DNA from: a virus
Direction: 5' to 3' (one strand)
Length of the DNA: 54,032 nucleotides
Virus record (IMG/VR): IMGVR_UViG_3300025131_009388
Span: 1-54,032 of that record
Under the pieces are notes generated by a model. It was not told where the DNA came from. It did no database searches and saw only the letters and a list, made by a program, of their open reading frames with translations. The translations under genes and the position numbers were made by a program. Positions 1 through 54,032 of the stretch are shown piece by piece. Each line of letters starts with the position of its first letter. The first letter of the stretch is position 1.

Positions 1-995
1 TCTATAGAGCCGGAAAGCTTACCAAAACCAAGACCAGGATTGGTCGTAGTCGATGGACCCAGACGTGGTTGTGGATCTGAATCCTTTGCTGCGACCAATG
101 CGCCGATGTTTGCAACTATCGCAGTATTCAAATTTCCTATCGAAGAACCAGTCAATACAGAATGATTTAAATCGCCGTCGACATGTAGCCTAAAGTTAAC
201 TTGGCTACCAGTATTCTGAAAACTGAATGCATAGTGATGCCACTCGCCGTCTGATGCGCTTGCATACAAGCCTGCCGTGCCGGAAACATAAAGGTTCTTA
301 ACGCCGCTTGAAGCAGATTGATAAGTAACTACCCAAGGAGAGTCTTCTTGTGGTCTCGTCCTGTCCAGCTCTATAGTTAGGCGACCGTATTGGTGTCCCG
401 AAGGAACAGAGCCTGTTGTCCAAGCGTCGAAGACAACTTCTCTCTTTGTCAATGTTTGGAAAGCAGATTTTTTAAGCCAAAATTCTACTGTGTTGCCCTT
501 GTTGCCATCTATTTCAAGGTTGGATGTTCTGTTGCTTGCCGTATGCCAAATGTTGTCAACGTTGGGTCCACCTTTAATGTAGATGTATTCTTTTGTTGCT
601 GGATTACCATAGTTCCCCGACAATGATGTTCTAGACCCCCAACCTGTGGGTGAAAATCTAGCATGTCCGTGTGTTCTGGGATATTCGTTATCAAATACGT
701 AAAGATCTAAACCGTTTGAATTGTTGATCCATTTAATCTTTTCATATGAGGATCCGTCGTAAGGATAAGTCTGATAGATTCTTCTTGCCGCAGAATCATA
801 ATATTCCTCGGCTAATCCAAATCGAGCAAAGTTCGAAGCGGTGGCGTAATCAATATGAGGTAAGAATCTAGCCTTTCTCTTTATGTATTCATCAATGTAC
901 CGGCCAGACTCGATGTCCTCCAGAAGATCATTGACACTTGACTCTGGCAAAATATGTTTTGAGCTAATTTTGCTAAAAAGGTTCTTTAAACTCAT
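1..995 (-). CDS. Virion structural/adhesion protein with LamG-like domain, C-terminus cut off by window
   Basis: The reading frame is open from an ATG at 995 to the window edge, about 331 residues, so the C-terminus lies outside. The N-terminal ~50 residues are helical and charged. From about residue 110 the sequence looks like a concanavalin A/LamG-type beta-sandwich, with GNTVEFWLKK early and the typical EWHHYAFSF strand near residue 250, followed by FRLHVDG. Such domains in phage tails bind glycans or decorate fibres. It is the last visible gene of the baseplate block and its ATG lies directly after the stop of the 645-residue gene, implying co-expression. The domain is assigned by eye; a neck or fibre protein is equally possible. 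Confidence 0.6.
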   Translation of the reverse strand, partial: MSLKNLFSKISSKHILPESSVNDLLEDIESGRYIDEYIKRKARFLPHIDYATASNFARFGLAEEYYDSAARRIYQTYPYDGSSYEKIKWINNSNGLDLYVFDNEYPRTHGHARFSPTGWGSRTSLSGNYGNPATKEYIYIKGGPNVDNIWHTASNRTSNLEIDGNKGNTVEFWLKKSAFQTLTKREVVFDAWTTGSVPSGHQYGRLTIELDRTRPQEDSPWVVTYQSASSGVKNLYVSGTAGLYASASDGEWHHYAFSFQNTGSQVNFRLHVDGDLNHSVLTGSSIGNLNTAIVANIGALVAAKDSDPQPRLGPSTTTNPGLGFGKLSGSI

Positions 996-2933
996 TTACT
1001 TCTCAACTCTAAATTTAAAAATCTTATCCTGTACTGTGTGTTTGCCGTCCGTATCATAAGCCAGCTGAATACCGTAAGCGTAGTCCGACTCAAAAAGGGA
1101 CATTTCTAAATCAAAATAATTACCATTCTTATCATACGACATTCTAGTGTATTTCGATTGGGCTCCGCTTCCGGTACCAAAAGGAATTACATCAAACTGA
1201 TCTATCAATCTGAATACTCTGTAATATGCGTCTTTAATTATCGATGGTTCCGCTTTCTTCGACGCCACAGTATATATGTTTGGTTGCCAGTCCTTTGGGC
1301 GAACAAACAATCTTATTCGCACCTTGTCACTCTGCGAGTAAGATGATTTGAGATTCTTTAAAGTTGTGATATATGTGGTACTTGGATTATAATCATAGGT
1401 CTTGTGCTTATTCACTTTAAACGTCGACCCCGTAACTAATTGTATTCCCTGTACCACCTTCGTTGGCTTACTCCAGACATCGAATATTTCACTTTCTGAT
1501 CCCGTAAAAGCAAAGGATGCGGAATATATGCCAGTGCTCACCCAACCGCCAGTTATAACAGTCGCCGCATTTACAGTCACACCGCCACCGATTGGAAGTG
1601 TTTTTGGCTTTATAACTTGATTTTTCACATTCCCAGACGGAAACACTTGTACATTTATTTGTGTATAAGCGTTATTACTCCCGGATGCGCCGCCCAAGAC
1701 AGGAATATTCTTTAACTTTCCGTTCACTATATTATAAAGATACAAGGTATTCAAGTTGTCTTCGCCCAGCAATAAAGAACTACTCAAATAAAAATTTGAT
1801 CTGTCATCTCTTTTCGAATCATCCCACCTGGCCTCAATTATCGGTCGTTTGTAAAAGAACTCGGACCCTCTCGCAAAAAACTTCTTTGTATAATAAGAAC
1901 GGTTTCTAGTGCCATCTTCATAAGATCCAGACATTTTTAGCATAACGCCATAATTTTCTCTATCCGGATCGTCTGCTGACTCAGCTGCAATCCATTCTTC
2001 TACTAGTGCTGTTATATTAACTTCTAGATTCTCTGTTCCGTTTTGAAAGTTCTTAACATAGTGAGGAAGGTTTCTTCCTGCTGTGTACCCCACTTCATGA
2101 TAGTCACCACCCGCTGTCGTCCATTTCGTTTTGCCACCCTCTTGCACAGTCGTTAAAGATAAATGATCTGTGGATACGGTGCCCTGATATGATCCAGATT
2201 GACCGGACGAGCCGGTCGTGGTTACTCTAATTGTCGCTCCCGATGTATCAGATGTGTCCTCTGCAGAAATTGAAGCAGAAAGACCTGTTTCATATACGTT
2301 TATAGAAGCACTAAAAACGCTAGCTATATCTTTGACGGCGGACATGTTCCCCGTCAATGGCACAACTATTTCAATTCCCGGCAGTGATCCCGAGAATGTC
2401 TCTCCCACTTGTGTTGTAAAAACAAAATTGTATCTTGTATTTGACGAATTATATAAGGTAAAATATTCTTGTTTTAAGAGTTGTTCATTAGTCGTCAAAA
2501 ATTTGACATCTGTTATTTGTGGTCTTTTGGTCGCAGAAGCCATTACCCAATTAGCTTCGTCTTCATCCGTGTATTCTTCCATATCAAGACCCTGTCCTTC
2601 GGACCAAGACCTGGAAAGGGGCAAAATTTGCATATCATATTGTTTCGGAAGTGTCTGACCGTGAGGACAATTAAAAACTCGTAAATAAAATTTAACACTT
2701 CCAGATTCTGGGATATTTCCATTACTCCTGTCTGTGTTGATTGTGCCTACGGGAAATTTAAGTAGTGCTCTTGTTTTCTCCACAGAACTAGTTGAAGCCT
2801 GACCAAGAATGGAGAATACCTCCAGCACATCAGACTCACCCATGTTAGATCCGGTGCCACGAGTTGACAAGTTCATCTTATAGGCATTAGTTATTGTAGT
2901 GTCTGCATTAGCAAGATATCTCTTAATAGCCAT
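996..2933 (-). CDS. Large virion structural protein, 645 aa, DNRLRE-like N-terminus
   Basis: Not firmly recognised. The first ~130 residues (ADTTITNAY, then RALLKFPVGT, then SVKFYLRVF and RSWSEGQG) follow the pattern of DNRLRE-type beta-sandwich domains found in large surface and phage structural proteins. The remainder is Ser/Thr/Gly-rich, predicted beta, with few charged helices, as in fibres and collar or neck proteins. The ATG shares one base with the stop of the gp6-like gene (TAATG), so translation is coupled to it. Position directly after gp25 and gp6 supports a tail or baseplate-attached role. No enzymatic motif is visible. Confidence 0.55.
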   Translation of the reverse strand: MAIKRYLANADTTITNAYKMNLSTRGTGSNMGESDVLEVFSILGQASTSSVEKTRALLKFPVGTINTDRSNGNIPESGSVKFYLRVFNCPHGQTLPKQYDMQILPLSRSWSEGQGLDMEEYTDEDEANWVMASATKRPQITDVKFLTTNEQLLKQEYFTLYNSSNTRYNFVFTTQVGETFSGSLPGIEIVVPLTGNMSAVKDIASVFSASINVYETGLSASISAEDTSDTSGATIRVTTTGSSGQSGSYQGTVSTDHLSLTTVQEGGKTKWTTAGGDYHEVGYTAGRNLPHYVKNFQNGTENLEVNITALVEEWIAAESADDPDRENYGVMLKMSGSYEDGTRNRSYYTKKFFARGSEFFYKRPIIEARWDDSKRDDRSNFYLSSSLLLGEDNLNTLYLYNIVNGKLKNIPVLGGASGSNNAYTQINVQVFPSGNVKNQVIKPKTLPIGGGVTVNAATVITGGWVSTGIYSASFAFTGSESEIFDVWSKPTKVVQGIQLVTGSTFKVNKHKTYDYNPSTTYITTLKNLKSSYSQSDKVRIRLFVRPKDWQPNIYTVASKKAEPSIIKDAYYRVFRLIDQFDVIPFGTGSGAQSKYTRMSYDKNGNYFDLEMSLFESDYAYGIQLAYDTDGKHTVQDKIFKFRVEK

Positions 2934-4726
2934 TAAACAATTTTACCTTTTATATCAACTTCCGGATATTTTAATTCAAAGACCGCAGTACGAGGAGCGT
3001 ATATTACTCTCCCATCTTTTGACGAATTTCCTTTAATATCATAATCAAGTGATGAATACGGTGATCCGGATTTATTAACCACCCTAACACTAACAACATC
3101 CACTATTTCCTCTACATCTTTTAGTGCTTTAAAAAAGTCGGAAACCACTATTGGCTCTCCCATTTCTCTTTGCAAGAGAAACTGCTCTTCTATCGCCAAC
3201 TGTGCCATTCTCAATACTTCATACTTATTAGCGTTTTCTTCTATTACTATATCAAACTCTACGCCAACATTTATAATAAAAGCGTCTAATATATCAATAG
3301 TATCATTAATCATTCTAACACCATTCAGCCATGTTTTTAGATTTTGTTTTATAGTATTGTTTGCTCTCACCAAGTCTCCCTCGGCGTTCTCAGAAATAAC
3401 ATACATATTTAGATTTCTCTTAAAAGAGTCGTTATCTCTGAAAATGGTGCATCGCTTTATTGCGCCGAAGTGCCCTGGCATTGCATACGCCATACTTATA
3501 TAATCTTGTCTTGTAACAGCTCTATTCTGGGCAGAGAAGTTCCCCAGTGCCCGGATTTTCAGTTCCTCGACGCCGGGAATACTTATATCTCCGACTATTG
3601 GATCCTCATTCGAAACCTCTATTGAATTTACAACATATCGCCTTATATCCTCATTCAAGGAAGCAACATTGTCAAAGTCCACTACAGCATCAACAACTCG
3701 ATTTACTTGGCCAGAACCCGCGTTAACATTCTCAGAAGTATTAGATCGGTATACGACTGATAGCATAGTGTTCGCAGGTGCTACGCCAAACTTATCAGTA
3801 GAAGTAAGTTTTGTAGGGTCGATACTTGTATCTGATATATATTCTCTTGCGTGTCTCTTGAGGGCAACGTTTGCGGGGTCTGCGATTGAGCCACTCACCA
3901 GTTCGTTCTCAGATCCATATCCGAATTGAATAGTGGTTGTGTCGTCGAGGTGTTCCACTGCAAATCTTCTAGGGACTGCTATCTTCTTCAGGATGTTTGG
4001 AACCGAATCGTTTTTTGCGTTCTTGTTTGTCACAGGCTTATAAATAGAATTTTGCGATAAATGCTCAACCTCAAAATATTCGTGACCCTCGGAGTCCGTT
4101 ACTTGAACAATCGCAGAAACATTATCTCCCGGGATGACCACCTTAAGAAATCTTTCGAATGCGTCAACCGTTTCCACGTGTTCCAATAATTCCCCAGATA
4201 CGATTCTACCTTCCGCTTTAACAGCAAAATATGTAGGTGCCCCGGTGTCATCGTTCACTTTTGCTACAATAACTTCGTTAACCGAGTCTGCAAAAGACAC
4301 ATCATCAAGTAGTGTGAAGGACACACCTCCAGCAGTAGCTACCGTAGATCCCGCCTTCAAAGTTGGTGAATATCTAGTATCAGGAGCACCAGTTGCTACT
4401 GATACAGGTACCAAAGCATAAAACTGACACGTTCCGTAGGAAGAGGGTGCCTTGTTAAAACTAAATCCTAAAAATTTTGACAACTTGAGAACATTCTCAT
4501 ACTCTGCTGCTGTTTCCAAAAATGACTCATTTGCCTGGTAGTCTAAATAAAATGATAAAACATCGCCGACGTAAGACACCGTATCGATCATTAAGGAACC
4601 AAAACCAGCTTCGTTAAAATCCCTATACGTATTTGGATAATACCTTTTTGCATGTTCCAACAATGATTCTCTTATCGAAGAAAAGTCTCTATTGGTATAT
4701 TTTATAGGAATTATTTTTTTTGGCAT
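2933..4726 (-). CDS. Baseplate wedge protein, T4 gp6-like
   Basis: A 597-residue protein of the T4 gp6/baseplate J-like family, which forms the inner wedge ring of contractile tails. The N-terminus (IKYTNRDFSSIRESLLEHAK, then GSLMIDTVSYVGDVLSFYLD and ANESFLETA) is the characteristic start of phage wedge proteins in this group. The central part has the Baseplate-J style sequence VEELKIRALGNFSAQNRAVT followed by QDYISMA. It sits immediately downstream of the gp25-like gene, as in many T4-like phages, with 18 bases between them and a GAGGGG ribosome-binding site. Length is close to T4 gp6. Confidence in family is high; exact wedge contacts are inferred from T4. Confidence 0.9.
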   Translation of the reverse strand: MPKKIIPIKYTNRDFSSIRESLLEHAKRYYPNTYRDFNEAGFGSLMIDTVSYVGDVLSFYLDYQANESFLETAAEYENVLKLSKFLGFSFNKAPSSYGTCQFYALVPVSVATGAPDTRYSPTLKAGSTVATAGGVSFTLLDDVSFADSVNEVIVAKVNDDTGAPTYFAVKAEGRIVSGELLEHVETVDAFERFLKVVIPGDNVSAIVQVTDSEGHEYFEVEHLSQNSIYKPVTNKNAKNDSVPNILKKIAVPRRFAVEHLDDTTTIQFGYGSENELVSGSIADPANVALKRHAREYISDTSIDPTKLTSTDKFGVAPANTMLSVVYRSNTSENVNAGSGQVNRVVDAVVDFDNVASLNEDIRRYVVNSIEVSNEDPIVGDISIPGVEELKIRALGNFSAQNRAVTRQDYISMAYAMPGHFGAIKRCTIFRDNDSFKRNLNMYVISENAEGDLVRANNTIKQNLKTWLNGVRMINDTIDILDAFIINVGVEFDIVIEENANKYEVLRMAQLAIEEQFLLQREMGEPIVVSDFFKALKDVEEIVDVVSVRVVNKSGSPYSSLDYDIKGNSSKDGRVIYAPRTAVFELKYPEVDIKGKIV

Positions 4727-4744
4727 TTTATGTTTTCCCCTCTA

Positions 4745-5140
4745 TTAAGTAGTTTCGGGCATACTTATTTCAAGAATATCCGCAGTATTCAATCCCGGTA
4801 CCGTATATTGTATTTGTATAGACAATGGTACGCCACTTGATATAAAAGTGTTGTCATCCGGTCCTCTAATCGCTATCCCCAAAATCTTTATAAATGGTAA
4901 CCACTTCCCCACCTGCGATATGATCGTTGTTCTGATATTGTCGTAAGTATGTTCGTTAGCCAATTCAAATAAAAACCTCTTTAGACCAACACCGAAGGTC
5001 GGTTCCATAACTCTCTCTCCGGGTGATGTCAAAACGACCATTTTAAGATTCTGTTTTACTGCTTCTAGAGTTGTCTTGTTTAGGGCATATCCATCTTGAG
5101 CGTCACGCTCTAATGGCAATTTTACTGATATACCAGCCAT
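4745..5140 (-). CDS. Baseplate wedge protein, gp25-like
   Basis: A 131-residue protein of the gp25/GpW family, a sheath-initiating component of the baseplate wedge. The signature is GERVMEPTFGVGLKRFLFE at about residues 42-60, corresponding to the EPR-type motif (G-E-R...FG.GL..FLFE) that is diagnostic for gp25 proteins. The C-terminal half has the expected pattern of one helix and a short beta-sheet (LSIQIQYTVPG). The ATG at 5140 is preceded by a near-perfect AGGAGGAG ribosome-binding site. It lies two bases after the giant 2904-residue gene and just before gp6, a conserved contractile-tail gene order. Confidence 0.92.
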   Translation of the reverse strand: MAGISVKLPLERDAQDGYALNKTTLEAVKQNLKMVVLTSPGERVMEPTFGVGLKRFLFELANEHTYDNIRTTIISQVGKWLPFIKILGIAIRGPDDNTFISSGVPLSIQIQYTVPGLNTADILEISMPETT

Positions 5141-5142
5141 AA

Positions 5143-8100
5143 TTAATCTCCTCCTGTGAGACCCTCAACCTTGGCTGCATATGCTGCAGCAGCTGCTGAT
5201 TCATTTTCCTCTTCACTAGTAAGTATGTCTTCATGATCTTCTTCACATATCTTAAATTCCTTAGTGCCCCGCCTCTTTCTCGTCCGATCTCTTTCACCAG
5301 ACAACTCAGGCATTGACAGCCCAAGAAGACCCACCGGGGTCATGAACTTTCCGTATCGGTTCTCACCTCTACCGGTTACGGCGTTTTCAAGATGTTCATA
5401 AATTGTTGCTAATTGGTCAGTAGCTATAGCGGCACCAACGACGTTCGCAGAAGATACAGATGCGGCTAACATACCCATAGCAAGCCCGATATCGATTGGG
5501 CCCTGAAAGTTAAACGGCATATAGTCATTGTCGGCAGCGAAACCATTTACTAATGAATCGCTATCACCAGTTGGTGAAAATAACAAATCGTGAGATAACG
5601 ACGACATATTCAACCCACTCCTCACCTTCGCAGGGTCGGCATCCCAAACCTTCTTCATGTCCTTGTAAGCAGGGTCCAATGCCGCTGCGCCGCCCCTGAC
5701 TAGCGATGGAATTGTATTTTTCACCATTTTCCAAGCTATTTTGGCGAAATCAGCCATTATCTTATCGGCGATATTTCCAAATCCAAACGAAGTTTGATCT
5801 GAATTTAATATATTGAAAAGATCTCCGGGTGGTGCTGCCGAAAGGTCGGTCGATCCTGCTGGGTTTTTCAGTCCCAAAACCAATCTTCTTACCGCTCCCC
5901 GTGTTGGGTCCATCATCGTTGATAATTCTTGATCAGGGTCCAATATTACTTGATTGTATATCATGAATAAAGCCTGGTACCTGTCAAGCGGAAATATAAA
6001 ATCAAACAAATATTCAATCTTTGAGTCGGGTGATGCCTCTATTCTTCTAATGTGTTGTCGGTCATCTCCAACAGTTATCTCTTGTTTGCGACCCAACCCG
6101 AACATTGCTGCCGCCAGGACATCGTCGGTGCGGTGATACTCTGGCTCCATCTGCCTTGGATTATCGATAGTGAGAAGCATCTGTGCAAGTTCTTTTGGGC
6201 AATAATCCAGTTCTACTTCCACTAATGGAGTTGGAAACATAATGTTTTGTGGTTTACCAGCAGTCATAATACCCACTTGTTCTGAGTCTGTCACCTCTCT
6301 TGTTACTACACCCTCGTCATTAGCAGAATAAGTTGCAGTCTCTTCCATCTTTACAAGATGAGACGTTCCCATCGCATATGCGGGGTCCGTTTTCCACCTG
6401 ATTGGGTCTTGAGTTTGGCGGTTCATCTCACTGATGACATCCTCGCCTGATTCGTCGCGCTCAACAATATAAAGATCTTCCTCTATAATTCTAGGACCTC
6501 GAATATACCCAAATCTAGGATTTGTATCCGCTATATACGATCTAGTTTTTGTTGTCAATCCACTAAGCCTCATATTTAAAGTCTTTAAATCTGGTAGTAA
6601 TTCACTTTGGCGGTTGTACCGGAGGATTAATTCAAGGGCTTCCTCTTCCCTGCCTTCGTCGAGGAGTGCATTAATCGCTTCCTGGGGCATGCCTGCCGCA
6701 ATAAACTCTGGGTCGATCTGGAATTGCTCTATCATATCCGGTGCCCAGAATTCCTCGGAGTCAATGCCGGAATTGCCAAAAATGTCTGTTTCGTTTATCG
6801 GTCTTAAAGAAGGGTCTTCTGGGTTTTGACCCAACGCTTGCACAATGACGGCGGAGGCGGTGCGGGCGGCGGATTCGAGTGCTCCTTCAGTACTGGGGAC
6901 AAACACCAATCTTAATCCGACCTTTAAATTTCCGAGAGTGTATATGCTCTCCACAAAATCCATCTCATCCGGATATGTCCTGCGCCAGACTTCAAGTGCT
7001 GGACCTTCTAGGTTCATTGGTCGGTCTATGTGGTCCGAGAAAAGTTTTAATAACTCATTCAATTCGTATTGATTAAATACTCCCTTATATGCTTCTATGC
7101 TTATTTCAAACTCAGGGTCAGCGTCAATCATCCTTTGAACAACACTTTGTGGTGCGTCTCCGCCTATACCAAAGGATGGGAGTCGAGGAGAGATGTGCGT
7201 GTTGATAACATTTTCTGAAAATCTGAAATACTTTTCTAGAAAGAAAGTTGGTTGACTTAAATCTTCAGGGTCTTCGTAGACGCCTCCAAAACTAGAATGT
7301 AGTGGAACCATTCCTCTGCGATATCCCCTGTTCTCATACCTACTCGGTGTTATGTGCTCTAATGATTGGACGGTACGAATATTTGAAGTCAACTCATTAA
7401 AAAAGTCTTCTTTAAAAGAATTGCATCTTGGCTTGAAGATTTTGTTTGCTGCTTCTATGATCTCTTCTTCGTCGAGAACACTATCAATAAGCACAGAGAC
7501 TGCTCGGTCGAGGTCAGTGTGGTTTGCCAATTTTAAAATTTCTGATTCAAAAACTTCCTTACTAAGCTCGTCAAGAGTCAGATCCGCCTTTAAAGAAGAT
7601 ATGAGGTAGCTCTTAAGATAATCATTAACGATGGGTTCTCCACTTAGCATGCCTGCCCCAAATCTAGAAAAAACGTAAAGACCCTTCAACATAAATTCTA
7701 TAATATAAGTCTTAACATAAACATATGTTAATTGAGAAGTCATGCTGTTTTCAAGAGGACCGGAAGCAGAAAAGTCTCTTTTTATTGGATCATTCTCTGG
7801 GAGATCCAACATCTCCTTATACTTGTCCATGATTTCTTGTCTCATCTTCTTAAAGCTGATTACATTTCTATTCCTTGCATAACAAACAACTTCTTCCTCT
7901 TCAGAAACAGGTATAAATTCTGCGGAGATTCTGTCTGCCAGGTCTTTTATTTGCTCTACATCAAAATATCTGGAATTTCGAATACCTTCTCCCACCTTGT
8001 CTAGTAGCATATTCGCAGTCACCCTGTAAGAGTCTTGCGGAAAGGCGACCGATATTCCAAGACCACCATTTAGTTTATTCCACAAACTATTTCCGTGTCC

Positions 8101-11100
8101 GTTAGCCTCTGCTGCGAAGGAGGGGTCATTCGGATAAACTCTTTGAAGAGTATTTGACCAAGAACTTAAAAACATTTCTGAAAAAGCACCAGAACGTAAG
8201 TGTTTTGGACCCTCTTGCCTGGAGATGTCTCTTGCTAGCAATCTTGTATTAATAGTCTCTTCTGACAGGTATCCGTTGTAGGTTTTATTCTCCCAAAGCA
8301 TCTCCGGTTCTCCCAAGTTAAAAAATAGTCTACTTGGTCTTTCCAAGCTAAAGCAATCTCTTATGTCTTCACCTTCAAAGTAATTTTCTTGATAAATCAT
8401 ATCTTTTTCAGATGGAAGCTCAAACTTGACGAATCTCTCTTGCATTTCTTGTAATTGCTCTTGTTCTAGTATGCTCCTCAACACAGGAGACGGCTTTACC
8501 TCATCTTTGAGATTCCTCATGGGAAAAGTTAAAATATCTTGCATAAGAGCACTGTCAGAAGGATCGGACAAGTCAAAGAAAGCTGGCTCTTTATCCGCAC
8601 CGGTCCCCGTTTGAAGCTGCTCAAACGTCACCACTTTATATCCTGCGACGCGAGTGACATCCATTCGCCCTGGCTTGGGGATACGCTGCACATCGGCAGT
8701 CTCTTGTGCGATTACCTCCTCCATCTTTGCGATGGCGGCGGCGCGACCGGCGTTATCATTAGCCCAAGCGAGACCGCGGCCGCGGATGTTTACGCCTTTC
8801 CAATATATTGCAAAGCCGTTGTGAAGTTTACCAATTGTAAACCCTAGTTGATTAGCGTCGTTTATGTCAGCCGCCTCACCCTCTGCTGTCAGGAACCGGC
8901 CGGTGCGCTGGAAATTATCACTCCTATTCCCCCTTTGGTCGGGGGTTCCGATATTATAAGTCTCCCATTCATAATGATATAGGTTTTCTCGGGCTCCAGT
9001 GTCCGGGTTCACGAGGTCTAAACCAACAGTGTCGTTGTAATCACTCAGAGAATTGACAAGGGCACTAAGGTTCCTGACTCCGGATGCGCCTGCCGTCGAC
9101 AAAGCCGCGACAGCTTCTCTGATTTTTGTTACACTCTGGACTCTAGGAAGTGTCGACTTAATGTGGTTTGTTACAAACTGGTACCGTCCTCCCTCGACAG
9201 GATTATATCCAGGGTCGCCGGGAACCTTCTGGGACGTTTCCATTTCAAACAAAGAAGGAACAAAAAATGATAAATCATTTTTAAAAACAATCGCTATATT
9301 GCGTACAACAGACTCTATTGCTAAACTTGCCATCTTATTTGAGCTATCCGTATCATATGGTCCTGGAAGGTTCATTTTTTCGAGAAGAGAGTCCAAAGGA
9401 TTATTCTCCATCAATTCCTTTAAGGCGGCGCGACGCTTCTCCGAATCGACAATGGCACGAGAAACTTCTTCCGGAGTGGCGTTTTGAGATAACAATTGGT
9501 CCCTCAACGTAGGGGATTCGATGTCAGGACAAAGATCACCGACGACAACGTTAGCAGAGTTTGAAAGCTTTGCGCATAATTCCGGATCTATAAACCGACC
9601 CAACAATCCAAAAAACTCTGCAATTAAAGATTCATTCTTTAGGTGCTCACTTAGTCCTGAATAATGCTTTTCCATCAATTCTTTTACTATTATTAATGTC
9701 TCTATATCTGCCTCTCCTTCCAACAAAGAGCACATTTCCGGTGGCGTAAGAGCCTTTGCGAGAGTATCAAATAAATCCGCAAGGTCCGAATAAGATTCGA
9801 CTGGAAGGTCCATTTCATCCAGTGCGTTGGCGGCGTCCTTCATCACTAGCAATTTCTTATCTGTGCCTTCTTTCTTCCCCCATGCATCGTCCCACAAAGA
9901 GGCACCGTAGTCCAACAAGTCTGAACAACTGGGGAATTTAATAAGGTCCAATATTCCTCTTACCAAGCCGCACAAAAATGCGATTAACATTTCTAATAAT
10001 GCTGCTTCAATCATTGGAATGAGTATCCTTAACGGATCCCAACGGGGCATTTTCGGCATTGGTGGCATTTTCCAATCAAAATCCCAGTCAAACTTTATCG
10101 GCCACGGGATTGCTGGTATACAAGACGCATAACTACAAAATAATGCCGCGAAATCAAACTTATCTAGAAACTCCTGATAAAGCTCTTCTAAGGTACAAAG
10201 GTCTTCTTTCGGGATCGGATCAATAATACTATATGTCTTTCCCTTTTCGAACCTTATCATCCCGTCCCTGAATAGTGTTGATTTTGGATTCTTGCCGTCT
10301 AAATTCCAGTCTTCGTTTGCCTTGTCTTGCCATCTCTTTATGGGTCCAAAAAATTTTGCCTCCGATGGTAAATTAATTTGCGATTTTGCATTAGCCTTCA
10401 GTATTATTACATACGGAGTTGTGAATTGTTGGATAACCTCAAACATATTCTCTCTCGGTGCTCCCAGAAGCTCTTCAAAATCCTCTAAACATATTCTTGC
10501 GTCCTCAATTGCCGCCTTATATAAATCGTCCAAATTCATCAAATAATTCATTGTTCGTGGATTATTCCACGGATGTTTCTTGTGCATATTTTTTGTGGCT
10601 CGCTGAAGAATCTTTTGCACTTCAAATTCTCCAGGCTTCTTATATGTGATCATGACAGGAACTACACCGGCACGATCCTCAACCGTCTTAAGCGGTTTTT
10701 TAGAGACCTTTCTCTCCATCAATACCTCTTCAAAAGTAATCTCTATCTCGTCACCCATCTTTGGGTTGGAGTATCCGTTAGCTCTTAGGATTGTTTTAAG
10801 GGCAGTGAAAGCCTCCTTAAGATTATCGGCTTCCTTCTTAAAATCAATTTGAGGGCGCATGCGGCCGCCTTTAATCCTCCACGTCCAAAGGTCCGCGCTA
10901 TATTTCAAAAACAGATCTCTTATTTTCTCAATTTTGTCTTCCATATACCTTGGTTCATATGTGACCGTCGATGGAAGGCTTTCCCTTCTTATATCCATCG
11001 ATGCCAATGCTGCCTGAAATGCTCTTTCCTGCTTCCTACTGACTCTGTCTCCGAATCCACTCAATTGCTTGAGAGCTTCCGCCTCTGCGTCGCGAGCGTA

Positions 11101-13857
11101 CTTTTTTGCCATCCCGAAAGCTGCTCCGACGCCCTTCTTTACTGCTTCGGTTTTGTTTTCTGACACCCAATCAATGCCCTCTGTTACTGCCTTTCCTGCG
11201 TTATTAACTGCATCGATGGCGTCGTTTGCTCTATCGTGGGCGGCCGAAGCTAGCTCTTCAGCCATTTCATCAGCTGCAGAAACCGCTTCAATAATCCGCT
11301 TACCAGTTTCTCTTATTTCCCCAATTAGTGCCCCAAGAGTCATAGCTTGAGTTGGCCCAGGAGGATAAGTAACTTGGTCTAGCATCTTCTTGTTGACTCT
11401 TATTGTAAACTTAAATTTTGAATTTGGTCTCCTAGTTGGGCTATGAATTTTGTGGATAGAGGCAAATATAGTCCATGCGCCTTCTTTCAAATCCTGACCA
11501 AATAAAACGTCTACAGGTGTGTCTTGACCCGCCAAAGCCACGTTTACAGCCAACGGTTGTTGCTTTATCGTTAACGTATATTCTTTGTCTTTCGGAATAG
11601 CCGTTGTTTCTATTCTATTCTGGTAATATAACACAGGCGCATAAACATTGTGAGACGACTTGCTCCCCTTCACTACCCAAGAAGTGTATTTCCCATAATG
11701 GTCAAAGATCTTCTCTGTCCCTTCTCGCAAAGCAATCTCGGACTGCTTTCTTAAGAAGTTCTCGTAAGATCCTTCACGAGTGGAATTGATATCTCTTCTG
11801 GTTGCGTTAGAGAACCATGTACAGTAATAGTAATCAGGATCCTCCCACGGATCAGACTTAACGTCTCCGGGCTCTCGCTCTCCCAATATTGCTAGAGGGT
11901 CAGCGGCTGTTCCCCTAATCGACCCTTGAATGTCTCCTAGTTCATCTAAAACCTCTGCAACCGCAGATGCTAGCCCCTGTCTCTTCATAATAATGTAGGA
12001 TAAAGTGTCTACTCTCCCGCGTTGAGTGACCCACAACGGTGACTCAACAAAGTGCGGGTCATGAAAATCCGTAGTATATTCACCCTCGTCTTGTTCTAGT
12101 CCCAGAATATCCTTGCTGTTGTCCTGTTGCCACTTCTGTAATCTCTTCTTTGTTTCCTCATCGAAGATGTCGCCGGATGAAAACGGTAATCCCAAGAATT
12201 TTTTGATAACTAAAACTTGAATACTTTTATCGTTCTTTTTAATCGGCAGTTTAAATTCTAGACTTCTCTGTTTAGAATCAACAATGATGAATCTCTTTGT
12301 TGCTAATATTGATTCTTCCTTATTTAATATTTCTTGTATCTCTCGGTCTGATTCGGCATAAAGACCTTGAAGTTGTTCTTGCAGCCGCTCTCCTAAAATT
12401 CTATGTGGTTCGACCAGGGCACGCTGTTCTTCCACTTTGGAAATTATGCTGGCGCGTGCCTCACCGTCGGGTTCTCTATTCGCCCTAGATACAATGTTGT
12501 CCAGTTTTCCGATGATCTCACGAACCTTCTTCAATATTCCGGCTTCAAGAGGGTCATCTGCCATAGATAACTCGTCGAGTTCAATAATCAATACATCAAT
12601 ATCTATTAATTCCTCTTCCAGTCTGGCCATCACTACATCGTTTCTATGAGCCTGACTCGTAGCTAGCGAAGGAACACGGATTCTATTTTCCGGAATGAAG
12701 GTTTTGGATGTTTGCTGAGAGCCGGTATATCGATTCGGTTCTTCATATACGACATTAATTGATTCAACATGATCCCACGCCTCACTTATCGGAGATCGCC
12801 TAATGGTTATCATGGATATTCCGTAAGCAGCATACTCGGGACTAATTTGACGAGCTGTTTGTCCTCCGTCTAAATCAGCCTGTGACTCGTTATAATAGTG
12901 AATCAACCTTTCAATTTCTGCTTCTTGTGGCCACCTCACCAATTCGCCTGGTTGTGTGCCACCTGTGCTGCCTTCTGGTGCCCTGTAATCTACCTCATCG
13001 TATTCTTCTACGTAGTTTGCTTCCGGGATGCCTTCTCCAGAATTAAATATCTCGGTGATGTTCGCCCACCTATCCGTTATTTCCTCCGATATTAATCCGG
13101 TGATGGCAGCACGGGCGGGGGCAAGAGCCCGAGCGTCTTGGAAACTATATTGTATTATTGTCTCTGGTCTTTGGGGGTTCCCCAGGGTAACGCTTAAAAT
13201 CTCTACACCATATCTATTTCTAATCGCATCGGCTTCTCTATCTCGACGGGCGTCTACGCCCGGGGTGGTCCTTATTATATTTTCCCTTAATGAGGTCAAA
13301 TCAACCAGAAGAACATCTGCTTCTCCTAGGCGTTGTCGTATTTCAGACCCTAAGTCGGTTTCAAGATCCGGAGTCGCAGGTCTCTGTTCTTCTTCTCTTT
13401 CTGCAACTGCAGCTTCAATATGTTCCGTTGGAGGGTCAGAGTGAATCTCTCTTTCCACTGTGTTAAGAGAATCGTGGAATGCACGAAGTTCAGTAACCGA
13501 AGAATTAACTCCACCATAAACGTTACTAGTGGAATAACTTTTAACAACAATCGGGGGTTGACGACGCACTTGACCGGTCACCTGATTGATAATAGGGTCG
13601 GGAGAATACACAAATTCCGTTTCCAACACTAAGCGAAGACCATCTGCGCCTGGAAATGCTGGGTTTTCTGGCAAGATGTCAACATAATCGTGTCTCTGTA
13701 AAGGATAATTCCGGTCGTCATCAAATTGCTGATGGGAAAAGTGGGTAAGTCTTTGCTCTTCGGACGGAATACCGTCTTCCAACATAAACCCTTCTCTTCC
13801 CAATAAGCTAAATTGTCTTACAAAATTTGCTTCTTGCTCTTGTCTTGTATAACTCAT
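5143..13857 (-). CDS. Giant tail/baseplate structural protein, 2904 aa
   Basis: An uninterrupted 8.7-kb reading frame, the longest in the window. The ATG at 13857 is preferred because GGAAGA lies at proper distance; an in-frame TTG at 13872 has no such support. I cannot assign the whole protein to a family. Visible parts: a Glu/Arg-rich coiled region (about 130-520); a possible peptidoglycan-binding-like stretch (about 525-580, FLGLPFSSGDIFDEETKKRL); a beta segment (about 775-840); an Ala-rich helical section (about 855-935); and a Pro/Trp-rich segment followed by strongly hydrophobic helices (about 1240-1302, EAALLEMLIAFLCGLVRGIL). It sits between a spike-like gene and gp25, where T4 has much smaller hub and wedge genes, so a fused hub/wedge or tape-measure-like role is inferred. 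Confidence 0.6.
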   Translation of the reverse strand: MSYTRQEQEANFVRQFSLLGREGFMLEDGIPSEEQRLTHFSHQQFDDDRNYPLQRHDYVDILPENPAFPGADGLRLVLETEFVYSPDPIINQVTGQVRRQPPIVVKSYSTSNVYGGVNSSVTELRAFHDSLNTVEREIHSDPPTEHIEAAVAEREEEQRPATPDLETDLGSEIRQRLGEADVLLVDLTSLRENIIRTTPGVDARRDREADAIRNRYGVEILSVTLGNPQRPETIIQYSFQDARALAPARAAITGLISEEITDRWANITEIFNSGEGIPEANYVEEYDEVDYRAPEGSTGGTQPGELVRWPQEAEIERLIHYYNESQADLDGGQTARQISPEYAAYGISMITIRRSPISEAWDHVESINVVYEEPNRYTGSQQTSKTFIPENRIRVPSLATSQAHRNDVVMARLEEELIDIDVLIIELDELSMADDPLEAGILKKVREIIGKLDNIVSRANREPDGEARASIISKVEEQRALVEPHRILGERLQEQLQGLYAESDREIQEILNKEESILATKRFIIVDSKQRSLEFKLPIKKNDKSIQVLVIKKFLGLPFSSGDIFDEETKKRLQKWQQDNSKDILGLEQDEGEYTTDFHDPHFVESPLWVTQRGRVDTLSYIIMKRQGLASAVAEVLDELGDIQGSIRGTAADPLAILGEREPGDVKSDPWEDPDYYYCTWFSNATRRDINSTREGSYENFLRKQSEIALREGTEKIFDHYGKYTSWVVKGSKSSHNVYAPVLYYQNRIETTAIPKDKEYTLTIKQQPLAVNVALAGQDTPVDVLFGQDLKEGAWTIFASIHKIHSPTRRPNSKFKFTIRVNKKMLDQVTYPPGPTQAMTLGALIGEIRETGKRIIEAVSAADEMAEELASAAHDRANDAIDAVNNAGKAVTEGIDWVSENKTEAVKKGVGAAFGMAKKYARDAEAEALKQLSGFGDRVSRKQERAFQAALASMDIRRESLPSTVTYEPRYMEDKIEKIRDLFLKYSADLWTWRIKGGRMRPQIDFKKEADNLKEAFTALKTILRANGYSNPKMGDEIEITFEEVLMERKVSKKPLKTVEDRAGVVPVMITYKKPGEFEVQKILQRATKNMHKKHPWNNPRTMNYLMNLDDLYKAAIEDARICLEDFEELLGAPRENMFEVIQQFTTPYVIILKANAKSQINLPSEAKFFGPIKRWQDKANEDWNLDGKNPKSTLFRDGMIRFEKGKTYSIIDPIPKEDLCTLEELYQEFLDKFDFAALFCSYASCIPAIPWPIKFDWDFDWKMPPMPKMPRWDPLRILIPMIEAALLEMLIAFLCGLVRGILDLIKFPSCSDLLDYGASLWDDAWGKKEGTDKKLLVMKDAANALDEMDLPVESYSDLADLFDTLAKALTPPEMCSLLEGEADIETLIIVKELMEKHYSGLSEHLKNESLIAEFFGLLGRFIDPELCAKLSNSANVVVGDLCPDIESPTLRDQLLSQNATPEEVSRAIVDSEKRRAALKELMENNPLDSLLEKMNLPGPYDTDSSNKMASLAIESVVRNIAIVFKNDLSFFVPSLFEMETSQKVPGDPGYNPVEGGRYQFVTNHIKSTLPRVQSVTKIREAVAALSTAGASGVRNLSALVNSLSDYNDTVGLDLVNPDTGARENLYHYEWETYNIGTPDQRGNRSDNFQRTGRFLTAEGEAADINDANQLGFTIGKLHNGFAIYWKGVNIRGRGLAWANDNAGRAAAIAKMEEVIAQETADVQRIPKPGRMDVTRVAGYKVVTFEQLQTGTGADKEPAFFDLSDPSDSALMQDILTFPMRNLKDEVKPSPVLRSILEQEQLQEMQERFVKFELPSEKDMIYQENYFEGEDIRDCFSLERPSRLFFNLGEPEMLWENKTYNGYLSEETINTRLLARDISRQEGPKHLRSGAFSEMFLSSWSNTLQRVYPNDPSFAAEANGHGNSLWNKLNGGLGISVAFPQDSYRVTANMLLDKVGEGIRNSRYFDVEQIKDLADRISAEFIPVSEEEEVVCYARNRNVISFKKMRQEIMDKYKEMLDLPENDPIKRDFSASGPLENSMTSQLTYVYVKTYIIEFMLKGLYVFSRFGAGMLSGEPIVNDYLKSYLISSLKADLTLDELSKEVFESEILKLANHTDLDRAVSVLIDSVLDEEEIIEAANKIFKPRCNSFKEDFFNELTSNIRTVQSLEHITPSRYENRGYRRGMVPLHSSFGGVYEDPEDLSQPTFFLEKYFRFSENVINTHISPRLPSFGIGGDAPQSVVQRMIDADPEFEISIEAYKGVFNQYELNELLKLFSDHIDRPMNLEGPALEVWRRTYPDEMDFVESIYTLGNLKVGLRLVFVPSTEGALESAARTASAVIVQALGQNPEDPSLRPINETDIFGNSGIDSEEFWAPDMIEQFQIDPEFIAAGMPQEAINALLDEGREEEALELILRYNRQSELLPDLKTLNMRLSGLTTKTRSYIADTNPRFGYIRGPRIIEEDLYIVERDESGEDVISEMNRQTQDPIRWKTDPAYAMGTSHLVKMEETATYSANDEGVVTREVTDSEQVGIMTAGKPQNIMFPTPLVEVELDYCPKELAQMLLTIDNPRQMEPEYHRTDDVLAAAMFGLGRKQEITVGDDRQHIRRIEASPDSKIEYLFDFIFPLDRYQALFMIYNQVILDPDQELSTMMDPTRGAVRRLVLGLKNPAGSTDLSAAPPGDLFNILNSDQTSFGFGNIADKIMADFAKIAWKMVKNTIPSLVRGGAAALDPAYKDMKKVWDADPAKVRSGLNMSSLSHDLLFSPTGDSDSLVNGFAADNDYMPFNFQGPIDIGLAMGMLAASVSSANVVGAAIATDQLATIYEHLENAVTGRGENRYGKFMTPVGLLGLSMPELSGERDRTRKRRGTKEFKICEEDHEDILTSEEENESAAAAAYAAKVEGLTGGD

Positions 13858-13875
13858 ATTTTTATCTTCCAAAAA

Positions 13876-15837
13876 TTAATTAACATTATTCCACTTACTC
13901 TTTATGCGCTTTGCTCCATTGGGACGTAAATAATTTTGACGCCATCGTGTAATATCCCACTTCCCAGCACCGTTAGAAAATGTGTCAACACTTGCCAATT
14001 TAGTTATCTGCGGTGGTATGAAGAAAGCTGGACCCGGTGCCGGGGTTGTGGGTAAACCAAAAAATGGAGAGAGATGAACGTGGGAACTCAACAATACGTT
14101 CGTTATGGCTAAATTTTCGATAATAGACTGAACCGCCCCAACCGTCTCACTGACTATCACTCCCAAGTCAAAAAGACAATCAGCCATATTATCTCCCAGA
14201 ACCATTGGCTGCAGCCCTGAGCCTGGCCATTTACCGTTTCCTGCTATTATATCTACTCCGCGACGAATGGTCATCTGACCACCTTGAGAATTATATCCGT
14301 CAACTCCCGTAACCAATTTAATGCCCTCTCTTGCTATCACTCTTATCCCGTCTGCCTTAAGGGCAATGGCAGATCTTGGATTAGTGTCCTTCCTATTTGG
14401 TTTCTCTTCATTGTTCCCAATTGACCCGCGATTTAATTTAAAGTTTTGGTCAACAAGAGTTTTCTGACTAAGATATATTCTAGCCGCGTCCATCGACGGG
14501 ATCCTATTCCCACTTTCATCATGGGGGTTATAGGCAACATTGAAAATTGGATCCACATAGACCAAATTTCCTTTTTTATCCACCGTCTTTGGGGTCGGAC
14601 TCATACGACCGGCAACAATGTCTATTGCTGCGCACTGAGTGTTTCCTTTCCCTCCAAATCCGCTTTTCAAACTATCTGTCCTATCTCTTCCTAGAACAAT
14701 CCAAGAATTATACCTGTTTTTAAGCACGACATCCACCGGGGCTTTCCGGTATGTCGGGACAGGGTCCAACAAGTGGTCACCATAAGCCCCTTGATTTGAT
14801 GCCTTTAGTGATTTTGGTAGTTTATCATAATTTTCTTTTTCTTTTTTTGTTAATCCAGACCTCTGTATTGCTCTTTTTACTTTTGGAACAACCGGCTTTA
14901 GTTCTATTCCCTCATCGTGGGGTGTCTCCTCTGCCACCGTTTCTGAAACGTCGGTGCCTTTATCTGCCCTGACGGGCTCATTTGCATCCACCTTTGCCTG
15001 AACCGGATCACATTTATCGCCGTCAGCAGGAAGAGGTTTGTCCCCGAGATGATAGGTATTCCCTCGGACGTTCACCATTCTTTCTTCTATGTTTTCTTTT
15101 AATGCTTTTTCCTTATCTTCTTTGCACTTGGCACGCTTGGCCTCTTCTTGGGCGTTAGGAACATTCGCTTGCCCCGCAGGAGGAGCAGAAAAGTCGCTGC
15201 CAACTACAAGAAAATCCCTAGCAAGACGGTCGCCATATAATCGCAGTTGAGATGCCTTTTGCTCAGTGGTGGCATCCGGAGAAATCCTAAATTCCGGGAG
15301 TTCCAACCGAACCTGCGGAAGGCTCTCCACTTCCACCTCTTTTGATGCCTTTGCCTTTGCTAGAGATTCTGCATCGGCGAGAGCAAGATCCATCTCCGCA
15401 AGTGTTATCTCCATCTCGCCTTCCGTACTCGTTGGTGGAGTACCAATTTTGTCTGGATTTATATCGCGATCTACAACTGTATGACCTTCTAGAACAATTG
15501 TGCCGTCCTTCTTTGTTACCGGCGTCGGTTTTGTTAAGTCTCCCCTTTGTTGCAATATTTCATCAAGAGTTTTCCCGTCCTCTAAGGAAGGTGGTGGCTC
15601 TTCATTAGTTGGTGGAGGTGGCGGTCTTTCGTCCGTGCCGGAAATTCCCTCTGTTGTAAATTCAAAGTCTCTGTATTCCTTCGTTAACCAGTCCTTTGCG
15701 ACATCAACCCCTTTACTATTCGGAGCGTGTTCGATAACCTTTTGTCTTAAAATAGCACCGTTTACACTATCAAATACTACAACTTTGATATTTGCATTTT
15801 TCTCATTTTTTATATGGGCTTTTACAATTGCTACCAT
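13876..15837 (-). CDS. Spike/hub-like baseplate protein, 653 aa
   Basis: Only partly recognisable. The N-terminal ~65 residues form a small compact domain, then a Pro-rich linker (PPPPP near residue 73) and a long, charged, low-complexity region to about residue 340. The C-terminal ~300 residues contain short alternating strands such as IALKADGIRVIAREGIKLVT and MTIRRGVDIIAGNG, the repeat style of gp5-type central-spike or OB/beta-helix proteins. A membrane-active-looking stretch ending in PGPAFFIPP follows. It is encoded between the M15 peptidase gene and the giant structural gene, the position of hub and spike genes in T4-like phages. Role inferred from position and repeat style; no catalytic motif seen. 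Confidence 0.5.
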   Translation of the reverse strand: MVAIVKAHIKNEKNANIKVVVFDSVNGAILRQKVIEHAPNSKGVDVAKDWLTKEYRDFEFTTEGISGTDERPPPPPTNEEPPPSLEDGKTLDEILQQRGDLTKPTPVTKKDGTIVLEGHTVVDRDINPDKIGTPPTSTEGEMEITLAEMDLALADAESLAKAKASKEVEVESLPQVRLELPEFRISPDATTEQKASQLRLYGDRLARDFLVVGSDFSAPPAGQANVPNAQEEAKRAKCKEDKEKALKENIEERMVNVRGNTYHLGDKPLPADGDKCDPVQAKVDANEPVRADKGTDVSETVAEETPHDEGIELKPVVPKVKRAIQRSGLTKKEKENYDKLPKSLKASNQGAYGDHLLDPVPTYRKAPVDVVLKNRYNSWIVLGRDRTDSLKSGFGGKGNTQCAAIDIVAGRMSPTPKTVDKKGNLVYVDPIFNVAYNPHDESGNRIPSMDAARIYLSQKTLVDQNFKLNRGSIGNNEEKPNRKDTNPRSAIALKADGIRVIAREGIKLVTGVDGYNSQGGQMTIRRGVDIIAGNGKWPGSGLQPMVLGDNMADCLFDLGVIVSETVGAVQSIIENLAITNVLLSSHVHLSPFFGLPTTPAPGPAFFIPPQITKLASVDTFSNGAGKWDITRWRQNYLRPNGAKRIKSKWNNVN

Positions 15838-15853
15838 GTTTATAATCTCGTCT

Positions 15854-17293
15854 TTATGATACTATCTTCTTGCTTTTAGTCTTCCAGGTGCTTCCTACAT
15901 AATATGTTCTAGAGAAGATTTCGTGATTCTTGGCACCGGCACCCCATTTTTCGTTTAAGATCTGTTTACTGGAATATAACTTCAACGCATCTTCTAAAAA
16001 CGTTGTTTTCATTTCCACTAACCCAACGTTGGATTGAAAGTGCCACCACTCCATGCCTCCGAATTCTGCGCCCTTCATTGTATGCTGCCTAGAATAAATT
16101 CCAGTAAACCCGTGTTTTGCAGCTAATTCTGTAAAATTAAACATTCTCTTTTTAATCTTTTGACGGCTCATACTGGTTTTGCCTCCGCCAAGTTTTTTGC
16201 AAAACCACGCTATTATTTCAACTTCTGGCACACTAATAGTTGCCCCGGGACTTGTTTCATCCGCAACACACCAAATATTCCAAGCTTGTCGCCTTACTCG
16301 AATTTTATCATTATTGCCCCAAGCACTTTGTGCAAAATACGGGTCGTTACTGGTTTGAAAACAACTGTAAGGTGACATGTCAAATGCTCTCCCTAACTTA
16401 TGATGAGAAAAGAGAGCAGCATTTCTGGTCTTCGCCGGATCTGCCAAATGTCGCTTCCCCCCTGCACTAGTTATAATACCTCCCCTGGCATGAACTTCTT
16501 TATAGAGAGCTTCATAATGTTTTGACACATCTGTTCTCAACGAGGTATAATCTTTTCCGACTTTCGCCCTTTTCTTGTTCCCCCTTGGATAAAATTTATC
16601 AGCTGGAGGTTTTTCCCATTTACTTCGTTCCCCTGTGTCATCAAATTTTAAATCTGATGGCACCGTCGCACGCCCATCCGGTGAGTTATATGCTGCAGCT
16701 GCTCCGGAAGCACCTCCACTATTATCATGAACGCCCGTTGTCGGAGCCTGAGAATGTGGCGTGGGATTGTTTGTTTTATAAAATATTCCGAACATTGATA
16801 ACTCTTTGTCTGTTATTTCGACCATGCATGGTTGGCCCTGCCAAGTTGCGGCATCTTTACTTTCGCCAAAGGTATAAAATCTCGGAAAATCTCGCAGCCT
16901 ATCTTCATCATTATCGTCTTTCGGCAACATTAAAGAAGAAGCTCTTCCTCCCGTTGGAGCAGCATAAACTAATAGAATATTTTTCTTTTTTCCCAACTCG
17001 GAAGGCGTTAATCCAGAAGCACTCTGTGCTGCTTGAATAATCGGGTCTCTTACGTCCTCAAGTGCAACTTCTACAACTTTTAGAACTATTGCCGAGCGAC
17101 GACCTGTGATGCCGTCATCTAGTCTTTTCGGGGTTAAATAATCTAAAGATCCTTCGACCGCCATTTTTATCACATCTAAATCATTTGCTAGGCCGGCGTG
17201 ATCTGGACCAGAAATGGTCTTCTGTTTCGGATTCTTGTGCGGACCGTGAACTCCGTAATCTGGGTTGAGAAAATTTTCGTCGGGATCAGGCAT
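15854..17293 (-). CDS. Tail-associated M15-family (VanY/endopeptidase-like) peptidase
   Basis: A 479-residue protein whose C-terminal half (about 240-445) carries the zinc-peptidase M15 signature: SHHKLGRAFD (S296, H298, G301, A303, D305, matching SxHxxGxAxD) and MEWWHF with E415 and H418 as catalytic base and third zinc ligand. Family members cleave D-Ala-D-Ala or L-Ala-D-Glu bonds in peptidoglycan. The N-terminal ~240 residues lack recognisable motifs and probably anchor it in the tail. Because it lies at the head of the baseplate cluster, beside the spike-like gene, it is likely a virion-borne enzyme used at entry, replacing the gp5 lysozyme domain of T4. The start overlaps the end of the preceding gene by 8 bases. 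Confidence 0.75.
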   Translation of the reverse strand: MPDPDENFLNPDYGVHGPHKNPKQKTISGPDHAGLANDLDVIKMAVEGSLDYLTPKRLDDGITGRRSAIVLKVVEVALEDVRDPIIQAAQSASGLTPSELGKKKNILLVYAAPTGGRASSLMLPKDDNDEDRLRDFPRFYTFGESKDAATWQGQPCMVEITDKELSMFGIFYKTNNPTPHSQAPTTGVHDNSGGASGAAAAYNSPDGRATVPSDLKFDDTGERSKWEKPPADKFYPRGNKKRAKVGKDYTSLRTDVSKHYEALYKEVHARGGIITSAGGKRHLADPAKTRNAALFSHHKLGRAFDMSPYSCFQTSNDPYFAQSAWGNNDKIRVRRQAWNIWCVADETSPGATISVPEVEIIAWFCKKLGGGKTSMSRQKIKKRMFNFTELAAKHGFTGIYSRQHTMKGAEFGGMEWWHFQSNVGLVEMKTTFLEDALKLYSSKQILNEKWGAGAKNHEIFSRTYYVGSTWKTKSKKIVS

Positions 17294-17603
17294 CTTCTTT
17301 TTTCCCGGAAACTTTTTCTTGTTCTTGGATTAGGTCAAATAAATTATCTTTTTCTTCTTCAGATATTTTTTCATCAGCTGCTGTTCTTCTGTGCATTAGT
17401 GCTGCCAACTTAACCAACTGCTCATTTGATCTTTGTAGTGTCTCCACATATTTAGCAGCGATAATACCGGCTTCTTTGTGCCGGTCTTCTGATACCATCA
17501 TATATTTCATTAGATGGGTTAAAAGAGTTTTTGTTACCGCTCTGTCTTCGCTTATGTTGCCAAGAGATTTTTCAATAAATTCTTGTAATTTAAGTTCGCT
17601 CAT
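17286..17603 (-). CDS. Hypothetical helical protein, 105 aa
   Basis: Not recognised. The sequence is predicted to be almost wholly helical, with a charged C-terminal tail (ISEEEKDNLFDLIQEQEKV) that could form a coiled coil. No cysteine, no signal peptide, no membrane segment. It has an ATG start and overlaps the following M15 peptidase gene by 8 bases, so it is probably translated with it. It lies between the sigma-factor gene and the baseplate cluster. A small chaperone or assembly factor for the adjacent tail proteins would fit, but this is only positional inference. Confidence 0.6.
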   Translation of the reverse strand: MSELKLQEFIEKSLGNISEDRAVTKTLLTHLMKYMMVSEDRHKEAGIIAAKYVETLQRSNEQLVKLAALMHRRTAADEKISEEEKDNLFDLIQEQEKVSGKKEDA

Positions 17604-17632
17604 AGTACTAATAAGTAGATATTAAAGACAAA

Positions 17633-18352
17633 TTATTTCTTTTCATATTCTCCCCGGTCCCACTTGAGCTTAAAGATTCTATATTTTAAACGAAGTTTAT
17701 TTAAATTATTGACAATTTGCTTTGTGTTGAGACCGGTTATTTCTCTGAGGTATAGATATATTGCTTTTTTATTGAAGATCTCTATTTGGTCGGCACTTGT
17801 TAGCAGCACCTTTACTGCTTCCACGACCTTCCTTTCGTTTTCCTTAAGATCTACTCTGTGCCATCGGTCGACCTCAAACAACAAAGATTGCCAGAATTCG
17901 GCTTGTTCTCTTGTGTTGATATATACTTCTTCATTAGTTATAAGATCTTCGTGAATCGACTCTTTTACTAGATCTTCATAGCTAACTTCTTTTTTGTTTT
18001 TAGCTGAATTCTTTTTTAGCTTATGGATAAACCAGTGCTTTGTAACAACACTAAAATAGGAGAACGCTTTAGACCCCTTTGTCGGATCGTATTTATCCAA
18101 TATTGTGGTAAGCCAAATTTTACACTCTTCCTTGAGAGGATCTATATTTGGTAACGTAGTAAACTTATAAGTATAAGTTATTTTCTCGACCATTTCATGA
18201 AATGCAGGTTGTATATAGTCGATATACAAACGTGTTCTAATTTTGTTATCATTAGTTTTTGCATATTCTACAATGGCATTTTCATGAACTTTGGTAAAAT
18301 AATAATTTTTAGTTCGTGCGCGGCGTTTCTGCTTTCTCTTCGTAGTCTCCAA
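17633..18352 (-). CDS. Late-transcription sigma factor, T4 gp55-like
   Basis: A 239-residue sigma70-superfamily protein. The stretch KYDPTKGSKAFSYFSVVTKH at about residues 88-107, followed by WFIHKLKK, has the region-2 pattern (K-G..AF.YF..V...W) of phage gp55-type sigma factors that recruit host RNA polymerase to late promoters. The basic N-terminus (KRKQKRRARTK) may bind DNA or polymerase. No ATG exists before residue ~54 although the family similarity starts near residue 16 (NYYFTKVHENAIVEYAK), so the TTG at 18352 is the likely start. It overlaps the upstream membrane-protein gene by 44 bases. The late promoter form expected from T4 (TATAAATA) is present at 46065-46072. Confidence 0.82.
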   Translation of the reverse strand: METTKRKQKRRARTKNYYFTKVHENAIVEYAKTNDNKIRTRLYIDYIQPAFHEMVEKITYTYKFTTLPNIDPLKEECKIWLTTILDKYDPTKGSKAFSYFSVVTKHWFIHKLKKNSAKNKKEVSYEDLVKESIHEDLITNEEVYINTREQAEFWQSLLFEVDRWHRVDLKENERKVVEAVKVLLTSADQIEIFNKKAIYLYLREITGLNTKQIVNNLNKLRLKYRIFKLKWDRGEYEKK

Positions 18353-18653
18353 AACCTATATCCTCTTCTAATTCTGTATCGTCTATAACAAGAGCGTAAA
18401 TATCCTCATGTTTGTCTAGTTCTTCTAGAATGACTTTTGTGTGATCCATCAAAGATCGCAAGGAAGTGTCTCCATAAAACATTTCAGACTCATGTAGAGT
18501 CTCAACATGAGCCTGGAATACGGTAAACCCTTCTTGTAAAGAATTCATGTTGCTTGCCACCACCAACAATCTTCTGGCACACCGAATAGCATAAGGCACT
18601 ATAATGATGTTCACCACAAGAGAAAGGATCAATATAATATTTAATAATTCCAT
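18309..18653 (-). CDS. Small single-pass membrane protein
   Basis: A 114-residue protein with one strong hydrophobic helix at the N-terminus (LLNIILILSLVVNIIIVPYA, about residues 3-22) followed by basic residues and a soluble helical domain rich in Asp/Glu. The positive residues after the helix suggest the C-terminal part is cytoplasmic. The ATG at 18653 is chosen over an upstream in-frame codon because it lies one base after the preceding stop and has AAGGTGG upstream. Its 3' end overlaps the sigma-factor gene. Function unknown; membrane proteins of this size next to sigma-factor genes could influence lysis or host physiology, but nothing in the sequence shows this. Confidence 0.65.
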   Translation of the reverse strand: MELLNIILILSLVVNIIIVPYAIRCARRLLVVASNMNSLQEGFTVFQAHVETLHESEMFYGDTSLRSLMDHTKVILEELDKHEDIYALVIDDTELEEDIGFGDYEEKAETPRTN

Positions 18654-18654
18654 C

Positions 18655-18903
18655 TTATTTATATTCCACCTTTGAAGATTTTTTATCATTACGCAAATCT
18701 AAAGACGCATCTTTAATATATTGCTTCACGATATCTCCAGTCTTCGCCGCCTTCTCTACCACCTTGTCCCCAATAGGTGCCGGTATTCTAGTTACCTCTT
18801 TCTCAGAATTGCACAATAAACACTCTTCTTGAATGTGGCTCATAGAGTGTGCCACTTCAAAAATTTCTTCGCATTCTTCACACCTATAGACGTACCTGGG
18901 CAC
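18655..18903 (-). CDS. FmdB-type zinc-ribbon protein
   Basis: An 82-residue protein starting with the FmdB-like pattern PRYVYRCEECEEIFEVAHSM, followed by CLLC. The two Cys pairs (C8/C11 and C28/C31) form a zinc ribbon. Such small proteins are frequent in T4-like phages and are thought to be regulatory or nucleic-acid associated; the exact role is unknown. The start is GTG, overlapping the previous stop (TAGTG), so it depends on coupled translation. A second, more typical FmdB protein lies at 47348-47536. The C-terminal half is charged and has no recognisable motif. Confidence 0.75.
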   Translation of the reverse strand: MPRYVYRCEECEEIFEVAHSMSHIQEECLLCNSEKEVTRIPAPIGDKVVEKAAKTGDIVKQYIKDASLDLRNDKKSSKVEYK

Positions 18904-19142
18904 TAATCGCTTCCAACCGTACTTGTTGTTTCGTTGTCAAATATTTCTAACTCTTCCTCTGTCTCGTCGAACAAAGTCTCAGATTCAAAGTGGACCGCTG
19001 GTGGGTTCGTCACCACTAATTCCTCGTTTTGATTTATTTGAAAATCGAATTCTCTTAGGATGGGAACAATATCCACCTGCTCCATAAGAGATTTTTGTAG
19101 GGCCATCATTACAGCACCCAATGCTTGATCAGAAATTTTCAT
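18903..19142 (-). CDS. Hypothetical acidic protein, 79 aa
   Basis: Not recognised. The ATG at 19142 is preferred because AAGGAGG stands six bases upstream, an almost ideal ribosome-binding site; a start 18 bases earlier would overlap the dehydrogenase gene. The N-terminal half is helical (QALGAVMMALQKSLMEQVDI) and the C-terminal half is strongly acidic (ETEEELEIFDNET). Acidic tails are common in phage proteins that bind host polymerase or chaperones. The strong ribosome-binding site implies high expression relative to its neighbours, several of which use GTG or TTG. Confidence 0.65.
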   Translation of the reverse strand: MKISDQALGAVMMALQKSLMEQVDIVPILREFDFQINQNEELVVTNPPAVHFESETLFDETEEELEIFDNETTSTVGSD

Positions 19143-19143
19143 T

Positions 19144-20007
19144 TTATTCCTCCTTGTCAATTTCTTTTACTACTGCACGACCAATGAGATTTTCCCAATC
19201 CCTTTCCGGTCGTACCTCTAGATTTGTTTGCCATGCAGCCTTAACCACATTAGCGTTAACTCCGCAATCGTCTGCAAAAGAAATAAACGCATTTATGTCT
19301 TTTGGAAAACAACTCCCACCGAATCCCAGTCTACCATCAGGTCCGGGCACGTTCAAGTGTGAGTCGCCGACCCGGCCGTCAGCAGCGAAGCCAGCCAAAG
19401 CATCGTTCCAATTAACTCTGGCTTTTTGGCATATTAATTTCATTTCGTTTGCGAATGCAACCTTCACGGAGAAGAATACGTTATTAAAATATTTTACAAA
19501 CTCTGCTGTGTTGTAATCCATCTCCATAATGTTGCAATGCTTAAATCTTAATCTGTACAATTTTGCTACTTTTTCAGTATTTTCTGGAAGACCTCCGAGA
19601 ACAATTCTTGCTTGATTTAAGAAATCATATTTGGCATGCCTCTCTGTCAAAAATTCGGGATTAAAAACTAAATTTAGATTTTTAAACTCTTCGGAGAATG
19701 CCTCTGTAGTCCCAGGTATAACAGTCGATTTGATGACGACAACATTGTCGTTGCGTGTGCTGACGCGAGATATATTGTTCAAAACAGACCGAACAATACT
19801 CAAACTTATTGATCCGTCCTTATTCATCGGTGTGGGCACGGATACAAAAACCACATCTGATCCGTTGACAGTCTCTTCAAGAGTATTCATGCTACGTAAA
19901 GGATCGATATCGTATATGTGCACAGGTAGAACCGGGACAAACCCAAACCCTATTGCTTGCCCGACGAACCCGTTGCCGATGACGCCCACTGCTTTAATCT
20001 TGCTCAT
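19144..20007 (-). CDS. UDP-glucose/GDP-mannose dehydrogenase family protein, short form
   Basis: A 287-residue member of the UDP-glucose 6-dehydrogenase family, which oxidises nucleotide sugars to uronic acids with NAD. Visible are the Rossmann loop GNGFVG (11-16), VPTP (57-60), the FNPEFLTE substrate loop (115-122), the EFVKYFNN helix with K172 and N176, and the catalytic cysteine C233 in GFGGSCFPKD. It stops shortly after the dimerisation helix and lacks the C-terminal ~120-residue nucleotide-sugar binding domain present in typical 390-450-residue enzymes. No frameshift is visible and the stop lies just before the next gene's start. It may act on an altered substrate or need a partner. It is the last gene of the sugar cassette. 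Confidence 0.82.
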   Translation of the reverse strand: MSKIKAVGVIGNGFVGQAIGFGFVPVLPVHIYDIDPLRSMNTLEETVNGSDVVFVSVPTPMNKDGSISLSIVRSVLNNISRVSTRNDNVVVIKSTVIPGTTEAFSEEFKNLNLVFNPEFLTERHAKYDFLNQARIVLGGLPENTEKVAKLYRLRFKHCNIMEMDYNTAEFVKYFNNVFFSVKVAFANEMKLICQKARVNWNDALAGFAADGRVGDSHLNVPGPDGRLGFGGSCFPKDINAFISFADDCGVNANVVKAAWQTNLEVRPERDWENLIGRAVVKEIDKEE

Positions 20008-20842
20008 TTAAAATCCCCGTAAAACACTCTGCTATTCCTCTTGTTATGTCTACTTCTGGTGCCCATCCTAGATCCATAAGTGGTCGCACATTCGCCTTAG
20101 TTAGCCTCACATCACCAGGACGATCTTCTATGTAATCAAATTTTAAGTCCGGTAAAGACTTCAGTACCAGTTCTTTCATCTCGTTTAGCGAAATATTATT
20201 ACCAGTGCCAACATCATAAACATTCCCACTGACTTTTTTTATGTTCTCCATGCAAAATATATTAGCAGAAACAACATCGGAAACATGCGCCATGTCTCTA
20301 CGCTGATTTCCGTCGCCGGTTATATAAGGCGTTGTCCCCTCTTTGATATATCTTCTCCAGTTTGCAACGCACGTGGCATACGGTCCGTCCGCGATTTGGT
20401 CCACAGAGTAAACATTGAAATATCTAAGAGCGACTGTGTCGACCCCATAGAGCTTGCTGTATAGCAATGTTTCTAACTCTCCCACATACTTCGACAACGC
20501 ATAAGGACTCTCGGGACCTTCACCATTGCCCACCACAGAAGAAGAGCTGGAATACACAACTTTTGCCCCTACTTTCTTGGCAAATTCCAGAACCAAAGAA
20601 GTGGAGTGAACGTTGTTGTGCATAACCTCTACAGGGTTTTCAATGCTGTATACAACTCTTGGTATGGCAGCTAAATGAAAAATTACATCCGGATTAAATC
20701 TAAAATGTTTTTCCTGAAAACCGTCCAATATATCTTCACCAATTTTCAAATCTATTCCCATGACGCTGTGTCCTAGAGAGTTTAGCTTCCAAAATAAATG
20801 ATTGCCGATATATCCTTTATGTCCGGTCACTAATAGGTTCAC
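19994..20842 (-). CDS. NAD-dependent nucleotide-sugar epimerase (extended SDR)
   Basis: A 282-residue extended short-chain dehydrogenase. It has the TGHKGYIG dinucleotide loop (6-13), catalytic Y114-x-x-x-K118 in YALSK, an SSSSS segment just before, and RYFNVYS in the substrate domain. Family members interconvert sugars such as UDP-Glc/UDP-Gal or produce UDP-xylose-type or heptose-type sugars; the exact reaction cannot be fixed from sequence. The GTG start overlaps the preceding stop (TAGTG) and the 3' end overlaps the dehydrogenase gene by 14 bases. It probably supplies an activated sugar for the cassette's glycosyltransferases. Confidence 0.82.
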   Translation of the reverse strand: MNLLVTGHKGYIGNHLFWKLNSLGHSVMGIDLKIGEDILDGFQEKHFRFNPDVIFHLAAIPRVVYSIENPVEVMHNNVHSTSLVLEFAKKVGAKVVYSSSSSVVGNGEGPESPYALSKYVGELETLLYSKLYGVDTVALRYFNVYSVDQIADGPYATCVANWRRYIKEGTTPYITGDGNQRRDMAHVSDVVSANIFCMENIKKVSGNVYDVGTGNNISLNEMKELVLKSLPDLKFDYIEDRPGDVRLTKANVRPLMDLGWAPEVDITRGIAECFTGILNEQD

Positions 20843-21519
20843 TAAATGTACCCCGCCTTTTTTAGTTCCTCATTAAAGATATTAAATTGGTCATCAGTGC
20901 AAAGATCCTTATATGCTTCTAGATTCTTTCCTATTGAAACTTCCGAAAGCTTTCTTTTTCCATAATCACTTTCTTGCTTCCCGGCGCGGCCGGTGACGGA
21001 AACATTCCAATCATATATCCAATCTTTGACGAAGTCAGGATAGTCTGAAAAATGAGCACTTCGTTCTAGTCCGAAAACATTCATCATATTTTCCTGAATA
21101 TTGTTTGGAAACCTTATTATGTCTTCGTACTTAATCTCCATGTCTATGATGTCAGAATATTGCTCTCTCTGTATCATCGATGATATCCATCTTTCTGGTT
21201 TGACATACTCGCCATCCGATAAAACAACATCTCTTCCATCTCGGACTACGTTTATAATCCCTATATCGTTCTGTCTTACCCACCTAAGCTGGTCCTCAAA
21301 TTCTGGAGCGGGAACGTTGCTCAGGATAAACGGTGGTAGTCTCTTTCCTATCAAGAATTTTTTATCTGTCTCCGTGTTCAGAAACTCGTTTAGTGTCAAC
21401 TCGTGACCGTTAAACCCCGTCCTGTACAAAATCTCGGCATTTTTAAATGCAAAACACATTCTCAACAAGAGAGTAGTGCCAGACTTTGCACATCCGGTTA
21501 TGAATATTCTCTTTGCCAT
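20842..21519 (-). CDS. Sulfotransferase-like protein
   Basis: A 225-residue PAPS-dependent sulfotransferase-fold protein. The 5'-phosphosulfate loop is TGCAKSGTTLLL (about 8-19) and the 3'-phosphate site is NVVRDGRDVVLS in the middle of the protein, both typical. Family members move sulfate from PAPS to sugar or protein hydroxyls. It sits between a GT2 glycosyltransferase and an SDR gene with single-base overlaps, so sulfation of the glycan made by the cassette is the probable job. It is short compared with animal enzymes but in the range of bacterial ones. PAPS would come from the host. Confidence 0.72.
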   Translation of the reverse strand: MAKRIFITGCAKSGTTLLLRMCFAFKNAEILYRTGFNGHELTLNEFLNTETDKKFLIGKRLPPFILSNVPAPEFEDQLRWVRQNDIGIINVVRDGRDVVLSDGEYVKPERWISSMIQREQYSDIIDMEIKYEDIIRFPNNIQENMMNVFGLERSAHFSDYPDFVKDWIYDWNVSVTGRAGKQESDYGKRKLSEVSIGKNLEAYKDLCTDDQFNIFNEELKKAGYI

Positions 21520-22139
21520 TATACTTCCCAGGTCTTATATTCCGGTTGTTTTGTTTTGTTGGTGTTATGCATTCTATATCTATAGAACGGAATCTTTAGA
21601 TGATGAATCTTGTAGTCGTCACCTAGCCTCTTCTTTAACTCTTCTTCTTCTCGATGTCTCATTTTGGGATTGTATCCTCCAAGAGATAAAAACAGATCTC
21701 TACGATACATTATACCACAAGATATGTTTTCATTTTCAGCATATTTTCTTTCAATGGTATTTTCGTATTCGTCAACCATCAAATAATCAGAAGAAACACA
21801 AAATGCGTCATGATTGGACTCTAAATACTTTTTCATAATATAGGACATATCTTTGTTTATGTAGTCGTCAGCATCAACACGAAAAAAGAATTGACCCCTA
21901 GCATTCTCAATTCCCAAATTTGCTGCAGCTGCGACGCCTGAATTCTTTGGTGTCTTGAACAGCCTTACGTGCTCTGCGAAAGGTCTTATCATATCGAAGG
22001 AATTGTCGGTACTGCAATCATCGACTACAATAACTTCATATATTGCCCTTTCTTGTTTCAGGCAACTCCTCAAGCATCGCGAAATAAATTTTCCATAGTT
22101 ATAGTTTGTTATAATTATCGATATATCTGGTACCATCAT
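21519..22139 (-). CDS. Family 2 glycosyltransferase
   Basis: A 206-residue GT-A enzyme. The N-terminal nucleotide-binding motif ISIIITNYNYGKFI, VVDDCSTDNS and the metal-binding DADD motif (in FFRVDADDYINKD) are clear. It inverts the anomeric centre when adding a sugar to a growing chain; the donor cannot be told. The first two codons are both ATG. The stop-start overlap with the NeuB-like gene (ATGA) shows translational coupling. It has the compact length of a single catalytic domain without membrane helices, so it acts in the cytoplasm or at the inner membrane surface. Confidence 0.88.
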   Translation of the reverse strand: MMVPDISIIITNYNYGKFISRCLRSCLKQERAIYEVIVVDDCSTDNSFDMIRPFAEHVRLFKTPKNSGVAAAANLGIENARGQFFFRVDADDYINKDMSYIMKKYLESNHDAFCVSSDYLMVDEYENTIERKYAENENISCGIMYRRDLFLSLGGYNPKMRHREEEELKKRLGDDYKIHHLKIPFYRYRMHNTNKTKQPEYKTWEV

Positions 22140-22843
22140 TTGCTCCTTAATATCTCTAGTTCTTTAATTAGATCCTTGAATTGCTTAAGAGATTTTTGGT
22201 CAAAGGATCCTAAATGACCACCTTCAAATTTTGATTGTGCCAGAGGATCTTCACTGTAGTGCTTTTCTAGAATTTTTGCGCCCCTAAAGTAAGCCTGTAG
22301 GGCGGCTGCTGATCCGATTGCGTGGTCACTATATCCGTGATAAGAATATCTTGTAAATTCTTCCGGCATTGCCTTTAATGCTGGGTCGTGTAAGAATGTC
22401 GGATACTTAGACACACAAAATAGATAGCTTATTTTTTCTCCTAGTCCATATGGCCATTCTCCCTTAGCGCAATGACCAGTCGATATAATTGTGGGCTTGT
22501 TCTCTCTCAATATTGCCTTACACAATTCAGGGTCCTGCTTCGCTGTTCTTGATGATATCTTGTATCTCTTAATACCCAACGATTTTATCCAGTCGAATCT
22601 TTCCATATCAAAAGGAGTTGCCATTAGAGGGATCCCAAGATTCACGCAGAAATCATTAAGACTTGCAAAAGTTTCAAAATCAATATCTCTATACTTCTTC
22701 TCTGTGCTTCCAAAGAACTTTTCAGAGTCCATCAATTGAACTTTAACCACGTCTGCGCCAGCAGTCCAAGCATTCAAGCTCATCCTTTTTAATTCGCTTA
22801 AAGATCCGTGGTGTTGGTTACAAAGATCAACTATTATTTCCAT
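22136..22843 (-). CDS. NeuB-like nonulosonate (sialic-acid-type) synthase barrel
   Basis: A 235-residue TIM-barrel protein of the NeuB family, which condenses PEP with an N-acetylated hexose to make nonulosonic acids. Typical elements: CNQHHGSLSEL near residue 8 (the NHxG-type loop), AGADVVKVQ, ATPFD, KISS, ISTGHC, GYSDHAIG and LEKHYSED. The C-terminal SAF (antifreeze-like) domain found in ~345-residue enzymes is missing; no separate SAF gene is seen next to it. It lies among formyltransferase, deacetylase and CMP-sugar synthetase-like genes, so a nine-carbon keto-sugar pathway is likely. Some SAF-less barrels may do other PEP condensations, so the product is not certain. Confidence 0.75.
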   Translation of the reverse strand: MEIIVDLCNQHHGSLSELKRMSLNAWTAGADVVKVQLMDSEKFFGSTEKKYRDIDFETFASLNDFCVNLGIPLMATPFDMERFDWIKSLGIKRYKISSRTAKQDPELCKAILRENKPTIISTGHCAKGEWPYGLGEKISYLFCVSKYPTFLHDPALKAMPEEFTRYSYHGYSDHAIGSAAALQAYFRGAKILEKHYSEDPLAQSKFEGGHLGSFDQKSLKQFKDLIKELEILRSK

Positions 22844-23540
22844 TTAAATATTCCTTTAGCACGTGTGGTGTTTTATATCTTATCTCTAGCATTATACCAT
22901 AATCCATATCTTTATTTTGATAAAGTTTGCCTCGGTTACCATATTGGCTAAGAGGGTGTGCCTCAACAGAGTCATCTAATATATTATACACACTTTCTTC
23001 TAAAATGTCAAATCCAGTAGCACAAGTTTTCATAAATATATCATCCGGAGAGTCTGTTACTTTCAGATCTTTTGTTATTGCTTGTGATATAATATCCCCT
23101 CCGTCTATCGAAGAATCTATATAATGCAAAGTCGCGCCAAGTAATTCAGGTCTACGCTCATACAGAGCCCAATAAGGACTGTCGACGCCACGATGATGTT
23201 GCACTAATCCCGTATGTATGTTTATACATCCTCTTCTTGGTATTCTAAATATGTTTTCTTTTAAGAGAGGTGCCCCAAAAACAAAACAAACTTCCGGGCG
23301 GACATCCGTAATCAATTCTGCCATTCTTTTAGAGTTTAATTGCACAGGCGTGCATTCCACGATGTTCACCCTAATGGGATCCTTTTTCCCCCCAAATGCT
23401 AATTGCTCTGAACAATAAAACTGAGAGTTTCCCTTTTTCTTTTCCACGACAATAACAAGGGACAAGTTTACTTTTTTCTGAAGCCTGTTTATAAACTCCC
23501 TATGCCTGGGTTGATTAGATGTTATCGCGATATAGCTCAT
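22827..23540 (-). CDS. Sugar N-formyltransferase-like protein
   Basis: A 237-residue protein of the formyl_trans_N fold (methionyl-tRNA or sugar formyltransferases using formyl-tetrahydrofolate). The catalytic Asn and His are in CINIHTG (N107, H109) and the catalytic Asp in SSIDGGDI (D146). The RGVDSPYWAL loop is like that of sugar N-formyltransferases. It lacks the C-terminal domain of the tRNA enzyme and sits in a sugar cassette, so an amino-sugar substrate is more likely than Met-tRNA. The neighbouring PIG-L deacetylase could expose the amino group that is formylated. A second formyltransferase is at 30531-31487. Confidence 0.78.
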   Translation of the reverse strand: MSYIAITSNQPRHREFINRLQKKVNLSLVIVVEKKKGNSQFYCSEQLAFGGKKDPIRVNIVECTPVQLNSKRMAELITDVRPEVCFVFGAPLLKENIFRIPRRGCINIHTGLVQHHRGVDSPYWALYERRPELLGATLHYIDSSIDGGDIISQAITKDLKVTDSPDDIFMKTCATGFDILEESVYNILDDSVEAHPLSQYGNRGKLYQNKDMDYGIMLEIRYKTPHVLKEYLNGNNS

Positions 23541-24220
23541 ATCTTTATCGGTGCCTTTCCAATTCTAGTAAAAGCCTCACCTCTTCTTGCGCCTATTGAA
23601 TATCCACGGACCTTTGACAAGCCCTCGATGTACTCCATTATTCCCGGCAATATGCCAGACTGAGAAAGATATTCTTCCATTGCCAACCATTTCCATTCAT
23701 AAGTGTCCGTAATATCAACAACAATATCCGGATTTGAATGTGGGTCCGTAATTTCAAAAGACCACAAGTCCTTTATCGTGTGGACTTCTCCTAATTCTTC
23801 TAGAATGTTCTCCGAAGCCTTCCAGCATGCTTCCTCAACTATTGCAGAAGTCCTCTTATGGTCGCGATGCTTACACACACTATTGTGCGTTACAACTAAC
23901 TCAGGTTTTATTTCTCTTATTTTCTGTATGACTTTGTGAAAAGTAGATTGGCGATTAACCACTTTTTGACATGGTATACTTAAGTTGTGGAGACGATATA
24001 CTCCTAGTATCTTTGCTGCCTTTTCGGATTCTTCCATTCTTGTCTTTACGATGTTTTCACCATCGGTGCTCTGTTCAACTCCCGTATCCCCGTTTGTCAT
24101 AAAGCATACATGAATCTGACAACCTTTGTCCGCCCATTTTCTAATGGTGCCTCCACATCCGATTGTTTCATCGTCATGGTGGGCCGCGAATATCAATACT
24201 CTTTTAGGTGTTTTTATCAT
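23537..24220 (-). CDS. PIG-L/LmbE-family N-deacetylase
   Basis: A 227-residue zinc-dependent deacetylase of the PIG-L family. The N-terminal AAHHDDE (residues 12-18, corresponding to AHPDDE) provides zinc ligands and the catalytic Asp; the HRDH motif further on supplies the third ligand. Family members remove acetyl groups from GlcNAc-type sugars or sugar-lipids. It is coupled by ATGA to the formyltransferase, which suggests deacetylation followed by N-formylation of the same sugar. It has no signal peptide, so it acts in the cytoplasm. Confidence 0.85.
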   Translation of the reverse strand: MIKTPKRVLIFAAHHDDETIGCGGTIRKWADKGCQIHVCFMTNGDTGVEQSTDGENIVKTRMEESEKAAKILGVYRLHNLSIPCQKVVNRQSTFHKVIQKIREIKPELVVTHNSVCKHRDHKRTSAIVEEACWKASENILEELGEVHTIKDLWSFEITDPHSNPDIVVDITDTYEWKWLAMEEYLSQSGILPGIMEYIEGLSKVRGYSIGARRGEAFTRIGKAPIKI

Positions 24221-24830
24221 TTTTATTACCCCTCTTCTCTATAAATTTAACATCTTCAATTGTATGAACATCGTGAACATCACAAATAAATGCTCCAGTT
24301 TTCGTACTCAAGTCCCTCTGATAAACATACCAATTCTTCATTATTCTAAATGCCGCGTTCATCATCAACTCGCCATCAACACTCATCAACTCATTTCTAT
24401 CGTTAATAATGAATGCCTCAATGGCGTTATCTAGCGTTTCTCCTGTAATTTCTGGGGAGTTTGCCTGAAGGGACACAACAATCTCTGGTTTGAAGTGCCT
24501 TCTCTCTATAAAGCTAGCTGCATCTCTGATGGCTTCCATCTTGTATACGTGATCTTGTGCATGCCTCGGATCCCTATCATGAACCTTGGCACCACACTCT
24601 AGTGCGATATTTTTTATCTCTTCGTCTTCAGTGGTGACCCACACATCAGTAATATGTTCACTTTCCTTTGCTGCCTTGATTGCCCAATATAACATTGGCT
24701 TGCCCCAAATAGGATATATGTTTTTACGCTCTAGTCTTTTCGAACCGCCGCGAGCGGGGATTATTGCAACAACTTTGGGTTTTTTGGCTTCGACCATATC
24801 TGCCAGTCCTATCATGAGTCCTTCTATCAT
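24204..24830 (-). CDS. CMP-sugar synthetase-like cytidylyltransferase (NeuA/KdsB type)
   Basis: A 208-residue nucleotidyltransferase. The IIPARGGSKRLERKN loop near residues 23-38, SLQANSPE (the LLQPTSP-type strand) and EDEEI indicate the NeuA/KdsB family, which activates nonulosonic acids or Kdo with CTP. With the NeuB-like synthase and WecB it would complete a sialic-acid-type activation route. The start is uncertain: ATG at 24830 lacks a clear ribosome-binding site, whereas the internal ATG six codons in has AGAAGGA directly upstream. Its 3' end overlaps the deacetylase gene. Confidence 0.82.
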   Translation of the reverse strand: MIEGLMIGLADMVEAKKPKVVAIIPARGGSKRLERKNIYPIWGKPMLYWAIKAAKESEHITDVWVTTEDEEIKNIALECGAKVHDRDPRHAQDHVYKMEAIRDAASFIERRHFKPEIVVSLQANSPEITGETLDNAIEAFIINDRNELMSVDGELMMNAAFRIMKNWYVYQRDLSTKTGAFICDVHDVHTIEDVKFIEKRGNKNDKNT

Positions 24831-24836
24831 AACGTT

Positions 24837-25859
24837 TTATAATAACACATCAAGTATTCTTTTGCAAGAATCTTTATGATCAAAAAGGTGATTCTGTCTC
24901 GCCTTCCTGAATTCTTCCTTAAGGTCTGCAGATGTTAAATATTTAATGGCCGCTTGGAGTTGTCCTTCGGTAAAATCAGTTTTCAACTGAATGCAATAAT
25001 TATAATTATACAAGTAATCATGCGTCACCCTAAACTTCTTTTTGTTTCCGTTTCTCACGCTCGGCTTAATATCAAAGTTTATAAGCGGAACATTGTGCAT
25101 CACACATTCTTCTATAGTGGTTGATCCAAAATTAATGACAAGCTTAGAGGTTTCTAAAAGTTCTTGTGTAGTGTGAGGAAACCATGATCGATCTTCTAGG
25201 TGGCGACCACCATTTTTCTTTAGCATCTCTTTGTGTTTTCTTGGAATAGGGTCTTTGCCTCTGGTTTTAGCCAAAACTCTGAATCCTGATTTCAGCAAGA
25301 ATTTCAAGAGTTTCTCCATGTTGATTCTGCCCAAATCTCTATTTTTTGGCCAGACCAAAAGAACATTGTTTGTATCTTGTAGTTTGTTGTTTTTAAGTGC
25401 CTCTTCTTCGGTGAAAGAAGCATCATATTTCGGAATACCGAGATAAAGGTTATTCCCTTCAGTACATCTATAATATTTTGCACAAAACTCGCTAGGCATA
25501 AGAATATAGTCTGCCACTTCTTTATAAAAGTTGTTATAACTTTCTACAAAATCTGTCTGATAAGTGCATACAACTTTTTTTGTACTAGGAGTTTTTTTTA
25601 GAATTTCGATCCCCCATCTGTTTTCGCTGGAAAATAAAACTCCTGTACATTTCTTAGCCTCTCCGAATGGTCTGATTTCAATGTTGTGCTTTTTGGCCAA
25701 ATCTTTTATTTTATCCATATAGAGAAGTGGACAATTATATTTCTGTGAAGATGCAATATAAAAGACAGATTTCAACCCCCTGTTGTTGCCTTCCAGCACG
25801 AGAGGCATCCAATACCTAAGATGGGTCATCTCCCTGAGAATGAATCCAATCTCACTCAC
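24837..25859 (-). CDS. GT-B-fold glycosyl- or glycerophosphotransferase
   Basis: A 340-residue protein resembling GT-B transferases of the CDP-glycerol glycerophosphotransferase or epimerase-like type. The second half has the nucleotide-binding style sequence KLVINFGSTTIEECVMHNVP preceded by RVLAKTRGKDP. No further defining motif is visible, so donor and acceptor are unknown. The start is GTG, overlapping the stop of the sulfotransferase gene, with AGAAGGG upstream; an ATG ten codons later (THLRYW) is the alternative. Membership of the sugar cassette is clear from spacing and neighbours. Confidence 0.65.
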   Translation of the reverse strand: MSEIGFILREMTHLRYWMPLVLEGNNRGLKSVFYIASSQKYNCPLLYMDKIKDLAKKHNIEIRPFGEAKKCTGVLFSSENRWGIEILKKTPSTKKVVCTYQTDFVESYNNFYKEVADYILMPSEFCAKYYRCTEGNNLYLGIPKYDASFTEEEALKNNKLQDTNNVLLVWPKNRDLGRINMEKLLKFLLKSGFRVLAKTRGKDPIPRKHKEMLKKNGGRHLEDRSWFPHTTQELLETSKLVINFGSTTIEECVMHNVPLINFDIKPSVRNGNKKKFRVTHDYLYNYNYCIQLKTDFTEGQLQAAIKYLTSADLKEEFRKARQNHLFDHKDSCKRILDVLL

Positions 25860-26769
25860 GTCTCAACCCTTCTAGGAACTCTTGGATTAACTTATCGAAG
25901 ATCTTTCGGTCTTTGTCTTCCAAATAACCCTCTTCCAAATAGTATTTTATCAAACCATCGCCAAACAGTGAGGAAAATTTCTTGCACACTTCAGCCTGAT
26001 CAGGTTTTACTTTCCACTTGTTCAAAAAGGAAGAGTCTTCTTTCCTAATATAATTGTATTCTCCTGGGCCCAAACACGGGCCATGTCGATGGCAACATAA
26101 GACCTCTTCGAATCTTTCGCCGCGGACGTGTACTTCTTTTCTTATTACTTTTTCAGTCCCACAAACATTGCATTTATCTAGAACTTTCAAATCCTCATTT
26201 TTTACAACAGGGACATCCAAACATTTAAAGATTCTTTCTAGTTCGAAATCAATATCGTTGAAAAAATGTTCAAAACTTATTATATGATCTGTTCCCGATC
26301 TAAACGTTTGAGCCAATTCAAATAGCGAAGACATGAATGTATTCTTAAACCACTCAAACACCCTGTCATCCGAAACTGTCTTACCATATCTTCTTTCTCC
26401 ATATTCTTTCCATTTCTTTATCCAAGTATAGTAAAAAGAAACAGGATTTCTGAAAATGTACAATATGGGAATATCCGGATGAAAAGTTCTATGGTAATTT
26501 ATCATTTTGAGTGGTGGCTTGTTGAGGATAATCCACTTACTTTCTTGAGAATTGATTTTCTTTATAGGAAACAATTGTTCGTCTCGGAATGAAGGCATCT
26601 CACCTTGAGACAAATATCTCTTTAAATCACCCTTAGTTGATCCGCCCTGGCTGCGGAAGGCACCCTCAGTAAGAGTAACTAAATTCTTGTGCCCTTGCAA
26701 TTTGTGCAAAACAAGATGAGACCCTATGCCGCCGGATGCCGTTATTAATGCTGCTATCTTTGGTTTCAC
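25852..26769 (-). CDS. Sulfotransferase-like protein with Cys/His-rich insertion
   Basis: A 305-residue P-loop sulfotransferase relative: ALITASGGIGSHLVLHKLQ (about 7-25) matches the PAPS 5'-phosphate loop and YIFRNPVSFYYTW the 3'-phosphate site. Between about residues 195 and 235 there is an unusual block with DKCNVCGTE and VLCCHRHGPCLGPG, five Cys and two His, that looks like a zinc-binding module and is not part of the standard fold. The start is GTG with AGAGGGG eight bases upstream. A broken copy of its 5' end lies just upstream at 26791-26871. Sulfation of the cassette's glycan is the likely job. Confidence 0.65.
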   Translation of the reverse strand: MKPKIAALITASGGIGSHLVLHKLQGHKNLVTLTEGAFRSQGGSTKGDLKRYLSQGEMPSFRDEQLFPIKKINSQESKWIILNKPPLKMINYHRTFHPDIPILYIFRNPVSFYYTWIKKWKEYGERRYGKTVSDDRVFEWFKNTFMSSLFELAQTFRSGTDHIISFEHFFNDIDFELERIFKCLDVPVVKNEDLKVLDKCNVCGTEKVIRKEVHVRGERFEEVLCCHRHGPCLGPGEYNYIRKEDSSFLNKWKVKPDQAEVCKKFSSLFGDGLIKYYLEEGYLEDKDRKIFDKLIQEFLEGLRRE

Positions 26770-26790
26770 CCTATAGTCCCCTCTATAATC

Positions 26791-26871
26791 TTAATGTATT
26801 TTGTGTAAAATGAGGCGTGATCCGATACCGCCACTGGCTGTTATTAGTGCAGAAAACTTAAATTTGTTCAT
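26791..26871 (-). pseudogene. Truncated 5' remnant of a second sulfotransferase gene
   Basis: The gap between two cassette genes encodes a 26-residue open frame, ALITASGGIGSRLILHKIH after a start of MNKFKFS, then a stop. It aligns without gaps to the start of the neighbouring sulfotransferase (ALITASGGIGSHLVLHKLQ), including the whole PAPS loop, and ends abruptly. Codons differ widely between the copies, so this is an old or imported paralogue, not a fresh duplication. The ATG still overlaps the stop of the upstream glycosyltransferase (ATGA), showing that it once was a normal coupled gene. It most likely marks where a sulfotransferase gene was lost or replaced. Confidence 0.8.
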
Positions 26872-27773
26872 TTAGTTAAATCCTTTTCAAATAAATCAAA
26901 GTATTGGTTCAGACAAGACTCCCAATCTGTTGGTTGCATCTTATTTTGTTTATATTTTTTCGAAGTAATTATCGACAACAACTCTTCTATATCTTTAAAG
27001 ACCATGTCCTCTCCTGCAAATTCAATACAGCCGCCGCCTTCGGCGTGCACATAAGTTGGTATTTTACAAGCTAAGCTTTCTAGTATATGGTTCGGTCCAG
27101 GGTCGAATCGAGATGCACTAATATATAAATCATATTTTCCAAGTTCTTTTCCTAGCTCTTCTCCGAAAATTGGCGGCACAACCTTGGTGTTCTTAAAGGT
27201 CCCTATCTCTCTACCAATATAGGTGAAAGTAAAGTTTTCATTTTCACCTACAAACTTGTCTATCTCATTGTAAAAATCGAAACCTTTCATAAAATTATCC
27301 GACCAATGATGAGTTACGATGTTAATTTTGCCATTATTAATTTTTTCTCGTTTTTGAAATATGTCCAGATCTACACCGTTGTAAATGGCTGAGTAATTTT
27401 TGCATTTCCACCCTTTTGTTAAATGATAGTTTTGCATCCAATTGGACACGAACACAGTATAGTCTAGCCACTCACTACAAGATAATAAAAGAGCATCCAT
27501 AAAGTCAGTATTCTTTCTAGCATCGCATTCATTAATTCTTTGTACTAGTTTTGTATTTTTGCAAAATTTACGATAATGAATCGCTTCATTGATCCCTATT
27601 CCAACAATTGCGCTTGGCCGAGGGTCTTGTAAGAATATTAAATCTATATTATCCTCAAAAGTATTCGTTATCTTGTGACCCCGGCTTGTACCGATTTCAT
27701 AAAAAGCTTTAACAAATTTATTCCCCCCTCCCCATGGGCCATTCACTACTTGTCTATTAATCAGAATCTTCAT
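26868..27773 (-). CDS. GT-B glycosyltransferase (GT4-like)
   Basis: A 301-residue transferase. It begins KILINRQVVNGPWGGGNKFV, the glycine-rich acceptor loop of group 1 glycosyltransferases, and has NGVDLDIFQK in the middle and DLYISASRFDPGPNHILESL near the C-terminus, the donor-binding E-x7-E-like region with E in ILES. The ATG at 27773 is preferred over an upstream in-frame TTG that would overlap the previous gene. Its stop forms ATGA with the start of the sulfotransferase remnant. Donor sugar unknown. Confidence 0.8.
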   Translation of the reverse strand: MKILINRQVVNGPWGGGNKFVKAFYEIGTSRGHKITNTFEDNIDLIFLQDPRPSAIVGIGINEAIHYRKFCKNTKLVQRINECDARKNTDFMDALLLSCSEWLDYTVFVSNWMQNYHLTKGWKCKNYSAIYNGVDLDIFQKREKINNGKINIVTHHWSDNFMKGFDFYNEIDKFVGENENFTFTYIGREIGTFKNTKVVPPIFGEELGKELGKYDLYISASRFDPGPNHILESLACKIPTYVHAEGGGCIEFAGEDMVFKDIEELLSIITSKKYKQNKMQPTDWESCLNQYFDLFEKDLTK

Positions 27774-27784
27774 AGGCGTGGATA

Positions 27785-28726
27785 TCAACAAACTGGAACA
27801 CCATTAACGTTTTGTGGATTTTCTGGTTTTATCCAATTGCCTTGAGAGTCTATTGGCAAATTCCAACCCAGGGCCTCGGAAACATCCTCTATGGACACTG
27901 GAATTTCGTTATTCTTGTGTTTTTCCAACAATTCTTGATATTCATGGATCTTATAATACTTTATTTTCTCATCATCACCGGGTGGGGCCCAATAATCACC
28001 GTATCTAGTCATTCCTCTGATTCTTGCGTTCTCTCCCTTTTCGTTGAAGATGCCAACCGAAACAGGGATTATCGGGGCACTATAAAAGACAGTCATTGAA
28101 TTTTCTCTCAATAATCTTTCTGCTTTTTTCAACATCTTTGTCTCGGAATCTTCACCACCCTCGTGAGACAAATTGTCTACATCCCAAGGATAAATCAAAT
28201 CTAACAACTTCTTTGTGACCATACAATTCATTGCGCCCATTACGGGATTTCGATTATAGTGATACAGGAATTTAAAATCACTACTACCCAGGGCATTTGA
28301 GTATGTACCTGACGCGTTCCTAACCCTTCTCTGAGCGTCGAAAGAGATACACCCAGTAGTGTCTTCGTAGTTTTCAAAAAAATCAACATATTCTTTTAAC
28401 CAACCACCCTTGATGATAAATTGAAAATCTGCCGGAATAGGGGCAATATATTTGCCAGTTGCATTTTCAGATACAATATTTAGTGCCTTTGCATACTCGT
28501 TTGATGGGTCTCTTTGCTTCTGTCTAAAAACTCGAAACCCCCTCTCCCTCAAGTCTTCTAAATATTCATCTGTGCCGTCTTCTGTAGATGCATTGTCAAC
28601 AACTATAATTTCCTTATTTGTGTAATCTTCGGTGCACTGCAAGAACGATTCCAAGCAACTCCTCAAATAATGTAACCTATTACAATTAATAAATGCAAAG
28701 GTTACTTTTGGCATTGTTTCCGACAT
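27785..28726 (-). CDS. Family 2 glycosyltransferase
   Basis: A 313-residue GT-A protein with VTFAFINCNRLHYLRSCLES, EIIVVDNASTEDGTDEYL, and PIPADFQF in place of the usual DxD, i.e. a weak metal-binding motif. Later, SHEGGEDSETKM provides the acidic ED catalytic element. C-terminal ~80 residues (KYYKIHEYQELLEKH and beyond) are a family-specific extension. Translation follows the methyltransferase gene after one base. The missing canonical DxD may indicate altered metal use or a pseudo-enzyme, though many GT2 members vary here. Confidence 0.78.
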   Translation of the reverse strand: MSETMPKVTFAFINCNRLHYLRSCLESFLQCTEDYTNKEIIVVDNASTEDGTDEYLEDLRERGFRVFRQKQRDPSNEYAKALNIVSENATGKYIAPIPADFQFIIKGGWLKEYVDFFENYEDTTGCISFDAQRRVRNASGTYSNALGSSDFKFLYHYNRNPVMGAMNCMVTKKLLDLIYPWDVDNLSHEGGEDSETKMLKKAERLLRENSMTVFYSAPIIPVSVGIFNEKGENARIRGMTRYGDYWAPPGDDEKIKYYKIHEYQELLEKHKNNEIPVSIEDVSEALGWNLPIDSQGNWIKPENPQNVNGVPVC

Positions 28727-28727
28727 A

Positions 28728-29447
28728 TCAGCCTTCCTCCTCGGGATTCTCAGCTTCTATTTCGTTTATGTCGATGGCTTCGCCAGTGGTCGGGTTATAA
28801 AAGTTTAATTCGCCGGATCTATATATGAGAATTGGCTCTCTGCCAGGACAAACAGCGTCGGTCGATACCCATTCCGGGTTATTCTCTAAAAATTCGTCAA
28901 TGGCAGGTTTGGTGCCTTTTTTATCTGAGTGTTCAGTTCCTTCTCTTTGGGTAACAAATTCATTGTTTTCATATTCTTTAAAATCTGCGAAGTACTCGTC
29001 CTCAGTTCCCCACTTATTTGAGTAATCATCAAAAACGACAAACCCGCCAGGTTTGAGAAGATCTGGAACGCATTCCATCTCCTTTTTTACTGTATAGTAG
29101 TTATGATCACCATCTATCAACATTATGTCAAACAACCCTTGTTGTTCCGGTGCATTTTCTTTCAAATGTTCGATAAATTTTGGTAGGACAACCAAACTAG
29201 ATTCCTCGTAAAAGACTACATTCTGAGCCTCTGTAAGGTCTTTCGCCATTTGCTCACATTGGACAGCAAGTTCATCACGACGTAAAACGTCTACTCCTAT
29301 TAATTCAAATTTCTCGCAATGTTTGCTCATAAAACTAAGAAGAGGAATGAAAGTTTGACCCTTGTCCACCCCAATTTCTATCACTGATGATTCCTCTTTG
29401 CCTTTGATATAGTCTACTATAAAATCGTAGTACCCCCAATAAGCCAT
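28728..29447 (-). CDS. SAM-dependent methyltransferase (class I)
   Basis: A 239-residue protein with the SAM-binding first strand SSVIEIGVDKGQTFIPLL (about 20-37), an acidic end of strand two (IGVDVLRRDE), and MLIDGDHNYYTVKKEMEC followed by LKPGGFVVFDDYSN. This is the pattern of the Methyltransf_24/CmcI-like group, often sugar or hydroxyl O-methyltransferases that bind metal through the D-D-H residues. It lies two bases from the WecB-like gene. The C-terminal acidic tail (EIEAENPEEEG) is dispensable-looking. O-methylation of a glycan terminus would fit the cassette. Confidence 0.78.
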   Translation of the reverse strand: MAYWGYYDFIVDYIKGKEESSVIEIGVDKGQTFIPLLSFMSKHCEKFELIGVDVLRRDELAVQCEQMAKDLTEAQNVVFYEESSLVVLPKFIEHLKENAPEQQGLFDIMLIDGDHNYYTVKKEMECVPDLLKPGGFVVFDDYSNKWGTEDEYFADFKEYENNEFVTQREGTEHSDKKGTKPAIDEFLENNPEWVSTDAVCPGREPILIYRSGELNFYNPTTGEAIDINEIEAENPEEEG

Positions 29448-29449
29448 AA

Positions 29450-30538
29450 CTAATTCTCCTTTCTTTCAAATATTTGTTTTATAACTTGAGATATTCTCTT
29501 TCCTGATTGGCCGTCCCACTTCTCTGGCTTGGAACGTTCCTTATTCTCTTCCTTTTCGATACCTAAAACCGCTGAAGTGACTTCTTCTACAGAGTCTACC
29601 AATTGGTTTGTTCCTTCCTCAATTGTTGAAGGTCTCTCGGTATTATTTCTTAAAGTTAGGCACGGGACAGACAACGCAGTTGTCTCTTCTTGTACGCCGC
29701 CGGAATCTGTCAATACTGCAAAACTGTTTTTCATCAAAGACACAAATTCGAAATACCCAACAGGGTCTATGATTTCAAGATTTGGAACCTTTAGTGCCTC
29801 TTCCAACAATCCAAATTTTCCAAAATTGTTCTTCGTTCGCGGATGCATCGGAAATATCACCTTCTTGCCAACTGATTTACATATATCTAATATTTTTCGA
29901 AGTCCGGGTTCATTATCAACATTTGATGGTCTGTGAAGTGTTGCTAGGATATAATCTTCCTTTTCAGAAGATTCCGGTAGTTTACCAAGAACACCGTATA
30001 AAGAATCAATCATAGTGTTTCCTACAAAGAATATTGAATGACGATTTATACCTTCGCTGAGAAGGTTGTGAACTGCGTCCCTTTCCGTAACAAAGTGATA
30101 ATCTGATATTCTGTCCACGATCATTCTATTTATTTCTTCCGGCATTGATCTGTCGCGGCTGCGCAAGCCAGATTCAACATGTGCGACTTTAATACCCATT
30201 TTCACCGCTGCCAAAGTTGCTCCGAGAGTCGAATTGACATCGCCGTACACCACTAAAAGGTCTACTTTTTTATTCACCAAATACTTTTCAATGCCAACTA
30301 TTACATCCGCGACTTGTTTCCCGTGCATTTTTGAAGAACCGACCTTAAGATTGATGTCCGGCTTTGGCATCCGCAATGCGCTAAAAAACACATCTGATAA
30401 ATTTTTGTCATAATGCTGACCAGTGTGAATAAGGATTTGTCTAACCTCTGGCACCTTTTCCTTTATATTATGAATTACTGGTGCGGCTTTAATAAAATTT
30501 GGTCTTGCACCCACAACATGTACAATATTTTTAATCAA
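29450..30538 (-). CDS. wecB: UDP-GlcNAc 2-epimerase
   Basis: A 362-residue GT-B-like epimerase. The start VVGARPNFIKAAPVI, HTGQHYDKNLSD, VYGDVNSTLG, HVESGLRSRD with PEEINR, and TDSGGVQEE close to the C-terminus are signature blocks for UDP-GlcNAc 2-epimerases (WecB/NeuC). The product ManNAc (free or UDP-bound) feeds nonulosonate synthesis or ManNAc-uronate formation, and the cassette has a NeuB-like enzyme and a UDP-sugar dehydrogenase to use it. The start is TTG at 30538 with AGAAGGAG upstream; no ATG exists before the conserved N-terminal strand. Overlap with the upstream gene is 8 bases. Confidence 0.88.
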   Translation of the reverse strand: MIKNIVHVVGARPNFIKAAPVIHNIKEKVPEVRQILIHTGQHYDKNLSDVFFSALRMPKPDINLKVGSSKMHGKQVADVIVGIEKYLVNKKVDLLVVYGDVNSTLGATLAAVKMGIKVAHVESGLRSRDRSMPEEINRMIVDRISDYHFVTERDAVHNLLSEGINRHSIFFVGNTMIDSLYGVLGKLPESSEKEDYILATLHRPSNVDNEPGLRKILDICKSVGKKVIFPMHPRTKNNFGKFGLLEEALKVPNLEIIDPVGYFEFVSLMKNSFAVLTDSGGVQEETTALSVPCLTLRNNTERPSTIEEGTNQLVDSVEEVTSAVLGIEKEENKERSKPEKWDGQSGKRISQVIKQIFERKEN

Positions 30539-31487
30539 TTAAGGCTTCTCCTTCTTTTATGCCTGACTCTATAGCCCATTCGTCAGCCCAGCGTTCGGCA
30601 CCGTTTACTGTTATTCGTTCCATCCATACACATAAAAATCCAGCAACCTTGACCAGGAGTCCCCTTCCTTTTACTACCCGATATATCAAACCAGGAGGTC
30701 CGTGAATTTTGCAAGAATCTATAGAAACATTCCATAAAATTATTTTTCCCCACCTTGTTTCAATATATGCACCAGGATATGGAGAAGCCAATGCTCTCAC
30801 ATAATCTCTAATTTTTATAGCAGACCAAGATAAATTTATCTTACCATCTTTTGGCGTTCTTTTATAGTATCTTGTAACTCTAGAATCATCTTGGTGTTTT
30901 AATTCTTCTTCGCCTGCCGCAATCATAGGTATTGTTCTACGAATCATTTTTAAAGCTGTCAGATCAACTTTTTGATATGCTGTTCTAACATCATCTCGCA
31001 CTTCTATCGTAAATGGTTCAAAATCCAGCACGGCTCCGGTATCCGTTTTGGGCTCCATCACAAAAAGACTATTCCCCCACTCAACCGGTTTTCCATCACT
31101 TTCAATTATTTTCCAGTTAATGACTGCAGCACCTCTGCCTTCTGGTAGTGGAGACGGATGGATTCCTAAACAATATTTTTTTGGGATTTTTAATATATGA
31201 GGTTTGAATATTTGTGACCATCCGCATTGAATCACCACATCTGGGTTTCTTTCTTTTATCCAGTCTCCTGTTGCGTTTATATCCCCAGTCCAAAGCATAT
31301 CAAAAGTGTTTTCGAAGTCTCCCAAACTATCATAATTTGATTTCTTGCGACCCTCGGTATCATTTAATCCAATTATCCCAACTATGTCAGAAATTTCTTT
31401 TAAACAATTAATAACTTTTCTTGCTAGAGGAGTGCACCCTATTACGAGCGTCTTTAGGTTTGAGATGTCAGGATTTTGTTTGCCCAT
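30531..31487 (-). CDS. Formyltransferase-like protein with C-terminal domain
   Basis: A 318-residue protein with the formyl_trans_N fold: GIHPSPLPEGRGAAVINW near residues 108-125 and the Asp loop PKTDTGAVL (D149), followed by a C-terminal domain (about 200-300, LSWSAIKIRDYVRALASPYP) like that of methionyl-tRNA formyltransferases and ArnA. The catalytic Asn that normally begins the NxH motif is replaced by Gly (G108), while H110 and D149 are kept; some family members show such a change, and activity is not certain. It overlaps the SGNH-hydrolase gene by 34 bases. In this setting a sugar is the expected substrate. Confidence 0.75.
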   Translation of the reverse strand: MGKQNPDISNLKTLVIGCTPLARKVINCLKEISDIVGIIGLNDTEGRKKSNYDSLGDFENTFDMLWTGDINATGDWIKERNPDVVIQCGWSQIFKPHILKIPKKYCLGIHPSPLPEGRGAAVINWKIIESDGKPVEWGNSLFVMEPKTDTGAVLDFEPFTIEVRDDVRTAYQKVDLTALKMIRRTIPMIAAGEEELKHQDDSRVTRYYKRTPKDGKINLSWSAIKIRDYVRALASPYPGAYIETRWGKIILWNVSIDSCKIHGPPGLIYRVVKGRGLLVKVAGFLCVWMERITVNGAERWADEWAIESGIKEGEALID

Positions 31488-32011
31488 CTATTTGCTATTT
31501 CCTTGTGCCCAGCATTTGTGAAGTGGACGCCGTCTACATAATGCTCCTCAATGCCGGACATGTCACAAACGTCGAGATTAAGTTCAGTAGATAGGCTCAT
31601 TATAACATCATTGTATGATTTAGTCAAGTAAGAATTTTTATAATAGAGCGGAGTCATCCCAAGTCTTGGGAGAGTTGATATTATAATATGCATGCCGTGT
31701 ATTTTACATATGTCAATTATTTGACGCAAGTTGTCTTCATAAATTTCCGGAGGTATTGCCTTCTGAGTGTCATTCGTGCCGATCATAATAAATGCAATAT
31801 TTGCAACCTTGTGTGAAGAGCAGGCTCTCCAGGTCCTCTTGAGTAAATCAACGCTTGTCTCTCCACTTATTCCATAATTGTGGCAAATGTAAACCTCTCC
31901 CGTCTTCTCTTTCATTATTTTCGACAGTTCAATAGTTGGAGAACGAGCATATTCATCTCTGGCTCCGTAAGTTATCGAATCGCCTAAGCAAACAATCTCA
32001 TTCCAGATCAT
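31454..32011 (-). CDS. SGNH/GDSL-family hydrolase
   Basis: A 185-residue SGNH hydrolase with all four blocks visible: GDSITYG (block I, catalytic Ser), YGISGET (block II, Gly), IGTNDT (block III, Asn) and DGVHFT (block V, catalytic Asp/His). Members remove or transfer acetyl groups on sugars or lipids. No signal peptide, so it acts in the cytoplasm, possibly as an O-acetylation editor of the glycan. The stop-start overlap with the SDR gene (ATGA) shows coupling. Its 3' end runs 34 bases into the formyltransferase gene. Confidence 0.85.
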   Translation of the reverse strand: MIWNEIVCLGDSITYGARDEYARSPTIELSKIMKEKTGEVYICHNYGISGETSVDLLKRTWRACSSHKVANIAFIMIGTNDTQKAIPPEIYEDNLRQIIDICKIHGMHIIISTLPRLGMTPLYYKNSYLTKSYNDVIMSLSTELNLDVCDMSGIEEHYVDGVHFTNAGHKEIANRWANKILTSQT

Positions 32012-32955
32012 AATCTATAATGCTCTTTCATCCATTGAACCGTCTCCCACACCCCCTCTTCAAGAGTGACAGTGTTTTTGTGGTCCAGGTCTCTGACAGA
32101 CTTTGATGCGTCAACGTGCTTGTGCTTTGTTGTCAAAATTTCATTATGTTCTCGATAATCAACCAAAGAAGGGTCTGCTTTTGTGTACTTCACCAAAGTC
32201 TGTGCCAACAACTCAATGGTGTGCTCCTGATCTGAAGCAATATTATAAGTTTGGCCATCTATAAAATTATCAGCAATATTCGCTAAGGTCCGAACACTAT
32301 CATATATGTAGGTGCTGGTTCTAGAGTGACCCTTAAACACGGTAATCGGCTTTCCATGCAAAAGATTATATGTAAAAAGACAGTTAACACTTCTGAATGG
32401 ATGATACCATTCCCCGGGACCATAAGTGTTGAAGAACCTTACCAACACTGTTTCTGTGCCGAATTGGGAACGAGAGTTGTGAACCTGCATCTCGTTCACT
32501 CTTTTACTCATCGCATAATCATTCATTTGAATAATTGGAGTTTGATTTAGAACGTCTTCGTACATGATGCCTTCGTAATCACCGTAGACCTCTGAAGAAG
32601 AACAATGAACCAGTTTAAACCCGTGCTTTTCTTGGAGTCTAACAATGTGCTTCATTCCGATAACATTGGACTTCCAAACCTTTTCATAAAAGTTTTCGCC
32701 ATTCCATCGTCCAAACTCTGCCGCGCAGTTATACACCAGATCTGGTTTTACATATTCGATTACTTGCTCTATCTGTCGGAATTCTCCGATGTCACAGCGG
32801 AAATAATCGTCATCTTTTACTTTGCCCATTCCGTGACCATAAGTTCGATCTGTGTGATAAAGGTCAACACCGAATACTTGATGACCCCTTATCTTCAAGA
32901 TTTCTTCTAACTTGCTCCCTATCACGCCAAGGACACCAGTTACTAGAATTTTCAT
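32008..32955 (-). CDS. NAD-dependent epimerase/dehydratase (extended SDR)
   Basis: A 315-residue extended SDR with TGVLGVIG (6-13), NCAAEFGRWNGENF, SSSEVYGD, catalytic Y-x-x-x-K in DYAMSKRVNE and RFFNTYGPGEWYHPF. These blocks match dTDP-glucose 4,6-dehydratase, UDP-glucuronate decarboxylase and related sugar enzymes; the AAEFGRWNGENFYEKVWK loop resembles the subgroup with heptose or nonulosonate precursors, but the substrate is not readable. It is coupled by ATGA to both neighbours: the carbamoyltransferase upstream and the hydrolase downstream. Confidence 0.85.
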   Translation of the reverse strand: MKILVTGVLGVIGSKLEEILKIRGHQVFGVDLYHTDRTYGHGMGKVKDDDYFRCDIGEFRQIEQVIEYVKPDLVYNCAAEFGRWNGENFYEKVWKSNVIGMKHIVRLQEKHGFKLVHCSSSEVYGDYEGIMYEDVLNQTPIIQMNDYAMSKRVNEMQVHNSRSQFGTETVLVRFFNTYGPGEWYHPFRSVNCLFTYNLLHGKPITVFKGHSRTSTYIYDSVRTLANIADNFIDGQTYNIASDQEHTIELLAQTLVKYTKADPSLVDYREHNEILTTKHKHVDASKSVRDLDHKNTVTLEEGVWETVQWMKEHYRL

Positions 32956-34580
32956 TTATTTCTCCTTTTAACCAAGAGACCTTGCTCATAAAAATAGAGA
33001 TAATCTATCTCTGTCCCTAGAAAGCAGTTTATTGCATGTTCCGGGGTTTCACAGATCGGTTCTCTATCGTTAAAACTCGTATTAAGTAGAATTGGGACAC
33101 CGCTCTTAGCGTGCCATTTTTTTATAAAGTTATAATACCACTCGTTATCGTTCTCAGTGACAGTCTGAAGTCTCGCAGATCCATTAAAATGAACAACTGC
33201 TGGAACCTCTTTTTGCTTTTCTTCTTTAAACTGAAGCACAAAGCTCATATATGGACTGTCCTTGTCTTTTTCGAACCAATTGCTAACCTCTTCCCTCAAG
33301 ATGGAGGGCGCAAATGGTCGGAACCATTGACGATGCTTCACCTTTTCATTAATAATCTCTTTCATATCCTTGCTTCTAGGATCCGCCAGAATACTACGAT
33401 TCCCCAAGGCGCGGCGTCCTGATTCCGAACCGCCGCCAAAGACGGCAACAATCTTTTGCTGATCCAAAAGGCTTATGACCTCTTCGTCTGTTACTTTTAC
33501 AGACTCTATTTCCTCTTTTCTGTTGTTGATAGTCTTCTCAACAAGATCTGAATGGTCGCATCCCAAATAAGGTGTGAAGTTATCCTTCCATAAGATTCTT
33601 GGGTTCTCAAGAGTGTGGTGCCACACAAGCTGTGCTGCACCCAGAGTTAAACCGCCATCATGAGGGGTTGGTGTTACATATATGTTCTTGCCTGGAAACC
33701 AGTCTAACATTTTGCCCATTACTACCGAGTTTAACGAAACACCGCCTGCAAAGCACAGATTTTCAATATTCGGATGATTATCGACAAACATCTTTATTAT
33801 TTCCCTCATGTACACCTCTGTAGCCGATTGAAGACCTGCAGCTAGGTCAAATTGTTCTTGCTCGCCTCTTTGTGCTATTTCGGTCCACTTCCAAAGATAT
33901 GGGTGCTTGGGGTCCGTTCCAACATTGGCACCTCTTGGTTGGGTGTGGGGTTTAAAGCAGGCGGCGGCTGAGTCTGATCTCAACATCTTGTCAAAGTCTT
34001 TAAAATATTTTTTACTATCTCCCATGCAAGCCATCGCCATCACCGTTCCGGCTTGATGCCCGGTTGGCCAACCCGACTGCAGTCCGAAGACATAACGTGT
34101 CACGCGGGTCCAAACACCACCGATGTTAACATCTCGGATTGGGAAAACATGCACAGGCTTTATCTTGTTATCTTTTCCTTCCCAGACTGTAAAAGCCGTG
34201 ATAAATCCGTCTTCTGTTTCAAAGCCGCCACCATCCATTGTAAAAATCAAGGCTTTATCATGGTTGCTAGAAAAGAATGCGTTTGCTGCATGAGCTTGGT
34301 GGTGCCCTACGACATATATCTCTCCTCCATTTTGCTTTAATATTCCTTTAAGTTTGCTAAGAGACTCTGGATGATTCTCTAACTTAGAAAAAGAATAATT
34401 GGTCGCAAAATATTTAATATCTCGATGAGCTTTGTATTCATCGAACATAAATTGAACTCCATCACCGGCTGGCTCCTTTTCTCTTATATATCTTTCATAT
34501 TCTGCATGGACAACTGGATGGCCATTGTCCAATATGCAAAACGAACAGTCGTGTCCCGACCAAGCACTCGCTACTTTCAT
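32952..34580 (-). CDS. Carbamoyltransferase (NodU/TobZ family)
   Basis: A 542-residue carbamoyltransferase. The first domain has VVGHHQAHAANAFFSS (about 92-107) and FTMDGGG, the metal/ATP site of the HypF/YrdC-like Kae1 fold, followed by LCFAGGVSLNSVVMG. The C-terminal domain contains RRALGNRSILADPR and PILLNTSFN, conserved in NodU, TobZ and sugar 3-O-carbamoylases. Reaction: transfers a carbamoyl group from carbamoyl phosphate to a sugar hydroxyl via an adenylate. Such enzymes are seen in several large phages. It fits as a late glycan modification step beside the SDR gene and the cupin. Confidence 0.9.
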   Translation of the reverse strand: MKVASAWSGHDCSFCILDNGHPVVHAEYERYIREKEPAGDGVQFMFDEYKAHRDIKYFATNYSFSKLENHPESLSKLKGILKQNGGEIYVVGHHQAHAANAFFSSNHDKALIFTMDGGGFETEDGFITAFTVWEGKDNKIKPVHVFPIRDVNIGGVWTRVTRYVFGLQSGWPTGHQAGTVMAMACMGDSKKYFKDFDKMLRSDSAAACFKPHTQPRGANVGTDPKHPYLWKWTEIAQRGEQEQFDLAAGLQSATEVYMREIIKMFVDNHPNIENLCFAGGVSLNSVVMGKMLDWFPGKNIYVTPTPHDGGLTLGAAQLVWHHTLENPRILWKDNFTPYLGCDHSDLVEKTINNRKEEIESVKVTDEEVISLLDQQKIVAVFGGGSESGRRALGNRSILADPRSKDMKEIINEKVKHRQWFRPFAPSILREEVSNWFEKDKDSPYMSFVLQFKEEKQKEVPAVVHFNGSARLQTVTENDNEWYYNFIKKWHAKSGVPILLNTSFNDREPICETPEHAINCFLGTEIDYLYFYEQGLLVKRRNK

Positions 34581-34946
34581 TTAATCACCTTTTATAATCC
34601 TATGTGAATCGCTATCAAAATGTTGTGTAGAGAACTCAAACAACTCCGAGTCCTCCAGAGCCTCCATTTGATGTTTCAGAAGCCTGTAAACATGAAAAGA
34701 GTCTCCCGGATTCATAATCAACGTTTTACACTCGTTAATATCTCCCTTGTCTGAATATCTTACCAACAACTTTCCAGATTGCAAATAAAACACTTCGTCC
34801 TTCAACCTGTGAAAGTGCCACGAACATTTCTTGTCTTTCTTTATAAACAACAGTTTCCCACAATATTCTTCTTTATTTACTATCCAAAGCTCGTGCCCCC
34901 ATCCTTTTGGGACATATTTTGGTTTATATTTTGAAGAATCTGTCAT
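34581..34946 (-). CDS. Cupin, mannose-6-phosphate isomerase-like
   Basis: A 121-residue cupin. Metal ligands are in CSWHFHRLKDEVFYLQSGK (two His and a Glu) with a later His in GDSFHVYR. The WGHELWIVN start resembles the cupin domain of mannose-6-phosphate isomerases/GDP-mannose pyrophosphorylases. As a stand-alone domain it may isomerise or bind a phosphosugar; D-mannose-type sugars or heptose phosphates are candidates. It overlaps the HAD gene by 23 bases, connecting it to the heptose-type module. Confidence 0.78.
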   Translation of the reverse strand: MTDSSKYKPKYVPKGWGHELWIVNKEEYCGKLLFIKKDKKCSWHFHRLKDEVFYLQSGKLLVRYSDKGDINECKTLIMNPGDSFHVYRLLKHQMEALEDSELFEFSTQHFDSDSHRIIKGD

Positions 34947-35244
34947 CTTTTATGCCCTTGTCATCAACATAAATATCGCCCGATGGCTTACCCATAAATA
35001 ACTTATCATATTTAACTCCCCAACTATCCAGCTGGTTTTTTGTCATCTCGAAAAACATCTCGTAAACAAGTAAAATATTATCTCTAGTTCTTCCCATTCC
35101 TCTAGCCGTATTAAATATTATTGTATGACCATTTTCGTATAACTCATTTATTGAATCAATTCTTTCTTTTATAGGTATACTGTTTTTATAATCGCTGTTT
35201 ACAGTCTCGCAAATTGTATTATCGATATCAAAAACATAAATCAT
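34924..35244 (-). CDS. HAD-superfamily phosphatase, small
   Basis: A 106-residue HAD hydrolase with FDIDNTICET (catalytic Asp pair, D6 and D8), FNTARGMGR (second motif Ser/Thr) and a conserved Lys and IYVDDKGIKDD (final Asp pair). No cap domain. Similar small HADs sit in capsule and heptose loci and dephosphorylate sugar phosphates. It stands between a PfkB kinase (ATGA overlap) and the cupin, so it may act as GmhB-like phosphatase on a heptose bisphosphate. That role is inferred from neighbours; the sequence only shows a HAD phosphatase. Confidence 0.75.
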   Translation of the reverse strand: MIYVFDIDNTICETVNSDYKNSIPIKERIDSINELYENGHTIIFNTARGMGRTRDNILLVYEMFFEMTKNQLDSWGVKYDKLFMGKPSGDIYVDDKGIKDDRFFKI

Positions 35245-36026
35245 CTCAAGTCCTCTAATGATACCACATAATTACCAAACTTTTTAACTGATAGTCTTGC
35301 ACACTTATTCGCAAATTTGATAGATTCTGGAAAAGAAAAAGTAGACATGTAAGCAGTGACAAACGCTGCCATAAACGTGTCTCCCGCTCCACAAACATCG
35401 AATACATTAACCGGTTCTGTTGGGAAATCCTGATCTCTCCATCTGGCACCCTGAGACCCTAAAGTCACTATTACTTCTGAGTTGAATGGTTCCTTTTCAA
35501 TATTTGCATATTCAAATTCATTCAGCTTTATTATGCACTCTTGATAACAAGACAGGTCCTGTTTCTTCGAGTCAACAAAAACAACAGTATCTTCATCTCT
35601 CAAGGCACTTATTATGTCTTCGCAATTATCACTGCATATAAATCCCTTATCATAATCCGAGACTACAACACAATCATATTTAAACCCGGAATCTTTGATT
35701 GTTCTAATAAGTCTTTTGTCCATTGGTTGGAGAGGTGATTCTTCTCCGATGTCGACTCTTAAGAGGTGTTGCATCGTCTTCTGATCTACATACCTTTCTT
35801 TTCTTATAACTTCGGAATTTGTTAATATCATAGATTCATGCCCAAAAGCTTCTAAATTCTTCTGAACATTCAAAGCCATCCCAGGCTTTTCTTCTACATA
35901 GGTTGTCTTTAATATCGGGACGGGTGCTTCTGGACTTATCCTATTGCACGTACCGTAGTTATATACATCCGTACAGGAATCACCTATCACTAATATCTTG
36001 AATGATTTCAGTTGTTGAATATCCAT
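35241..36026 (-). CDS. PfkB-family sugar kinase, HldE N-domain-like
   Basis: A 261-residue ribokinase-fold kinase similar to domain I of HldE/RfaE, which phosphorylates D-glycero-manno-heptose 7-phosphate at C1. Visible are VIGDSCTDVYNYGTCNRISPE with EAPVPIL (start of the fold), GMALNVQKNLEAFG (substrate pocket), SDYDKGF, and FDVCGAGDTFMAA with the catalytic Asp. It is about 50 residues shorter than E. coli domain I. The 3' partner is the separate cytidylyltransferase gene at 35980-36378, with 47 bases overlap: together they equal a split HldE. Confidence 0.85.
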   Translation of the reverse strand: MDIQQLKSFKILVIGDSCTDVYNYGTCNRISPEAPVPILKTTYVEEKPGMALNVQKNLEAFGHESMILTNSEVIRKERYVDQKTMQHLLRVDIGEESPLQPMDKRLIRTIKDSGFKYDCVVVSDYDKGFICSDNCEDIISALRDEDTVVFVDSKKQDLSCYQECIIKLNEFEYANIEKEPFNSEVIVTLGSQGARWRDQDFPTEPVNVFDVCGAGDTFMAAFVTAYMSTFSFPESIKFANKCARLSVKKFGNYVVSLEDLR

Positions 36027-36378
36027 CTAAATAATTAAAGATTATAACAGATTCACATACGTCTTTTCCGACGACATCCTCTTCTTCATAATCTCCACCT
36101 TTCACAATTATATCCGGCTTTAGCTTACTAATCAAGTTAATGGGAGTGTCTTCTTCAAAGACGTGCACCTTGTCCACGTATTTGCAGGACTCCAACATAA
36201 ATTTTCTATCGTTTTCCGAGAAGACAGGACGGGAAGGTCCCTTTAATTTTCGCACACTTTTGTCACTATTAAGACCCACGATAACACGACCATACGATTT
36301 GCAAAACTTTAGAAGCTCGATGTGGCCACGGTGAAGTATATCAAAACACCCATTGGTAAATATTGTTTTTTTAGCCAT
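35980..36378 (-). CDS. HldE C-domain-like nucleotidyltransferase
   Basis: A 132-residue nucleotidyltransferase of the HldE domain II/glycerol-3-phosphate cytidylyltransferase type. The first 20 residues hold TNGCFDILHRGHIELL with the HxGH motif, then GLNSDKSVRKLKGPSRPV (S-D..VR..KG..RP) and a central KGGDYEEEDVVG, as in heptose-1-phosphate adenylyltransferases. With the kinase it would make ADP-heptose, the donor for LPS core heptosyltransferases; a GT9 enzyme is the next gene. An isomerase (GmhA) and the epimerase HldD are not evident here, though the host may supply them. Confidence 0.87.
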   Translation of the reverse strand: MAKKTIFTNGCFDILHRGHIELLKFCKSYGRVIVGLNSDKSVRKLKGPSRPVFSENDRKFMLESCKYVDKVHVFEEDTPINLISKLKPDIIVKGGDYEEEDVVGKDVCESVIIFNYLDGYSTTEIIQDISDR

Positions 36379-36385
36379 AAGCGAA

Positions 36386-37219
36386 TTATAGCAGAAACTC
36401 TAGTACTTTGTCAATAATTTCTTTTTCATCATGATTAGATGCGTCTTCTACACACTCAGGGCATTCTACCTTAAGCCCACAAGGTCCGTGATTTGCAATA
36501 TTGATATTAATGTTTTGGGGATATGCTACCATTCTTTCGTCCTGGTATCCAGTTATTATTACCACGGAAGGTGTGTCTACGGCGGTTGCAGCATGTACTA
36601 GCCCTCCCTCTGTACTCAAGAACAACTCGGAATGGCCAATTAATATCGTTGCCTCTCTAAACGATGTCAATCCTCTATAATCTACAACGTTTTTCAACAA
36701 AGGTCCGGCGTGTGTCCCTAGTTGGACTATTTGAACCTTATCCTTTAAGGCTTCTACTATGTTTTGCCAGTTTTCCAGTGGGTAGGACCTGTTTTTGGTG
36801 TAGTTCATCTTTGAATACGGTTCTATAGTAATGAATTTCGACTCCAATCCCTCTAAAAGCTTGTTCACTCTTTCTTTTTCAGCGTTTGTAAAGTATAATT
36901 CACACCTAAGTTCGGGGTTTTCAATGCCATAAAATTCACACATCTGTTCTATTATGTGTTTGTCGCCCCTATGATAAGCCTTAATTGGTGTGTCATTCTT
37001 GCAATAATTTGCTTGAGGATTGTTTAAAAACAGAGGAAATGCCTCGTCACCGTCTCCATTTTTGTAAATATAGGGGTTATTCTCGAATACTGGACTTCTA
37101 AGCAGTTTATTAACGTTTTTGCCATCACCCTCACAGGGTAACACTTTAAGTCCCTCAGAGAGCTTGTTTGCCACCTCTCTGGCGACTGCTGTCCATGCTA
37201 GATACCCACCTAAACCCAC
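36386..37219 (-). CDS. Glycosyltransferase family 9 (heptosyltransferase-like)
   Basis: A 277-residue GT-B enzyme of family 9, which includes the LPS core heptosyltransferases. The N-terminal VGLGGYLAWTAVAREVANKL corresponds to the acceptor loop, FITIEPYSKMNYTKNRSYPL to the start of the donor domain and LFLSTEGGLVHAATAVDTPS to the nucleotide-sugar binding helix. The start must be GTG at 37219: the upstream in-frame codon is a stop three codons earlier. The N-terminal domain is short compared with the ~340-residue family norm. Placement right after the split HldE genes supports ADP-heptose as donor. Confidence 0.8.
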   Translation of the reverse strand: MGLGGYLAWTAVAREVANKLSEGLKVLPCEGDGKNVNKLLRSPVFENNPYIYKNGDGDEAFPLFLNNPQANYCKNDTPIKAYHRGDKHIIEQMCEFYGIENPELRCELYFTNAEKERVNKLLEGLESKFITIEPYSKMNYTKNRSYPLENWQNIVEALKDKVQIVQLGTHAGPLLKNVVDYRGLTSFREATILIGHSELFLSTEGGLVHAATAVDTPSVVIITGYQDERMVAYPQNININIANHGPCGLKVECPECVEDASNHDEKEIIDKVLEFLL

Positions 37220-37225
37220 TTCATT

Positions 37226-38197
37226 TCACCCACAATATTTAATCATTAAATCATAAGCGTCATTTGCATATCGCTCATAACCAGCATGCTTGAGAATATA
37301 TTTTCTCGGAGAGATTGACGGCTTAAGGTCACCATTCAAGAATTCTTTTACTTTCTCAATATAAGGGATAGCAGATCCGTCTTTTCTCTTAAGATACTTT
37401 TCTGTCATTCTATCTGTATCGTGTACCCAAAAGTTTTGATCAAATATACTCGGAGTATTATGCGGAGAACCAATCACTGGAACGTCTAAAAACATCGCCT
37501 CATATGTTGCGATGCCTGGGCACTCGTCTAGACTTAAGTTAATGCAACACTTGGACTTCAAGAGCGCATCAAAATACTCTTCTCGCTTATAGCTGCCATA
37601 AGTTAATTCAATATAAGATAAATCGTTTTCTTCTAGAAGATCTATTATGCCTTCGTGAAAATCGAAATAGTTGTCATCGTACCTTCTTCTTTTGGAGTAA
37701 ACAAGACAATCATATTCTATGTTCTTGTTGTTTATAATCTCTGGGTCTATATCAAAGGTTACACACTTATCTAGATAATCAGCTTTATGAACCAAGTCTT
37801 TTCTCAAAAACTTCTTAACATGATTGTTGTAAAACTCAACTTGATCGATATACAAGTCAAACGCGACCTCTCTCACAAACCACTGATCCCACTCATCTGC
37901 TGCGCCTATGTCTGGGTAATCTAAGAGAACATTTGGTCCAAAAACAAACTTCTTATTAGGGAAGTTTTGTTTTAAATTAAAATATAAAGTTGGATTGAAT
38001 CCTTTAGCATAAAACCAGAATACATCGAACTGGCTAATATCGTCACCCTGCTTAAGATTCCAGATCTCTTCCACATTAAATCTTTCTAATTTGTCTTGAT
38101 TTAGGGCATCGACATGATGACTAAAAGTGAGACCAGGTCCGCGATCTCCTCCAGGGCGGGAGCACATTAAAATATTGAATTTTTTAGAGGTAGTCAC
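37226..38197 (-). CDS. GT-B-fold glycosyltransferase
   Basis: A 323-residue protein with a GT-B pattern: the N-terminal FNILMCSRPGGDRGPGLTFS glycine loop, FVFGPNVLLDYP in the middle and CCINLSLDECPGIATYEAMF near the C-terminus, the donor-binding region with a conserved E. It is distant from standard GT4 sequences. GTG is the start; the 3' end of the preceding GT2 overlaps by 14 bases. Donor sugar unknown. It acts together with the surrounding transferases on the same chain (inference from coupling). Confidence 0.72.
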   Translation of the reverse strand: MTTSKKFNILMCSRPGGDRGPGLTFSHHVDALNQDKLERFNVEEIWNLKQGDDISQFDVFWFYAKGFNPTLYFNLKQNFPNKKFVFGPNVLLDYPDIGAADEWDQWFVREVAFDLYIDQVEFYNNHVKKFLRKDLVHKADYLDKCVTFDIDPEIINNKNIEYDCLVYSKRRRYDDNYFDFHEGIIDLLEENDLSYIELTYGSYKREEYFDALLKSKCCINLSLDECPGIATYEAMFLDVPVIGSPHNTPSIFDQNFWVHDTDRMTEKYLKRKDGSAIPYIEKVKEFLNGDLKPSISPRKYILKHAGYERYANDAYDLMIKYCG

Positions 38198-38996
38198 TTA
38201 TTGGAAGTTCCTCTAATCTATCATAAGGTTGTTTTGCTTTTAGTTCTGCTTCAATTCGAAGCTGATCGGTTCGATGGACCTTATCAACAGCTAATGGATT
38301 ATCTCGATTATAAACATATGTTATTTTGTCTACCGGTTTAAAATGTTTGGGTCCGGCCATTTCAATCATTGGGTACATTATAACTCTATCCCAAGTGAAC
38401 TTATAAAAATTACCATCGGCATCTTTCATGTCTTCCTCTTTGATGCTCATAAAAAGCTCTTTTCTAAATGTTCTCAAGTGAGAAAAGGTCCACTCCTTGT
38501 GGCGTATATTCCCCGTCCAATAATCATCTGTCACTCGTGGTCTAACCACCGTCCCGTCGACGCTTTCGATGTAAGAGCCAGCAGTAATCCAAGCATTTGG
38601 ATCTTGATACACCTCATTGAGATGTTGTAACACATATCTATTTGCCAACCAATCATCACCATCCAGAGCCACTATAATGGAGTCTGGACGGGCGCAATTG
38701 ACTGCAGAGACAAGATTAGGGAGGGCACGAGTATTATCAGTGTTATGCACAACGGACAACTTTCTATCTTCATTTGGTCCTGCTCTCCACTCTTTAAATA
38801 ACTTCTCTGCTAATTTGCCCGTTTTATCAATTGACGCATCATTTATAAACCGAATATCAAATTTATCATATTCTTGCTTAATAGCAGAATTTACATTTTT
38901 TTCAATCCACTTCTCATTGTTATAGGAAAGTATTACTATGGTGAAGTGATTTTCTATCAAACATTCTTCTTCGTTTAACAAAATGCGTTCTCCCAA
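38184..38996 (-). CDS. Family 2 glycosyltransferase
   Basis: A 270-residue GT-A enzyme: FTIVILSYNNEKWIEKNVNS at the N-terminus, FINDASIDKTGK, and IVALDGDDWLANRY with the DxD metal site. DRVIMYPMIEMAGP later matches the catalytic ED-type region. The start is unclear: a TTG at 38996 without a good ribosome-binding site, or an internal TTG about 12 codons later just before IENHF. The 5' end overlaps the large dual glycosyltransferase by 22 bases. Confidence 0.85.
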   Translation of the reverse strand: MGERILLNEEECLIENHFTIVILSYNNEKWIEKNVNSAIKQEYDKFDIRFINDASIDKTGKLAEKLFKEWRAGPNEDRKLSVVHNTDNTRALPNLVSAVNCARPDSIIVALDGDDWLANRYVLQHLNEVYQDPNAWITAGSYIESVDGTVVRPRVTDDYWTGNIRHKEWTFSHLRTFRKELFMSIKEEDMKDADGNFYKFTWDRVIMYPMIEMAGPKHFKPVDKITYVYNRDNPLAVDKVHRTDQLRIEAELKAKQPYDRLEELPISDYL

Positions 38997-41071
38997 AAAT
39001 AAGACGGTCTAGATTTGAGATATTCTACGATTTCCTCATGATCTTTGTTAAACCATTCTTCTTCGCGGTGTTGAACGTTCTCATTTAATTCCAGTTCACA
39101 CCCTAGCAACTTTGCCTCAATTATAAATCTAGGACACGTGTCTAATCCTCCTGGCTTGAAACACACGCCCTTAGATAGAGCCAACTTTTCTAGAAATTGT
39201 ATCGGTTTTAATCCCCACAATACTTCGTATTCTAGATTGTTTTTCTTACACCACTCTTCAGACTCTTGAGCACCCTTGACCCAACTATCGGATCCCAAAA
39301 CCACCCAATTGCCCTTCTTTCTTCCCTTTGCTTGTTCTCTGAAAGATTCCACAACCTCGAAGAACTCTTTTCCAAACAACGAGGACAAAACATGCACCTT
39401 TCCGGAATCGGCAATGTTTATCGATTCAAGATAAATTTGTTTCTGTTTTTCTGACATGAAAAATATAGATTTAGCATTTTCAACAAATCTTTTTATCCTT
39501 CCACCCTGTTCCGTTTCACCATAGTCGCACTTTTCGCCTTCAACCATCTCGTATAAAAGAGGATTGCGATGTTTGCAAAATTTATAATCAAATTCAATAA
39601 ATGAATATTCAATCTCATGTTTTTGAATCAACTCAAAAATTTCAGGAGACATATTCGCGATATTACCAAAAATCCATTTTGCTTTTTTATTATCTGAAAT
39701 GAGCTTCTCATTCAAGAGATTAGAGTTTATCGCTCCGATCTGCTTAGATGGAGAATTCTCAATTATGGTTTGCAAGCTCATTTCAGCACCGCCTTGATAT
39801 TGTCCTGCGAAGGCGTCACTAACATAAACATATTCTGGTGGGTTTAATATGGTTTGGGGGATTACAGCCGCCAACATATTTTTCAGCACCTCTTCTTCCG
39901 AATAATTCTTAAGTATATGTGTTTTAAGTTTTTTAGCCCAGGACACATATACCCCATTGTTGGTGTGAAGTGCTCGGAGTTTTTTCTTAAAATCAACTTT
40001 ATTGGGGTAAGACCACATAGATCCTTCGGGAAGTATGTCCTTCCAGATGGCTTCTTTTTGCACAGGTGCTAAAACATAATCAACTCTCGCGAAAAGGGCT
40101 TTTTTCTTCGGCTTGCCGCCCTTCCCCTTTGTTTTTACAGGAGCATAAAGAAAATCTAAATGACCGCTCCATCCAGTAGCAAGGACAGGAAGTCCGTTAC
40201 AAGCCGCTTCGAATAAGGGTAGCCCAAAACCTTCGCCGTGAGTTGCACTGATTATTGCCTTGATCTTTGGATGGGTGTACAAGGAATTGAGTTCTTCGCG
40301 GGTCATATCTCCGTGCAAAAAATATATTCTGCATTTTCGATCTCGAAATTCCTTTTGGCCCAAAAACATTTCTAACTTTTTCTTAGTAAAGGACTTGTCC
40401 ATATAACTATTCTTAGCAGTGTTTGTTTTTATAACCAATCCAACGTCTTCATTCTTGAATTCTTCGATAAACCATCTTAAAGTGTTCTCAAGATTTTTCC
40501 TAATTGACCACTGTGCCACCATAAGATAGTTAAAGTCTGTTTCTAGGTCTAACTTAAAATTCTCATCTTTTTCCAGACTCCCTACTGGATAAGGCACAAC
40601 ATCCACAGGAGACCCACACCCTAAAAGAGTCTTTGTTCCATTCTCATCTTGGACTTCGTACTTTGTATTTTCAAAAACCCACTTAGCAAATTCGGAAGGA
40701 ACAACTAGCCTGTCCATTTCATGACTTTTTTCAATCCACTTGGGAGCAACCTTTGTTGTTTCGATACCAGCAGTGACCGTAACAGCATACGGTGCCAGTC
40801 TATTAAACTCGTTTGGAATCCCAACCCTTATGTGAAAATCAAATTTTCTTTCATTTTCTGGAAGGGCTTCCAGCTTTTGTTGTAAAGTGGACATCCACTC
40901 CCTCTCTTCTGAATTTCCTAGAATCCACGAAGTGGTTCCCCAATTTAAGGGAGACAGGTAGACATCTAAAAGATCTTCTCTCGCACGCAATGATCTCAAT
41001 ACTAACCTCGTATGTTCCCCATATCCGGATTGTGTTAGTGCCGGTCCTTCTACAATAACTTTATACTTCAT
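38975..41071 (-). CDS. Large two-part glycosyltransferase, 698 aa
   Basis: A fusion-like protein. Residues ~1-400 are a GT-B transferase: VIVEGPALTQSGYGEHTRLV start loop, TDFNYLMVAQWSIRKNLENT and HGEGFGLPLFEAACNGLPVL, the GT4 donor site with E-x7-E. Residues ~420-698 form a second transferase-like part: DAFAGQYQGGAEMSLQTI loop, WVVLGSDSWVKGAQESEEWC, and KGVCFKPGGLDTCPRFIIEA, a GT-B-type C-terminal site. The two halves might add two successive sugars. ATG at 41071 lies on the stop of the upstream gene (ATGA) with GGTGGA upstream; an earlier in-frame alternative is less convincing. Confidence 0.8.
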   Translation of the reverse strand: MKYKVIVEGPALTQSGYGEHTRLVLRSLRAREDLLDVYLSPLNWGTTSWILGNSEEREWMSTLQQKLEALPENERKFDFHIRVGIPNEFNRLAPYAVTVTAGIETTKVAPKWIEKSHEMDRLVVPSEFAKWVFENTKYEVQDENGTKTLLGCGSPVDVVPYPVGSLEKDENFKLDLETDFNYLMVAQWSIRKNLENTLRWFIEEFKNEDVGLVIKTNTAKNSYMDKSFTKKKLEMFLGQKEFRDRKCRIYFLHGDMTREELNSLYTHPKIKAIISATHGEGFGLPLFEAACNGLPVLATGWSGHLDFLYAPVKTKGKGGKPKKKALFARVDYVLAPVQKEAIWKDILPEGSMWSYPNKVDFKKKLRALHTNNGVYVSWAKKLKTHILKNYSEEEVLKNMLAAVIPQTILNPPEYVYVSDAFAGQYQGGAEMSLQTIIENSPSKQIGAINSNLLNEKLISDNKKAKWIFGNIANMSPEIFELIQKHEIEYSFIEFDYKFCKHRNPLLYEMVEGEKCDYGETEQGGRIKRFVENAKSIFFMSEKQKQIYLESINIADSGKVHVLSSLFGKEFFEVVESFREQAKGRKKGNWVVLGSDSWVKGAQESEEWCKKNNLEYEVLWGLKPIQFLEKLALSKGVCFKPGGLDTCPRFIIEAKLLGCELELNENVQHREEEWFNKDHEEIVEYLKSRPSYFWENAFC

Positions 41072-42333
41072 TTTATTTCCACCATATCCCAAGCTTTATG
41101 TTTCCTAGTTTCCCACGAGCCGCCCTCTTCATGGATTCTTGTTAAAGTTTCGTCCCAAGTATCAATATAGCTGTCAAATCCATAATTATTTAACACATGT
41201 TGACGGCCAGCTGCGCCCAATGCTCTTCTGTCTTCCTCTGTCATGTTGTAGATTTTTTCTAAAGCATTTATAAAATCTTCTTTAGAAATTCTATCCTCGT
41301 AAATATAGGGCACTTGCTGAGACCCTATAATTGATTTAGATTTTGGTTCGAGCCCTATTCCAAACCAATTTTCACCGTCTGTGACTTGCTCCTGGAGACC
41401 TCCTGTCATGTTAACAATTATCGGAGTTTCACAGGATAAAGACTCCAGCGTTGCCAGCCCAAAGCCTTCAGCATCTGAAATATTAATTGTGCAATCACAA
41501 ACGTTGTAGAGCATTGCAAGATCACTCAAGGTGAGCTTGTTAACAGATAATAATGCCTGACCGTCAACCATATTTGTCTCCGCAATGATCGCCTCCAAAT
41601 CTTGACCATTTGGATCTTTTGGTTCTGTATGCATAATGATAGCGGCGTTATCTTTTCCAACCTTTTCTAGGAATTCAGAGAACCACCAAAGAACAGTGCC
41701 GGACTGCTTTCTTCTGGCATTTCTATTGTTCCAAAAGAAGAGTGTCTTTGGATCTCCGTTTTTCTTATATGCTAATTTGTTTTTTCTTCTGAAATCTTTT
41801 ATTTCTTCATCGGGTAGTCTCTTGAATACATGTACATTGGTTGTATGAGGAATCCTAAGTCTTTGCACCTCTGGTGCTACTTCGGCAACGATCTCGTCTG
41901 TTAGCTTACTTATCGTAGCTATTAAATCATTAGACATGTAAAAGTCTCTGTTAAATTTTGGAGCAGGAAAGTTATCCCATACGTGATAATATACAAGCGG
42001 GACGACAGATCTTACTTCGTTCTCAATCTCCCACAGCCATGGCCAAAAGCGCGGGTCCGTCATAATCCACATTATATCTGGCTTTTCTTGTTGCAATAGC
42101 GTTCTAACTGACTCTTGATTGCCGTATCCGTCAATAGGGTGTATCACCCAGTCATCGCCATATTCTTCCGTTGTAATTGGTTTGTAATCAGCATGCTTTA
42201 TTGCACCGCCGAAACAAACAAATTTAAACCTACCAGTTTGCAACAAACCCTCGATCATATATCTTGTTTGTCCAGCTACCCCGGAAGGGGCAAGTGGACT
42301 GTCTGAAATAATAAAGACTTTAATTTTTTTCAT
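41068..42333 (-). CDS. Glycosyltransferase family 4
   Basis: A 421-residue GT-B enzyme, first gene of the sugar cassette by transcription. KVFIISDSPLAPSGVAGQTR is the glycine-rich N-terminal loop; TLFFWNNRNARRKQSGTVLW starts the donor domain, and ISDAEGFGLATLESLSCETP holds the E-x7-E donor signature of retaining GT4 enzymes. The C-terminal helix with NNYGFDSYIDTWDE wraps back as usual. ATG start; the stop overlaps the next gene (ATGA). The usual length and intact motifs suggest an active enzyme. Confidence 0.9.
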   Translation of the reverse strand: MKKIKVFIISDSPLAPSGVAGQTRYMIEGLLQTGRFKFVCFGGAIKHADYKPITTEEYGDDWVIHPIDGYGNQESVRTLLQQEKPDIMWIMTDPRFWPWLWEIENEVRSVVPLVYYHVWDNFPAPKFNRDFYMSNDLIATISKLTDEIVAEVAPEVQRLRIPHTTNVHVFKRLPDEEIKDFRRKNKLAYKKNGDPKTLFFWNNRNARRKQSGTVLWWFSEFLEKVGKDNAAIIMHTEPKDPNGQDLEAIIAETNMVDGQALLSVNKLTLSDLAMLYNVCDCTINISDAEGFGLATLESLSCETPIIVNMTGGLQEQVTDGENWFGIGLEPKSKSIIGSQQVPYIYEDRISKEDFINALEKIYNMTEEDRRALGAAGRQHVLNNYGFDSYIDTWDETLTRIHEEGGSWETRKHKAWDMVEIK

Positions 42334-42344
42334 AGTTGTTTCCT

Positions 42345-43169
42345 TTATGGGCAGTGAGAAGATTTATAGAATTCACATCTTTTACATGATAGCTTATTTT
42401 TAATGTAATTTTTACTATTAATATGTGTTAATGCTCGATATAATAAGTCTACGGCGTTTGCTACCCTCTTTTTGCCATTCGTGACCTTGAATATTTCAGC
42501 GTTGTTTTTTTTAGCTGTCCTCTTCAAAAGGGCAAAATAGGTATCTACATTATCCGGATCGATATTGTGTTTTTTACAAAAATAATTCTTGTAAAAGCTC
42601 AATTGATATACTGTCATCTTTTCCGATTTCCTTTGCGCGTCCCAACCCCAAGAGCACGTTTTCCAATCTATTACATGATATCTGTCGTCTGGTGTCTTAA
42701 TTACCAGATCAATGAATCCTTTAAAATTAAAATCTGTTTCAAACTCGGTAATCCCTTCAAAAATTTGCTCCTCCACCGAGACCACTTCGTATTTTTCGAA
42801 GGTTCTCTCTAGCTCGGGAAGAATATATTTTACTAAGTTCTTTCCTTGTTCTACCATTTCTACAACTAATTTTTTATTAATTTCTTCTAATTCTAGATTT
42901 TTAATTTCTTCTACGAATTTTTTCTTAAAAGAGTCTTCACCGTTGATAGTGGAATCTTGTACTTTTAATTCGCAAACGTGATGAATGGCGGTGCCAAATG
43001 CAGTGTATTCATTGCCCTTAAACTTCTTTATCCCATCTAGATAAATTAACTTATGTTTGAATGGACACTCATTCCATATTTTCAGTTCTGAGAAGCTGAT
43101 TTTTTTGAGGTTCGGTCTTTGTTTTAGGCTTTCTTCTTCTCTTTGTTGTGCCTGTTGCAACTGGGACAT
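42345..43169 (-). CDS. PD-(D/E)XK nuclease, Cas4/RecB-like with probable Fe-S cluster
   Basis: A 274-residue nuclease. FSELKIWNECPFKHKLIYLD starts the fold, AIHHVCE supplies the conserved His, FIDLVIK and VIDWKT (D154, D168, K170) form the PD-(D/E)XK centre and YQLSFYKNYF the Q motif. Four cysteines, C35 near the N-terminus and C262, C265, C273 at the end, match the one-plus-three arrangement of the Fe-S clusters of Cas4 and AddB. A role in DNA end processing or recombination is likely. The ATG at 43169 has AAAGGAAG upstream and lies 101 bases inside the previous gene; a longer in-frame start lacks support. Confidence 0.82.
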   Translation of the reverse strand: MSQLQQAQQREEESLKQRPNLKKISFSELKIWNECPFKHKLIYLDGIKKFKGNEYTAFGTAIHHVCELKVQDSTINGEDSFKKKFVEEIKNLELEEINKKLVVEMVEQGKNLVKYILPELERTFEKYEVVSVEEQIFEGITEFETDFNFKGFIDLVIKTPDDRYHVIDWKTCSWGWDAQRKSEKMTVYQLSFYKNYFCKKHNIDPDNVDTYFALLKRTAKKNNAEIFKVTNGKKRVANAVDLLYRALTHINSKNYIKNKLSCKRCEFYKSSHCP

Positions 43170-43428
43170 TTGTCTTCCTTTTCTTTTGAGTGGGGACTTG
43201 CACATTCTTGTTGAAAACCCACTCACCTTCCAACTTTGGATTGTCACTATAATTATCCAACACCGTTTCCCCAATGCAATTGGCAAAGTCTACACCCTCC
43301 CTCTTGAGGAAGTCTGCAACGTCTTGTGTATCGACGTGTGTGTTTGGATCTACAGCTAACGATCTCTTTATTATTTTAACCGATACTTTTACTCTATTCA
43401 AAGTATTTTCAATTATCTTAAATTCCAT
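43069..43428 (-). CDS. Hypothetical basic-tailed protein, 119 aa
   Basis: Not recognised. The N-terminal ~75 residues look like a small mixed alpha/beta fold (NTLNRVKVSVKIIKRSLAV, then DTQDVADFLKREGVDFANCI); the C-terminal ~40 residues are strongly basic and Thr/Lys-rich (KKRKTNVP, TKRRRKPKTKTEP), suited for nucleic-acid binding. About 100 bases of its 3' end overlap the nuclease gene in another frame, which is long for this window. It could be a small partner of the nuclease. The overlap may also explain the low-complexity tail. Confidence 0.55.
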   Translation of the reverse strand: MEFKIIENTLNRVKVSVKIIKRSLAVDPNTHVDTQDVADFLKREGVDFANCIGETVLDNYSDNPKLEGEWVFNKNVQVPTQKKRKTNVPVATGTTKRRRKPKTKTEPQKNQLLRTENME

Positions 43429-44185
43429 ATTCTTTCTCCTTATTATAGTTTAATTTTTCTAGTTTGTCAAACAAAATCGGACTAATAGATGCTAATCTAT
43501 TAAAATCTTTTTTGTTGTAAAAAGTCTCGAACCCACTGGCGAAGTATTCTCTCAGGGAAGTTGCCGCATATGGAGAATAAAAAAGATTAACACTTATCGC
43601 GGCTAGAAGTGGGTATCCAATTTGATAAAACAGCACCTCATCAAATTCTTTAGAATATTCGGGATTTTTAAAATCTTGATATTCTATATCTAAGTCCTTT
43701 TCCGATTCTAACAAGTGATATAATCTCTCCCTCTTGGACAAAAACTCCGATTCCAAGTTACCATCAGAATATATCTCTATAAAGTTGTTTTCCTCGACGG
43801 CGTGGGCGATTTCATGAACAAGGTCATCTATCATGTCGCTCTCATCATCTTGTTCATTGGTGACATATATCGCTCCGTCCATATAAGCCGCATTGACACT
43901 TTTTTTAGTTAACTCTTCAAAGTGTCCAATCATAATATAATCAATATACTCCAGATACGCAGGAGGGACCTTGCTAGATACTTCACCAAGAACAACATCT
44001 AGATCAATATTTCTTGTACTAAAATGATCTTTCATTATTACTTGAATAGACCCAAACTGATCTTCTCCCGATGCTTGTCTGGATTTTTTATTAGTTTCCT
44101 TTATGTAGTTTTCAATCAACTTCTTCCTCTTTGTCGGAGGAGACCAAAGATGACTCTCTCTGCAATCTCTCTCCTTCCGTGACAT
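43418..44185 (-). CDS. HEIAH zinc-metallopeptidase-like protein
   Basis: A 255-residue protein with LVHEIAHAVEE (H124, E125, H128), the HExxH zinc-peptidase motif, within a helix; a glutamate in SLREYFASGFETFYN (about 212-222) could be the third ligand, as in gluzincins with E about 90 residues later. No signal peptide or membrane segment, so an intracellular substrate is likely. The function in phages is unknown: host-protein or prohead processing are possible. The ATG at 44185 is preferred to the in-frame TTG at 44191; both overlap the previous gene by about 75 bases. Confidence 0.65.
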   Translation of the reverse strand: MSRKERDCRESHLWSPPTKRKKLIENYIKETNKKSRQASGEDQFGSIQVIMKDHFSTRNIDLDVVLGEVSSKVPPAYLEYIDYIMIGHFEELTKKSVNAAYMDGAIYVTNEQDDESDMIDDLVHEIAHAVEENNFIEIYSDGNLESEFLSKRERLYHLLESEKDLDIEYQDFKNPEYSKEFDEVLFYQIGYPLLAAISVNLFYSPYAATSLREYFASGFETFYNKKDFNRLASISPILFDKLEKLNYNKEKEYGI

Positions 44186-44426
44186 CTTCAAGTGCCTGAT
44201 GATATCCTCTTATCCAATTTTCTTCTGCGATGGCCATAAGAAATTCTGGAAATTCTTTTGCCATGGTTTCTACGATCATTTCAACCGTTACTTGATCATC
44301 TTCCGGATTGGTCTTTTCTCCAACATAGTTGACCATCCAACTTTTCATTTCGGTGGTCGGTTCTACATTTTCCTTGATGGTTCCACCTTCTTCTAACTCA
44401 CTGTTATCTGTAAACTCAACTTTCAT
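44112..44426 (-). CDS. Hypothetical acidic protein, 104 aa
   Basis: Not recognised. It is Glu-rich and helical (VTVEMIVETMAKEFPEFLMA in the middle, then NWIRGYHQALEDV). AAAGGAG stands five bases before the ATG, a strong start signal. The C-terminal ~25 residues are encoded in the overlap with the metallopeptidase-like gene. It follows the PhoH gene after 13 bases. The helical middle resembles small adaptor-type phage proteins, but nothing indicates a function. Confidence 0.6.
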   Translation of the reverse strand: MKVEFTDNSELEEGGTIKENVEPTTEMKSWMVNYVGEKTNPEDDQVTVEMIVETMAKEFPEFLMAIAEENWIRGYHQALEDVTEGERLQRESSLVSSDKEEEVD

Positions 44427-44439
44427 TTTAACTCCTTTG

Positions 44440-45783
44440 TTATAATAGTTTAGCTGCTACAGTTGCAACTTTGGACCTTTCTCCCTTAAACAGGGTTATG
44501 TGTCCAGCAATATCTTGATCTTTAAATTTTTCCACGATGTACGAGAGTCCATTGTTTGTTCCGTCAATATAGACATTATCGATCTGTTCTATATCTCCTG
44601 TTAAAATTATTTTTGTTCCCTCTCCCACTCTTGTCAAAACAGTCTTGATTTCATGACGATTCATATTCTGAGCTTCGTCTATTATGATGAAAGCATTTGA
44701 AATCGACCTGCCCCTTATATAAGTCATGGCTTCAACCTCGATGCGACCCTCTTCCATGTGCATCTCTAGAGTCATTTTATCATTTCCGAAAAGAAATTGT
44801 AAATTATCTTGTATTGGAGCCAGCCATGGCATCATTTTCTCCTCCATTGTGCCAGGCAAAAATCCGATATCCTTGCCTACTGGCTCGACGGGCTTAGTAA
44901 CAACAATTCTATTATACATGCGGTCGTTAGCCACCTCCCCGAACGTTTGGTGCAAGGCAGATGCTAGTGCCAACAAAGTTTTGCCTGACCCCGCTTTGCC
45001 TATTAAAGATACCACTGGAACTTGCGGGTCCATCAATAAATCTAGAGCAAAAGATTGCTCCTTATTTCTGGGCTTAAGTCCCCATACTTTTCCTTTTGTA
45101 AATGTTCTAACTTTCTTAAGTGGCTGTTCATAAGATAGAAATCTTACCAGAGCAGTTTTTTTCTCGTTAGAACTAGACACCAACATCACAAACTGATTAG
45201 GGTTAACCTTTATTTCATCTTCGTCAAGATATACTGGGTTGTCATTATAAACATTGTCTATTATTTGGTCATCCACTAGGTGCGTTTTAAACCCTGTATA
45301 TAACCCACTTATATCCTCCACTACCTGTTCTATATTATAATCTTCGCACTCCAGCCCCAAAGAGTCACACTTAACTCTCATATTAATATCGCGGGAAACT
45401 ACAATTATATCTCTGTCGGGATTATTGTTTTTTTCCGAAAGTGCTGTTGCAATTATTTGATTATCTGCATTTTCTAAATCTAGGTCATCAGGAAGAGCGA
45501 ATGGATCATAACTTTTTGCAAACACTATTCCCTTTCCATCTCCTATTTTTACACCCTGGTGGAGATTGCCGTGTTCCCTAAGTTTGTCTAATTTTCTTAT
45601 TATATTTCTAGCATGGACGCCGACGGGGTCTTGACGTTTTTTATGCTTATCCACTTCGTCCAGCACCTTGAGCGGGATAATGATGTTATCTTCTCCAAAT
45701 GATTCTAGAGATTTAGAATCTGTTAGGTATACATTAGTATCGAGGACGTATGTTTTTGACAATTTATCTTTGCTCACTTCCAC
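44440..45783 (-). CDS. PhoH-family ATPase with N-terminal PIN domain
   Basis: A 447-residue protein with two parts. Residues ~10-150 are a PIN-type RNase domain (TYVLDTNVYLTD with D15, VSRDINMRVKC and a set of acidic residues). Residues ~230-447 are the PhoH NTPase: LIGKAGSGKTLLALASALHQ (Walker A, about 259-270), FIIIDEAQNMNRHEIKTVLT (Walker B), and LTGDIEQIDN. The PIN-PhoH (PhoH2) fusion has RNA helicase/RNase activity in bacteria. Phage copies are widespread, often linked to phosphate stress, but that link is weak. GTG start, either at 45783 or two codons later. It follows a small unknown gene that has its own late-type promoter. Confidence 0.87.
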   Translation of the reverse strand: MEVSKDKLSKTYVLDTNVYLTDSKSLESFGEDNIIIPLKVLDEVDKHKKRQDPVGVHARNIIRKLDKLREHGNLHQGVKIGDGKGIVFAKSYDPFALPDDLDLENADNQIIATALSEKNNNPDRDIIVVSRDINMRVKCDSLGLECEDYNIEQVVEDISGLYTGFKTHLVDDQIIDNVYNDNPVYLDEDEIKVNPNQFVMLVSSSNEKKTALVRFLSYEQPLKKVRTFTKGKVWGLKPRNKEQSFALDLLMDPQVPVVSLIGKAGSGKTLLALASALHQTFGEVANDRMYNRIVVTKPVEPVGKDIGFLPGTMEEKMMPWLAPIQDNLQFLFGNDKMTLEMHMEEGRIEVEAMTYIRGRSISNAFIIIDEAQNMNRHEIKTVLTRVGEGTKIILTGDIEQIDNVYIDGTNNGLSYIVEKFKDQDIAGHITLFKGERSKVATVAAKLL

Positions 45784-45797
45784 CTATAATAAATATG

Positions 45798-46028
45798 CTA
45801 TCTCTTAACTTTTACCCAACTAGTAGGGAGAGTAGTGTAAGTAAAGTTAGAAAACGCGGCACTTTGACTTCTTTTTCCTGGGTTGATTTTTTGATACGAA
45901 GATATTGGCTTCATATATTTTGAAACAACTGACTCTTGATTCTTGCCGTCTAAGACGAGTTGTTCGTTCGTATTGCTCACCACCGGGGGCGATGACATTA
46001 AAATAACAGCTATAGCGTACTCTTTCAT
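45798..46028 (-). CDS. Hypothetical 76-aa protein
   Basis: Not recognised. The first ~12 residues are weakly hydrophobic (MKEYAIAVILMSSPP) and might be a short signal or membrane-proximal segment, but no clear cleavage site follows. The rest is polar with a TTLPTSWVKVKR end. AAAAAGGAAAAC stands before the ATG. It is the first gene behind the T4-type late promoter look-alike at 46065-46072 and its stop is 14 bases from PhoH, so both could be expressed from that promoter. Confidence 0.5.
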   Translation of the reverse strand: MKEYAIAVILMSSPPVVSNTNEQLVLDGKNQESVVSKYMKPISSYQKINPGKRSQSAAFSNFTYTTLPTSWVKVKR

Positions 46029-46064
46029 TGTGTTTTCCTTTTTAATTAAAAAAAAATATTCTTT

Positions 46065-46072
46065 TATTTATA
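46065..46072 (-). promoter_or_regulatory. Candidate T4-type late promoter (TATAAATA)
   Basis: The minus strand reads TATAAATA exactly, the T4 late-promoter core used by gp55/gp33/gp45. It is 37 bases upstream of the ATG at 46028, a sensible 5' leader length. A gp55-like sigma factor is encoded at 17633-18352, so the site could be used. The region is AT-rich, so the exact octamer has a modest chance of arising randomly. The same short divergent spacer must also hold the promoter of the plus-strand protease. Confidence 0.5.
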
Positions 46073-46092
46073 CTTAATATATAGGAGACAAT

Positions 46093-46890
46093 ATGCGAAA
46101 TAGACTAATGTTGTTGATCCCCATATTATTTTTATCTTGTGGGGGATCACAGGACCTCATAGAGAGATATGCGACAGATAAAGAAACCACAATTCAAACA
46201 GAGACAATTGGACATGTCGCTGTTCCTACAAAAGCTTTTGTTAAAATTTACAAAACTCTAAAAGTTTTAGAATGTCGAAAAAAAACCAACACTATATGCA
46301 AAAAAGGAGACTCTTTTGTCTCAGCTGGATCGGGCGTTTCTATAGGGATAGCTAGAAAGGGATCCCTGCTGCTTACTGCCGGGCACGTTTGCCAATCTTC
46401 TTTAAGTGCCGCTGCAGCTGCAGAGATTAAAAAATACCAAATCTCAATGCACGTTAGGAATATATATAATGAATTAAGAAGTGCTAAAGTTATATATTCA
46501 GTTAACGGTGTTGGGAATAAAAGAGATCTGTGTCTCCTGTTCTCAAAAGGATTGTATACTAAAGGTGTCTTACTTGCAACAACCGGTCCAAAAGTTGGAG
46601 ATAAAGTATTCGCCCTTTCGGCACCGGCCGGTATCTTTCATCCTCCAACAATGCCCATATTTGAAGGAAGATATAGCGGTCCAATACCAGAATCAGATAA
46701 TGCAATGGTCACGTTACCAGCTGTCGGCGGCAGCTCCGGAAGTGGTATTTTTAATAGCCAAATGAGATTGATTGGAATTCTTTTTGCAACGCATCCAAGG
46801 TTTAACATTGTTACACTATCTTCTAGTTATAAAGCAACGGCAGACTTTATAAATAAAGGATTTAAAAAATTTTTAAAAATGGATCTTTAG
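46093..46890 (+). CDS. Lipoprotein-like trypsin-fold serine protease
   Basis: A 265-residue S1-type protease and the only plus-strand gene. The N-terminus (MRNRLMLLIPILFLSCGGS) has a basic start, hydrophobic core and a relaxed lipobox ending at C16, so it is probably an acylated lipoprotein. The catalytic triad is visible: H98 in TAGHVC, D145 in KRDLCLL and S215 in GGSSGSG; three further Cys could form disulfides. AGGAGA is five bases before the ATG, and TATACT at 46069-46074 could be a -10 element. A secreted phage protease could act in periplasm or outer membrane, for instance to alter receptors or exclude other phages. Opposite orientation suggests an acquired accessory gene. Confidence 0.8.
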   Translation: MRNRLMLLIPILFLSCGGSQDLIERYATDKETTIQTETIGHVAVPTKAFVKIYKTLKVLECRKKTNTICKKGDSFVSAGSGVSIGIARKGSLLLTAGHVCQSSLSAAAAAEIKKYQISMHVRNIYNELRSAKVIYSVNGVGNKRDLCLLFSKGLYTKGVLLATTGPKVGDKVFALSAPAGIFHPPTMPIFEGRYSGPIPESDNAMVTLPAVGGSSGSGIFNSQMRLIGILFATHPRFNIVTLSSSYKATADFINKGFKKFLKMDL

Positions 46891-47054
46891 GAATTTAAAA
46901 TCCAAGAATTTAAAATGTTATTTTTTCTTTCTTGAATGAGGCGCAACCTAGACGCAAAGTGCATTTTACCAAAACTTTCTGCATTGGTAATTTCTAATTC
47001 TAATTTCTCTATTTCAATTTTAAGAAACTCAATTCTTTTTCTTCTATCTTTCAT
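46887..47054 (-). CDS. Small coiled-coil protein, 55 aa
   Basis: A short frame not recognised by family. It begins RRKRIEFLKIEIEKLELEI, a clear charged heptad pattern, and ends with ILNSWILNS, which is encoded by a direct repeat of GAATTTAAAAT on the plus strand (46891-46901 and 46906-46916). AAAGG lies before the ATG, and the start follows the previous stop by one base. Its stop overlaps the stop of the plus-strand protease (4 bases, convergent). Coding status is supported by spacing and ribosome-binding site rather than by homology. Confidence 0.5.
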   Translation of the reverse strand: MKDRRKRIEFLKIEIEKLELEITNAESFGKMHFASRLRLIQERKNNILNSWILNS

Positions 47055-47055
47055 A

Positions 47056-47367
47056 TTATTTTATACCTTTAATTGGAATCTTTTCGTAACACACATACAG
47101 GCGATATCTAAGATCTATTCCATATCCCGATCCTTGAGGTGCCATAGATGGATTATAATAAACGTCTTTTACATGATCACTTTCGATTAAACGCCCGATG
47201 GCAGCGTCAGAAATTTTGTCTATAGTTACTTGATATGTGTCCCTCGTTCTGGGAGTCTTCTTGTGATTGTCCCACTTAACCCCTAGGTATTTTAAATCAC
47301 TAAGCTTTTCTTTTAAGAATTTTAATGATTCGCTAGAAGTTATCGATCTATTTTTTATTGTAGTCAT
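47056..47367 (-). CDS. Hypothetical protein, 103 aa
   Basis: Not recognised. Mixed charged sequence: ESLKFLKEKLSDLKYLGVKW helix, then RTRDTYQVTIDKISDAAIGR and a C-terminal GIDLRYRLYVCYEKIPI strand. No cysteine pair, signal or membrane helix. It overlaps the zinc-ribbon gene by 20 bases and is followed after one base by the small coiled-coil gene, so it belongs to the ClpP operon. ATG start. Confidence 0.6.
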   Translation of the reverse strand: MTTIKNRSITSSESLKFLKEKLSDLKYLGVKWDNHKKTPRTRDTYQVTIDKISDAAIGRLIESDHVKDVYYNPSMAPQGSGYGIDLRYRLYVCYEKIPIKGIK

Positions 47368-47536
47368 CTTTAAACCATCCTTTTCCCAACAAGCGAAAGC
47401 TTGTAATACTTATGCATTTCTCCAGAGTATCGTCGTGTAAACACTTAATACACTTTCTTAAAGGCTCCTCCTTCATTGTCTGCAAAGATTCAAATTCATG
47501 TTCACAATTCGTACACTTATATCTATAAATAGGCAT
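47348..47536 (-). CDS. FmdB-family zinc-ribbon protein
   Basis: A 62-residue protein with the classical FmdB pattern: MPIYRYKCTNCEHEFESLQT (C8/C11), then KCIKC (C29/C32) and a final FRLLGKGWFKDDYNK, which corresponds to the G.GW...DY end of FmdB proteins. It probably binds zinc. FmdB is a putative regulator in methylotrophs and frequent in phages and bacteria; its role is not established. It lies next to ClpP with 17 bases between the genes. The other, less typical copy is at 18655-18903. Confidence 0.85.
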   Translation of the reverse strand: MPIYRYKCTNCEHEFESLQTMKEEPLRKCIKCLHDDTLEKCISITSFRLLGKGWFKDDYNKK

Positions 47537-47553
47537 TTATGCTTTTCCTCGTT

Positions 47554-48183
47554 CTAAATAATCTCGTCTATAAGACCGTATTCTAAACATTGTTCTGCAT
47601 CCCACCATATATCATGCTTTAAAATTTCATCCATCTTTTCTTCTGGTATTTTAGTGTATTGTCTATAAATATTTTTTATCTTCTTCATTAACATTTCAGA
47701 ATTCTGCATGTCATCTTGCATATCCTGAAACTTGCCCCATAAGTGTCCGGACAACTGATGTACTAGCATACATGCGTTACGATGCATATATCTTTTACTG
47801 CCCACGACACTTATTAGAGTTGCGGCACTTGCTGCGCACCCTTCAATGATCGTTTCTACAGGAACTTTCGATGTCAATATGTAATCAACGGCAGATAATC
47901 CAGCAAAAACACTACCACCATAACTGTTGATGTGGAGCCTTATAGAATCTGCTTTTTCTGATTGATATACAAACGCACGAGTTGCTAAATTATTCCCCAA
48001 ATTTGTTATCGCCTTATTTAACTTTAATATCTTCGGACGATTGACAGAAGAATAAAAGAAAATATTATTTCCTGAATATTCGACAACATTAAAGTCATCG
48101 CTGTCGTTATTTTCCTTCGGCGAAGAAACCTTCTTTATGACTTCTCCCTTTTCTTCTTCTAGACCCCATTGATAACTTCTCAT
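47554..48183 (-). CDS. clpP: ClpP-like serine protease
   Basis: A 209-residue ClpP homologue. Catalytic S119 is in EGCAASAATL, H142 in MLVHQLSG and D191 in HDIWWDAE; the oligomerisation strand INSYGGSVFAGLSAVD is intact, as is the terminal EYGLIDEII. The N-terminal ~30 residues are a charged, phage-specific extension. In phages ClpP may degrade host proteins with host Clp ATPases or mature head proteins; neither can be read here. It lies directly downstream of the tRNA, within the TilS-led transcription unit. Confidence 0.9.
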   Translation of the reverse strand: MRSYQWGLEEEKGEVIKKVSSPKENNDSDDFNVVEYSGNNIFFYSSVNRPKILKLNKAITNLGNNLATRAFVYQSEKADSIRLHINSYGGSVFAGLSAVDYILTSKVPVETIIEGCAASAATLISVVGSKRYMHRNACMLVHQLSGHLWGKFQDMQDDMQNSEMLMKKIKNIYRQYTKIPEEKMDEILKHDIWWDAEQCLEYGLIDEII

Positions 48184-48200
48184 CGTTTCTCCTATTTTAG

Positions 48201-48274
48201 TGGGCCACCTCGGACTTGAACCGAGAACCTGCCGGTTATGAGCCGGATGCTCTAACCTATTGAGCTAGAGGCCC
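48201..48274 (-). tRNA. tRNA with CAU anticodon, probably tRNA-Ile2
   Basis: A 74-base cloverleaf: acceptor GGGCCTC/GTGGCCC with one U6-U67 mismatch, D-stem GCTC/GAGC, anticodon stem TCCGG/CCGGC (first pair mismatched), loop CTCATAA with anticodon CAU, variable AGGTT, perfect T-arm CTCGG-TTCAAGT-CCGAG, discriminator A. CCA is not encoded. CAU may be Met or, after lysidine modification, Ile (AUA). C4-G69 and C5-G68, the E. coli tRNA-Ile2 determinants for TilS, are both present, and TTCAAGT resembles tRNA-Ile2. A tilS gene ends 16 bases upstream. Hence Ile2 is favoured over Met. Confidence 0.88.
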
Positions 48275-48290
48275 GTATTTATCATTATAC

Positions 48291-48905
48291 TCAATAATCT
48301 TTATAAATTTCAATTAATTTTTTACGAATTGTCTTTCTTATGCCAGGATTTACTTTTAACACTTCCGGCATGACATTATGCCTAATGTGGTTTCTCATTA
48401 TATTTTTTGTCATACGATTCGACGGGTCTTCGATCCACTCAACATCTTGTCTTTCCGCATAATTTAGTATTTCCTTCTTTTCAGTCATAAGGAATGGTCT
48501 ATAGATCCTGTCCCCTCTTTTGTATGGTATCATTTTTGGATTACCGTGAAAAGAACTAAACAACCATGTCTCAACAACATCATCTAAATGATGGCATGTT
48601 ATAACATTCCTCTCATTCAATGAGTCTAGAAAATTATATCTTTCTTTTCTCCAGAATTCTTCTAAAGAAGAAGACCTTTCCTTTATTCCTTTAACTCTCC
48701 CAACTGTTAATATTAGTTTATTTTTTGCTGCAAAGCTTCTAACAAAGTGTTCTGATTCTTTTGAGTGGGAGGTATCGTGATTAAAATAAGCAAGCCGCAC
48801 CTTTCTTTTCCCATTCAAAAGAAAGCGCACTACCGACATTGAGTCGACTCCTCCAGAACACGCAACGGTCACTTTTGGAGGTATTTTGCCTATAATACGA
48901 ATCAT
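48291..48905 (-). CDS. tilS: tRNA(Ile)-lysidine synthetase, minimal form
   Basis: A 204-residue PP-loop ATPase. SGGVDS (17-22) is the ATP-pyrophosphatase loop, CHHLDDVVETWLFS matches the TilS HH.DD..ET block, and RPFLMTEKKEILNYA with WIEDPSN and RNHIRHNVMPEVL completes the family signature. It lysidinylates C34 of tRNA-Ile2 (CAU), changing codon reading from AUG to AUA. It keeps only the N-terminal catalytic part; E. coli TilS has about 430 residues. The gene for a CAU tRNA follows after 16 bases, a natural substrate. It is led by a strong sigma70-type promoter at 49124-49152. Confidence 0.88.
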   Translation of the reverse strand: MIRIIGKIPPKVTVACSGGVDSMSVVRFLLNGKRKVRLAYFNHDTSHSKESEHFVRSFAAKNKLILTVGRVKGIKERSSSLEEFWRKERYNFLDSLNERNVITCHHLDDVVETWLFSSFHGNPKMIPYKRGDRIYRPFLMTEKKEILNYAERQDVEWIEDPSNRMTKNIMRNHIRHNVMPEVLKVNPGIRKTIRKKLIEIYKDY

Positions 48906-48933
48906 TTATAACACTTCCGCTCATTAAATTAGC

Positions 48934-49104
48934 TTATTTATCCTTGTTTGTTTTCGCCACACAAGAAATCTCCCAATCAAATCCCATGTTATTTCTTTGC
49001 TTGTTTGCAAACATCACAGCCTCAGAAAAGGTCAGCCTCATAACATCTTGAGACCTCCATTCTTTTTTCTCTCTATTATAAAAAGTAATTACGTAATTAG
49101 ACAT
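48934..49104 (-). CDS. Small hypothetical protein, 56 aa
   Basis: A short frame, too short for most gene callers. It reads MSNYVITFYNREKKEWRSQD, continuing with RLTFSEAVMFANKQRNNMG and ending SCVAKTNKDK. The ATG at 49104 is preceded by TGAGG and stands about 12 bases after the expected transcription start of the promoter at 49124-49152, so it is probably the first gene of this transcript. The W-E-I.. end resembles small helper proteins that modify amino-acid side chains or bind tRNA, but no family is recognised. Confidence 0.55.
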   Translation of the reverse strand: MSNYVITFYNREKKEWRSQDVMRLTFSEAVMFANKQRNNMGFDWEISCVAKTNKDK

Positions 49105-49123
49105 TTTTATTACCTCAAACGTA

Positions 49124-49152
49124 ATAATACCATCATAAATTAATTAAGTCAA
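49124..49152 (-). promoter_or_regulatory. Sigma70-type promoter (TTGACT-17-TATTAT)
   Basis: On the minus strand TTGACT (49147-49152) and TATTAT (49124-49129) are separated by exactly 17 bases, five of six and five of six matches to the consensus. It lies in the gap between the endolysin gene and the 56-residue ORF and would start transcription near 49117, driving the small ORF, tilS, tRNA and clpP as an early-type unit. It is the only clear host-type promoter found in this window. Confidence 0.68.
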
Positions 49153-49157
49153 GAACT

Positions 49158-49988
49158 TTATTTAATTAAAATTTCATCAAAGCCAGATTGTCCGCCGACG
49201 AGCCAATTTCTATCAATATCGCCAGATACTCCGTCAATCTGTTCATACCCTGTCCATTGCCAAACTCTCCACTCTTTCCAAGACCCTAATCTATCCTTTT
49301 TTATTCCGGTTACTCTAGATTTTCTACTATAAGCAGCGTGCCACAATGTATACGTATCTAAAATTGAAGTGTTCTTATTTAATCCATATTTGACCATGTT
49401 CCCTCCAGTATAAATCACTGGACGTATGCCTGTTTCCTTTTCTATTTCTTTTAAAAACTCAACTACCCAATTGTGGATAGACGCGGCATCGTGGTCTCCG
49501 TTTCTTTCAAAGTCCAAAACTGGTCTTAAATCTCCCACATCTGTAGGGCAATGTTTGGCAAAATTTTTAACCTCTTTATAAGGGTCCAAATGAAGATCCG
49601 GCCGGGCGAAATGATAGGCACCAACCGGTATACCCACTCGTCGGCACTCCGATATGTTTCTCTTCGCCTTCGGATCTAGATAAGTGTTTCCCTCTGTCGC
49701 TTTTACCCAACAGAAATCCGCTAACCCTGTTGTTTTTACAGTGTCCCAATCAATCATACCTTGGTGATGGCTAACATCAATACCTGGATAAATTTCTATT
49801 CCCAAAGATGTTCTAGTCTCAGGACCAACTCTGCCATCTACTGACAAAGAGTTATCAGACTGATAGTCTTTTACTGCCTGTACTGTCTTTTTTCCATAAT
49901 CGCCGTCTACAACTAAACCTCCGATTGATTTTTGTATTCTTCTAACTTCCTGCCCTTTGTGTCCTTTTTCGTGAATCCATACTTTCAT
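49158..49988 (-). CDS. Endolysin: peptidoglycan-binding domain plus GH25 muramidase
   Basis: A 276-residue lysin. Residues ~8-62 are a PG_binding_1 domain (KGHKGQEVRRIQKSIGG, VDGDYGKKTVQAVKDYQ, VDGRVGPET). The GH25 part starts with GIDVSHHQG (69-77) and carries the catalytic pair in VLDFE (D159, E161), then VIYTGG and RVWQWTG with a DIDRNW end. It cuts the MurNAc-GlcNAc bond. No signal peptide, so a holin is expected elsewhere; none is recognised in this window. The order with binding domain first is less common than the reverse. The tail-linked M15 peptidase is a separate wall-degrading activity. Confidence 0.92.
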   Translation of the reverse strand: MKVWIHEKGHKGQEVRRIQKSIGGLVVDGDYGKKTVQAVKDYQSDNSLSVDGRVGPETRTSLGIEIYPGIDVSHHQGMIDWDTVKTTGLADFCWVKATEGNTYLDPKAKRNISECRRVGIPVGAYHFARPDLHLDPYKEVKNFAKHCPTDVGDLRPVLDFERNGDHDAASIHNWVVEFLKEIEKETGIRPVIYTGGNMVKYGLNKNTSILDTYTLWHAAYSRKSRVTGIKKDRLGSWKEWRVWQWTGYEQIDGVSGDIDRNWLVGGQSGFDEILIK

Positions 49989-50005
49989 TTTTATATTCTC
50001 CTAAT

Positions 50006-51421
50006 TTAATTAGCGGCATAATAAGGAATCCAATAATCGGTTCCATTAATGCTAACTCTAACATGACCAGTCAACGCTCCAACGGACGTATCTGTCGAAA
50101 GACTCTTTGTTTGGTCACTTGCTGTACTGCCTGAAAAATGAATAAACGGTTCTTCTGGGTCTAGTTGTTCTAGCTTCATAGTCGATTTTCCAGTTCCATT
50201 TGGACTAGACACATGTAACCTATTATCGGGTGTACCCGCAGAAGAACCAGAGACACCAATTCCAACCCTTCCTTCGTGAGTTATTCTCATCCATTCATGA
50301 GAAGCAGTATCATCGTCATCATTAATCATCGAAGTGCCAAATACTAAATCACCGCCCTTGTCTTCAGCACCATGAGCTTCTGCAGCATATGCTGCAATAA
50401 ATGCTGATGCCTCCAAAATACTACTCGGTGATTTCCAATCCGTCGAATCAAAGCCGATGCCTCCCAGCAAATCGCCGTCACTTGTTGAGTGATCGACCCT
50501 AGTTATCATTATGCCGTTGTTACCATCACTTGCATCATGGAAAAGTCCTAGTGTGTTAGTCCCACCATAAGTCCCGTTGGTATAGCCGCCGCCAGTGCCA
50601 TCTACTTGGAGCTTACCTTTTCCAAGTTGTATCTCACCAGACGTGTGAAGCTCGAATGCGTTTGTAGAAGCAAAAGCTCCTCCAATCGAAATTACAAAAG
50701 CATCCTGAGAATCATCTATGCCCATATAAGTTGGTGCGGTAGCGTGATTGAAACTGATGATTCTATCTGTTCCATCTGTTGCTGAAGCTTCACCACCGAT
50801 TCTCAAAGCGTTGCCGTTACCTATGTTAACTTCGCTACTTTGGATAGTGAAGTCGGGACCGGCAGATGGCAGCGAGCTTGGAATTAACGATTTATTACGA
50901 TAAATAACAAATTCGTTTAAGCTGTTATCAACGCCTATGACCGTTTTGCTGGTGCCGGTATCTCCAAATGTTATTTGTCTATCTGCGCCTGCATCATTTG
51001 TTCCAATGTGTATAGAACTTGCGCTTAATCTAGTTATTATTGCTTCATGAAACGTGGCACTAGATCCTGAAACAAGATGCCCCTTTACACTTGAACCGCT
51101 AAGGGCGTGTCCTCTTATCAAACCAGATCCAGATAAAGCACCAACTGTAATACTACTTACTGTCATTGCGGACGCAGAAAGTATTCCAGCATCACTTATC
51201 GTTGCTGAAGAATCTTGAATAGTCGAACCACCAGTGCCGCTAAATCTAACTATTGCATTATCTGTGCTGGATGCCGGTGTAGTAATGCTAGATCCGCCCA
51301 CAGATGATAATATGATCATCCCTTCTCTGCTAAGACCTAAATGACTTTCTTGACCGGCTAAAGATCCAGTTTGTGCATTACCCCAATTTATATCACTTAA
51401 TTGAACTTTCTTTTTGGACAT
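50006..51421 (-). CDS. Tail-fibre-like protein
   Basis: A 471-residue Gly/Ser/Thr-rich beta protein. LSGSGLIRGHALSGSSVKGH shows short repeated SGS units, and the C-terminal part has the pattern EWMRITHEGRVGIGVSG with RLHVSS seen in many phage fibres and spikes. There is no clear intramolecular chaperone or enzyme motif. It may carry receptor-binding function. The ATG at 51421 is preceded by a 13-base palindrome that also contains the ribosome-binding site GAGAGGG. It lies between the leader-tagged cluster and the endolysin gene, so it is a late gene. Confidence 0.72.
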   Translation of the reverse strand: MSKKKVQLSDINWGNAQTGSLAGQESHLGLSREGMIILSSVGGSSITTPASSTDNAIVRFSGTGGSTIQDSSATISDAGILSASAMTVSSITVGALSGSGLIRGHALSGSSVKGHLVSGSSATFHEAIITRLSASSIHIGTNDAGADRQITFGDTGTSKTVIGVDNSLNEFVIYRNKSLIPSSLPSAGPDFTIQSSEVNIGNGNALRIGGEASATDGTDRIISFNHATAPTYMGIDDSQDAFVISIGGAFASTNAFELHTSGEIQLGKGKLQVDGTGGGYTNGTYGGTNTLGLFHDASDGNNGIMITRVDHSTSDGDLLGGIGFDSTDWKSPSSILEASAFIAAYAAEAHGAEDKGGDLVFGTSMINDDDDTASHEWMRITHEGRVGIGVSGSSAGTPDNRLHVSSPNGTGKSTMKLEQLDPEEPFIHFSGSTASDQTKSLSTDTSVGALTGHVRVSINGTDYWIPYYAAN

Positions 51422-51434
51422 AGAGGGACCCTCT
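51422..51434. promoter_or_regulatory. Palindrome over the fibre gene's ribosome-binding site
   Basis: AGAGGG-N-CCCTCT is a perfect 13-base inverted repeat directly before the ATG of the fibre gene. It contains the GGG/AGG Shine-Dalgarno element. In RNA the loop would be too short to form a stable hairpin on its own; as DNA it could bind a dimeric protein, or it is chance. TATAAT-like sequences upstream (51437-51442, minus strand) might be a promoter. Confidence 0.35.
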
Positions 51435-51450
51435 CTTAATTATAAGTAGT

Positions 51451-52005
51451 TTATTTTATAAGATCTTTTCCACCTAAGATTGATTCCAATATTGATTCTA
51501 AATTTTCTATTGTTTCCGTCATGTCCAGAGTATTTGCATACTGAGCCACTGTTGGAGAAGATTCTAAATCATCTCTTTCTTTTTTCAGTCTCTTAAAATC
51601 ATCTATTTTAGATTGTAATCTCGGAGATATAATAATTCCGGGGTCGCTTTCTACTTTTTCAATTACGGAACCCACTGTTTGAAATAGAGCCAATTGATTA
51701 TTCTCAGGTACTTCTTTGAATATGTCAAGCAATTCTTCTACGCCCTTTAACCTTCTTACTGGCAAATCAGAATCTGCGATTTCAAGTGCCCTTGTAATAT
51801 CTGGGTTTTCGGGGTCAACGTCTATTTTCACTGTCTTTGGCTTGCCACTTTGTTCTGGATGGTCGCTTTGGTGTGACGGTTTTCTGCCAGGCATATCTGG
51901 ACGTCCGGGGATTGGTTTGGGGAGAGGGTCTGGTGGTGTCAGTTTTGGCAAGGGGATTCTTGCTTCTTCCAAAAAGGACCTCCAATTTTCAATTATTAGT
52001 TTCAT
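51451..52005 (-). CDS. Leader-tagged Pro-rich protein (cargo candidate A)
   Basis: A 184-residue protein starting MKLIIENWRSFLEEARIPLP. Residues ~15-55 are proline-rich and unstructured, followed by a helical, charged domain (VRRLKGVEELLDIFKEVPEN, later RLQSKIDDFKRLKKERDD). The ATG at 52005 overlaps the stop of the preceding leader gene (ATGA), and the upstream in-frame codon would lie inside that gene. After the leader, E-E/A could be cleaved by a T4-type prohead protease ([L/I]-x-E site, LEE at 12-14). No known domain. It is the last member of the leader-tagged set in transcription order. Confidence 0.7.
   Translation of the reverse strand: MKLIIENWRSFLEEARIPLPKLTPPDPLPKPIPGRPDMPGRKPSHQSDHPEQSGKPKTVKIDVDPENPDITRALEIADSDLPVRRLKGVEELLDIFKEVPENNQLALFQTVGSVIEKVESDPGIIISPRLQSKIDDFKRLKKERDDLESSPTVAQYANTLDMTETIENLESILESILGGKDLIK
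51980..52005 (-). repeat. Leader-coding repeat, copy A
   Basis: First nine codons of cargo gene A. Differs from the other copies at third codon positions and by ATT in place of ATG at codon 5. Confidence 0.85.
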
Positions 52006-52664
52006 ATGTTGTGTGTGCCTTGTTCTTGCGAATTTTTCCATACCATACTGTGAATATCTCTTACAGTTAACCCTGCGAGGTCAGTGGTATATCCAGAGCC
52101 TTTTTCCACCCCAGATACCGGATGGTTAACAGACCCGTATATCCCTCCAGACTGCCAATCTGTTTTTAGCGCACCCTTACTATTCAACCAGTGGTTGACA
52201 ATCATTGCGCCATAAGTAATTCGGAAAATACCTGCGTATTCCTCCACCTGTTCATAGGAAGGGAGTTCAAATTTTGTAAGATATCCTGTCCAATCCTTGG
52301 ACTTGAACGGGCTTCTTTCGTAACAGCGAGCCAGTTCCTTTCCAATTTTCCAAAACTCTGATTCTTCTTTGGGGAATTTAGAGCCTTTCGCTTGTGGGTG
52401 ACTAGAAGGTAGTTTTATGATCCAAGGATCGCCATTATGTTGTCCAACTCCACCCATAGGTAACCACATATCTTCTGTATTTCTTCCTGCAGTTCCGGAT
52501 CCGGTGCTTCTGTAAAAAGCAGTCGGACCTTCGCTAGTTGGCAGTATAACAATTTCACGCTTAGTGGGTGGCAGCATTACAGAAACGAACATTCCGTGAG
52601 GGCATTTAAAAGAATTGCCTTGTTCTTTTAAATGATGTCGCCAGTTTTCCATTATGAGTTTCAT
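52002..52664 (-). CDS. Leader-tagged protein of unknown fold (cargo candidate B)
   Basis: A 220-residue protein starting MKLIMENWRHHLKEQGNSFK. After the leader, CPHGMFVSVMLPPTKREIVI and LPTSEGPTAFYRSTGSG indicate a beta-rich domain; the second half is helical with WTGYLTKFELPSYEQVEEYA. No recognised family or catalytic motif. Possible cleavage after LKE (residues 12-14). Its ATG follows a spacer containing AGAGG six to ten bases upstream, and its stop is fused with the next start. It could be an injected effector that acts early in infection. Confidence 0.68.
   Translation of the reverse strand: MKLIMENWRHHLKEQGNSFKCPHGMFVSVMLPPTKREIVILPTSEGPTAFYRSTGSGTAGRNTEDMWLPMGGVGQHNGDPWIIKLPSSHPQAKGSKFPKEESEFWKIGKELARCYERSPFKSKDWTGYLTKFELPSYEQVEEYAGIFRITYGAMIVNHWLNSKGALKTDWQSGGIYGSVNHPVSGVEKGSGYTTDLAGLTVRDIHSMVWKNSQEQGTHNI
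52639..52664 (-). repeat. Leader-coding repeat, copy B
   Basis: First nine codons of cargo gene B. Asn-7 is AAC and Arg-9 CGA here, both synonymous with the other copies. Confidence 0.85.
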
Positions 52665-52670
52665 AATATA

Positions 52671-53300
52671 TTACCTCTTATCATTAAATATTAATTTCTT
52701 TGATATTAACAAATGTGTTATTACTTCTAGATTATTTTTGCTGTACATTTTAGATAATGGAGAAGTCGTCCAATCATCTGGATATACATCTTGAACGGAC
52801 ATATATTGGTTGCAATCGTCAGACGGATCATCTGGTGTCAGTTGTTTTAATCCGTCATCCTTACGGGCATCAAGTTGTGTTTTTATTATGTCCGATCTAG
52901 ATTCATATTTATACCAAACCTTTTTTGCATCATCGGAAACTGACTGCCTGTCAGGAGTTAATCCTCCGCCGTTTCTGGATGCCCATTCAATCGCGATCTC
53001 GTATAATAGCGGACCCCAACCTTTTTCAACAAATGCCCTTTCTACTGTCCAGCCGTCTAAACATTGTCCAGCATAGTATTTTCTTTTTTCAATATTAATA
53101 TATCCTTCAACCGGAGATATAAATCCCCGCTCCCTTCCTTCGAGGTGAATATATTTTACTGTAACGTCCTCATTGAATTGCTGTAGGTGGATTCCCAACT
53201 TTCTCATTTCGAAAAGATTATCTATGGCTGTTTGGATACGAGGATCTGTTGCGATGCCGTCGGTTAAAAAGCTTCTCCAATTTTCCATTATGAGTTTCAT
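52671..53300 (-). CDS. Leader-tagged GNAT-like protein (cargo candidate C)
   Basis: A 209-residue protein starting MKLIMENWRSFLTDGIATDP. Residues ~90-140 contain RAFVEKGWGPLLYEIAIEWA followed by SVSDDAKKVWYKYESR, which is like motifs A and B of GNAT acetyltransferases (acetyl-CoA pyrophosphate loop G-x-G-x-L). That suggests an acetylating effector, but the assignment is by eye. Possible leader cleavage after LTD (12-14). It is directly preceded by an upstream repeat shared with the gene at 53356-53646 and by a tRNA/tmRNA 3'-end-like sequence. Confidence 0.65.
   Translation of the reverse strand: MKLIMENWRSFLTDGIATDPRIQTAIDNLFEMRKLGIHLQQFNEDVTVKYIHLEGRERGFISPVEGYINIEKRKYYAGQCLDGWTVERAFVEKGWGPLLYEIAIEWASRNGGGLTPDRQSVSDDAKKVWYKYESRSDIIKTQLDARKDDGLKQLTPDDPSDDCNQYMSVQDVYPDDWTTSPLSKMYSKNNLEVITHLLISKKLIFNDKR
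53275..53300 (-). repeat. Leader-coding repeat, copy C
   Basis: First nine codons of cargo gene C. Identical to copy D apart from the Leu-3 codon (CTC against CTG). Confidence 0.85.
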
Positions 53301-53336
53301 ATATTAAATAGTCTCCAAAAAGAGAAAAGGTGGTGG
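53301..53336 (-). repeat. Upstream repeat, copy 1
   Basis: 36 bases directly before the ATG of cargo gene C; 31 of 36 match copy 2 (53647-53682). Contains TTGGAGACTA (ribosome-binding GGAG) and a TTTTCT run. Confidence 0.75.
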
Positions 53337-53355
53337 TGGGGGCGGGAGTCGAACC
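53329..53355 (-). other. tRNA/tmRNA 3'-end-like fragment
   Basis: The minus strand reads GGTTCGACTCCCGCC, then CCCACCACCACC, close to the T-loop and 3' end of bacterial tmRNA or tRNA (TTCGACT loop, CCCGC stem half, CCA). The 5' half of the T-stem and the rest of the cloverleaf are missing, so it is not a working tRNA. It abuts the stop of the 53356-53646 gene. It may be a relic of an integration or recombination site. Confidence 0.5.
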
Positions 53356-53646
53356 TTAATTAGTTTTAAAGTTATGAAATTCAGCAAGGCCATGCTTTTT
53401 TAAGAATTTTGCAACAACCTCCTTCGGCAGATCAACAGAGCGGCCCCCCATATCAGGTGTCTCGATCTCGATCACACTATCATCCCAGTCAGGTGACTTC
53501 ATATTCATAAGCTCCTCTGGCGACATCGAAAATTCACCATCTGGTGTTTTCAGTACAACTTTTCCGCTTTCTGCTTCTAATTTCGTTTCGGTATTAAACT
53601 CTAGAACGGTTCTTCTCCAATTTTCCATTATCAGTTTCATTGTCAT
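53356..53646 (-). CDS. Leader-tagged small protein (cargo candidate D)
   Basis: A 96-residue protein starting MTMKLIMENWRRTVLEFNTE. The start is either ATG at 53646 or at 53640; the spacing to the upstream repeat favours the first, and the leader itself starts at the second. The body is acidic, with a DGEFSMSPEELMNMKSPDWD segment and a helical end (EVVAKFLKKHGLAEFH). Possible cleavage after VLE (residues 12-14 of the leader). No recognised domain. The stop is followed directly by the tRNA/tmRNA-like sequence at 53329-53355. Confidence 0.65.
   Translation of the reverse strand: MTMKLIMENWRRTVLEFNTETKLEAESGKVVLKTPDGEFSMSPEELMNMKSPDWDDSVIEIETPDMGGRSVDLPKEVVAKFLKKHGLAEFHNFKTN
53615..53640 (-). 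repeat. Leader-coding repeat, copy D
   Basis: Nine leader codons of cargo gene D, preceded here by an extra ATG-ACA. Confidence 0.85.
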
Positions 53647-53682
53647 ATATTAAGTAGTCTCCAAGATTAGAAAAGTTGGTGG
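53647..53682 (-). repeat. Upstream repeat, copy 2
   Basis: 36 bases before the ATG of cargo gene D, the partner of copy 1. It is followed, further upstream on the minus strand, by GCCACCTCCACCA, again like the end of a tmRNA. Confidence 0.75.
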
Positions 53683-53708
53683 AGGTGGCTTATCTGTTTG
53701 TTACTGCT

Positions 53709-54032
53709 TCACAAATCTTTGCCTCCTTCGGTTGTGCCCTGTGTGGCAGCAGCTTGAGCAACTGCTAAAACATCTTCAATGTCAGTATCACCATCGTTGT
53801 CGATATCTGTATCTTCCTCTTCTGGTTTTCCATATTTCCTAATGATTATCGCTGATTCGGGTGGGCTGACCAGTATTTCTGTAAACGTTGGCATTCCGCC
53901 GCCGCCCCAATATGACTTTGCCCATCTTTCTACATCATCTTCTCTTTTATTGCGAGTGTACGCCACCTCAGCCTCTGTCCAATATTCTGAATTTGTCTTA
54001 AACAAGTTATAGTTTCCGCGAAGCTTTACTTC
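53709..54032 (-). CDS. Partial protein with dockerin-like Ca2+-binding loop
   Basis: The frame is open to the window edge (5' end missing). About 107 residues of the C-terminus are visible. TEAEVAYTRNKREDDVERWA is helical; DTDIDNDGDTDIEDVLAVAQ near the end has D-x-D-x-D-G-D spacing of EF-hand/dockerin type loops, suggesting Ca2+ binding. Calcium-binding repeats are common in secreted marine proteins and phage fibres. It stands upstream of the leader-tagged genes. The complete gene is needed to judge whether it also carries the leader. Confidence 0.55.
   Translation of the reverse strand, partial: EVKLRGNYNLFKTNSEYWTEAEVAYTRNKREDDVERWAKSYWGGGGMPTFTEILVSPPESAIIIRKYGKPEEEDTDIDNDGDTDIEDVLAVAQAAATQGTTEGGKDL

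Follow-up and report, generated by a model that had tools for sequence, protein, structure and literature searches.

A fourteen-residue N-terminal leader on otherwise unrelated proteins of apparently T4-like, uncultured phages resembles a capsid-targeting propeptide

Why would a run of adjacent phage genes encode proteins that start alike and then go separate ways? The question is raised by the right end of a 54,032-base IMG/VR virus record (the whole stretch analysed here, hereafter the window), where four genes on the minus strand begin with MKLI[M/I]ENWR and then diverge. All four open reading frames (ORFs) named in a preliminary description of this DNA were confirmed, as were their common N-terminus and diverging bodies. 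W1 (51451..52005; 184 aa; MKLIIENWRSFLEE) has a Pro-rich body and could be read as a longer ORF starting at 52041; it had no match in a Pfam search up to E 1, and its best PHROG match was no better than E 0.049. W2 (52002..52664; 220 aa; MKLIMENWRHHLKE) has five relatives at 91-99% identity and one at 27% (L385), in which LIVENWR is kept. W3 (52671..53300; 209 aa; MKLIMENWRSFLTD) is, judged by its sequence relative L375, a member of a GNAT-like family: L375 matches PF00583 at 7.8e-7, and the other three W3 relatives scanned against Pfam gave no match. The structure prediction for W3, at a mean pLDDT of 46, is too poor to be of use. W4 (53356..53640; 94 aa; MKLIMENWRRTVLE) is acidic, and its gene extends to 53646 if translation starts at MTMKLIM. 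Pfam and PHROG searches yielded no family assignment for W1, W2 or W4. A fifth leader gene, of which the window holds the C-terminal part (53709..54032, minus strand), is cut by the record end and is complete in the near-identical record G004, where its product starts MKLIMESWRQYLNES. Back-translated to 26 bases and allowed up to three mismatches, the leader matched the window four times against 0.01 expected, a count reached by none of 100 shuffles.

The preliminary description had proposed a search of related phages for such starts, and had allowed that the leader might be a general motif of non-phage genes. The exact MKLIMENWR-type pattern was found in at least 119 stretches of viral contigs, and a second pattern (MKLL/MKLF-type starts) in at least 120; against these stands one stretch matching the first pattern among the 11.3 million contigs of a bacterial and archaeal genome collection. 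This lone stretch, from a WOR-3 MAG, encodes a W3 relative with the leader MKLIMENWRGYLAE and is therefore probably phage DNA. From 238 listed loci, 379 putative starts fitting the leader and followed by proteins of at least 40 residues in all were collected; with the four from the window, they make 383 leader proteins among the matches listed, which fall into 126 BLAST cargo families once the first 16 residues are removed. Each record carries one to nine leader copies at up to three DNA mismatches. De novo clustering of N-termini recovers the leader set in six of six leader records, with chance clusters alongside; applied to T4, it places one unrelated ORF in a cluster with IPII and IPIII, and it yields further chance clusters. 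The DNA pattern of this leader occurred in none of seven named T4-like phages, and tblastn against 50,697 phage records gave no match for W1, W2, a 70-aa leader protein or the 20-aa leader, the last being probably too short as a query. Among the papers that searches of the open-licence PMC literature listed, no title or abstract start describes this leader. The window encodes a T4-type baseplate wedge protein (phrog_219), and the phages that carry the leader look, by their sequences, like an uncultured T4-like group.

Weighted by family, the 126 families give the consensus MKL[IL][MLF]ENWR-x-[FY]-[LI]-x-E, with Tyr or Phe at residue 11 in 86%, Leu or Ile at residue 12 in 75% and Glu at residue 14 in 74%; Trp8, at 98%, is a position fixed by the search patterns. 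Residues 10 and 13 are variable while 11, 12 and 14 are held, and conservation ends at Glu14, the top residue reaching at most 29% from residue 15 onward. Because the search patterns covered leader residues 1-8 and none of residues 10-14, the conservation of the latter is no product of searching. An [LI]xE ending at residue 14 occurs in 64% (family-weighted), compared with 1.3% per position at residues 35-60; counted without weights, it is found in 79 of 126 family representatives (1000 shuffles: mean 2.46, maximum 8) and in 14 of 707 non-leader ORFs from five leader genomes. Where [LI]xE is absent at 14-16, later sites hardly rise above the control (12.8 versus 8.9 of 26.7), and a family-weighted 17.4 of the 126 families have no [LI]xE among their first 40 residues. 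The residue following Glu14 is acidic at about one third of sites and shows no preference for Ala.

The window's own leaders follow this consensus in part. W1 and W2 end in [LI]xE; the LTD of W3 and the VLE of W4 fall outside it, W3 having Asp14 and W4 having Val12, and the aromatic residue at position 11 is missing in W2 and W4. The hydrophobic residue that had been placed directly after MKLI[M/I]ENWR is not there: residue 10 reads S, H, S and R from W1 to W4, and residue 11 reads F, H, F and T. The earlier likening of the leader to a capsid-targeting sequence with a gp21-type [LI]xE end thus holds up in the comparison with relatives and T4 and falters on W3 and W4 themselves. In the sister record L371, LTE stands in place of the LTD of W3. 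Among more distant W3 relatives (21-38% identity; window and sister excluded), eight of eight have [LI]xE at residue 14 or 15, two of these eight being near-identical and the leader being one of the patterns by which they were found.

In the parts of the cited sources consulted, the internal proteins of T-even phages are described as having only an N-terminal leader in common, as packaged and injected, and as inhibitors of host restriction enzymes (PMC12373910, PMC9026906, PMC3012670); the T4 proteins Ip1-3, alike in their leader alone, inhibit different GmrSD-type restriction enzymes (PMC12373910). Since the modular principle is already published for T-even phages (PMC12373910), the statement that such a modular effector system had not been described was too strong. 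Within the literature searched, the novelty lies in the leader, in how many cargos there are and in their enzyme-like repertoire; the whole resembles the system of T4 and its close relatives on a far larger scale. According to the same portion of PMC9026906, the first ten residues of IPIII are enough for packaging; in mutants of the T4 capsid-targeting sequence (CTS), residues 4 and 7 bear on targeting and residues 8 and 10 on processing, and Asp at position 10 inhibits processing and leaves targeting intact.

T4 IPII and IPIII begin MKTYQEFIAE and IPI begins MKTFKEF. Aligned on the final Glu, T4 residues Y4, F7, I8 and E10 correspond to leader residues W8, F/Y11, L/I12 and E14, in an alignment with MKTYQEF/MKTFKEF that was made by hand over a stretch too short for a claim of homology. 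Like the CTS of IPI, IPII and IPIII, the leader is a short N-terminal element on otherwise unrelated proteins, with equally spaced aromatic residues, and it shares with IPII and IPIII the F-[IL]-x-E end. It differs in having 14 residues with Trp as the first aromatic, where the T4 CTS has 10 and Tyr; in lacking the Ala preference after Glu, where IPII, IPIII and gp23 of T4 have Ala; and in its cargos, which, unlike the T4 internal proteins, are enzyme-like and number one to nine per record. A core motif, [WYF]-[RKNQED]-x-[FY]-[LIVMT]-x-E within the first 40 residues, written after the T4 sequences had been seen, finds 3 of 252 T4 ORFs (IPII, IPIII and one other) and misses IPI. In leader genomes, it finds 5 of 217 ORFs (G004), 11 of 236 (G010), 4 of 184 (G002), 7 of 64 (G016) and, for an 80-kb part of G001, 6 of 60, some of these matches being non-leader genes, over a background of 0-0.43% of internal windows in the same five genomes; Syn9, HTVC008M, RM378, immuto and Mel-JY01 have zero or one match each. 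A narrower motif allowing only Trp at the first position finds gp23 alone in T4 and misses all of its internal proteins.

The preliminary description had also called for a gp21-type protease elsewhere in the genome. Searches for gp21 and gp23 covered 20 records, the window among them; the other 19 were selected from at least 119 loci (20 loci picked). The gp21 search also took in 14 control genomes. At least four more records above 100 kb (L094, L095, L106 and L118) lie outside this sample. The gp21 protease (S77; PF03420) was found in 11 of the 20 records and in none of the 14 controls. The window fragment gave no match to gp21 or gp23, and its near-identical relative G004 has both, so that the expected protease is present among relatives and absent from the fragment. 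Among the 12 records that reach 121 kb or more, 11 encode gp21; the exception, G012, has neither gp21 nor gp23 and does have a T4-type baseplate gene. In total, gp23 was found in 12 of 20 records. In all 12 of the gp23 proteins read, ENQAKELLRE closes the N-terminal part, the next residue is A, S, V or N, and L-R-E thus stands at the expected propeptide junction. The propeptide of T4 gp23 ends likewise, SFLTE being followed by A; its length is given as 65 residues in the section of PMC5694885 consulted.

In 3 of 11 gp21 regions, namely those of G005, G010 (two genes) and G011 (two genes), gp21 has leader-type genes no more than 1.6 kb away, and G019 has one 2.4 kb after gp23; of the head regions scanned, 4 of 12 hold leader-type genes and 8 hold none. 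Some of the head-region leaders are variants, for example MSKMKTIMEGWRKFESLIE and MSYSSDKKHKLIFENWRRFLKE. The leader proteins near gp21 in G005 and G011 form one family with a DGHHRW motif, which we take to be reminiscent of ParB/sulfiredoxin proteins; one member scanned against Pfam gave no match. A ClpP-like protease is encoded in the window (47554..48183, minus strand; PF00574 at 8.1e-31, phrog_94 at 1.2e-39) and was rejected as the protease of the leader: phrog_94 occurs in 12 of the 14 control cellular genomes and in only 13 of 20 leader records, and in G004 the ClpP-like gene lies about 82 kb from gp21. Flavobacterium phage immuto, whose isolation host was Flavobacterium sp. LMO8, has an F-L-x-E-type N-terminus of its own; five ORFs carry it, and one of the five immediately follows gp21.

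These comparisons make it very probable that the leader is a capsid-targeting propeptide of the kind found on T4 internal proteins, serving for loading into the prohead, cleavage by gp21 and injection with the DNA. As in T4, gp21 is present in the genome and the cargo set differs among close relatives. We infer core binding, cleavage, packaging, injection and a function for the cargo as follows. The leader helix, through W8 and F/Y11, would bind the core of a T4-like prohead, and the cargo would thereby be built in; gp21 would cut after [L/I]-x-E14 during head maturation; and the mature cargo would remain with the DNA and enter the host alongside it. Because Asp at position 10 of the T4 sequence allows targeting without processing, W3, which has Asp14, may by analogy be packaged with its leader retained.

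Codons at the conserved leader positions vary across families, yet with marked skews relative to background: GAA for E6 (93% versus 69%), CTC for L3 (34% versus 10%) and CGA for R9 (34% versus 14%). Such skews hint at shared descent of the leader, which would be able to preserve LxE without cleavage. A competing explanation builds on this: the leader would target the prohead core and generally stay uncut, LxE14 being kept since the leader spread as one block. The occurrence of Glu14 in no more than 74%, a following residue that is not T4-like, the skews at some leader positions and the Asp14 of W3, whose T4 counterpart targets without processing (PMC9026906, in the part consulted), all fit this account; the variation of residues 10 and 13 between held residues 11, 12 and 14, and the [LI]xE retained by eight of eight divergent W3 relatives, speak against it, and we consider it improbable.

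The codon variants quoted earlier for Leu3, Asn7 and Arg9 in the window are correct, and synonymous codons do vary. The conclusion drawn from them, that the peptide and not the DNA is under selection, is only partly true here, since the upstream DNA is also repeated: 58 nt that span the beginning of the W3 leader and the DNA upstream of it (53286..53343, minus strand) are 79% identical to the corresponding stretch of W4 (53632..53689, minus strand). This repeat may be an exchange site. The heptamer CTATTTA, considered as a late promoter, was not decisive, being present within 60 bases upstream in only 20% of 125 family representatives. The repeat, the heptamer where it occurs and the codon skews would all be expected if the upstream repeat and leader were chiefly an expression or recombination cassette (promoter and translation start) and the peptide had no targeting role. 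This is very unlikely, given that 80% of representatives lack CTATTTA upstream, that synonymous codons vary and that divergent variants hold W..[FY][LI].E while differing in the remaining leader. Least probable of all is that the leader targets another structure (tail, membrane or viral compartment) or is a degradation tag: two cargo families are peptidase or wall hydrolases (M23, amidase) that possibly act at the cell surface, but inspection revealed no signal-peptide-like hydrophobic core, leader-type genes lie near gp21 and the leader end equals the gp21 consensus.

If the leader is indeed a capsid-targeting propeptide, its cargos would be candidate injected proteins. A Pfam scan of the 126 representatives matched 32 families at E 0.001, and the majority, judged from match counts, have no Pfam family. 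Among the 25 of these families that were listed, AAA_33 and protein kinase have two members each, and single members match, among others, poly(A)/CCA nucleotidyltransferase head, Zeta toxin, NUDIX, M23 peptidase, amidase, GNAT, C5 methylase, RNase T, PAP2, GDSL lipase and tRNA-ligase phosphodiesterase. PHROGs added polynucleotide kinase, tRNA nucleotidyltransferase, deoxyribonucleotidase and endolysin, and PADLOC matched methylases and PD-T4-6 models. Possible ADP-ribosyltransferase (ART)-like cargos matched PF01885 at E 0.19; PDB sequence searches with three such candidates matched an engineered repeat protein (E 0.0013) and gave four weak matches besides, the third candidate having none; these results were set aside.

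Tentatively, the leader proteins may make up an exchangeable arsenal of at most about a dozen tagged proteins per genome, carried inside the head and delivered upon infection, some with the leader on (W3, with Asp14). Its members might, on similarly uncertain grounds, include polynucleotide kinase-like, 2H phosphoesterase-like and CCA nucleotidyltransferase-like proteins, NUDIX proteins, protein kinases, GNAT proteins, cytosine methylases and wall hydrolases. Their role, just as conjecturally, could be, for example, the repair of tRNA that host defence has cleaved, or the disarming of other early defences. Likened by description, and within the source portions consulted, T4 Alt, a packaged ADP-ribosyltransferase, is likewise an enzyme that the head carries and that has an N-terminal propeptide (PMC9026906), and DarA and Hdf of P1, a phage unrelated to the leader phages, are head-associated defence-against-restriction proteins (PMC12810830). 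The ejection proteins of phiKZ and SPN3US have N-terminal propeptides that a gp21-like protease cuts after Glu (PMC9026906, PMC5694885); unlike the leader, several SPN3US propeptides exceed 100 residues, and in the portions of these sources consulted only the 20-residue propeptide of gp45 is as short as a T4 CTS would suggest.

If the capsid-targeting reading is true, a 14-residue tag would give a list, from sequence alone, of candidate injected proteins in many uncultured phages; more than 100 mostly unknown protein families would become candidate early-acting host-takeover or anti-defence factors. The T4 internal-protein principle would extend far past the T-even phages, and a new peptide would be available to load proteins into T4-like heads. 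An ORF would become a new cargo by acquiring the 14 codons of the leader, whether or not the region upstream of them came along, and close relatives would exchange cassettes. Such a cassette difference separates two near-identical records: the window and G004 (190 kb) are 95-100% identical except for about 460 bases, and the segment that carries W4 (window bases 53351-53718) is missing from G004, which has a 107-residue ORF without a leader in its place. In the stretch of G013 that was read, W2 is present and W1, W3 and W4 are absent. Three further records (L109, L116 and G014) encode W1-W3 proteins 97-100% identical to those of the window and also have W4, adjoined there by a further leader gene, MKLIMENFRKFINE.

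A second recurrent N-terminus, of the MKxTKxxLKxIIKEE kind, was found on different proteins in IMG/VR records that carry leader genes (G010 at 106766 and 117224, G001 at 9087, G002 at 127510, and G004, the 190-kb record nearly identical to the window, at 159630) and in the isolated Flavobacterium phage immuto (at 102294, 102880 and 113188). In several records, a gene adjoining that of the gp21-type prohead protease has a sequence (LIKECIKEVLFEEG) that resembles this N-terminus. Immuto (NC_055915) also has a recurrent N-terminus of its own, ME-x-FDLKKFLVENKLT and variants thereof (at 1803, 103806, 117631, 118632 and 125241), and the gene directly following gp21 in this phage is a divergent member of the same set; the immuto N-terminus is perhaps another capsid-targeting leader. 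A further start, MP[RK]F-x-GQNKKRIDPRYFLEET, which ends in FLEE and is common to proteins of G004 (76822 and 79008) and of locus L308 in G013 (6725), is maybe a third leader. About 18 small ORFs lying in a row in G002 (42599-56711) begin with MKVGDLV or a near variant.

The propeptides of the capsid protein gp23 contain a Trp-bearing stretch, NKWKPLLEGE in T4 and NKWEKTGLLEG in G004 (gp23 at 173583), that bears a slight likeness to the leader, and the same core protein might bind both.

One leader gene, a relative of the GNAT-like window gene at 52671-53300 (minus strand), lies on a WOR-3 MAG chromosome (L172, 1287-1892), in a stretch that is likely phage DNA.

A CTATTTA-like element, which may be a late promoter, is located a short distance upstream of some leader genes (in the window at about 53301-53315 and 53641-53665, and in loci L019 and L049) and of ORFs in the G004 head region (164528 and 176016).

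Elsewhere in the window, the genes of a long block (19144-42333) resemble, in part as judged by eye, those for sugar and nucleotide-sugar enzymes; glycosyltransferases are among them, as are a Nol-like carbamoyltransferase and a cytidylyltransferase.
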